IMG/VR virus record: IMGVR_UViG_3300021962_000393
Coordinates: 1 to 31,969 of that record
Length of the DNA: 31,969 nucleotides
Source: a virus
Strand: one strand, 5' to 3'
Shown here: piece after piece, positions 1-31,969 of the stretch
How the letters are laid out: every line of letters begins with the position of its first letter
How positions within the stretch are numbered: the stretch's first letter is position 1
Made by a program: the position numbers and the translations under genes
Notes under the pieces: generated by a model
Databases searched by the model: none
What the model was told of the DNA's origin: nothing
The model's input: the letters and a program-made list of their open reading frames with translations, nothing else

Positions 1-92
1 GGCTTCACAGCATCCGCTGCTTAACCCAACTCACTTCCGCGAGATGGCGACTTGCGTGTATTACATATTGACCAATCCAGGACAATACACAA

Positions 93-120
93 ATTGTATC
101 TATTTTTTTCCTAATGTCAA
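93..120 (-). promoter_or_regulatory. Predicted sigma70-type promoter reading out of the left edge
   Basis: On the minus strand a perfect -35 box TTGACA (120-115) is followed after 16 nt by a -10 box TACAAT (98-93). It sits just past the end of the scaffold gene and points toward position 1. In head operons the gene after the scaffold is normally the major capsid protein, so this is probably a dedicated capsid promoter; that gene is outside the window and this is inference. The remaining bases down to position 1 would be its untranslated leader; I see no start codon with a good ribosome binding site there. Confidence 0.6.
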
Positions 121-124
121 GTGG

Positions 125-862
125 TCACAAACCGTTTTGCTGTAACCGAGCCATAGCTTTTTCTCTAGGAGTGGCAGTTGACGACAAAGAACTTGGAATG
201 CCATTAGGGCTTGACGGTGGCATAGAAGCGTTGCCGGCTTGACGACGTTGGACAATTGATTGCGCCTGCTTCAGAATTTGGTTTTCCATATCCTGAACAG
301 CAGCCTTAAGATCAAGGTCTGGTCGGTTAGTGGCAGCAATGATTACAGCATGAGCCAAAGGTGTTTCTGGCTCATAGCCGAGTTCGCGCAGGTCGGTGTC
401 AATCTGGGCCTGGTAGCGAGCAACATCTTGTTGTTCCTGGTACGACTGCAATTTCTGCGTTACTAAACGCTCAACTTGGTCAGGTGTAAGATTTGCAGCT
501 TGGCCTTGCTGATAAGCCTGGTTGACTACTGCTTGTTCGTTGCCGCTAAGGTAAGCGTCAAAACGGTCACCAGCTAATGTCTTGGCGTTGTCGACCATCC
601 ATTTGATAGCAGTTTCCTGATCACCAGCAGCCCATGCGTTAGCAAATTGGGCAACTGCCTGAGCATCGTCAGGGTGCATTCTGTCAAATGTCTGGCGGAT
701 TGGCTTATAACGTTCACGTTCTTTGATGCGGTCTTGCACCTCTGTTTTATAACGTTCTTCCCAATTCGTGTCTGCTTGCTCGACAGGTGCTTCAGCTTCC
801 GCAGGAATATCGTTTAAAAAATCAAACGAAGAATCCCCACCAGTATCTTGTATATCGCTCAT
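125..862 (-). CDS. Capsid scaffolding protein
   Basis: The 245-aa product is acidic, rich in Gln, Ala and Asp, has no cysteine, and is predicted to be mostly helical. An acidic N-terminus (1-35) is followed by a charged helical region (35-90), a Gln-rich helix (110-150), and a C-terminal part with a Ser/Pro linker (210-230) and a short basic end. This composition and the position directly downstream of the portal gene fit a scaffold that guides procapsid assembly and then leaves the head. A strong ribosome binding site (AGGAGG, 5 nt before ATG) fixes the start. The gap to the portal stop is 15 nt, so the two are co-transcribed. Scaffolds diverge quickly, so the call rests on composition and gene order rather than a motif. 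Confidence 0.75.
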   Translation of the reverse strand: MSDIQDTGGDSSFDFLNDIPAEAEAPVEQADTNWEERYKTEVQDRIKERERYKPIRQTFDRMHPDDAQAVAQFANAWAAGDQETAIKWMVDNAKTLAGDRFDAYLSGNEQAVVNQAYQQGQAANLTPDQVERLVTQKLQSYQEQQDVARYQAQIDTDLRELGYEPETPLAHAVIIAATNRPDLDLKAAVQDMENQILKQAQSIVQRRQAGNASMPPSSPNGIPSSLSSTATPREKAMARLQQNGL

Positions 863-877
863 TTGTCCTCCTGATTG

Positions 878-2896
878 TTATTCTAGACCAGTATCCCCTG
901 GTGCCATTGGTTCTGATTGACTCATCATATCTACTGTCTGCTGCTGGCCGATTGTGTTATTGGTAAAGCCAGGCTGACTTCCTACAAGAGCTTCAGCTGC
1001 CTGCCCAGACATACCACCCGAAAGTGTCATTGCCTGTTGAGCTGTAGGTTGTAAGCCTTGTTGCATAGCTGCTTGAGCATCAAGCGCTGCTTGCGTATCA
1101 CCTTGGAGCATTCTCAAGTGCGCCATTACGTGAAGATCGATAATCTCTTTTGCAGCCGGTTCAGCCATTTCGTAAGCAGGTGACTTGCGCTGACGGTTGT
1201 GAATATTGATATGAACGTCGTGCATATCGAAATCTTCCGGTACAACTGGCACAGCCTGCATGAGCAACCCGTTCTCCCATTCAGCTTTCCCAGCGTCAGG
1301 GTCAACTTGCAATAAGTAAGCTTTAGGATCAGGAAGGTCCAACATTTTAGCCATAGCGATTGGGTCGACGTTTTGGAACGCTTGAGGGAATCTGTCGGCC
1401 AGCGACGTAAGGATTGATTGAGTAGCCAGTTTGCTGCGAGGGCTAGTAGCGTCAAGCGGAACAACAACTTTAGGGTTTTTATCAATGTCTTTTGCGCCCC
1501 AACTGATATCAAGAGGTAGTTTGTGTTCCGTCATAACAGTAATCTGCCGTTGCATGCCAGTATTTTCGGCGTTCATACGGTAAAGGCTTAGCGTCATTGT
1601 GGCAATTTCTCCCCAACCTTTTGCTTGGTCGCGGGCCATAGGGCCAAGTGGAGTATCGTCTTTTTCTGCCAACAACGACAAAGCAAGACCAGAGTTGCGG
1701 TCGCCAGGTGCTTGACCACGACTTACTGAGTGCGTATGAAAAATGTCGTCAAGTTCCATTTCAAGAGAAACAGCTTCTTGGCTAATCCAACGAGGTACGT
1801 CAGGAGCTGTTTGCCAATGCGGTTCACCAAGCTCAGCGTTGTATTCAAGTGTGTCGCCTGGATCAACGGTTACGGTGTCTGCGTCGTCGATAGATCCAGC
1901 AGGAATCATCAAACGTGCGTTAGCGGCCTTGCGCATGTGCTCCATAATTGTAGAGCGTGCGCGATTGTATGCGTACTGGATATCGCGCGCAGGCGTAAGA
2001 AGAGTGTGGCCAACCCAAGTATTAGGGATTTTCTTTTGACGGAACAAAACAAGGTTAAGCGTCTTAAAAGGAAAAGGCCATTGGTCTTCCTGCAATACAA
2101 CTTTGCCGTTGACTACGTGCACAACGCAACCAGGAGTGGTGGCGGTAGGGCGCTCGTAGTAAACATAAACCAAAGTGGTGCGAGGTGGCTGCCCGCTTGG
2201 TCGCCTAATTAAAAGGCTGCGCGACCTGGTGCTCATCATTGCTTCTGCGTCTGGCGCAGGTTCCCAATCAAGGCCATAACGTTCTTGTACTTGTTTTGGC
2301 GGCAGAGAAGTGCAGCGCATCCACCAACGTGAATCTTTAGCATCTTGCGTACCTGGCTCTAAGGTGAATTCATTAATGCCAAGTGGCGTAAGTCTAATGC
2401 CGCCTTCGGGGATGGTAATACCAGTTTCAGGGTCGACCATTGCATCTTCACCAAGGTCAGGGTCCCATTCAACAGATACGCCAGCTGCTCCACCAAACAA
2501 TGTTTGCAACATGGTCATTTCGCGGGTTACTTCCCAATCGCGATCATGCTGTTCACCGATAAGCAGCTGTTCCTGTAAATGTTGGCGACGCATTGAAGCA
2601 TCGTCAGTACCCGTAGGCTGCACTTCAAAAAACAGTTCAGAACGAATCATGCGCGCCAAAAGGCTGCCGCAACGTGGGCCAAACTTGTCAACAGTAATAC
2701 GGCTATTGCGCTCAGAGTCGTTTGCGTAATCAAGCTCTTGGATCAAGTTGCGCGTTACATCCCACCAAACCCATTGGTGGCCAAGATAATAAGAACCGTT
2801 AAGCCAATAATCGCGTCGTTCTTTTACAAGATACTGGTCGGCATCAAACCACATCGATTTAATTTTTTCCGGCGTAGGTGGGCTCCATTCATTCAT
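878..2896 (-). CDS. Portal protein (P22-like type)
   Basis: The 672-aa product lies two small genes after the large terminase and directly before the scaffold, the normal place of the portal. Portals form a dodecameric ring at one capsid vertex through which DNA is packaged and ejected. The N-terminal 100 residues contain an aromatic stretch (WWDVTRNLIQ) and a region with conserved-looking charged residues (NSRITVDKFGPRCGSLLARM), as in long portals of podoviruses. The last 80 residues are Gln/Met/Gly-rich, like the C-terminal barrel or tail of long portals. The length is near the roughly 725 aa of P22 gp1 and longer than most siphovirus portals. The ATG overlaps the upstream stop (ATGA). Portal identity is secure from context; the P22-like subtype is less certain. 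Confidence 0.85.
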   Translation of the reverse strand: MNEWSPPTPEKIKSMWFDADQYLVKERRDYWLNGSYYLGHQWVWWDVTRNLIQELDYANDSERNSRITVDKFGPRCGSLLARMIRSELFFEVQPTGTDDASMRRQHLQEQLLIGEQHDRDWEVTREMTMLQTLFGGAAGVSVEWDPDLGEDAMVDPETGITIPEGGIRLTPLGINEFTLEPGTQDAKDSRWWMRCTSLPPKQVQERYGLDWEPAPDAEAMMSTRSRSLLIRRPSGQPPRTTLVYVYYERPTATTPGCVVHVVNGKVVLQEDQWPFPFKTLNLVLFRQKKIPNTWVGHTLLTPARDIQYAYNRARSTIMEHMRKAANARLMIPAGSIDDADTVTVDPGDTLEYNAELGEPHWQTAPDVPRWISQEAVSLEMELDDIFHTHSVSRGQAPGDRNSGLALSLLAEKDDTPLGPMARDQAKGWGEIATMTLSLYRMNAENTGMQRQITVMTEHKLPLDISWGAKDIDKNPKVVVPLDATSPRSKLATQSILTSLADRFPQAFQNVDPIAMAKMLDLPDPKAYLLQVDPDAGKAEWENGLLMQAVPVVPEDFDMHDVHINIHNRQRKSPAYEMAEPAAKEIIDLHVMAHLRMLQGDTQAALDAQAAMQQGLQPTAQQAMTLSGGMSGQAAEALVGSQPGFTNNTIGQQQTVDMMSQSEPMAPGDTGLE

Positions 2897-3111
2897 GGAC
2901 CAACTCCTTCACTTGGGTTGCGCCACGCAGAATGTTTTTCAGGTTTTTCAATATCTTTTTTTCTTTTCATTTTGCGTGCTTCTTGGTTGTTGAGTAATAC
3001 CAAATCTTGCGCATGACGCGCAATGACCATATTAGTCAATCTACGATTCTCACGCACAACATACATCAAAGCAACCGCGTTGGCTATGCCAAGCAATGCA
3101 GCAACGATCAT
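2893..3111 (-). CDS. Small single-pass membrane protein, unknown function
   Basis: The 72-aa product has an uncharged N-terminal hydrophobic segment (residues 1-20, with ALLGIANAVALMYVV) followed by a strongly basic, hydrophilic tail rich in Lys, Arg and Glu. This predicts one membrane helix with a cytoplasmic tail. It is locked between its neighbours by ATGA overlaps at both ends, so it is translated together with the portal gene. I do not recognise a family. Small membrane proteins in head operons can be virion components or affect the host membrane, but nothing in the sequence decides this. Confidence 0.7.
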   Translation of the reverse strand: MIVAALLGIANAVALMYVVRENRRLTNMVIARHAQDLVLLNNQEARKMKRKKDIEKPEKHSAWRNPSEGVGP

Positions 3112-3515
3112 TTAAGCGCATCCTTGGACACAACTTCAAACGACTTAATGTCCTTAGGTGTAATTTTTTGCTGAGGCAATGGATTAATTTCTTTTACAAT
3201 TGTCAAAGCATTTTCCAACTCTGCAATGCGCGCTAGCAACAAAGCGTTATTTTGACTTACGTCAGCCAATGATTCTTCTAAAGACGCAACAGTACCAGCT
3301 GGTTTCATCTCAAGATTGCGTGAGTCAAGAACCATTTGCGCGCAAGTAACTGCACAATCAGCACAAATGTAAAACCTACGGTTGTGCGATGGGTTTGGAT
3401 CGTCTGGGGCGTTTTGCCAATCCAAGTCAATACCTGTATCAATAGTCGGCAAATGGCTTGAACCGCACAAACTACATACTCCAGGCAAAAATAAATACTG
3501 AGTTGTTACTAACAT
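3108..3515 (-). CDS. Putative zinc-ribbon protein with C-terminal coiled coil
   Basis: With the start at 3515 the product is 135 aa. Two CxxC pairs (CSLC at 14-17 and CADC at 51-54) are spaced like the knuckles of a zinc ribbon, and residues 75-105 form a Leu/Ala/Glu-rich segment likely to be a coiled coil. The frame is open five codons further upstream, but GGAGG lies four nucleotides before the ATG at 3515 and overlaps the terminase stop codon, so that start is preferred. It sits between the large terminase and the portal. A zinc-binding adaptor for DNA or protein is possible, but its role is unknown. Confidence 0.75.
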   Translation of the reverse strand: MLVTTQYLFLPGVCSLCGSSHLPTIDTGIDLDWQNAPDDPNPSHNRRFYICADCAVTCAQMVLDSRNLEMKPAGTVASLEESLADVSQNNALLLARIAELENALTIVKEINPLPQQKITPKDIKSFEVVSKDALK

Positions 3516-3516
3516 G

Positions 3517-5118
3517 TTACCTCCATACATTTTTTCTTTTTCCTTGGCGATCCAGTTTTTCCATAAATTTTTGGACTTTGCCTTCGGCCCCTTCTTTGTA
3601 TTGCTTTTTCTCCTTGCGCGACAATTCGTATGGTCGACAAGCTAACAAATAGCGTAGCGCGTCAACTGCGTGATCTTCGTCTTTTGTGTCAAGATCTTCA
3701 ATGTTTTGTTGCGAATGGCGCATTAAGGGAATAGTTCTAATCAAATTTTGACAACTTGAAAACATCTTTACCCTTACCTTTCCATCGATAGGATGAGGCA
3801 TCATATAACGACGCATATTTTGCCATCCTGCAATACGTGCATTCTTTGCTCTAGCAACTATAACACCTTGAGCATTATATTGCAATGCAACAGTTGTGCC
3901 GAGACCAGCAACGTTAGAAAATGTAGAAGGGTCGATAACTGTCATTAGTATGTTTTCGGCTTTGCCGTGCTCATCTACTGACATACGCTTAACTAAACGA
4001 GCCTGTTCCGCAGTTGTAAGATTTTTTTGGTAAGCCTCTCGATATATGTACATGGTTCCGTCAGATGGGTCCATTGCGCCCCAAAGACAGCAAAAAGGGT
4101 TGGCCGTACCAAAGTCAATGCCTCGATAGCGTTGCCATTCTTTTGGTATGTTGAAAGGTTCTACTACGTGTATCGACCTATCAAACTCGCCAAAATACTG
4201 GCCGGTAAACGTATCCCAATCCCCAAGTAGCTTTTGCCGGCGTTCTACGTCTGGCAGCATCGACAAGTTCTTGCGATATGTAGGGTCAATAAATGGGTTG
4301 TCCATTACGGTTGACGGAACAAAAGCAACAACAAGGTGGTTGTTGGGGTCGTGGTCTATTTCCAGCTTGGCCAACTCGTCAAGATCTTCTGGCAGCGGAA
4401 CTAAACGTACAATATCCGGGTTTTCAAATCCTTCAGAAACATCATACACAACTGCTTGTTTACCGTAATGTGTAGGTGTTACAAGGCTTTGATAAAGGAA
4501 AGTGTGCCCTCGGTCGCCAGGGTTAGTAGCAAATGCAACGTGCGTTTTAACGCCGGCTTCAGCCATTTTGCGGCTTGTACGCAAACGTCCAGAAATCATC
4601 AACATCTGGTAGGCGGTAAACTGCGTAGCTTCGTCAAATGCAATAAAGTCGTATTCAGCTGACATGAATTGGCTTACGTCTTCGTCGCGCGCGCAGTAAC
4701 CATATTCGATAATCGACCCGTTTTCGTACCACCAGGCTTTCATGTTGTCTACTGACCGCAGTTGAGCTTTGACTTTTAGCTGCGAATAGCGCACTTGAGT
4801 ACGAATAATTAATGAACGCCGTAGTTCTGGCAGCGCGGTACGTATCAACAAACTCCTGTGGCCAGGGTATTTAAGTGACAATTCGTGCGCGTGGTAGGTA
4901 ATTAGCTCTGATTTGCCGCCACCAGCTGCACCGCCATATAACAGCCAGTCAGTTTTATTAAGCAATATGTTGGCCCTCATCTGCCTTTCGTTGCCAACCA
5001 ACGACCAAGCAGACAAGTCCTCCTCTAAAAGCTTTAAGTATTCGTCTTGTTCGTGGCTAGTAAGGGCCGCAAACTCCTCGTCACTAAGTAAAAGCTTCTT
5101 GTCAACGGTTATACTCAT
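3517..5118 (-). CDS. Terminase large subunit (packaging ATPase and nuclease)
   Basis: The 533-aa protein has the two-domain layout of phage packaging motors. In the ATPase domain the Walker A loop is GGAAGGGKS (62-70), Walker B is YDFIAFDEA (156-164), and a coupling motif FATNP lies at 196-200. The C-terminal RNase H-like nuclease begins near GIDFGTANP, whose Asp is the first metal ligand, and ends with HAVDALRYLL (483-492), supplying the last acidic residue. It pumps DNA into the procapsid and cuts the concatemer. It starts with an ATGA overlap on the upstream gene and precedes the zinc-ribbon and portal genes. Family assignment is secure; the packaging mode (headful or cos) cannot be read from this sequence. 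Confidence 0.96.
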   Translation of the reverse strand: MSITVDKKLLLSDEEFAALTSHEQDEYLKLLEEDLSAWSLVGNERQMRANILLNKTDWLLYGGAAGGGKSELITYHAHELSLKYPGHRSLLIRTALPELRRSLIIRTQVRYSQLKVKAQLRSVDNMKAWWYENGSIIEYGYCARDEDVSQFMSAEYDFIAFDEATQFTAYQMLMISGRLRTSRKMAEAGVKTHVAFATNPGDRGHTFLYQSLVTPTHYGKQAVVYDVSEGFENPDIVRLVPLPEDLDELAKLEIDHDPNNHLVVAFVPSTVMDNPFIDPTYRKNLSMLPDVERRQKLLGDWDTFTGQYFGEFDRSIHVVEPFNIPKEWQRYRGIDFGTANPFCCLWGAMDPSDGTMYIYREAYQKNLTTAEQARLVKRMSVDEHGKAENILMTVIDPSTFSNVAGLGTTVALQYNAQGVIVARAKNARIAGWQNMRRYMMPHPIDGKVRVKMFSSCQNLIRTIPLMRHSQQNIEDLDTKDEDHAVDALRYLLACRPYELSRKEKKQYKEGAEGKVQKFMEKLDRQGKRKNVWR

Positions 5119-5666
5119 GAACCCCCATCGCCAGCAACGGCACGTAAACCACCTTCAATACGACGTTTTGCCTCAACCTTTAGCTCCTCAAACCTGTTTT
5201 TGCGCTGATCTGCGTCTTCAATAGGCTGATTACTGGAAATGCTGGTTGGTTCACCCATTTCAAGGCGGAGAATATCATGCCAGATTTTTGCCACTTTAGT
5301 AGCTTCTTCTGCTGATTTCATTTCCCATTCGCCGCCCAATACGCGCAAACCGTGGTCCATGATGATGGCAAGGCCGACTTCGGGCAATTCTTCTCGATTT
5401 AGCTCTTTTGTTACACGGCCCAAGCCCAAGCGTGCAATCTGATCTTGCCGCTTGCGGTATTCGTCTACGGCATCAAGCTCAATAATCTTGCTTGTTATCT
5501 TGCGTTCCGTGCGCCTTTGAATGTTTACGTCATTTGCGGCAGCAGACGATTCCTTGGTAAAGCGCGTGTCTTTAAGAACACGTACGTCTTTCACAACGTC
5601 CTCAATGCTTACAATGTCGCTTTCAACTCTTGCCGGCGTTGGCTGAATCTTTTTCGCTTTTGGCAT
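5115..5666 (-). CDS. Unknown protein upstream of TerL, possible small terminase
   Basis: The 183-aa product is highly charged and mostly helical, with a Lys-rich N-terminus, a basic central part (residues 50-95) and an acidic/basic helical C-terminus ending Gly-rich. Its place immediately before the large terminase, with an ATGA overlap, is where the DNA-recognising small subunit usually lies. I see no clear helix-turn-helix in it, whereas the next gene upstream has one, so either could be the small terminase. AAGGAA before the ATG supports this start even though it overlaps the upstream gene by 58 nt in another frame. Confidence 0.75.
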   Translation of the reverse strand: MPKAKKIQPTPARVESDIVSIEDVVKDVRVLKDTRFTKESSAAANDVNIQRRTERKITSKIIELDAVDEYRKRQDQIARLGLGRVTKELNREELPEVGLAIIMDHGLRVLGGEWEMKSAEEATKVAKIWHDILRLEMGEPTSISSNQPIEDADQRKNRFEELKVEAKRRIEGGLRAVAGDGGS

Positions 5667-5917
5667 TCTTTTTCCTTGCGATAGGGGTCTTCGGTAAACC
5701 AGTCAGAACCCCATAATACACATGGATGTAGCCCGAGTCGGCAAGCGTGCTTGTCAGCATCTACATAACTGAGCTTCTTGCCTCGATGCCATGCTTGGAA
5801 TGTTTGACGTTGTAAACCTAAAAACTCCGCAGCATCGCCGGAATCGTAGTTAAATCTCTCCATTGCGTGTTTATATAACGGTACGGAAGAATAACGCATG
5901 CGCAGCAATAAGGTCAT
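5609..5917 (-). CDS. Helix-turn-helix DNA-binding protein, possible small terminase
   Basis: The 102-aa product contains a compact predicted helix-turn-helix: residues 26-45 (SGDAAEFLGLQRQTFQAWHR) look like a positioning helix, turn and recognition helix, followed by a second helical stretch (SYVDADKHACRLGLHP). The C-terminus is very basic (KRKRFSQRRQE). This fits a small transcription regulator or the DNA-binding part of a small terminase. It starts on an ATGA overlap with the WhiB gene, and its last 19 codons overlap the next gene in another frame. Both frames look like real protein there, so the overlap is probably genuine. Confidence 0.7.
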   Translation of the reverse strand: MTLLLRMRYSSVPLYKHAMERFNYDSGDAAEFLGLQRQTFQAWHRGKKLSYVDADKHACRLGLHPCVLWGSDWFTEDPYRKEKECQKRKRFSQRRQELKATL

Positions 5918-6666
5918 GATTCTGCCTTAGCTGTGTCAAAGTGGTGCTTCCATACGCGCATTGCAAGCTCTGCGGTGCCGGAGATAGCAGCGTTTTCTTG
6001 TGCGGTAATAGCCCCGGTAGCAGCGCCCTTGTTGGCAAGGTCCATCACGTACGATGCGCCCATAAACATAAGAGCGCAAGTGCGCGCGTCAAGTGGGTCT
6101 TCCCACCCAGCAATAATCATTGCAGCGCTGGCCTGAGCGGTTAAAGAGCTTGGCTCAAGTGATTTAGTGGCATTCATTAATAGTTTTACGTTTTTAGGTA
6201 CGTTTTTCTTTTCCATTGGTGTCTTTGTCTTTCTTGTTGCAACTCTTGCTGGGTCTATTGTGTAGTCGGTTAACAACCCTGCCATGTAGATATTTGGCTG
6301 TTTTGTTACCGTTTGGTCTTTAATCGGGCGGGCTGGGCGGTCCGTTCGACTTCTAGTTATAATTATTGGTTTTGGCTCAGGTACATGCTTGTGACCGCGA
6401 TTGCGTATTTCAAGTCGTTCTTTTGGGCTCAACCCGCCAAACATGCCAAACTTGTCTTCGTCAGCAGAAAACGTTAAAGCAAAGTTTAAGCAGTCCTTTT
6501 TGACGGAACATTGGTTACATATTTCCCTGGCGTGCGCAAAGTAATCGCGGCCTTGTGGAACTTCAGGAAACCAAAGATCCGTAGGGTAACCCCTACAAAG
6601 AGCTTTTTGTACCCACTCAGAATGGTTCTTCTGGTGAGGTATCATAGGCGACTGGTTTCGTGACAT
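5914..6666 (-). CDS. WhiB-family iron-sulfur regulator with long C-terminal extension
   Basis: The N-terminal 90 residues of this 250-aa protein match the WhiB (Wbl) domain: four cysteines C24, C50, C53 and C59 in the C-Xn-C-X2-C-X5-C arrangement that holds a [4Fe-4S] cluster, followed by the turn GMFGG (74-78) and a basic helix (PKERLEIRNRGHK). WhiB proteins are confined to Actinobacteria and their phages and act with the primary sigma factor, so this ties the phage to an actinobacterial host. Residues 100-250 are extra: a basic linker, then an Ala/Met-rich helical domain not found in ordinary WhiB proteins of about 80-130 aa. The first 17 codons overlap the end of the SSB gene; a start at codon 8 is possible but lacks a ribosome binding site. 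Confidence 0.9.
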   Translation of the reverse strand: MSRNQSPMIPHQKNHSEWVQKALCRGYPTDLWFPEVPQGRDYFAHAREICNQCSVKKDCLNFALTFSADEDKFGMFGGLSPKERLEIRNRGHKHVPEPKPIIITRSRTDRPARPIKDQTVTKQPNIYMAGLLTDYTIDPARVATRKTKTPMEKKNVPKNVKLLMNATKSLEPSSLTAQASAAMIIAGWEDPLDARTCALMFMGASYVMDLANKGAATGAITAQENAAISGTAELAMRVWKHHFDTAKAES

Positions 6667-7018
6667 TCTTGCTAGTTCCCCCCTGGCGAGATATTTCTGT
6701 TTGGCAAAAGCGCAAGTTCACGCCAATTTCGTTAGCAATAAGCTCTACGCTCAAACCTTTGCCGCCGTCACGCTTTTCGTATGCTCTTTTCTCAAGGCGG
6801 CCAATAACAATGACTCGATCGCCTTTTTGTACGGATGCAACGGTATTTTCAGCTAATTCGCCAAATGCCACAACATCGTGCCAAATAGTAGCTTCTTCTG
6901 CGTTTTTGTCGTTGCGGTTCTTGGTAGCGACTGTCATTTTGCATACAGCCTTACCGCTTGCGCTAAACGCAAGTTCCGGGTCTTTACCAATGTTGCCGAT
7001 GATGGTTAAGTTATTCAT
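6617..7018 (-). CDS. ssb: Single-stranded DNA-binding protein
   Basis: The 133-aa product is a bacterial-type SSB. It opens with the OB-fold signature MNNLTIIGNIGKDPEL, continues with the TVATKNRN and WHDVVAFGELAENTV strands and the KGDRVIVIGRLEKRAYE segment. It ends in the short acidic-hydrophobic tip EEPF, equivalent to the host SSB tail that recruits replication and repair proteins. It coats single-stranded DNA during phage replication and recombination and would work with the RecT-like protein at 14654-15514. AAAGGAG before the ATG is a strong ribosome binding site, and the start overlaps the upstream stop by 8 nt. It is unusual that it lies in the same leftward operon as terminase and portal. 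Confidence 0.95.
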   Translation of the reverse strand: MNNLTIIGNIGKDPELAFSASGKAVCKMTVATKNRNDKNAEEATIWHDVVAFGELAENTVASVQKGDRVIVIGRLEKRAYEKRDGGKGLSVELIANEIGVNLRFCQTEISRQGGTSKNVTKPVAYDTSPEEPF

Positions 7019-7211
7019 TTAGCTCCTTTAGGGCTTTTCTGGCATTTTTAAGTGCATGTTCAAGGTGATCGCTTTGATCTATCATTGCGCGCCAATCTGC
7101 TTTAAAATGCTCAAGATCATGGCGTAAACGCTCAATTTCTTCAGCTGCTTCTTCGCACAAAACACTATTTGTACGTTGGCCACGCAATCTTTCTACAATA
7201 TCGTCCATCAT
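7011..7211 (-). CDS. Small coiled-coil protein, unknown function
   Basis: The 66-aa product is almost entirely a charged helix (DIVERLRGQRT, LCEEAAEEIERLRHDLEHF). It resembles a widespread type of small phage protein with the DIVERLR...LCEEAA.EIERLR pattern, whose function is unknown. The first codons overlap the upstream stop by 4 nt (ATGA), with GAGGAGG as the ribosome binding site; two adjacent ATGs are both usable. Its end overlaps the SSB start, so it is probably co-translated with SSB. Confidence 0.75.
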   Translation of the reverse strand: MMDDIVERLRGQRTNSVLCEEAAEEIERLRHDLEHFKADWRAMIDQSDHLEHALKNARKALKELNE

Positions 7212-7468
7212 GACTTTCCCTCCTCATACGGAAATTTACGCCATACAGACGGCGAATGGTTTTCTTCGACAGCTTCACGGTGTTCTTGGTCATCGTAAAG
7301 CCGTAAAATGTTAATGCAAGGATCTCCGCCCTCAAAAAACTCGTCATCTTCTTCAAGTGACGTTGGCAGCGCGTCGTGGCTGTAGCAACATGGCGGGCTA
7401 ACCCAACCTTTTTGCACGCCAAACTTGATCCATTCGTGTATTTCAGTGTCTTGCGATATTGTGTCCAT
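7208..7468 (-). CDS. Small acidic protein, unknown function
   Basis: The 86-aa product is acidic (EEDDEFFEGGD), contains a Cys-Cys pair and several His and Trp residues, and has no recognised domain. It lies in a chain of small genes, with a 26-nt overlap with the upstream gene and a 4-nt overlap with the downstream one. No strong ribosome binding site precedes the ATG, so translation probably depends on coupling. A frame on the same strand shifted by one (7165-7422) has a less protein-like composition and was not chosen. Confidence 0.6.
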   Translation of the reverse strand: MDTISQDTEIHEWIKFGVQKGWVSPPCCYSHDALPTSLEEDDEFFEGGDPCINILRLYDDQEHREAVEENHSPSVWRKFPYEEGKS

Positions 7469-7670
7469 CTTCAGGCCACCCCTTTATGTTTTGCAAATCT
7501 TTGTTTATATATTTAAAGTACTCATCTTCGTAATCTTGACGGGTCAAATTCTTTTTATTGCCCTGTAATTTGTCAATTTTCACGAGAAGCTTCTTAATGC
7601 GCTTGTTGGCTGCGGCCAATTCTTGTTCTAGGTCGCGACAACGCAATAAAAGGCGCTCAATCTCGGTCAT
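7443..7670 (-). CDS. Small coiled-coil protein, unknown function
   Basis: The product from the ATG at 7670 is 75 aa. Its first 45 residues (ERLLLRCRDLEQELAAANKR, then IKKLLVKIDKLQGNKK) have a heptad pattern of Leu and Ile and should form a coiled coil. The frame is open seven codons upstream, but GGGAG/AGAAAG lies at proper distance before the ATG at 7670 and this shortens the overlap with the upstream gene to 14 nt, so this start is preferred. No family is recognised. Confidence 0.7.
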   Translation of the reverse strand: MTEIERLLLRCRDLEQELAAANKRIKKLLVKIDKLQGNKKNLTRQDYEDEYFKYINKDLQNIKGWPEDGHNIARH

Positions 7671-7920
7671 TTTTAACTTTCTCCCATTCATTTACATAGT
7701 GGTCGACAATTTGTGGGTGATTTTCTTTGACCCAAGCAATTAACGACTCGCGAATCCAGTTTTGTCGAGCTGCAGATTTCTTTCGTGCAGTCTTGCCCTT
7801 TTCTGTTAAGCGATATTCTGCCATATAAAGACGTTGCGCGTTACGACATTCTTCGCATCGGCACTTGAGCCCAACGTAAGTGTAGGGTTTGCCGTGAATT
7901 ATTGGCTTTTTTTCTGTCAT
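7657..7920 (-). CDS. Small basic CxCxxC protein, first gene of the SSB-terminase operon
   Basis: The 87-aa product begins with a Gly/Tyr-rich segment leading into CRCEEC (C20, C22, C25) and RNAQRLY. This arrangement, a HG...KCRC..CR.A pattern, recurs in small actinophage proteins and may bind a metal. The remainder is basic and helical and could contact DNA or RNA; its function is unknown. AAGGAGG five nucleotides before the ATG is a strong ribosome binding site, and a predicted promoter with an operator-like dyad lies just upstream, so this is the first gene of the leftward operon. Confidence 0.8.
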   Translation of the reverse strand: MTEKKPIIHGKPYTYVGLKCRCEECRNAQRLYMAEYRLTEKGKTARKKSAARQNWIRESLIAWVKENHPQIVDHYVNEWEKVKNDRD

Positions 7921-7944
7921 GTTCCTCCTTATATAACTACTACC

Positions 7945-7976
7945 AGTATACTACACGATGTAGGCACTAAAAACAA
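7945..7976 (-). promoter_or_regulatory. Predicted promoter with operator-like dyad for the SSB-terminase operon
   Basis: On the minus strand TTGTTT (7976-7971) and TAGTAT (7953-7948) are separated by 17 nt; TATACT (7950-7945) is an overlapping alternative -10 box. The spacer carries a perfect 5-bp inverted repeat with a 3-nt centre, CTACA/TGTAG (7951-7955 and 7959-7963), touching the -10 box, a good place for a repressor. The first gene starts about 25 nt downstream. The -35 box is weak, so an activator may be needed. Confidence 0.45.
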
Positions 7977-8835
7977 AGTTGCAAAGAAATAAATGTGCTG
8001 CTATAGTGCCGCAACAACTTCAGCGAATTCATGTGCTAGACCCCATTTGTAAGTGACGTAGGGTGGGAAAGCTATAGTGGCCGGTAACGGGGACTTTTCC
8101 CCTATTCAGTCAACAAACGCCGCTGGTAAGTGCCAACTACCTTAATTTGCGATACGTACAGGGGTGTAAATATCGAACAGGTGTCGGCTAAAAATATTGG
8201 TCACGGCCACCTTGGTATTCTTTGAATACCAAAAGCGTGGGGGGGACTAATAGATGCTTAGAGTTCGAGTAACTAAAGTCCCTCTCCCGCCCTCGCTTCG
8301 CTCGGTTGGGCTAACGCGCTCTCTTCGTTCGCTTGTTGTCGCACAGAACGATAGGTGCGGTACGAACAGTGAGGCCATCCCGGGGACCAAAAGATAAGCA
8401 TGTGGGTTAAGATTCGCCCCCTTCTTCTAGAGCAAGCAGCATTGAGGTTATGCAGCACTAGCCCGGAAGCTGGATATTCGCCATAGGGCCAAAAAAAATC
8501 CAAACGTACGGGAATGTGTATACAAATATATACGCGGGGTCCCCTCACGGGGCGGGGGGGTGGTGGTCGGGTGGTCACGGAGAGTGGTCGAGCACCGGTG
8601 GTCTGGGGTCGGTCGGTCGGCTACTGGGGGAGTCGCTAAGCCTGCTGAGGTGCGCCCGGGCTTCGAACGCAGTGCCGGCCGTGCTACTAGCTGATAGGTA
8701 TCGGGGGGCGCGTGTTGGTCGGTAACGGCGACAGTGCAATGTCACACACTGCGAGCACTCGCGCATATCCTGCGGCAAGCGTGCTCGAGCAAGCCCAGTG
8801 CTAGACCGTGCTAGTCGTACTCGATCAGAGACAGC
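7977..8835. other. Intergenic region of about 0.9 kb without convincing genes
   Basis: No frame here has both a ribosome binding site and a protein-like composition; the open frames at 8273-8578, 8516-8725 and 8575-8778 are Arg/Pro/Ser-rich products of high GC. The left part is AT-rich and contains a short direct repeat GCTATAGTG (8000-8008, 8071-8079) and the GGGGA/TCCCC dyad near 8090. The right part (about 8530-8720) is strongly G-rich on the plus strand, with runs of 4-7 G. GTGCTAGACC occurs at 8033-8042 and 8798-8807. The region separates two leftward operons and could hold an origin, a regulatory RNA or packaging signals; none can be proven here. Confidence 0.5.
8212..8232. repeat. Perfect 9-bp inverted repeat
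   Basis: TTGGTATTC and GAATACCAA form perfect 9-bp arms around TTT. Neither strand has a T-run after the stem, so it is not a typical terminator. It may be a protein-binding dyad or a hairpin in an RNA. It lies in the middle of the gene-free region. Confidence 0.6.
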
Positions 8836-8869
8836 AAAAAGCCCCTAGACAGGGGGCTATCTAGGGGCT
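8836..8869 (-). terminator. Rho-independent terminator of the AAA+/VWA operon
   Basis: A perfect 10-bp stem (AGCCCCTAGA 8840-8849 and TCTAGGGGCT 8860-8869) with a 10-nt loop is followed on the minus strand by TTTTT. It lies about 70 nt after the last gene of the leftward operon (8938) and matches its direction, so that operon ends here and does not run into the SSB-terminase operon. Confidence 0.85.
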
Positions 8870-8937
8870 AATTGCTCGGGGGTCTTAGTACCTAGCGCAC
8901 GCCTTGCGGCGCTTGCTGACAATCGTAGAGGGTGTTT

Positions 8938-9183
8938 TTATGCTGGGGTGGTGGTTTTCTCCTTGCTTGCCATTGTTCGCAGTACTCGACCTTCGGAGTC
9001 GCTGAGCGTAATTTTACCAATGCACCACGCCCCGTCGGTAAGCCCTGCAACGTGCTGGGCGTTCGCCTTGCGGAGCACTGCAAAGGTTGCAATCATTGTC
9101 GCGTCGTTGTCGTCAGTGGCAACAAAACGAAATACGAGTGCTCGAGCACCCTTCTTCTTGGCGGTGAGTTTATAAAGCCCCAT
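8938..9183 (-). CDS. Unknown protein, last gene of the AAA+/VWA operon
   Basis: The 81-aa product starts with a basic patch (KLTAKKKGARA) and alternates short beta-like strands (ALVFRFVATDD, ATMIATFAVL, WCIGKITLSD), suggesting a small beta-rich domain. No family is recognised. It starts 2 nt after the upstream stop without a clear ribosome binding site, so coupling is likely. Opposite-strand frames here are shadows with no start signal. It is the last gene before the terminator. Confidence 0.7.
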   Translation of the reverse strand: MGLYKLTAKKKGARALVFRFVATDDNDATMIATFAVLRKANAQHVAGLTDGAWCIGKITLSDSEGRVLRTMASKEKTTTPA

Positions 9184-9185
9184 GA

Positions 9186-9680
9186 CTACGCCGTGACCTT
9201 GCTCGCCGTTGTCAGTGCATACTCGAGCGCATCAGCGAGTGGGCCGCGACCCGTCGAGTCTTCTTGCACTTCGTCGTGACCCTGAATGTCAATAACGCTG
9301 AAGGCGTCACCGTCCAGAGTCTTAACGATATGCAAAATAACTCTACGGCGCTCAGGGTGCTCGCTGGGGGCGCTCACGTTCTCATCGTTCTCGCCGTCGT
9401 AATCCGCAGGCAGTGGCGCCGCCCAACCAGTAGTTACGAGACCGAGACCGATGGCGTCGTGCGCTGTCTTGTCATTGGCGAAAACTTCTAGACCTTCGTA
9501 GACATCGACGAAGGCGCCGTACTCAACCATGTCGTAGTTATCGGGATAATTGTGATCAGCAGTAAACTTGTAAAGCCTGCACGCGGCGGCGCGGTAGGTG
9601 TCTACGTCACTTGCAGAACTAACGGCATAGCCTGCCTGCAATGCTCCGCTCATCTGCTTGGCGCTTGGATATTTCTTCAT
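9186..9680 (-). CDS. Unknown acidic protein of the AAA+/VWA operon
   Basis: The 164-aa product has a helical Ala/Tyr-rich N-terminus (YRAAACRLYKFTADHNYPDN), a central part with many Val, Glu and Gly, an acidic linker (YDGENDENVSAPSEHPE) and a final strand-rich part (RRVILHIVKTLDGDAFSVID). No known domain was recognised. AAGGAG precedes the ATG at good distance. It overlaps the upstream small membrane gene by 62 nt. It shares operon and composition with the ATPase and VWA genes and may belong to the same system. Confidence 0.75.
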   Translation of the reverse strand: MKKYPSAKQMSGALQAGYAVSSASDVDTYRAAACRLYKFTADHNYPDNYDMVEYGAFVDVYEGLEVFANDKTAHDAIGLGLVTTGWAAPLPADYDGENDENVSAPSEHPERRRVILHIVKTLDGDAFSVIDIQGHDEVQEDSTGRGPLADALEYALTTASKVTA

Positions 9681-9936
9681 AGTGTTTGTTCTCCTTGTTT
9701 AGGTTGCGAGTGCAACGGTTTAAGAATAGGGCAACTATTGCGAATAGGCAAGCATTTATTACAACAATCCCGAGCGATAAAAAAAAGACCCGAGCGCCCA
9801 GCGGATACCCGGCATTGGTGTCTTGTACGGCCAGCTCGTCGAAAAGCGCCCGCCCCGTAATAACCCAAGTGGGTGGCGGTGAGTTATCACACCCACGCAC
9901 CACCCACCCAAAGCACTCACCTAAATGGTCACCCAT
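9619..9936 (-). CDS. Probable single-pass membrane protein
   Basis: The 105-aa frame has one clear membrane helix (residues 49-72, RVFFLSLGIVVINACLFAIV) flanked by Arg/Asn/Lys and a charged C-terminal tail with heptad-like spacing. Its ATG lies inside an 8-nt overlap with the upstream stop (ATGGGTGA), a pattern seen at several certain genes of this phage. The tail overlaps the next gene by 62 nt. No ribosome binding site is visible, so the call depends on coupling and on the convincing membrane segment. Confidence 0.55.
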   Translation of the reverse strand: MGDHLGECFGWVVRGCDNSPPPTWVITGRALFDELAVQDTNAGYPLGARVFFLSLGIVVINACLFAIVALFLNRCTRNLNKENKHYEEISKRQADERSIAGRLCR

Positions 9937-10360
9937 TTTTATTCATTAACCAAATACGATTAGTCACACTCTGACGAGAACGCCCCAGCACGTTGCCAAT
10001 CTCCGAAGCACTCACGCCCTTCGTATAGAGGTCGAGCATCGCCGTATCGTCTGCGCTAGTCCACCGTGCGAACGCATTGGCACCACCGCCGGCACGCCTG
10101 CGCTTTGTCGAAGGCTTAGGAGTCTGGGATGTTGCCACAGCTTTAACCTTTTCCACTTTGGTGCTCGGGATGATCTCACACAATGGCACGCCACACACTT
10201 CGCCCAATGCTCGGGCTAGTGCAGGGTGCTCAGTGGCTTGCCATTCTTTGTAGAGCACCTTGCCCAGTGGGCTCAACGCTGCGAGATCTACCACCAGCAC
10301 ACTTGCGCCGTAGTTGATCACGTTCTCATTTTGGATTAGTAACAGGCTTGCGGTATTCAT
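9929..10360 (-). CDS. DNA-binding protein with C-terminal Myb/SANT-like helix-turn-helix
   Basis: The 143-aa product has an N-terminal domain of unknown type (1-75), a basic Lys/Arg linker (STKRRRAGGG, about 84-93) and a C-terminal tri-helical unit: RWTSADDTAMLDLYTKG, then SASEIGNVLGRSRQSVTNRI. The W...D...L...G.S..EIA..LGRS..SV..R layout is that of Myb/SANT-like or GcrA-like DNA-binding domains. It probably regulates this operon or nearby genes. The leader before its ribosome binding site (10363-10380) is identical over 18 nt to the leader of the ATPase gene at 12984-13001, so the two may share expression control. Confidence 0.8.
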   Translation of the reverse strand: MNTASLLLIQNENVINYGASVLVVDLAALSPLGKVLYKEWQATEHPALARALGEVCGVPLCEIIPSTKVEKVKAVATSQTPKPSTKRRRAGGGANAFARWTSADDTAMLDLYTKGVSASEIGNVLGRSRQSVTNRIWLMNKNG

Positions 10361-10387
10361 ATTTTTCTCCTTTGTAGGGTTTATTTA

Positions 10388-10789
10388 TTAGAGATATTTT
10401 GCGACGTTGTTGTATGTGTTGGTGTTCACTGTCTCGTCGTCAGTGAGTTTCAGTATCGCTATGGCGTTTTTAATTTCGACAATTTCGTTGTCGCTTCGGT
10501 GTGGATAGTCCGGCGCTTCGGGTGCTTCGAGTGTTGGGTCGTTCACCGTGTACTCAAAGGTCGCTAGTGCTGGCTCGCTTCTCCACTGGCGGATATTGCA
10601 CTCTTTCAGTGTGAGTTTTTTTGTGCCAATAAGAGAAGGCAGTGCCACATAGAACGCCTTTAAATCTTTTTCGTATTGCTTGCGATCCTTTTGATACTGC
10701 ACTTTTTCCTGCACTCTCAACGCCAGCGCGCCCTCAAGTGCCTTGATGAGTTTCGCCGTTGGGATTTTTACGTTCATTTTGTTATTCAT
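10388..10789 (-). CDS. Unknown protein following the VWA gene
   Basis: The 133-aa product has a basic helical N-terminus (VQEKVQYQKDRKQYEKDLKAF) likely to form a coiled coil, a strand-rich centre, and an acidic C-terminal third (EAPEAPDYPHRSDNEIVEIK) ending in a helix. No family is recognised. The ATG overlaps the VWA stop (ATGA), so it is translated with it and is a candidate partner or substrate of the AAA+/VWA pair. A 27-nt gap separates it from the next gene. Confidence 0.75.
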   Translation of the reverse strand: MNNKMNVKIPTAKLIKALEGALALRVQEKVQYQKDRKQYEKDLKAFYVALPSLIGTKKLTLKECNIRQWRSEPALATFEYTVNDPTLEAPEAPDYPHRSDNEIVEIKNAIAILKLTDDETVNTNTYNNVAKYL

Positions 10790-12264
10790 TTTGTTTTTTC
10801 CTTTGTTGGTTGGTTGGTAATTTTTTCTATTCTGTCGTAGTAAATAATTTCACTCTCAGTGTCTCCACTTGATGACGATATTACACCGTGCGAAGTAGCC
10901 CAGCGTGCCACCGCTCCAAAAAGGCTCGGGGGTGCTTTTCTGCCTTGGCTCCATTCTCGCAGCAGGGCAATGGCGCCCTCGACGGTTGGCACTTGGCGGA
11001 TGCCGTTCTCTATGGCCAGAGTCGCGCAAGCTTCTCTGATGTTCTCGTGACTCGTATCGGTGCAATCGGTAACGTGACCATCACACACCCACACAATAGG
11101 GTCGCTCGGCTTCTTACGGTTTCGCACTGCCCACTCGAGCGCTGGTTCATCTACCCCGTTGGCTTGCCCCATTGTGGGGAAATCAGCGGCAGAGATACAC
11201 GCACCGTCCTTCGCAAGTATCCACGCGTTGGGTTTGCCTGCTCCCGACATAAGGGAATAAGCAATCACGGTGCAACCTGAAGCACTATGCACAATTTCTC
11301 GCACATCCTCACTACTAAGCCCCATAGAACCCGAGCAATCTATTACAACAATGCCGCCAGCGTGACGGGCTACCTTGTCAAATATCCTGCGCTCGGGGTC
11401 GGTGAGCATACGGTGAAGCCTTTTAGGCAGGCGACCACTGGCGCTTGCTCGACGAGTGCGGCTTAGGAAATTACGCCCGTTCTCAGTGAGTTGTGGTGCT
11501 GCGATAATCAGGGGCGCGCTCTGCCCACTCTTAGGAGATGACTTAGATCGAGCCCTCACTCTCTCCAAATAACGCTCGGCGTCTTCTTCGCTCGTTCTCT
11601 GGAAAGAGTCCACAATTAAAGCAATCGGGATAGTGAACTCAACAAACCCCGTAGGGTAAAAATATGACTCACCTTCACTCACGCTCACTCTCTGCGGCAT
11701 AGTGAACCCGATCACTCTTTTATGTTTTCTAATTGTCGCCTTGAGCATTTGCCTGATCTCCTTCATCATTGGGTAACGCTCGAGGAATGCTTTATAGACA
11801 CCATTTTCGGAACCCGTGTTCATTGTGGAGACCATATGACACACGGCTTCATAAAGGTATTCATCCGTACCCCCTGCAATGCTCTTGGCGTGGTTCACTT
11901 CGCTCCCGTCTTTGAGTTGGCGGTAGTCGAAGACTTCACTGCTTTTGAGCACGGTGTTAATCCGCAATTCTTCGGCAACCATTACGGCGTGTTGAGATAC
12001 GCCCCAAGTGTCGAGCACTTCAGGGTGAAGCGTAAAAGGCGAGAGGCGGGCGTGTAGTAGTTCGTGACCTCGCACTGCTTTACTTCGAGCGTCATTGCCT
12101 ACCGGTATAGCCATAGACCTACGCGCAAAGTTCGTATGCGCTGAACCCCTGAGCGCCATTGTCGGAACGGTATCCCAGCACGCCGCAACGGCTTCTCCAC
12201 CCCCTTCACAATGCTTCAGGTCTCGACGGGCCAGCACTGCCCACTCTGGCACTGCGGTAGTCAC
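10786..12264 (-). CDS. HExxH-motif plus VWA-domain protein (CobT-like partner of AAA+)
   Basis: The 492-aa product has two recognisable parts. Near the N-terminus GHELLH (66-71) is an HExxH zincin motif, followed about 30 residues later by AEELRIN (97-103); HE..H followed by an E..RI helix occurs in CobT-like phage proteins that combine a metallopeptidase-like domain with VWA. The C-terminal VWA domain starts at GGIVVIDCSGSMG (303-315), a full DxSxS metal site at D309/S311/S313, and continues with CDGHVTD (394-400). Between them is a basic Ser-rich linker. It starts with GTG in a GTGA overlap with the AAA+ gene. VWA proteins of this kind work with MoxR or CobS-type ATPases in remodelling or metal insertion. 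Whether the HExxH site is active is not known. Confidence 0.88.
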   Translation of the reverse strand: MTTAVPEWAVLARRDLKHCEGGGEAVAACWDTVPTMALRGSAHTNFARRSMAIPVGNDARSKAVRGHELLHARLSPFTLHPEVLDTWGVSQHAVMVAEELRINTVLKSSEVFDYRQLKDGSEVNHAKSIAGGTDEYLYEAVCHMVSTMNTGSENGVYKAFLERYPMMKEIRQMLKATIRKHKRVIGFTMPQRVSVSEGESYFYPTGFVEFTIPIALIVDSFQRTSEEDAERYLERVRARSKSSPKSGQSAPLIIAAPQLTENGRNFLSRTRRASASGRLPKRLHRMLTDPERRIFDKVARHAGGIVVIDCSGSMGLSSEDVREIVHSASGCTVIAYSLMSGAGKPNAWILAKDGACISAADFPTMGQANGVDEPALEWAVRNRKKPSDPIVWVCDGHVTDCTDTSHENIREACATLAIENGIRQVPTVEGAIALLREWSQGRKAPPSLFGAVARWATSHGVISSSSGDTESEIIYYDRIEKITNQPTKEKTK

Positions 12265-12980
12265 GACGCCACCAACTCATTGACTTCAGCAGCTTCGATA
12301 ATTTCCTCAAAACGAGTAGGGAAAATAAGCCTTGCGCTGATCTCCACACTATGAGTTTTGCGAGCCTGCTGATATGCAAAGAACGAGCGCAGAGACACCT
12401 TGTTGCGAGGGTCTGAAATCCACAAATCGGCAATAGCGGCTAAATGCGTATCGTTTAATTCCGCAAGTGCTTCAGGATGGGGGCGGTTTATGTTAATGCG
12501 CACGGGGAAACGGTCTAGCAACGCAGGCGGCAAATCGGCAAGCCTTGTAGCGTTGGTGGTAGCGATTACCTGAAATCCTGCTCGGGGGCTAATCATTACT
12601 TTTTTAGCAGGGTGGGGGATAACAGCACTTGCACTGCTGTCACAAATTGCCAGCAAATTGGTAAGGCACTCGCCGCTCGCTTGGTCTAATTCGTCGAGCA
12701 CAAGGCGGCTCCCGTTAGTCCACGCGTCAAGACATACGCTGTCAATCCACTCCCACTCACCGGCGTTAGGTTTCCACATTCCCTCTACGTCACCCTTGGT
12801 CATATCGCTAGTGCAAAGAAGGCGCAAGGCTTCCCGTAGCGGTGCTACAGGGGTTGGCAACCCTTTGTTTAAGCAGTAATAAGTTTTTCCCGTGCCTGGC
12901 TGTCCGTAAAGCAAAATGCGGTCTAAGTCTGCCGCTAGTGCATTGTCGAGGTCTTGCCAGCATTGTGGGTATTCGTTCAT
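12261..12980 (-). CDS. MoxR/CobS-like AAA+ ATPase
   Basis: The 239-aa protein is a single compact AAA+ module. Walker A is GQPGTGKT (26-33), Walker B LVLDEL (93-98), sensor 1 is TTN (141-143) and the putative arginine finger lies in LLDRFPV (154-160). A short insertion before Walker B (VEGMWKPNAGEWEWIDS) corresponds to the insert of MoxR-family proteins. Such ATPases form rings and act with VWA partners, here encoded directly downstream with a 4-nt overlap. The family includes CobS-like proteins of cyanophages, but no cobalamin genes are present, so no role in cobalt insertion is claimed. AAAGGAG precedes the ATG and a predicted promoter lies about 45 nt upstream. Confidence 0.93.
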   Translation of the reverse strand: MNEYPQCWQDLDNALAADLDRILLYGQPGTGKTYYCLNKGLPTPVAPLREALRLLCTSDMTKGDVEGMWKPNAGEWEWIDSVCLDAWTNGSRLVLDELDQASGECLTNLLAICDSSASAVIPHPAKKVMISPRAGFQVIATTNATRLADLPPALLDRFPVRININRPHPEALAELNDTHLAAIADLWISDPRNKVSLRSFFAYQQARKTHSVEISARLIFPTRFEEIIEAAEVNELVAS

Positions 12981-12983
12981 TGG

Positions 12984-13001
12984 TTTTCTCCTTTGTAGGG
13001 T
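12984..13001 (-). repeat. 18-bp leader repeat before the AAA+ gene
   Basis: The minus-strand sequence ACCCTACAAAGGAGAAAA, which includes the ribosome binding site, occurs here and again at 10363-10380 before the Myb-like gene. A looser version (AACCTAAACAAGGAGAA) precedes the gene starting at 9680. Exact conservation beyond the AAGGAG core suggests a shared translational signal or a copied cassette. Confidence 0.7.
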
Positions 13002-13024
13002 CGGCAGAAATTACCGATAAAAAG

Positions 13025-13053
13025 ATTATGCCAGTGCGTTGCAACTATTGCAA
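13025..13053 (-). promoter_or_regulatory. Predicted leftward promoter of the AAA+/VWA operon
   Basis: On the minus strand TTGCAA (13053-13048) and CATAAT (13030-13025) are 17 nt apart. The -35 box is one of two palindromic TTGCAA copies spaced 9 bp apart (13039-13044 and 13048-13053), which also lie upstream of the rightward gene. A protein bound to these repeats would affect both directions. Confidence 0.55.
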
Positions 13054-13069
13054 CTATTTCGGCTATCAT
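13039..13069 (+). promoter_or_regulatory. Predicted rightward promoter giving a leaderless mRNA
   Basis: TATCAT (13064-13069) lies 7 nt before the ATG at 13077, the distance at which transcription starts on the start codon itself, a common arrangement in actinobacteria. No ribosome binding site precedes that ATG, in contrast to most genes here. TTGCAA (13039-13044) is a possible -35 box with a long 19-nt spacer. The 9-bp unit TTGCAACTA occurs twice in tandem here, with a third degenerate copy after it. Confidence 0.45.
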
Positions 13070-13076
13070 TTTCGAG

Positions 13077-13370
13077 ATGGAAAACGTGCTGAGCCAATTA
13101 CACGACATACTCGACGAATTAAACCAATACGCCCCACCACCTGCAAGGCCTAAAGGGCTGAATATACCAATAGAAGCCACTGGCAAATGGGTAGCCGCTG
13201 CGGTTGGTGGTGGCAATTATTCTTTACAGGCGGTCTACACCTACGGCGAGACAACGGTGCGAGCAGAACCCGTGCGAGAATTAACAGGGAGACCGTCGAT
13301 ATTGCTTGGCGCGTTGCGGTTCTCAGTGAACCTTGCCCGCGCTGCTTCGTATGAGTGGATCAGGGTCTAG
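13077..13370 (+). CDS. Small plus-strand protein, unknown function
   Basis: The 97-aa product has a helical acidic N-terminus (MENVLSQLHDILDELNQY), a Pro-rich hinge and a strand-rich remainder (KWVAAAVGGGNYSLQAVYTY, then ETTVRAEPVRE) suggesting a small beta domain. It is one of only two genes on the plus strand and diverges from the AAA+/VWA operon. It seems to be read from a leaderless message (see the promoter at 13039-13069). Divergent placement suggests a regulator or early gene, but no DNA-binding motif is evident. Confidence 0.7.
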   Translation: MENVLSQLHDILDELNQYAPPPARPKGLNIPIEATGKWVAAAVGGGNYSLQAVYTYGETTVRAEPVRELTGRPSILLGALRFSVNLARAASYEWIRV

Positions 13371-13390
13371 CTTTTTATTTTTTTTTATTT

Positions 13391-13420
13391 TTGCACTATT
13401 CGTTATTGCCGAGATAGTAT
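13391..13420 (+). promoter_or_regulatory. Predicted promoter for the gene at 13457
   Basis: TTGCAC (13391-13396) and TAGTAT (13415-13420) are separated by 18 nt, just after a T-rich stretch that may help termination or act as an upstream element. The -35 region (TTGCACTATT) resembles the TTGCAACTATT repeats at 13039-13058, so the same regulator might bind both. Confidence 0.5.
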
Positions 13421-13456
13421 TAACACACTAACACACCACCAAAAAAAGGAGCCATT

Positions 13457-13735
13457 ATGTTTGAGGTCAAAGACCCCCCACATCAACACACCAACGCAGA
13501 GAACATGCCACCCAAACTAAAACATTTTTTTGTTTTTCTTGCTGCTAATGAAGGGCAATGGTGCAAGTACCACGCATACGTAAACAAGCAATCGGGCTGG
13601 CAACGCGCTATGACGGCTAATCGCAAATATGGCGCGCTAGGCTACCAATTCACATCACGCACTGAGGACGGCAAAGCAGTGGTGTACGGCAGAAAAATTC
13701 TTACCGGAATAGAAGCATTACACAGAACTACGTGA
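13457..13735 (+). CDS. Small winged-helix-like protein of actinophage type
   Basis: The 92-aa product carries the pattern L..NEGQW.K........SGWQRAMTANRKYGALGYQF.SRTEDGKAVVYGRK. This resembles a family of small actinophage and actinobacterial proteins with a short helix-turn-helix followed by a beta hairpin with DG and VY, probably a winged helix. Its function is not established; DNA binding is plausible. GGAG lies 5 nt before the ATG, its own promoter is predicted at 13391-13420, and it is followed by a strong terminator. Confidence 0.75.
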   Translation: MFEVKDPPHQHTNAENMPPKLKHFFVFLAANEGQWCKYHAYVNKQSGWQRAMTANRKYGALGYQFTSRTEDGKAVVYGRKILTGIEALHRTT

Positions 13736-13762
13736 TATATTCACACCGCTCCCAAGCGTTTT

Positions 13763-13797
13763 AAAGGCCCGAGTCTGTAGGGGACTCGGGCCTTTTT
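13763..13797 (+). terminator. Strong rho-independent terminator after the plus-strand genes
   Basis: A perfect 13-bp stem (AAAGGCCCGAGTC 13763-13775 and GACTCGGGCCTTT 13783-13795) with a 7-nt loop is followed by a T-run ending at 13797. It ends the rightward transcript. On the minus strand the same stem is followed by TTTAAAA, so it could also stop leftward transcription arriving from 13856. Confidence 0.9.
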
Positions 13798-13816
13798 ATT
13801 GTCTAAGCTTCATAGT

Positions 13817-13857
13817 GCCGGTTGTCTAGTCCCCTCCTTGCTAGGCAACCGGCTTTT
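13817..13857. terminator. Second hairpin between converging genes
   Basis: GCCGGTTG (13817-13824) pairs perfectly with CAACCGGC (13846-13853), and the stem continues through one T-G wobble and CTAG/CTAG for 13 pairs around an 11-nt loop. TTTT follows on the plus strand (13854-13857), overlapping the stop codon of the leftward gene. With the preceding hairpin it insulates the two converging units. Direction is ambiguous, but the T-run favours the plus strand. Confidence 0.7.
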
Positions 13858-14476
13858 ATGCGTCTTCGGGGCCTACAACCTCATCGAAAACTGGTTCATC
13901 ACGCTCGGGATACCAATACCTAGTGTTGACCTTGTACTTGGGGCGCTCACCCCATTTAGGTATGTTGATCGTGAAACTGGAATCAACGACAAGCATTCTA
14001 TTACCCGGCAACGCAACCAAATGACCGCAATCCAACCAACAAAAATTGAAATGCTTGTGTTGATCCGGGGTTCTAGAATACATGTCGTCGTAAGGTGCAG
14101 CAGTGAACCAATACCTGCCAGACACCCACTCGCCTGCCACATAACACCGCGCCGGTAACTCACGCAAAGCGTCGTATTCATGGGTCGAGAATGTGTGCCC
14201 ATAGCACGACCACACTTGCAGGTCGTTAATAGCGTGACAGCACTCAAGAATAGGGTCAAGGTGTTGGGTAAAAGCTGTTACGGGCAAGTTCTGCACTAAA
14301 GCACCATTGTCCAACAACGCCGACACACCCCAAGCCCTGCCAGGCAATGCAGTAACGCCAAACAATAAAGCGCTGGTATAAACACCTGTTTGTTGTGGGT
14401 CACTAAAGTCGTGCAGAAACGTGTTGTGCACGTAGCCGTACATTGGCCTGGGTATGTCAGCGATGTGGTCAGCCAT
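13856..14476 (-). CDS. Unknown protein, last gene of the leftward middle operon
   Basis: The product from the ATG at 14476 is 206 aa, rich in aromatic residues, His and Cys, with alternating strand-like segments (GVYTSALLFGVTALPG, HLVALPGNRMLVVDSSF). It looks like a globular soluble domain, but no family is recognised. The frame is open ten codons upstream; the ATG at 14476 is chosen because it forms the 8-nt overlap ATGGCTGA with the upstream stop, the arrangement used repeatedly in this genome. It is followed by two hairpin terminators. Confidence 0.75.
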   Translation of the reverse strand: MADHIADIPRPMYGYVHNTFLHDFSDPQQTGVYTSALLFGVTALPGRAWGVSALLDNGALVQNLPVTAFTQHLDPILECCHAINDLQVWSCYGHTFSTHEYDALRELPARCYVAGEWVSGRYWFTAAPYDDMYSRTPDQHKHFNFCWLDCGHLVALPGNRMLVVDSSFTINIPKWGERPKYKVNTRYWYPERDEPVFDEVVGPEDA

Positions 14477-14654
14477 GGTTGTGTACCAAATTAATATGGG
14501 AATCAACTAATTCGTCGGAAACAGGCGCTCCCATAGTTTCTTCTAGCCACAATTCGGCAAAATGGTATGCCCTCTTACGCCATTTCATTGCTTCTTTTTC
14601 CCATGCTATTGCATGAGCCTCAGCACCGGCAAAAAAGCTTTCTTTGTGTTCCAT
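14469..14654 (-). CDS. Small helical protein, unknown function
   Basis: The 61-aa product is a charged, Trp- and Ala-rich helix (FFAGAEAHAIAWEKEAMKWR) with an acidic end. AAGGGG lies 5 nt before the ATG at 14654; a GTG one codon earlier, in a GTGA overlap with the RecT-like gene, is an alternative start. It links the RecT-like gene with the next gene by overlaps on both sides. No family is recognised. Confidence 0.65.
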   Translation of the reverse strand: MEHKESFFAGAEAHAIAWEKEAMKWRKRAYHFAELWLEETMGAPVSDELVDSHINLVHNHG

Positions 14655-15514
14655 CACCGCCCCTTATTCATTTGTGCTGCTACAAGTGTGTATAAAACGT
14701 GGTTATTGAGAAACTCATCAACGGTCTTCGGCACTTCCATTCCTTCGCCACGCGCAATCGGCATAGCAATAGCCCTAACGCGTTGCCAAGAACCCCAACG
14801 CTTAATCTCCAAGCCACGTTCCACAAGCGATTGGCTATCAATCAATTCAGGCTCAGCGATATCCTCTGCTGGTTCCCCAAGGGATTCGTCGAGCAAAGTA
14901 ACTGGTACTTCTTCTGTCGTCGTAACAGTTTCTTCTTGCTCTATGGTTAGTTCTTTTGGGTCTTCGTACACCTCATCAGGTATATCGCTCGTGTCGTACA
15001 CGGTCACGCTAATTGGTTGCGCAACTCCAACTACGCTTTCAATTTCCTCAGGTGTGTATGACAAGCCGGCAATTACGTCAGGAAAAAGAATCCGGCACAA
15101 CTCTGACGTTGCCCGTGCTACAAGCATTGCCCGTGGGTACTTTCTCCAATTGTCTTTGCCTGTAAGGTTTGCTGCCTTTGCATCTTCCAATGTCCAACGA
15201 ACCGTGGCTTCTGCTTCCGTGTCAGCACGCTTGCCTTTCAGCACGCACACCTCGTTAGTGTTCTCGGCTACGTCAATGCGATGCCCAGCCTTGGCAACCA
15301 ATGCACGCATAAGCTCAGGGCTTGCCGTTGCCTTGCCCTCAATCACATGGATTGAGTTAAGCGCCTGCATTGGGCCAAGACCCAGCTCGCGCCCATACAA
15401 CACGCATGCCAATACAGCTTCGGGTTGCCCTTGCATACCTTTGGGCACAAACGGTGTCCTGTTGACACGTTGCGCCAGCTTCCAGCTACTTTCGTATAGT
15501 TCTACTTCGCTCAT
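14654..15514 (-). CDS. RecT-like single-strand annealing recombinase
   Basis: The 286-aa product carries a pattern common in actinophage RecT-like proteins: ACVLYGRELGLGPMQALNSI, then IEGKATASPELMRALVAKAGH, WRKYPRAMLVARATSELCRI and FPDVIAGLSYTPEE. The first 170 residues are the annealing core; residues 175-240 are an acidic variable tail and the last 45 are helical. Such proteins pair complementary single strands during phage recombination and replication, usually with an exonuclease and with SSB (here at 6617-7018). No exonuclease is evident beside it; the upstream gene (15520-16065) is unrecognised. AGGGGA precedes the ATG. Confidence 0.85.
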   Translation of the reverse strand: MSEVELYESSWKLAQRVNRTPFVPKGMQGQPEAVLACVLYGRELGLGPMQALNSIHVIEGKATASPELMRALVAKAGHRIDVAENTNEVCVLKGKRADTEAEATVRWTLEDAKAANLTGKDNWRKYPRAMLVARATSELCRILFPDVIAGLSYTPEEIESVVGVAQPISVTVYDTSDIPDEVYEDPKELTIEQEETVTTTEEVPVTLLDESLGEPAEDIAEPELIDSQSLVERGLEIKRWGSWQRVRAIAMPIARGEGMEVPKTVDEFLNNHVLYTLVAAQMNKGR

Positions 15515-15519
15515 GTCCC

Positions 15520-16065
15520 CTACTTTGTAATCGTGATTGTTTGACGGCCGTATGTTGACTCAGAGAATTTGTCGATTGGAACATCAATCTCTTTGAGTGC
15601 TGTCACGCGCCAGCCCAATGATGGGGTAAACGGCAACACAGCTTTTAGCGTTGTTATCAAGTCGTAAATGTTTTCGTAAACAACCTCGCCCGTGTACTCG
15701 GGGTCAAGCGTTGTACGTACGATGTGCTGCAACAAATTCTCGCTGTCCCATTTGCGGGTAACGGTAGAACGACGCTCCAACAAGCCAAGACCCTGCACGG
15801 GTACTTTCTTGTCGGGTAAGTGTGCTGCCACGTCGTCTTCAATGCTCCTAATAAGAACATCAAGTGCTGCCTTCATGCTGCGAAAAGAAGCCAAGCCGTG
15901 AGCCAGCTTCTCCCAATCGCGCGCATCTGCAAGCATCTGACGTTGCTCGTCTGCGTCCAATAACATGCGGTTGAAATTACGCACCAACCCGTCAGCATCT
16001 ACTAAAGAGTTGCCGGGGTTACTCATTTCTACAGACATATTGCCGATGATTAATTCTTCACTCAT
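15520..16065 (-). CDS. Unknown protein upstream of the RecT-like gene
   Basis: The 181-aa product has a helical first half (VRNFNRMLLDADEQRQMLAD and following, to about residue 80), then a strand-rich part (VPVQGLGLLERRSTVTRKW), a helical segment and a final beta-like end (STYGRQTITITK). The mix suggests a coiled or helical domain plus a small globular one. Its place before the annealing protein suggests a partner in recombination or replication, but no nuclease motif is visible. AAGGAGG before the ATG is a strong ribosome binding site, and an extended -10 promoter lies just upstream. Confidence 0.75.
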   Translation of the reverse strand: MSEELIIGNMSVEMSNPGNSLVDADGLVRNFNRMLLDADEQRQMLADARDWEKLAHGLASFRSMKAALDVLIRSIEDDVAAHLPDKKVPVQGLGLLERRSTVTRKWDSENLLQHIVRTTLDPEYTGEVVYENIYDLITTLKAVLPFTPSLGWRVTALKEIDVPIDKFSESTYGRQTITITK

Positions 16066-16090
16066 ATTTCCTCCTTCTGGTTGGGATATT

Positions 16091-16099
16091 ACTATAACA
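16091..16099 (-). promoter_or_regulatory. Predicted extended -10 promoter before the recombination genes
   Basis: TGTTATAGT (minus strand, 16099-16091) is an extended -10 element, 26 nt before the ATG at 16065 in a 36-nt AT-rich gap that follows the SLT lysozyme gene. No good -35 box is present, as expected for this class. It would let the recombination genes be expressed apart from the upstream genes. Confidence 0.4.
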
Positions 16100-16101
16100 C
16101 A

Positions 16102-16524
16102 TTATTTTTTATTTATGCTCCATTGTCGCCAAGGATTTCCACGTTCCTTTGAGTAATCGTACAAAGCCTTAGCAGCTTTTAGATTAACCAAGGGGTGTAA
16201 CAAATCAGATGACTTGCGCACAATGTTGCGGTCGCGCAGATACGTGATCCACGAGAAGTTGTTGATTTGCGTAAGGCCGTAGTCGCTAGACCAAACCTTG
16301 CCGTTTCTGTCACGGTTAAGGCCGATGCTCGACGGATGGCATCTGCTTTCTCGGTACATGATGTAATCAAGTGTAGGCAAGTCTTTTTTGCTAAAGCCCG
16401 CTTTAAGGGCTAGCTTATGCCAGCGTTCGCATTTGTACTCAGCAGCATGTGCTGGTGTTGGTGCTTGTGTAAGCGTAATTGCAGCAAGCGCGGTAATGGC
16501 GCAGCGCGTAAAACGTTTGTTCAT
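16102..16524 (-). CDS. Exported SLT-type lytic transglycosylase
   Basis: The 140-aa product begins with a signal peptide: basic MNKRFTR, a hydrophobic stretch (CAITALAAITLTQA) and a likely cleavage after AHA at residue 28. The mature part has the SLT/goose-lysozyme core: IMYRESRCHPSSIG with catalytic E59, followed by SSDYGLTQIN and a helix NLKAAKALYDYSKERG. It cleaves peptidoglycan glycan strands outside the membrane. C32 and C62 could form a disulfide. It has no targeting domain and lies 14 kb from the lysis cassette, so it may act in entry, in spreading through the wall, or as a second lysin. GAGG precedes the ATG, which overlaps the upstream stop (ATGA). Confidence 0.88.
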   Translation of the reverse strand: MNKRFTRCAITALAAITLTQAPTPAHAAEYKCERWHKLALKAGFSKKDLPTLDYIMYRESRCHPSSIGLNRDRNGKVWSSDYGLTQINNFSWITYLRDRNIVRKSSDLLHPLVNLKAAKALYDYSKERGNPWRQWSINKK

Positions 16525-16706
16525 TTAGACCTCTTTCGTATGGGGACAATTCTGTATAAAGGAAAATTCCTAAAGGATTTTTTGTAAGGGGTACCGCCGT
16601 AGCAGCAAACGCTCCCATCAAGGTTCATGTACTGAACCTTCCATTCGCCGCGCAAGTCTCTTATGCGTACGGGCATGCCAATTTCTATTTGTGGTTGTGT
16701 GTCCAT
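16521..16706 (-). CDS. Small beta-rich basic protein, unknown function
   Basis: The 61-aa product (IEIGMPVRIRDLRGEWKVQY, YRIVPIRKRSK) looks like a small SH3-like or KOW-like beta barrel with a basic C-terminus. GGGAG lies 6 nt before the ATG at 16706; the TTG one codon earlier is less likely. It is coupled to the SLT lysozyme gene by an ATGA overlap. Function unknown. Confidence 0.65.
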   Translation of the reverse strand: MDTQPQIEIGMPVRIRDLRGEWKVQYMNLDGSVCCYGGTPYKKSFRNFPLYRIVPIRKRSK

Positions 16707-16772
16707 CAACGACTCCCAGCGCTATTGGATGTATCGGTACACCTTAGCCTGGTCAAACCCTCATGGCAACCT

Positions 16773-17045
16773 TTAGGGTTCTGTTACCGTCCCTAGGTAA
16801 TTTGTGTGCCTGACCATAGCAATAGGTATGTATATAACATGGTCATAAAAGCCATCAGGTGAAAAGGATTGCGCAATAGTGACGTGATTCACCTTGCCAC
16901 CATCTTCGGGTGCGATCAAAAAGCCGCATGTTTTGACTAGGTGTTCTTCAGTATCTTCATCAAGCTCGGCCCAATGGCCAGCCCCAGCATGAGCATCAGC
17001 CCATACAACAAATACTAAACGAAACTCACTCAAGCCATAAGACAT
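16773..17045 (-). CDS. Unknown small protein following the phosphoesterase
   Basis: The 90-aa product alternates strands and helices (SEFRLVFVVWADAHAG, AQSFSPDGFYDHVIYIPIAM) and looks like a compact globular domain rich in His and aromatic residues. It overlaps the phosphoesterase gene by 20 nt and has no clear ribosome binding site, so coupling is assumed. A 6-bp dyad AACCCT/AGGGTT straddles its stop codon, and the 66-nt gap after it holds nothing else notable. No family recognised. Confidence 0.65.
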   Translation of the reverse strand: MSYGLSEFRLVFVVWADAHAGAGHWAELDEDTEEHLVKTCGFLIAPEDGGKVNHVTIAQSFSPDGFYDHVIYIPIAMVRHTNYLGTVTEP

Positions 17046-18039
17046 GTTCGCTTGTCACTCTCGCTTTATCAGGGTCAATGAAATGCAATCTCTGTGATGG
17101 CCTACCAACGGCAGCAACAAACTCACGCGCATACTCGTTGTGACTCTCAGGTGAGCCAGTAACAAAAATGCGGCCACCATTGCTCATTGTCAACGACATT
17201 GGAGTGTGCCAATGGCCCATGTAGCAATCATGGAACGACTCGATAACACCGGAACTCCAAGCGCTTACTTTGCGGAGGATGCCGAACGCCGGAGTGTTGC
17301 CACCAAAGCTTTTAATTTCATCACCATGTACCAATAGGCCATTGTAATTTCCAATCTTAAATATCTGGTACCAATCAGCGCTCATCTGGAACGTGACATT
17401 TTTAAGGTGCGCACACCCCTCAGCTACTATGCCGTAAGCAATTGCATCTATGTTGTCATTGGCAGGCATCTCGCCTTTGCGACCGAGCCGACCGTGGTTG
17501 CCGTACTCGCATACAACTTTGACGTTCTTAAAGTTAGACGCGACCGAAGCAACGATGTATTTCATAATGCGCGCAGCCTCAAATAACTGCTGGTATAAAT
17601 ACGCTTCCACTTCATACACCTGGCCAGGGAAAATGCCCAAGCCTTCTACCATGTCGCCACCAAACAAAATAACAGCGTCGTTTACGGGGTGATCGGCCCG
17701 TTGTATCTCTGTAATAGTTAACATCTTTTCGACAACTTGCTTCATACGGTCATCAAGTGTTGTTATCCCAAAAGATACCGTCTTCTTGCCAAGCTGCCAG
17801 TCGGTAGCATGCAACAACGCCACCTCGCTCTTTTGTTTTGAGCGTTTTGGTGGCGTGTAAACAGTTGGTTTAATTAGTGGTTGCCCAATTGCGGCATCTT
17901 TGGCTGCTTTGTAAACTGCTTCGACTAGATCATTGGTCCTAGTCTTTGCGCGCAATTCACGCAAGTGTGCAGCTTTAAGTGCCCGTTGCAAATCTTCTAT
18001 GTGTGATTGCAGCTCGTACTCATTAACGTCTGAGGTCAT
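17026..18039 (-). CDS. Calcineurin-like metallophosphoesterase
   Basis: The 337-aa protein has an N-terminal helical, probably coiled-coil region (5-55) and a metallophosphoesterase domain with metal-binding motifs in order: HATDWQLG (D80), FGGDMVEG (D129), YGNHGR (N181-H182), LVHGDE (H238) and GHWHTP (H276, H278). The first motif has Gln where most members have DxH. Members act on phosphodiesters or phosphomonoesters, including DNA ends and cyclic nucleotides; the substrate here cannot be told. AAGGAGGT precedes the ATG, a near-perfect ribosome binding site. It overlaps the upstream helix-turn-helix gene by 17 nt, suggesting linked use in DNA metabolism. Confidence 0.9.
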   Translation of the reverse strand: MTSDVNEYELQSHIEDLQRALKAAHLRELRAKTRTNDLVEAVYKAAKDAAIGQPLIKPTVYTPPKRSKQKSEVALLHATDWQLGKKTVSFGITTLDDRMKQVVEKMLTITEIQRADHPVNDAVILFGGDMVEGLGIFPGQVYEVEAYLYQQLFEAARIMKYIVASVASNFKNVKVVCEYGNHGRLGRKGEMPANDNIDAIAYGIVAEGCAHLKNVTFQMSADWYQIFKIGNYNGLLVHGDEIKSFGGNTPAFGILRKVSAWSSGVIESFHDCYMGHWHTPMSLTMSNGGRIFVTGSPESHNEYAREFVAAVGRPSQRLHFIDPDKARVTSEHVLWLE

Positions 18040-18256
18040 TACGCCACCTCCTTAAAGTGTCGTGGCTTACTCCAATGCCTCTCTTTTTCAAGACAGAAGA
18101 TATAGCGCTGATTGGTATCGCAGGATTATCTAATGCTTTAGTAAATTCTTCTTGTTCTTCTTTATCACCAATTTCAGCCATCGTCCTGTGGAAAAACTCC
18201 CACTTTTTTTCCGGCTGACCTTTAATTTCCTGCTCAATTTCATCCAACAGTCCCAT
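18023..18256 (-). CDS. Small helix-turn-helix protein
   Basis: The 77-aa product ends in AISSVLKKRGIGVSHDTLRR followed by WRNDLRR. This is a typical helix-turn-helix recognition unit of small phage regulators or terminase-like adaptors (AI...L...GI.VS..T...WR). The N-terminal half is acidic and helical. It begins with AAAGGAGG before the ATG. It probably binds DNA; it could regulate the middle operon or even be the true small terminase, though it is far from the large subunit. Confidence 0.75.
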   Translation of the reverse strand: MGLLDEIEQEIKGQPEKKWEFFHRTMAEIGDKEEQEEFTKALDNPAIPISAISSVLKKRGIGVSHDTLRRWRNDLRR

Positions 18257-18290
18257 GTTCCTCCTTTGGGTATAGTTTTAGTGTAGCCCT

Positions 18291-19259
18291 TTAACTAACG
18301 CTCCTGCCACGACCCGCCCGGTAAGCCGCATCCGCAGCGTCAGTTTCGGCTTTATAGGCGGCTTGAGCGGCTATTCTATCTCTTTCCTTTTTACCTAAAT
18401 TTTCCACAAGTTTACGCCTCAAAGCAGGGCTTTTAATATCAGCCAACAATGCAGGCAAAAATTCGTTAACCGTGTTTTGGGCGAGCAAATCTTCTATAAC
18501 ATCTGAAGAAACATCGTTTCGCCCTTGGCCAACATCTAGCAGTTTTCTTTCGTAAACAACCTTGCCTGGAGCATCGGAGATTATAAAATTGCCGTAAGGA
18601 TTGTTGCTATCAACTGCGTTTCTTGGATATTTGCCAATATAAACAGAACCAGGTTTTTGTCCAGGCATTTGAAAATTTGTGTACCCAAGGGCAGTTTTTG
18701 TAGTTGCGTATAAATCGTAATCATTTGCGGAAAGAGGGTGAGCAAAAGTTACTGCTTCGTCCGGCATAGCGTTTGAACCGAACTTTGGATCTATTTGAGG
18801 GATGCCTGAAGTTGGTGAACCATGTATTCCATATTTAGCAAAATACATATCAGCTGCGGTTGGCCCAACAGGTTTAGTCATGTTGGGCACACTATTGGCC
18901 CATGCCTTGCCAGCAGCTCTCTTTGCTAGGGCATTAGCTAGTGCGCCCTCAGGCACAAAAGGTGTGAATGCGTCAGCTAGCGCTAAGCCGCCACCAAGGG
19001 CAGTATTTACTCTTTCGAGCGGAGCAAGGCCGGAAGTAGGGTCAAAGGCTTTGGGCAGATTGGCAATAGGGTCATAGAAGGTTTGCTTAGCCATCGAGCC
19101 CATTTCCTTTGCAGTATCCAAAGGATTAGTTACCATGCGCCCAACTTCTTGCCCAGCATCGGCAAAAAAGCCACCAACTTTGTCAAAGAACCCACGCTTC
19201 TTTTTCTGCTCTTTGGTAGCCATTTCCGAAGCCAAACGGGTAATGGGTTTATCAGCCAC
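18291..19259 (-). CDS. Tandem paralog B, possible virion-delivered effector
   Basis: The 322-aa product shares its first 117 residues with the next gene upstream (19252-20244), including RLASEMAT, KKRGFFDKVGG, ADAGQEVGR and AFDPTSGL, then a hydrophobic Ala/Gly-rich stretch and EGALANA. The C-terminal 200 residues diverge, but both copies keep a short motif: here YGIHGSPTSGIPQIDP (143-158), later VTFAHPLS and DLYATTK. HG[ST]..GI..I.P resembles the first motif of ADP-ribosyltransferase-like folds, so a toxin or effector role is possible but unproven. The start is GTG in an 8-nt overlap (GTGGCTGA), with GAGGGAA as ribosome binding site. Nearness to the giant virion gene suggests packaging into the virion through the shared N-terminus. 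Confidence 0.8.
   Translation of the reverse strand: MADKPITRLASEMATKEQKKKRGFFDKVGGFFADAGQEVGRMVTNPLDTAKEMGSMAKQTFYDPIANLPKAFDPTSGLAPLERVNTALGGGLALADAFTPFVPEGALANALAKRAAGKAWANSVPNMTKPVGPTAADMYFAKYGIHGSPTSGIPQIDPKFGSNAMPDEAVTFAHPLSANDYDLYATTKTALGYTNFQMPGQKPGSVYIGKYPRNAVDSNNPYGNFIISDAPGKVVYERKLLDVGQGRNDVSSDVIEDLLAQNTVNEFLPALLADIKSPALRRKLVENLGKKERDRIAAQAAYKAETDAADAAYRAGRGRSVS
18909..19259 (-). repeat. Duplicated N-terminal module (second copy at 19900-20244)
   Basis: The coding sequence for the first 117 residues of the gene at 18291-19259 is a diverged copy of the first 115 residues of the gene at 19252-20244. Nucleotide similarity is easy to see near both starts, where the stretch covering the first 30 codons differs mainly at third positions and by a small indel after MAT. 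It marks a tandem gene duplication. Confidence 0.8.
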
Positions 19260-20244
19260 GTTCCCTCGCTTTGCGAAGAGTCTCTAGTTGTTCTGGCGTG
19301 TAAGTCACATTAGAGCGACCACTAAGATTTATCGGTGGAGGTTCGGGGAGAGCGGGCCCAGGATTAGATTGCCACTTAGCGGCGCTATCTCTCATGGCTT
19401 TTAGATTGGCCAATTCTTCAGTTATTCCACTAACGTTTCGCGCATATTGAGCTTCAGGGTAATTTTGCATCCCCAACCCATATTTGCGCAATCTGTTAGA
19501 CATAGTTTCGTAACCCATCATTGGGTCTATTTCCGACATGACCCTAAGTGGTTGCTCTATCCGCCGGGCCGCGGAACCAAGCACGTTTTCATCAAGAAGT
19601 ATGCCTTCTTTTGGGACCCGAGTAATATAGGTACGAGGCGTTCCTTGATAAAATTCAGATGGCTCGGCCACGTAATTTTGTTTGCGATAAATTGATCTTT
19701 CCAAATTATCCATAGCAGAGCTGACACTTGTGGACATATCTCGACCATTGCCTAGCCAAAAATAAGTACTGCCCGGTATAGCATCTGCTGCTGTCACTTG
19801 GAACCCCTTTCTGCTTGGGTTAATTGTCTTAATCCCTGGAGTCAAAGAATGATGTAAGCCGTACTCAAATGACGTTTGGCCAGTTTCGGCCAACGTTCTG
19901 TTTGCCGCTTTTTGCACCATTGCATTGGCTAAGGCCCCTTCAGGCAAAAAAGGGGTCACCGCATCGGCCAGCGCTAAACCGCCACCAAGTCCAGTGTTTA
20001 CCCTTTCCATTGGCGATAAGCCAGACGTTGGGTCGAAAGCGTTTGGTAAATTGCGGATCGGATCATAAAAAGTTGACTTAGCTTCTGACCCAAGACGCTG
20101 CACGGTCTCGACGGGGTTGGTGACTATGCGCCCAACTTCTTGACCGGCATCAGCCAGGAAACCGCCAACCTTGTCAAAGAATCCACGCTTCTTCTTTTGG
20201 GTGGCCATCTCTGACGCTAAACGGGTAACGGGTTTATCAGCCAC
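19252..20244 (-). CDS. Tandem paralog A, possible virion-delivered effector
   Basis: The 330-aa product has the same N-terminal module (1-115) as the downstream copy and a diverged C-terminal part. There YGLHHSLTPGIKTINP (128-143) corresponds to YGIHGSPTSGIPQIDP of the other copy, followed by STYFWLGNG (159-167) and TYITRVPKEG. The histidine motif followed by a Tyr-Phe strand is compatible with an ADP-ribosyltransferase-like fold (H-Y-E type), but the HG pair is HH here and no catalytic Glu can be assigned. The C-terminus is Pro-rich. The start is GTG, 5 nt after the stop of the 49-aa gene, with a weak ribosome binding site, so coupling is likely. Confidence 0.8.
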   Translation of the reverse strand: MADKPVTRLASEMATQKKKRGFFDKVGGFLADAGQEVGRIVTNPVETVQRLGSEAKSTFYDPIRNLPNAFDPTSGLSPMERVNTGLGGGLALADAVTPFLPEGALANAMVQKAANRTLAETGQTSFEYGLHHSLTPGIKTINPSRKGFQVTAADAIPGSTYFWLGNGRDMSTSVSSAMDNLERSIYRKQNYVAEPSEFYQGTPRTYITRVPKEGILLDENVLGSAARRIEQPLRVMSEIDPMMGYETMSNRLRKYGLGMQNYPEAQYARNVSGITEELANLKAMRDSAAKWQSNPGPALPEPPPINLSGRSNVTYTPEQLETLRKARERG

Positions 20245-20249
20245 AATTC

Positions 20250-20399
20250 TTACTTTCGGCTAGCCGCAGCGTTGTCTACTAGGTTTGGGTAAGGCCGACC
20301 AGCTGCCTTAGCGCTCTTTTTGGCAGCGAGCAACTGAGCAGGGCTGAGTTTGTTAGATTTCTTGTTGGGATTTTTTTTCTCCCAGAATGGTTTACTCAC
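20250..20399 (-). CDS. Small basic protein of actinophage type (49 aa)
   Basis: A GTG at 20399, forming the 8-nt overlap GTGAGTAA with the resolvase stop, opens a 49-aa frame that fills the gap before the next gene. The product is strongly basic, with KLSPAQLLAAKKSAKAAGRP and YPNLVDNAAASRK. The SPAQ..AA...AK.AGRPYPNLVDN pattern recurs in small actinophage proteins. Its role is unknown; a nucleic-acid or scaffold-like function would fit the charge. The frame is short and easily missed, but start overlap, composition and the family-like motif all agree. Confidence 0.75.
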   Translation of the reverse strand: MSKPFWEKKNPNKKSNKLSPAQLLAAKKSAKAAGRPYPNLVDNAAASRK

Positions 20400-20775
20400 C
20401 TGGCACTCGTTCCTTAAGAGGTATTATTGTCAATTGTAACCCAGCCTGCTTGCCCAAAATAGGACGCTTAAACGTGATGGTCGGCAAAATATCTGGGGTA
20501 TCGTCATCGAGGATGCCAGCGTCAACCAGGCCGTCAATGGCAGCTTTGGCAGATGGGAAGCAAGCGGCGGTATCTTGCCAGCGCCGGTTTTCCAGTATTG
20601 GCTGCACGATAATTTCGGCAGCAACTAAGTGTGGCAAACCAGCTTGTATTGCCGCTTGATAGAAGCCTTCGCGCCACCATTTAGTATCGTTAACCCGCGC
20701 CCTAAAGTGCTGACTGCGCTCTTGGTTCAGGCTTACAGGTCTTTTCCCCATCAGCGACAGCAGGAAGCAATCCAT
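20392..20775 (-). CDS. RusA-like Holliday junction resolvase
   Basis: The 127-aa product has the RusA-type acidic pattern: WQDTAACFPSAKAAIDGLVD with D68, K77 and D81, followed by AGILDDD (86-92) and a strand (ILPTITFKRP). In RusA these Asp residues hold the metal for cutting Holliday junctions. Such enzymes clear branched DNA before packaging. The ATG overlaps the stop of the giant gene in TAATG, supporting this start; a second ATG at codon 10 is an alternative. It is unusual to find it among virion-type genes. The family call is from the pattern alone. Confidence 0.7.
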   Translation of the reverse strand: MDCFLLSLMGKRPVSLNQERSQHFRARVNDTKWWREGFYQAAIQAGLPHLVAAEIIVQPILENRRWQDTAACFPSAKAAIDGLVDAGILDDDTPDILPTITFKRPILGKQAGLQLTIIPLKERVPGE

Positions 20776-23700
20776 TACCTGTCCCGCTGTGCGTTTATGT
20801 AAGCGCGTGTGCGTTCCTGGGCCAAGCGCTCGCGTTCTTCAATTGCATCTTGGCTCTGCGATGCAGGCGTACCTGGGATTGTTAGCAAACGGGCAAGAGC
20901 AACCAAACGGCCACCATACTTCGGTGTCATATCCTGGCGGCCAGGTATCAGTCGAGGGCCGCCTGTATCGTACCTTTGGTATGGGCCAAGCTGCGTACCG
21001 GTAAGAGGGAGCCTTGTAGTCGGGGCAATGTCCATCAATTTTGGTATCAATGGGAACTGCTGTGCGGCGTAGGACGCGAACTGCCCTGGGTGGCGGATGG
21101 CAAAAGCGAGGTCGTTTGCAGAAACAGAACCAAATTTGTTTGGTATACCTTCTCCGCTTTGCCTGCTCAATGGGGTCATCGAGCTCAAGTTCAAACCAGT
21201 AGCTCCGGCAAACAACATTCTTGGCATTGGGGATGCCATACCAAGAACCCTGGACAAGTCAGGTGACCATGCACCAGTCGTCCCTCGTTCGGTCAAGCCA
21301 CCAATGAGGTCTGCTGTGTCTGCAAAAGGGTTAGCAAAGTTAGTGCTTGTGATACCTGCGCCCGGGAGCCTTAAGTTACCAGCTAACAAACCTAATGGGT
21401 CTGTGTCTGGGTCGTAGGCCAGTTGCCCTAAGTACATTTGCCAGATAATTGCTTTTGGATTTTCTTTTGCAATCTTTATGAACAACTTGTTGATGTGCTT
21501 TATCCAAGCATAAAACGTAGCGTGAGGAAGAACGTACTTACGTTCCCACGGAGACAAGTCGTTCCAGTCACCCATGACTTCGTTAGCCGTGTCGAGAGTG
21601 TCTTCCCATGCTTTTGCAATGTCTTGATGCACCAGTTGTTCTTCAACCGAGGAGAATGATTGACGAGGGTTGTATTTGTCAAGTCCAAGGCTAGTAACAT
21701 CATCGACTGTGTATTTTGTGTTGTGCATTTTATTGAGTTTGTTTAACGCTTGCTCAAGTTTGGCCATAAAATAAGCTTGGCGGCCAACGTTGTTGATTGC
21801 GTCGTTGACCATGTATGCGCGTTCTTTGTACCAGCGAGCACCAGCTTTTACTTTGCCCAATACCGGCAATTTATCGACTTTACTTACATCTTCTGACCCA
21901 GGAGTAGTAGTGCTTAAGCGTTGTTTTTCTTCAACTCGTAGACCTACGTTCTGCAAGCCGGAGCTAGAAAGCTTTTTACCCTGCTGGTTGACTCGACGCT
22001 CAGCTTCTTTTTTGAACGCATCGCGCCAACCGCCGCCGTAGTTGTTCTTGAAAGCAACGTTCATTTCTTCAGCAAGAGCTAGAGGGTTGACGCCAGTAGC
22101 AGCAGCACTTACAAACATGCCGATAATGTCACCAATTTGCCACTGAACCGACAAGGGTAAGGTGAAGTCTTTAAAAATGCTGGTGGTTTTCTTTGTCGCT
22201 GACAAATATTTGTTAAGAACCTCTACCGCTATGTCTGGGTTGATGTAGCTAGTTCTGTTAATTACTTGTTCGCGAGCATACTTTGGCAAATAAGGGCGCT
22301 TGCCGTCGATAACATCAAACCTAACCGTTCCGCGAATGTCGCCTTTTATTGGCAAGGTTTCAAACCCGCGGATCTTCATTTCTGCATCAAGCATTTGCCC
22401 AAAAAATTCTGCAGTTTTTCGAGCAAGGTTTGCATCCCTGTTGAATACGCCTTCAGCGTAAGCCGCAATGCCGCCTTCAATTCCCCCCTCCATGCTGGCT
22501 GGCAGCATGAGAGCTTGTTTTTCTGCAAGCGCATACAGTTCTCTTACCCGCTCTTCTCCAATCATTTGCTCTGGCGTGACTGCAACCTTCGTCAGCATCA
22601 AAGCACGGAACGTTTCGTTTGAATCCATCAACAATTGTTCTGCCGACAAACGACGCGCAAGAATACGGAAATCGTATATTTCTTCAACGTTGCCAGGCTT
22701 AAAATATTCGCTAGGCAATTTGAGGAATCCTGCAGTAGCGCCTTGCTCGGTCTCGTAGGTAAGCGGTGATGTTTTACCGGAAGGTTTGCCAGAAGGAAGA
22801 TAGCCAGGGCCTATTTGGCCAAACTCGTCAGCGCCCATTGCCAAAGCAACTATCAATGGCATTGACGGTGGCATAGACGCGCCACGCATGATCAAGGCTT
22901 CATTGGCAGCAGCTTGCACAATGTCTGCTTGTGCCTTAATAGAAGTAGCTTCAGGCACGTTGTAATTGTCGGGGCTTAACGACATAGCGGCGTTATCGGC
23001 TGGAGTGGCAAAATCAGCTGGACCTGTTGTGGCTAGAGGTTCGCGACGAACAACCTGCTCGATTGGGCGCAATACTCCACCCACCGCATTGCCTGCCATA
23101 CGGGGCACTTGACCTGGTTTTGGTGGCTGCCCTACGGTGGCTGCTCCAGTTTCTCCAGCCGTCAACATGCGGCCAGTAGGTTGCCCGTCTGGTCCCGCAG
23201 CGCGCACTTCTGGTTGCGTAATCATTTGCGTACCGAGCAATGCTTCGCGTGTTGCAATCTCGGGAGTTATTTGTGAAAGTTTGGCTCGCTCTGCTGCTTC
23301 CTTGACGCGCAATTCATCTATTTGCGCAGCCTTGGTGTCCATACCAGCTTTAAGCTTTATGTTGGTTTCTTCTAGCTTTGACAACCTTGCTTCGGCAGCC
23401 AACAAAGCTGGCGGCTTTGGCATAGTAGAAGGACCAGGGCCTAACTCGCGGCTTGGCTTAATGTTTACCCAACCTTCAGGCTGGATGGTGGGCACAAACG
23501 TTGCATCTTCGGCAGCAAGCTTTGCAATGTAGGTGCGTGCGGCAGCTTTAGTGCCAAAGACTTGGCGTGTTGATTCAATAGGTGCACCATCGCTAGCAAT
23601 GCGACGTACAACATAACGGTACTTCTGACGGTCGCGGCCAGTTGTTTTAGAAACCGGTGTGCGACCTGCATCTTCTGAACTAATGCCGTATTTACGTACA

Positions 23701-26700
23701 CCAGTGTCAAAAGTTTCTAAGCCATTTTCGTATTTGTAATTGTCGGAGTCAAGCGCTTCATCACCAGTTTTTACAGGGGCAGATAGCTGGCCTTCTGTTG
23801 GCTGAATCGGAGTGTTGGTAGCGTCGGCAACAGGGTCAATAGGTTGCTCAATTTGCGACAATCCAGGCTGTGATGCTTCCGCGACAATAGTATCCGTTAC
23901 TTGCGATAACAATGCCGTTGGTGGTGCGGTTTCTGCGGGGGCTACAGAAGTAACGTTTTCAGGCGCAAATTCAGCCATAAATTCGTTATAGAACTCCATG
24001 AAAGTTTGTTGAATTTCAGCTTTGGTGCGTTCAAAATCTCGCACCGAATATGTGCCGCCCTTTAATTTATAATCATAATCGTCTTTTAGTTTGCTATTAA
24101 ACAATTTATCTTTAAACTTATTTAAATTATCAATTGCTTGTTGCAGCGTTATGTTTTTGTCAAAGTGAATGTCCCACATTGGAAATTCGCCAGTTTCGGG
24201 GTTGCGGGCATCTGGCAGTTCGTTTAGGGTTTCGTCAAAACGTGCTATAGTTCTTTCCCAGAAAGTGTTCCAGTGAGCAGTAAATGAATTCGTGTACTCC
24301 CTCATATATACGTTGCCAACAATAGGTTTTTCCTGCGGCATAACATGTTGCGGCAAATCAGTTCTATTAGCAAACTTCTCTATAAATTTAGGGAATGCTT
24401 TTGTAATTGGTTCGGTTTTGGGTACGGCAACTGGCGTCGTTTTAGGTTTAGCTCCTGGTCTCTCTCTTGGTAATGCCTTCTTGGGAAATGCGGGTTCAGC
24501 AGCAGCAGTTTGCTCGGGTGGAGACAATCTGGCTTGCTGTTGTTGAGCGTCGGCGTTCAACTGAGCTTCGTCAAGCGCAGCTTTAGCAGCGAGTTGATCT
24601 TGCAAAGCAGTATCTCGCAAATTTAGGTTTGTTTCTAAGTCGTTTTGCAATTTTGTTATTTTTTTAAGTTTTGCAGCAGTAGGTGGCTTAGCCGCTGGTG
24701 CTGCCTTGGTAGTTTTTGCTTCCTTTACTGTCCAGCCGTCTGGACCAAATTCAGTTGCGTCATAAATTGCGTTGGCAGCGCGGGCAAGGTTGAACCTGTC
24801 TTTTGGTGAACCTGAATCCTCGAGCAATCCAGCTACACCTCTTGCTTGGTCAGCAAAGGTGTATGGATCAAGAAAATCTTTTAGCTGCATAGCAACGCCA
24901 ACTATTTCGCCGTTTTCTCTTACAACAAGCATTTTGGCATCTTTGCCAGATTCTAATTTCTTGACAGCAATTTGCATTGTGCGTCCTGGCGCCAACAGCG
25001 CATCAAGACTATTTGCATCTATTTCAATACGAACGTCGTTTGCATCTTTTATCAACACACGTTTTTGAGTGTATAATTTTGGTTTCTTATTTTTAGGAGT
25101 TGGGGCATCACGAACGGTACGTACGTCACTAGAAACAATTTGCGCAAAAGGAGCTTTTTTAGAAAACTTTTCTGCGTCCTTTAATATTGATTCTCCGTTT
25201 GCTGGAGCTTTGTTTACATCAAATTTGCCTGATTTTAGTCCACCAGAACTTGCAGCTTGCGAATAATAGATACCATCTTCGTCGCCTAGTTCTGCAATTT
25301 TTTTCCTAAACCATGAATCTTCTGGCAGAACGGTCATAATATAACCATTTGTGTACCACATTTTTCCCTTAGCTTTAAGTATTATTGCTCCACGGTTTTC
25401 CCCCCGTGTTGCCAATAAACCACCTTCTCCTTTCTTGCTAAGAAGTTTGTCAATAGCGGCAGTAACAAATTTTACCGCTACTGGCGGAACGTACGGCGCG
25501 TTCTCAAGCAGATCAAGAATCATTGCTCTTCTGCCAGGTGGCAAATTAGCCAAATCACCCGTAGGGTCTGCAATTGTTTTTTTGATTGATTCGGGGGTAA
25601 TAGCCGGTCCACCACCGGCAACAGCTGGCCCCGCCTCGGGGATTGGTGGTGTCAATGCCGCAAGTTTACCTTCAATTTCTGCAACTTTTTCGTCGTAAAT
25701 CTCAAGGTCGGCAGTAATAACATCGTATTCTTCTTGAAGCACTTCAAGTTGTTGTTGTAAATCAACGGCAACCTGTGACTCAGGGAATTTAGCGCGATCA
25801 GCTTCTACGGCTTTCTCGATAGCTAGTGAGTCACCACCTTCGCGGTCAAGCTGCTCGCCAGTTGCAACAGCCTCATCTTCTAGAGCATCTAATTCATCAA
25901 TAAGCTCATCAGCCGCAGCCTCAAGACCTACCGTATCGTCATTCAAACTTTCTAATGCTGTATTTTCTGCTTCAAGTTCAGCCGCAAGTTGTTCTTCTGT
26001 GTAAATTTTGCCTTCGCGCACAATCGAATCAGCTTGGTCAGCTTTCATTTTTTCGTATAGCGCCGTCAGTTTTGCTACTTTTGCACGTTGCAATAAAATT
26101 CTGGCTTCGTTATTTTGCAATTTAAGTTGCAACTGAAGGCCAATGCGTTCTTTGTCTGCAATTTTGAGAATAATGTTGGCAAGTTTTGTAGCAACTCTTT
26201 TTTGCGTGCCGCGCAATCTGTCAAGTTGCGTCATAGTATTCTGTATGTACTGGACAGGGAACTTAGCTAATGTGCCTGGTTCTTTAACTTCAGTCAACGA
26301 TTCCGGCGTAGGCAAACCGCTGTTAGGGTCAAAAGAACCTGGCTTTGGTGGGGCGCTGCCGACACCGCTTCCGTCCGCAGGTGGTGTGCCGCCAACCATA
26401 CGTGCGGCTTCAGTATTTAGAGCATGACGTACGCGCTTGTAGAAGACAATGTTGCCACGCATTGCTGGCGGGTAGATGGATTCGTTAAGGGCAACTGCGT
26501 CAGGAGCGTGCTCGATGACCCATTTTAAGAATGCTATGCGCGTCGGGTCTTTAGGGTTTTCGCTTAATCGAAAGCCACCTGCTTCCGGCATGTCTGCCAT
26601 AGCTCTAGCCATGACTTCGGCAAGTGGGTGACCAATCTTTTCTAATTCGGCAAGCAGCAAAGCTGGGTCTGGCGTTGGTACATCGTAAGCAGCCGGCAAT

Positions 26701-28079
26701 GGTTCAGCACGACCGTAACCAGCTCTTGCCTGATCGCTAAAGTTTCCCATGGCGATACGCAGTCTGTCGGCAGCATCGGCAAGGCGAGCATATTGTTGTG
26801 GCGACATGGTGGGGTTTGCATCCGTGTGGTTAACAAAATCTGCAGCTAATCTGGCACCTTCAGGTAGTAGAGAGTACCCTTCGTCAAAATTGTAACGACC
26901 CATGTGCGCAATTGTTTCAACAGGTAAACCCGTTATTTCTGCAATTTTTTGTATTTCTTGAGCGCGCCCGCTGTACGTAGAAATAACTGCTTGCTGTTCA
27001 AGGTCAGATAAAGAACCCCAATTTTCGCCTGGCTTGTTAGGGTTTGGTTCGTCTTTAAACAAAGGGTTGTCAAGAATGCCAAGCATTGTGTTAATAATTT
27101 CAGTATTGTTTTTGCTTGCATTAAACACTGCTCGTTTGGCAAACCTGTTAACAAAACCAGGTTCAATAATAATTTTCTTACCATTAGCGTCAATAAATTC
27201 ACGGCCAGAAAAACGTTCCCACGTATTAGCTTTGTTAAATTTAGTCCTAGCCGCTGCACTATTTGGGTCTGCATTGTATAAAGCAGTTCCTTCGGCCCGT
27301 AACGTAGCGGCATAATTTCGGCCATACTGTGTACCCATGCGGCCAACTTTGCCAGCTGCTTTGAACGGAAGGGTAATTGGCAATGCGCCAAACTTGTCAG
27401 CCAGTACTCCTGCGCGCGTTATTGTTTCCGCTGCAGAACCTAAAGCAACCCCACGAGCGGTACCAGCCGCAGCCCCCCGAGCAGCTCTGCCCAAACCAGC
27501 GCCGACACCATGTAAAGCAATTGAAATGTTCCCTGCATCTTCAACCATTTTTGGCAACAACGATTCACCACGGGCTAGAGTATTGCGATAGCTATTAGAG
27601 TCGTCTTTTGAAAAAGATACCTGTCCAAATGAAGTAACCTCAAGAGCAGACTTACCTGTACTGATGAGGCTGTCCATCATTTCTCCGCCAAATTCAGAGA
27701 AAGCTAAACCGACAACCGGTAACCCTTGAATCCCGCGCAATAAACTTTTAGGACTAAACCGCCCAGCAGCTTCTGCTTCTTCTCGGCTAATACGCTCCGT
27801 CGGCATTGAAACTTCTTTTACAAATTTTCCCAATCCGGCAGGAGCTGCTTTCAGCAAAGCGGTACCGGCAGTTGGTGTTTGCGCCAAAGACGAATAAACA
27901 TCCGACATACTAATTTCTTTGTCAGCGTCAGTCTTTTTCTTTTTTTCTTTATTGACTTCAGTGGCAGTTACGGGTTTGCCGTTCCGCACTACGGGTATTG
28001 GTTTTAGCCTTGGTCCTGGTTTTGGTGGCTTAACAGGAGTTGGCGAACTGCCCGGCATCGGAAAAACAAAATCAGCCAT
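20775..28079 (-). CDS. Giant probable ejection/internal virion protein (2434 aa)
   Basis: This single open frame covers 7.3 kb. Visible in order: a Pro/Lys-rich N-terminus (1-55); an Ala/Gly-rich, partly hydrophobic region near 190-222; a long coiled coil at about 603-815 (TMTQLDRLRGTQKRVATKLA to EGKLAAL); a globular region near 840-1100; low-complexity Ala/Pro/Lys/Gln linkers at about 1130-1270; a small basic domain near 1480-1530 (KYRYVVRRIASDG); and a large C-terminal helical domain from about 1900 containing TSIFKDFTLPLSVQWQIGDI and an aromatic, membrane-like YVLPHATFYAWIKHINKLFI. Such size and modularity match ejected proteins of podoviruses and multi-domain polyvalent proteins. No transglycosylase, protease or polymerase motif was found by eye. 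AAGGAG precedes the ATG. Confidence 0.8.
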   Translation of the reverse strand: MADFVFPMPGSSPTPVKPPKPGPRLKPIPVVRNGKPVTATEVNKEKKKKTDADKEISMSDVYSSLAQTPTAGTALLKAAPAGLGKFVKEVSMPTERISREEAEAAGRFSPKSLLRGIQGLPVVGLAFSEFGGEMMDSLISTGKSALEVTSFGQVSFSKDDSNSYRNTLARGESLLPKMVEDAGNISIALHGVGAGLGRAARGAAAGTARGVALGSAAETITRAGVLADKFGALPITLPFKAAGKVGRMGTQYGRNYAATLRAEGTALYNADPNSAAARTKFNKANTWERFSGREFIDANGKKIIIEPGFVNRFAKRAVFNASKNNTEIINTMLGILDNPLFKDEPNPNKPGENWGSLSDLEQQAVISTYSGRAQEIQKIAEITGLPVETIAHMGRYNFDEGYSLLPEGARLAADFVNHTDANPTMSPQQYARLADAADRLRIAMGNFSDQARAGYGRAEPLPAAYDVPTPDPALLLAELEKIGHPLAEVMARAMADMPEAGGFRLSENPKDPTRIAFLKWVIEHAPDAVALNESIYPPAMRGNIVFYKRVRHALNTEAARMVGGTPPADGSGVGSAPPKPGSFDPNSGLPTPESLTEVKEPGTLAKFPVQYIQNTMTQLDRLRGTQKRVATKLANIILKIADKERIGLQLQLKLQNNEARILLQRAKVAKLTALYEKMKADQADSIVREGKIYTEEQLAAELEAENTALESLNDDTVGLEAAADELIDELDALEDEAVATGEQLDREGGDSLAIEKAVEADRAKFPESQVAVDLQQQLEVLQEEYDVITADLEIYDEKVAEIEGKLAALTPPIPEAGPAVAGGGPAITPESIKKTIADPTGDLANLPPGRRAMILDLLENAPYVPPVAVKFVTAAIDKLLSKKGEGGLLATRGENRGAIILKAKGKMWYTNGYIMTVLPEDSWFRKKIAELGDEDGIYYSQAASSGGLKSGKFDVNKAPANGESILKDAEKFSKKAPFAQIVSSDVRTVRDAPTPKNKKPKLYTQKRVLIKDANDVRIEIDANSLDALLAPGRTMQIAVKKLESGKDAKMLVVRENGEIVGVAMQLKDFLDPYTFADQARGVAGLLEDSGSPKDRFNLARAANAIYDATEFGPDGWTVKEAKTTKAAPAAKPPTAAKLKKITKLQNDLETNLNLRDTALQDQLAAKAALDEAQLNADAQQQQARLSPPEQTAAAEPAFPKKALPRERPGAKPKTTPVAVPKTEPITKAFPKFIEKFANRTDLPQHVMPQEKPIVGNVYMREYTNSFTAHWNTFWERTIARFDETLNELPDARNPETGEFPMWDIHFDKNITLQQAIDNLNKFKDKLFNSKLKDDYDYKLKGGTYSVRDFERTKAEIQQTFMEFYNEFMAEFAPENVTSVAPAETAPPTALLSQVTDTIVAEASQPGLSQIEQPIDPVADATNTPIQPTEGQLSAPVKTGDEALDSDNYKYENGLETFDTGVRKYGISSEDAGRTPVSKTTGRDRQKYRYVVRRIASDGAPIESTRQVFGTKAAARTYIAKLAAEDATFVPTIQPEGWVNIKPSRELGPGPSTMPKPPALLAAEARLSKLEETNIKLKAGMDTKAAQIDELRVKEAAERAKLSQITPEIATREALLGTQMITQPEVRAAGPDGQPTGRMLTAGETGAATVGQPPKPGQVPRMAGNAVGGVLRPIEQVVRREPLATTGPADFATPADNAAMSLSPDNYNVPEATSIKAQADIVQAAANEALIMRGASMPPSMPLIVALAMGADEFGQIGPGYLPSGKPSGKTSPLTYETEQGATAGFLKLPSEYFKPGNVEEIYDFRILARRLSAEQLLMDSNETFRALMLTKVAVTPEQMIGEERVRELYALAEKQALMLPASMEGGIEGGIAAYAEGVFNRDANLARKTAEFFGQMLDAEMKIRGFETLPIKGDIRGTVRFDVIDGKRPYLPKYAREQVINRTSYINPDIAVEVLNKYLSATKKTTSIFKDFTLPLSVQWQIGDIIGMFVSAAATGVNPLALAEEMNVAFKNNYGGGWRDAFKKEAERRVNQQGKKLSSSGLQNVGLRVEEKQRLSTTTPGSEDVSKVDKLPVLGKVKAGARWYKERAYMVNDAINNVGRQAYFMAKLEQALNKLNKMHNTKYTVDDVTSLGLDKYNPRQSFSSVEEQLVHQDIAKAWEDTLDTANEVMGDWNDLSPWERKYVLPHATFYAWIKHINKLFIKIAKENPKAIIWQMYLGQLAYDPDTDPLGLLAGNLRLPGAGITSTNFANPFADTADLIGGLTERGTTGAWSPDLSRVLGMASPMPRMLFAGATGLNLSSMTPLSRQSGEGIPNKFGSVSANDLAFAIRHPGQFASYAAQQFPLIPKLMDIAPTTRLPLTGTQLGPYQRYDTGGPRLIPGRQDMTPKYGGRLVALARLLTIPGTPASQSQDAIEERERLAQERTRAYINAQRDR

Positions 28080-28087
28080 TACTCTCC

Positions 28088-29284
28088 TTAGGTGCCGCTA
28101 CCGTAGATATCACCAGTATAGGCATCAGTAAACTGTTGCAAAGTCTTTTCGGTTTGTGGCAACAACGTGCCAATCGATCTAGCATAACCATACAAAGCAC
28201 GGGCCAAACCAATTGTTTGTGGTTCCGCAAACAGTTTGTTAATAAGGTCAAGAACACTTTGGGTTTCGTTGTCCCCAATGTATTGGTCAATCTGTTCTTT
28301 GTAAGCAGAGAATGTATCTTCTCCATTCCCAACAAGGTTGCCTTCCTGATCGTACCCAGCTTCACCAAGAGCAATATCAATCTCGCCGTTATTATCAAAG
28401 TCGCCGCTAATGATAGAACGTAATTGCCCGTAGTTAAGACCAGAGTTCACTTCAAGTTTCTTTGCGTCCATTCCGGTAAGAGAGCTGACGTATTCGCGAG
28501 AATCTGTTTGTGCTTGTTTTTCGGCATCGGTAAGTGCTGCTTGTTCTCGCTGCTGCAATTGGTAAGCATAGTTTTCATCAGCACGCATGTCGCTTTCTTG
28601 CTGCCTGTAAACGTCGTAAGGCATGCCAAATTCGTCCATGTATCGCTGGTCTAGCTGTTGACCGTAGACCTTCTTTTCGTAGTCTGTGCCAAATTCATTA
28701 GCCGCAAGGGATGGGTTCATGCCGTAGTTCTTGACAGCAATGGCCCGCGCATATTCAGAGATGGGTGTTTCGCCAATCCTCTCAGCAGTTTGCTGGATGT
28801 TGGGGATAGAGCTTTTCATTTTATCTAGAGCCTGTGAACGGTAGGCAAGCACGTCTTCTGGCAACATAGAAGCTTGGGCTTTAGTCGAGGCCATCTGCGG
28901 GTAACCACTAACGGCTGGGCTGTTCATGCCATAGAGTGTCTGGAAATCACCACCGTATTGGGTCATTCGCGAACTGGCAAGGTCACGCAAATCAGCAGCA
29001 TAGGCATCGCCTTGTCGGTTGGCATACATAGCATCAGCACTAATAGCGCCAGTTAGGTCACCCATTGTCTGAAACCCGGAGTATTTACCCTTGGAACTTC
29101 TGCCCATTTGCGAATTAGGAACGTAGCTGCCAAGACCCATTGCTTCCTGGAACTGCCCATAAGAAGGTTCTACGTAAGAAGCAAGTGCTTTGCCATAAGC
29201 AGAATTAATGGGCGGGGTGGCAGGCGGTGCTTGTTGCCCTGTTGCCTTTGCGTAAAGTTCGTCGCGTGTTACGCCAATAGCCAT
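28088..29284 (-). CDS. Probable internal virion protein with an EF-hand-like loop
   Basis: The 398-aa product is rich in Gln, Tyr, Ala and Gly, with a helical coiled segment (QRYMDEFGMPYDVYRQQESD to about residue 265) and a C-terminal helical part. DFDNNGEID (295-303) has acidic or Asn residues at positions 1, 3, 5 and 9 of a calcium-binding loop; the usual Glu at position 12 is absent. It lies directly upstream of the giant gene, after two more Ala/Gly-rich genes, an order recalling the cluster of ejected proteins in podoviruses. Its ATG overlaps the upstream stop (TAATG). Function is inferred from position and composition. Confidence 0.7.
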   Translation of the reverse strand: MAIGVTRDELYAKATGQQAPPATPPINSAYGKALASYVEPSYGQFQEAMGLGSYVPNSQMGRSSKGKYSGFQTMGDLTGAISADAMYANRQGDAYAADLRDLASSRMTQYGGDFQTLYGMNSPAVSGYPQMASTKAQASMLPEDVLAYRSQALDKMKSSIPNIQQTAERIGETPISEYARAIAVKNYGMNPSLAANEFGTDYEKKVYGQQLDQRYMDEFGMPYDVYRQQESDMRADENYAYQLQQREQAALTDAEKQAQTDSREYVSSLTGMDAKKLEVNSGLNYGQLRSIISGDFDNNGEIDIALGEAGYDQEGNLVGNGEDTFSAYKEQIDQYIGDNETQSVLDLINKLFAEPQTIGLARALYGYARSIGTLLPQTEKTLQQFTDAYTGDIYGSGT

Positions 29285-29808
29285 TACTGGTAATCCGTCC
29301 CTTGAGGGTAATATGACCGTCTAATCCGTGGTTGGTATGGTTGCATACCAATGCTAGCGTAAGGGTTTGTAAACTCTTGTGGCATTCTGCTTGCGGGCAA
29401 TTGGTTACCCATCGGCGTATAACCGGCAGCCAAAGAAAGCCAACTAGGAATTGTCGATTGGTTACCGCTATAACCGCCCCCGCCACCAGAACCAGATTTA
29501 TCTTGTTCTTTTTTCCACTTAGCATAAGCTTGTGCAGCTTTTACGTAAGCAGGAATGCCGGATGACATATTGGCCGCGCCTGATGCTGTTGCTTCTAGCT
29601 GGTTGTAAGCATTTGTTTGAGCGCCAGCAACGTTGCTGATAATCGCTCCTTCAAGCTGACCAGCTTGCGGTACCATGCCAGACCGTGCTTCAATGTCGCG
29701 GAGCATGGGGCTGTTCGCATTACCAATAGCCATTGCTTCGCCTTTGTTCTTGCGCAATTCCCTGGCCGTTGCTTCAGCCAACATGCGAGATGATCCACCC
29801 GTTGCCAT
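29284..29808 (-). CDS. Probable virion protein, Gly/Ser/Ala-rich
   Basis: The 174-aa product has a helical N-terminus (RMLAEATARELRKNKGEAMA), an Ala/Gly-rich middle (QLEATASGAANMSSGIPAYV), a Gly run (GSGGGGGYSG) and a Pro/Tyr/Arg-rich C-terminus. This composition fits a structural or internal virion protein. AAGGAAG precedes the ATG. It is 2 nt from the upstream stop and joined to the next gene through TAATG. No domain recognised. Confidence 0.7.
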   Translation of the reverse strand: MATGGSSRMLAEATARELRKNKGEAMAIGNANSPMLRDIEARSGMVPQAGQLEGAIISNVAGAQTNAYNQLEATASGAANMSSGIPAYVKAAQAYAKWKKEQDKSGSGGGGGYSGNQSTIPSWLSLAAGYTPMGNQLPASRMPQEFTNPYASIGMQPYQPRIRRSYYPQGTDYQ

Positions 29809-29810
29809 CG

Positions 29811-30485
29811 TTACTTCCTTCTTGCTGGCTTCTTGAGCGCAGGAGCCTTGGGCGCTTTGTACGGTGCGTAGGCACCTGCGTTCATTGCTTGTCCTAGACC
29901 CATAGCCGCAGCCGCATAGTAATCAGCTGCAGTACTGTCGGCCATGGTGTATTCTTGTTTTTTGGGTTCTGGAGTTCCAAAACCGGGTTGACCAGTCGAT
30001 TGATTAATGCTGCCAAGTACGTTGTAATCTTGAGTAGGGCTGAAAACTCCAGGTGGGGTGTATTCAGTATTGCCTGGGCCAGGGTCATCATTTCCCCCAT
30101 CTGCACCGTACTGAATATCGTATTCTCCAAGTTTGGCTGCAAGGTCAGTATCAATTCCAGCCTTAGCGGCTCTGTTCTGCCGGTAATAATCCAATACAGA
30201 GGTTGTGTAATCGGATGCCATTTCACCACGCTTAGTGGCACCCTCACCACTCTTAAGCAAACCGCGAGACTCAAGTGAACCTTCAAGGTTTCTGCTGCCG
30301 CGCTTATACCCTGTGTCTAAAGTACCTGTTTCTCCAGGCGTGTAGGTGACATTTCCAGAAGCGTCCTGACCAAAAGTGCCAGATGCGGCAGCCGACAAAT
30401 TAGCGTCGTAAATAGCTTTTTTTGCTACAGCTGCATCGGTTGCTAACTTTTTGATAGTCGCAAGGTAGGTACTTGAAGCTGTCAT
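29811..30485 (-). CDS. Probable virion protein, Ala/Gly/Asp-rich
   Basis: The 224-aa product has a helical Ala/Lys-rich start, a Gly/Ser/Thr-rich region (residues 30-85), a helix (DYYRQNRAAKAGIDTDLAAK), an acidic Gly/Pro-rich linker and a basic Pro/Lys/Ala C-terminus (PYKAPKAPALKKPARRK). The disordered, repetitive make-up resembles structural or internal proteins of the head or tail. It overlaps the upstream membrane gene (ATGA) and has AGGAAAA before the ATG. No domain recognised. Confidence 0.7.
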   Translation of the reverse strand: MTASSTYLATIKKLATDAAVAKKAIYDANLSAAASGTFGQDASGNVTYTPGETGTLDTGYKRGSRNLEGSLESRGLLKSGEGATKRGEMASDYTTSVLDYYRQNRAAKAGIDTDLAAKLGEYDIQYGADGGNDDPGPGNTEYTPPGVFSPTQDYNVLGSINQSTGQPGFGTPEPKKQEYTMADSTAADYYAAAAMGLGQAMNAGAYAPYKAPKAPALKKPARRK

Positions 30486-30736
30486 TTTTCCTGGCTCTTT
30501 ACGCGCATTGGTTTTTCTTTACTTTGCAAAAGTCTTACGTCAGCCTTGAGGGTGCGCACGTCACCTTTAACGTCGCGCACGTCTTCCTGTACGTCGTTTA
30601 CTTTTGCTTTTACTTCTTGGATAATCTTTACCGCTTCTCCGTGTTGCTGAGTATTACGCTTGTCGAGCCGATATAAAACCCACATCAATGGGCCGCTAAT
30701 GAGTGCCACTACAACAGCAGCCCATGCAGCGTTCAC
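30482..30736 (-). CDS. DUF2746-like membrane and coiled-coil protein (holin-like)
   Basis: From the GTG at 30736 the product is 84 aa: an N-terminal membrane helix (AAWAAVVVALISGPLMWVLY), the signature RLDKRNTQQHGEA, then a heptad coiled coil (VKAKVNDVQEDVRDVKGDVR) and a basic end. This matches the DUF2746 type found beside actinophage endolysins, thought to help lysis, perhaps as a holin or a bridging protein. The frame is open ten codons further, but the GTG at 30736 makes the usual GTGA overlap with the endolysin stop and has GGAG upstream, so it is preferred. Confidence 0.82.
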   Translation of the reverse strand: MNAAWAAVVVALISGPLMWVLYRLDKRNTQQHGEAVKIIQEVKAKVNDVQEDVRDVKGDVRTLKADVRLLQSKEKPMRVKSQEK

Positions 30737-31332
30737 GTTGGATCGCTCCACTGCCAGTGCCACCACTCATGCTCAGGGTTGGCAGATCCGTCATCTTTAA
30801 ACGGCAAACTCTGCAATGTAAAGCCATACGCAGGGCCGTTGGCGCAAAGCCACAAACGAGCTTTCTCGCTTAATGGAACAATGTCTCCTCGAAATCTTTG
30901 GCCGAGGTCAATCGCTACTCCCCATTGGTGAGGCGAACCTTTCTCCGGAGAAGCAGACGGAGCCATGCCAGGCTTCAAGTACCAAGTCTCGCCCTTGTAG
31001 GTGCGCGTAATCTGTGGTTTGCGACCCTGGTCAACCTTTGCATAACGGTCAAGGAACATCTTGAGTACGTCTTTAGGGCTGCGATATGCGCCAAGGTTCA
31101 CGAAAGTAATGCCTTCTGCGCGCGCGGCTTCTACCATGTTTTCAAAATAAATAGCGCATTCAATCCAAAGCTCGCCACCAATTGAGGTTTTTGTCAAGAA
31201 CTTTGCAGGCAAACCGGTCTCACGGTATTTCTCAAAACCGTCAGGAATAACTACACTTGATGCAGGGATGCCCTTGTTCTTGCCTTTTGCAAGGCGCAGG
31301 CGGCGCATAAATGGTTGTTTGCCTGTTGCCAC
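30733..31332 (-). CDS. Endolysin, peptidase M15 (VanY-like D-Ala-D-Ala carboxypeptidase)
   Basis: The 199-aa product has the M15 zinc peptidase signature: GAYRSPKDV (81-89), SPHQWGVAIDLG with ligands H135 and D142, and EHEWWHWQW with E189 and H192. These enzymes cut peptide stems of peptidoglycan and serve as endolysins in many phages. The N-terminal 50 residues are basic and may bind the wall or DNA. The GTG start at 31332 shares its G with the stop of the upstream holin-like gene (TAGTG) and has GAGG at proper distance. No signal peptide is present, so release needs a holin, likely one of the flanking small membrane proteins. Confidence 0.93.
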   Translation of the reverse strand: MATGKQPFMRRLRLAKGKNKGIPASSVVIPDGFEKYRETGLPAKFLTKTSIGGELWIECAIYFENMVEAARAEGITFVNLGAYRSPKDVLKMFLDRYAKVDQGRKPQITRTYKGETWYLKPGMAPSASPEKGSPHQWGVAIDLGQRFRGDIVPLSEKARLWLCANGPAYGFTLQSLPFKDDGSANPEHEWWHWQWSDPT

Positions 31333-31502
31333 TATTCATCCTCTTTCATCTCGATAGCCGTAATAATTACAGTTGCAGATAGCAAGATGCCAGTTATCCA
31401 CAAAGCTTGCGTGCGCGTCTGTCCAGACAACGTAATAATAATATACGCGCTTGAGCAGCAGGCCACAATGAGTGTGCATATAGCAGCAAGATATTTCTTC
31501 AC
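31332..31502 (-). CDS. Small two-helix membrane protein (holin candidate, 56 aa)
   Basis: A GTG at 31502 opens a 56-aa frame ending in the TAG that overlaps the endolysin start. The product has two hydrophobic segments: YLAAICTLIVACCSSAYIII (4-23) and ALWITGILLSATVIITAI (33-50), joined by a short polar turn and followed by an acidic end (EMKEDE). This is the layout of a two-helix holin. GGGGA precedes the GTG, slightly close. It fills the gap between the neighbouring genes exactly; without it a 180-nt gap would remain in otherwise gapless coding sequence. Confidence 0.75.
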   Translation of the reverse strand: MKKYLAAICTLIVACCSSAYIIITLSGQTRTQALWITGILLSATVIITAIEMKEDE

Positions 31503-31515
31503 GTTCCCCAGAGTA

Positions 31516-31969
31516 TCATTTTTTCCTGCTTGCCAATACTGGCATTGCCGTCATAACAGCGCCTACGACAACCAGGGTTCGCCTTTCTCCGACGGATACC
31601 GTTGACCCTACTGGCACGTAATTATCTAGGCCGCCACCAAAAATATTGATTTCTGACTCAAACTTTTTCTTTACTTCGGTCGGCGCTTTACTGACCGCAG
31701 CAGCAATCTGATCGAGCTGTTCTGCGTTAAGCGTGTCAAGACTTGCTGCAATTTCGTCCACGGCAGCGGCAATTTCTGCTGGCGTAGAGACTTCGGCCAG
31801 TACAGCAATTGATTCTGCTACCGATTCTGGCAATTCTTCTATTGCCGGTAATGTAGTACTAGTCGCAGTCGAAACCGCAGATATCGCGGTAACGGTGGTT
31901 GGTGGGGAAGTGGTTGCAGTTGTTGTGGCGCTTGCTGTCGTCGTCGTCTGGGGGATTGATGAAGATGAT
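31516..31969 (-). CDS. Ser/Thr-rich, C-terminally anchored protein (N-terminus cut by window edge)
   Basis: The frame stays open to position 31969, so the gene begins beyond the window; about 150 C-terminal residues are seen. From the edge come a Ser/Thr/Ala/Pro stalk of about 45 residues (TTTTASATTTATTSPPTT), an Ala/Glu-rich helical part (AAAVDEIAASLDTLNAEQLD) and a segment with GGGLDNYVPVGSTVSVGERR. It ends in a hydrophobic helix (TLVVVGAVMTAMPVLA) and SRKK. Stalk plus C-terminal helix plus basic tail is the plan of cell-surface or membrane-anchored proteins. A tail or fibre protein is an alternative. It lies just upstream of the lysis genes. Confidence 0.7.
   Translation of the reverse strand, partial: SSSSIPQTTTTASATTTATTSPPTTVTAISAVSTATSTTLPAIEELPESVAESIAVLAEVSTPAEIAAAVDEIAASLDTLNAEQLDQIAAAVSKAPTEVKKKFESEINIFGGGLDNYVPVGSTVSVGERRTLVVVGAVMTAMPVLASRKK

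Follow-up and report, generated by a model that had tools for sequence, protein, structure and literature searches.

An adjoining AAA+ ATPase and HExxH-VWA protein of phages, with a chromosomal branch beside lexA in one actinobacterial family

The pair of genes described here, one encoding a minimal AAA+ ATPase and the other a protein with an N-terminal zincin-like and a C-terminal VWA domain, is a widespread phage family with a chromosomal branch beside lexA in one family of Actinobacteria. Considering its motifs and genomic surroundings, the best explanation for the pair, to which we would give a probability of about one half, is that it uses ATP to remodel a target protein, or to cut it to a limited extent, in connection with DNA replication or damage. 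The stretch of DNA under analysis, hereafter the window, is the 31,969-base IMG/VR virus record IMGVR_UViG_3300021962_000393 (positions 1 to 31,969), in which the genes for the portal, large terminase, WhiB, SSB, RecT, exonuclease and RusA-like proteins all lie on the minus strand; given the WhiB gene, the host of this phage probably belongs to the Actinobacteria. The initial annotation had reported two open reading frames sharing four nucleotides, and both were found in place on the minus strand (table 1), with overlap or near-abutment of the two genes kept in most relatives. Scanning the window for promoters and terminators gave results at chance level.

Table 1. Features of the gene pair and its products in the window (residues refer to the respective protein)
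Feature	Positions	Strand	Basis or remark
AAA+ ATPase gene, MoxR/CobS-like, minimal (core plus lid), 239 aa, ATG start	12261..12980	-	AAA_5 3.1e-14; phrog_16448 2.4e-34
Walker A GQPGTGKT, residues 26-33	12882..12905	-	sequence and relatives' alignment
Walker B RLVLDE, residues 92-97	12690..12707	-	sequence and relatives' alignment
Sensor 1 TTN, N143	12552..12560	-	sequence and relatives' alignment
DRF (D156-R157-F158), probable arginine finger	12507..12515	-	invariant in 21 relatives
SLR (S196-L197-R198), probable sensor 2	12387..12395	-	invariant in 21 relatives
Overlap of 4 nt, GTGA, AAA stop / GTG start of VWA gene	12261..12264	-	ORF coordinates
VWA protein gene, 492 aa, GTG start; N-terminal zincin-like domain and C-terminal VWA domain	10786..12264	-	phrog_33218 2.7e-42
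Zincin-like N-terminal domain, residues 28-222	11599..12183	-	AlphaFold2 model; PDB matches mostly zincins
HELLH, residues 67-71	12052..12066	-	HExxH in 65/66 non-redundant relatives
EELRIN, residues 98-103, probable third metal ligand (Glu)	11956..11973	-	64-65/66 relatives; on later long helix in model
Pre-VWA signature GxxPxRxxRMLTDPERRIFD, residues 277-296	11377..11436	-	near-invariant; aligned to the corresponding segment of cellular CobT
VWA domain, residues 298-444	10933..11373	-	structural match to CMG2 VWA domain
MIDAS DCSGS, residues 309-313	11326..11340	-	D309/S311/S313 in 66/66
N369-G-V-D372, Asn at usual MIDAS Thr position	11149..11160	-	N and D in 66/66
D395-G396, late MIDAS Asp	11077..11082	-	66/66

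The ATPase had been annotated as a minimal MoxR/CobS-like enzyme, and its sequence bears this out: it possesses Walker A and B, sensor 1, the probable arginine finger and sensor 2, a match to AAA_5 above the Pfam cut-off and an adjoining gene for a VWA-domain protein, all features of the MoxR class. Most of its motifs are invariant across 21 relatives at 37-44% identity, and the solved relatives closest to it by profile are midasin, NorQ and CbbQ. When 50,697 phage records were searched with tblastn, the ATPase of the window retrieved only weak matches, to the CobS of cyanophages and pelagiphages, and the VWA protein retrieved zero. Matches of the ATPase core to IetA and TRIP13 in PADLOC were weak and judged to reflect generic AAA similarity.

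Searches of Pfam, NCBIfam and PDB sequences with the VWA protein family found no family covering this protein, VWA_CoxE being matched at 3e-4 by one of 21 members; phrog_33218 is a family without an assigned function. In its N-terminal domain the HExxH motif, whose chance expectation in a protein of the same composition is 0.03, is followed by EExR. Among 66 VWA proteins sharing less than 85% identity, H67, E68 and H71 are each kept in 65, E98 in 64, E99 in 65 and R101 in 65, in a domain with a median pairwise identity of only 37%. The HELLH of the window thus belongs to a conserved site, and the protease that had been considered possible gains from this conservation and from a predicted zincin-like fold, its activity staying a prediction. 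The single loss among the 66 is that of L012, in which the whole HExxH/EExR set is gone and the ATPase and VWA motif are retained; because L012 and L170, both diverged, retain the AAA-VWA pair without HExxH, cutting may be dispensable.

In the predicted model of the full-length protein, of moderate confidence (pLDDT 74), HExxH lies on the helix of residues 59-74 and EExR on that of residues 91-109, so placed that the EExR glutamate is, by position only, the probable third ligand on a later helix, in gluzincin-like manner. Modelled alone by AlphaFold2 with an alignment of 65 sequences, the N-terminal domain reached a pLDDT of 90.6 and a pTM of 0.88. Foldseek returned no PDB match at E <= 0.001 for either the whole protein or this domain, and 12 of the 17 PDB matches listed by VIA-align for the domain are zincins, including MATCAP, PprI, ArdC, selecase, abylysin, jannalysin and 3c37 among others. 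Since these matches are mostly zincins yet all weak (Z 2-3), the predicted fold fits a minimal zincin without proving one.

The C-terminal domain of the full-length model matches the VWA domain of CMG2 (8fzu) with Z 9.0 and an rmsd of 3.1 over 132 residues in VIA-align. Its metal site had been described as complete; this stands for the invariant DCSGS (66/66) and late aspartate, but not for the usual threonine. Because Asn369 occupies the threonine position throughout, within a motif that reads GGNGVD in most relatives, the aligned sequences define a variant MIDAS that is not fully canonical.

Single-sequence scans of IMG/VR found one relative, and alignments were needed to find more: a two-member alignment led to 26 ATPase loci, and one of 21 members yielded 164 viral loci, 80 of which were retained, along with five genome contigs with the VWA protein (85 loci). 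Starting from the ATPase profile, the VWA gene is next in 25 of the 26 loci, and in the remaining one (L018) the contig ends too early; starting from the VWA profile, 81 of 85 loci were classed as AAA-adjacent. The four others (L030, L032, L091 and L092) are truncated, although in L032 the AAA gene can still be seen at a distance of 4 nt. Adjacency is therefore seen wherever the contig allows, and such near-perfect co-occurrence from either gene supports the proposal of a two-part remodelling machine. Neither of the two observations that were to overturn the initial view, a lack of HExxH conservation and a lack of co-conservation of the pair, was made.

The small genes following the pair had been suggested to encode adaptors or substrates. 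Of 66 loci, 8 (one being the window) hold a homologue of the 133-aa gene and 21 hold one of the 164-aa gene, at scattered places and on both strands, with L036 as the only locus besides the window in which the 133-aa homologue adjoins the pair. This scattered neighbourhood led us to reject the suggestion; the two genes look like ordinary accessory genes, not machine parts. More constant neighbours are a small gene directly before the ATPase, of family c8 or c14, and genes lying further downstream that encode a replication initiation protein and helicase-loader-like proteins. The DNA-metabolism genes of the window itself are those for RecT, exonuclease, SSB and the RusA-like protein. A like pair lies between recombination genes on one side and the sliding clamp and clamp loader on the other in Prochlorococcus phage P-HM1, Synechococcus phage Sf-FS3 and Ochrobactrum phage OC, the flanking recombination genes in T4-like relatives being 46/47, of gp46 type, where annotated; in Pelagibacter phage HTVC008M, it lies before clamp and loader. 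Early regions of phages hold many unrelated genes, a caveat for any reading of such context.

Outside viruses, 4 of the 296 actinobacterial genomes searched carry the family, and in one actinobacterial family the ATPase gene was found in 47 of 120 sampled genomes, on contigs of up to 1.2 Mb. The 44 loci fetched around such hits comprise 41 of the chromosomal type and three (L168-L170) that are not. All 41 have the VWA partner with both HExxH and EExRxN kept. The order AAA-VWA-LysM-NrdR-PIG-L-DinB, co-directional, is the same across the 36 loci reaching far enough, among which NrdR and PIG-L were detected in 36 and DinB and LysM in 35; Pfam confirms the labels of LexA, NrdR, PIG-L and DinB, and that of LysM is a putative one, read from the sequence without a Pfam match. 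The lexA gene is adjacent and divergent in 13 chromosomal loci, 11 of which have a perfect SOS box before the AAA gene, and no perfect box was found there in chromosomal loci where lexA is not adjacent. Since perfect boxes at this position occur only where lexA adjoins, they may serve lexA alone, and we have discarded them as evidence of LexA control of the pair. In the inspected loci, two further perfect SOS boxes (CGAAC-N4-GTTCG) lie between the VWA and LysM genes, close behind the former. The first-found five genome contigs (L029-L033) showed none of the lexA-locus genes.

In evolutionary terms, the chromosomal arrangement can be compared with that of 15 relatives without the pair, in which the LysM-nrdR-PIG-L-dinB row is intact and lexA directly faces this row in the 14 with enough sequence; therefore, the pair fills a single site that stands vacant in these relatives. 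That the row also exists without the pair speaks against a link with DNA damage, as does the lack of a perfect box before the AAA gene where lexA is not adjacent. In the tree of concatenated ATPase and VWA sequences, the chromosomal clade is monophyletic with support of 0.998, and the window is its sister on a long branch, with support of 0.95-0.97. The chromosomal locus probably represents one insertion inherited by one clade, so that its SOS neighbours amount to a single association rather than to several. A limited search of the literature, which is not proof of absence, found no mention of this lexA-linked chromosomal pair.

How do these proteins relate to CobS and CobT? In cyanophages and other phages, CobS is taken for a core or auxiliary metabolic gene, and the gene beside it is labelled either as a peptidase or, under the new name CobT, as part of vitamin B12 synthesis. 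Viral AAA-VWA pairs have been called CobST, an auxiliary cobaltochelatase pair that would raise the B12 supply of the host, with the cyanophage CobT said to be mistakenly annotated as a peptidase (PMC8651126). The same AAA plus VWA arrangement and the alignment of the pre-VWA segment with CobT (hhalign P 1e-4 to 7e-4, with a probability of 55% at P 1e-4) speak for this reading. Nevertheless, the eight cyanophage or pelagiphage 'peptidases' examined and one CobT-like protein of an Ochrobactrum phage have HExxH followed by E-D-x-R, whereas the full-length cellular CobT proteins examined (5/5, four of which have annotated cobS beside or near their gene) have HD in place of HE and no HExxH. The window family does not match the Pfam models of CobT and CobT_C, which S. 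meliloti CobT matches at 4e-97 and 7e-112; our AAA profile matches phage CobS, but 0/4 cellular CobS; and no CobN or corrin genes were seen among the scanned genes of the window, which is a fragment. Because CobT has HD where both the window family and the cyanophage 'peptidase' keep HExxH, a cobaltochelatase function appears unlikely, so much so that we would give it only a very slight chance, in agreement with the initial view that the target is something other than cobalamin. Profile comparison of the N-terminal domains of the window and cyanophage proteins aligned them exactly at the two motifs, with moderate significance (P 2e-4, probability 46%). The window family, the cyanophage peptidase and CobT are probably distant relatives, among which CobT is perhaps the member that lost the site.

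The closest relatives of the window pair lie beside lexA, and a role in DNA metabolism is therefore suggested over one in vitamin B12 synthesis. The two genes would encode one machine, built around a MoxR-type AAA+ ring, presumably hexameric, with the VWA/MIDAS domain of the partner acting as an adaptor that would grip the ring or the substrate. Hydrolysis of ATP would pull or re-shape a target protein, which the N-terminal HExxH...EExR domain, a putative small zincin-type metallopeptidase expected to bind metal, would probably cut in a limited way; the target would most likely be a protein that acts in the replication or recombination of DNA or in the response to its damage. Remodelling with limited cutting is the simplest explanation because the adaptor has a conserved site of peptidase type in addition. 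The assignment to DNA metabolism, drawn from the gene surroundings in several phage lineages and from one chromosomal association, is the least certain step.

Remodelling alone, as in RavA-ViaA, NorQD and CbbQO, could suffice if HExxH...EExR were a structural or regulatory metal site; to our knowledge, the best-studied MoxR-VWA pairs have no peptidase, and the two diverged pairs without HExxH mentioned above fit the same idea. We regard it as unlikely, for the catalytic-type glutamate of HExxH is as conserved as both histidines (65/66) and a purely structural site would not need it. Alternatively, the pair could be a protease of host takeover or counter-defence, cutting a repressor or a defence protein of the host, given the small accessory genes around it and the presence among the matches of the N-terminal domain of PprI/IrrE-type and ArdC zincins, which belong to conflict or damage response. 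This is distinctly improbable, considering that a single-copy chromosomal pair is kept in a bacterial family and that no defence-system family in PADLOC matches the VWA protein. A role as virion assembly chaperone and maturation protease, folding or cutting head or tail proteins late in infection, is what Iyer et al. 2021 (PMC7824862) proposed for the same architecture in group 2.2 jumbo phages, where MoxR is paired with a vWA protein bearing a metallopeptidase at its N-terminus, and the experimentally studied viral MoxR-VWA case, p618-p892 of ATV, offers a precedent for tails that was deduced from experiments and involves no peptidase (PMC4124505). For the present family such a role seems rather unlikely: in T4-like relatives the pair is surrounded by genes for replication and recombination rather than for structural proteins, in the window it is near those for RecT and SSB, and its chromosomal branch, in surroundings free of virion genes, persists in one bacterial family.

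Extending the preferred reading of ATP-driven remodelling or limited proteolysis, we would tentatively consider the pair as an unrecognised metalloprotease system of DNA replication or damage response that passes back and forth between phages and the Actinobacteria they infect; one actinobacterial family could have fixed it between lexA and an SOS-controlled neighbour, partly under LexA control. Should this be so, the cyanophage core genes 'peptidase' and 'CobS' would specify the same kind of machine and not be vitamin B12 genes. The conservation of HExxH in the phage partner, and its absence from the five CobT proteins examined, already makes the B12 reading doubtful in a way that can be tested with point mutants, and the chromosomal branch at the lexA locus provides a bacterial setting for finding the function without an uncultured phage.

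With respect to known systems, ATV p618-p892, RavA-ViaA, NorQ-NorD, CbbQ-CbbO and midasin share with the window a MoxR-class ATPase and a MIDAS/VWA partner or domain, while we know of no zincin domain in their partners. The predicted metallopeptidase plus VWA proteins of DUF2201 (PF13203-PF09967) combine HExxH and VWA in one protein, as in L120, but do not match the window family in Pfam, and no EExR was seen in L120; searching the genomes of the phylum of G002 for PF13203 gave four weak loci, of which only L120 encodes an HExxH-VWA protein, too few for a profile. Cellular CobS-CobT (PF06213, PF11775) resembles the window pair in having an AAA protein, a C-terminal VWA domain with DNSGSM, a similar pre-VWA segment and an H...H...P...E..R pattern in the N-terminal domain of CobT, yet differs in having HD with altered spacing for HExxH and in giving no Pfam cross-match. 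A further known system is the 'peptidase'-CobS pair of cyanophages and pelagiphages (phrog_249 being its CobS and phrog_459 its peptidase, matched by the Ochrobactrum phage CobT-like protein), with HEVGH plus EDxR(I/V), a VWA domain with DWSGSM and an adjoining AAA partner; unlike in the window, its peptidase gene precedes the ATPase gene, the ATPase is longer and threonine holds the MIDAS position. The jumbo-phage pair (PMC7824862), likened from its description, has in common with the window neighbouring AAA+ and vWA genes and an N-terminal metallopeptidase on the vWA protein, whereas the window family occurs also in smaller phages whose WhiB genes point to Actinobacteria, and has a minimal 239-aa ATPase, a VWA protein without Pfam match, asparagine at the MIDAS threonine position and a chromosomal branch beside lexA. 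The arrangement is already known from jumbo phages, and what goes beyond it is the contrast between HExxH and CobT together with the lexA-linked chromosomal branch.

Two of the AAA-VWA pairs, those of the loci L012 and L170, have a VWA protein that carries no HExxH motif, and at L170 the N-terminal part of this protein appears quite different. These pairs are natural candidates for machines devoid of the peptidase. Two ATPase copies that score identically lie on a single contig, G622:C30, and perhaps reflect a repeat or an assembly duplication.

At chromosomal loci of the actinobacterial family such as L206, L220, L166 and others, two SOS boxes, both perfect and spaced by about 24 nt, directly follow the VWA gene and precede the LysM-like gene. 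The product of the latter presumably resembles the SOS division inhibitor adjoining lexA in actinobacteria. At the chromosomal loci L163, L198, L202, L203, L207, L213, L218, L221 and L222, lexA does not adjoin the pair but lies ~5.7-6.2 kb before it, with further genes intervening.

Within the window, the interval that separates the ATPase gene from the following gene on the minus strand holds two small ORFs oriented oppositely to the other genes; together with the terminator-like stem after them, they possibly form a real divergent unit. The PHROG family matched by the 216-aa protein is labelled ferredoxin, while Pfam gives no family for this protein; the product of the window's largest gene, 2434 aa long, matched nothing in either PHROG or Pfam.

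Coordinates of the features discussed
Location	Position	Strand	Feature
L012	983-2335		AAA-VWA pair lacking HExxH
L170	5725-7455		AAA-VWA pair lacking HExxH
Window	13077-13370	plus	small ORF
Window	13457-13735	plus	small ORF
Window	13763-13795	plus	stem, 14 pairs, T-rich tail
Window	13856-14506	minus	216-aa protein; phrog_3704, 6e-26
Window	20775-28079	minus	2434-aa protein
G622:C30	5003-5686		ATPase copy
G622:C30	48862-49545		ATPase copy
L114	1110-3464		annotated peptidase
L115	1338-3563		annotated peptidase
L116	1408-3573		annotated peptidase
L130-L134			annotated peptidases

The genes annotated as peptidase in cyanophages and pelagiphages, which in P-HM1 and S-PM2 correspond to T4-like GC 146, retain both HEVGH and EDxR at L114-L116 and L130-L134; these motifs would speak against the published renaming of the cyanophage protein as CobT (PMC8651126).
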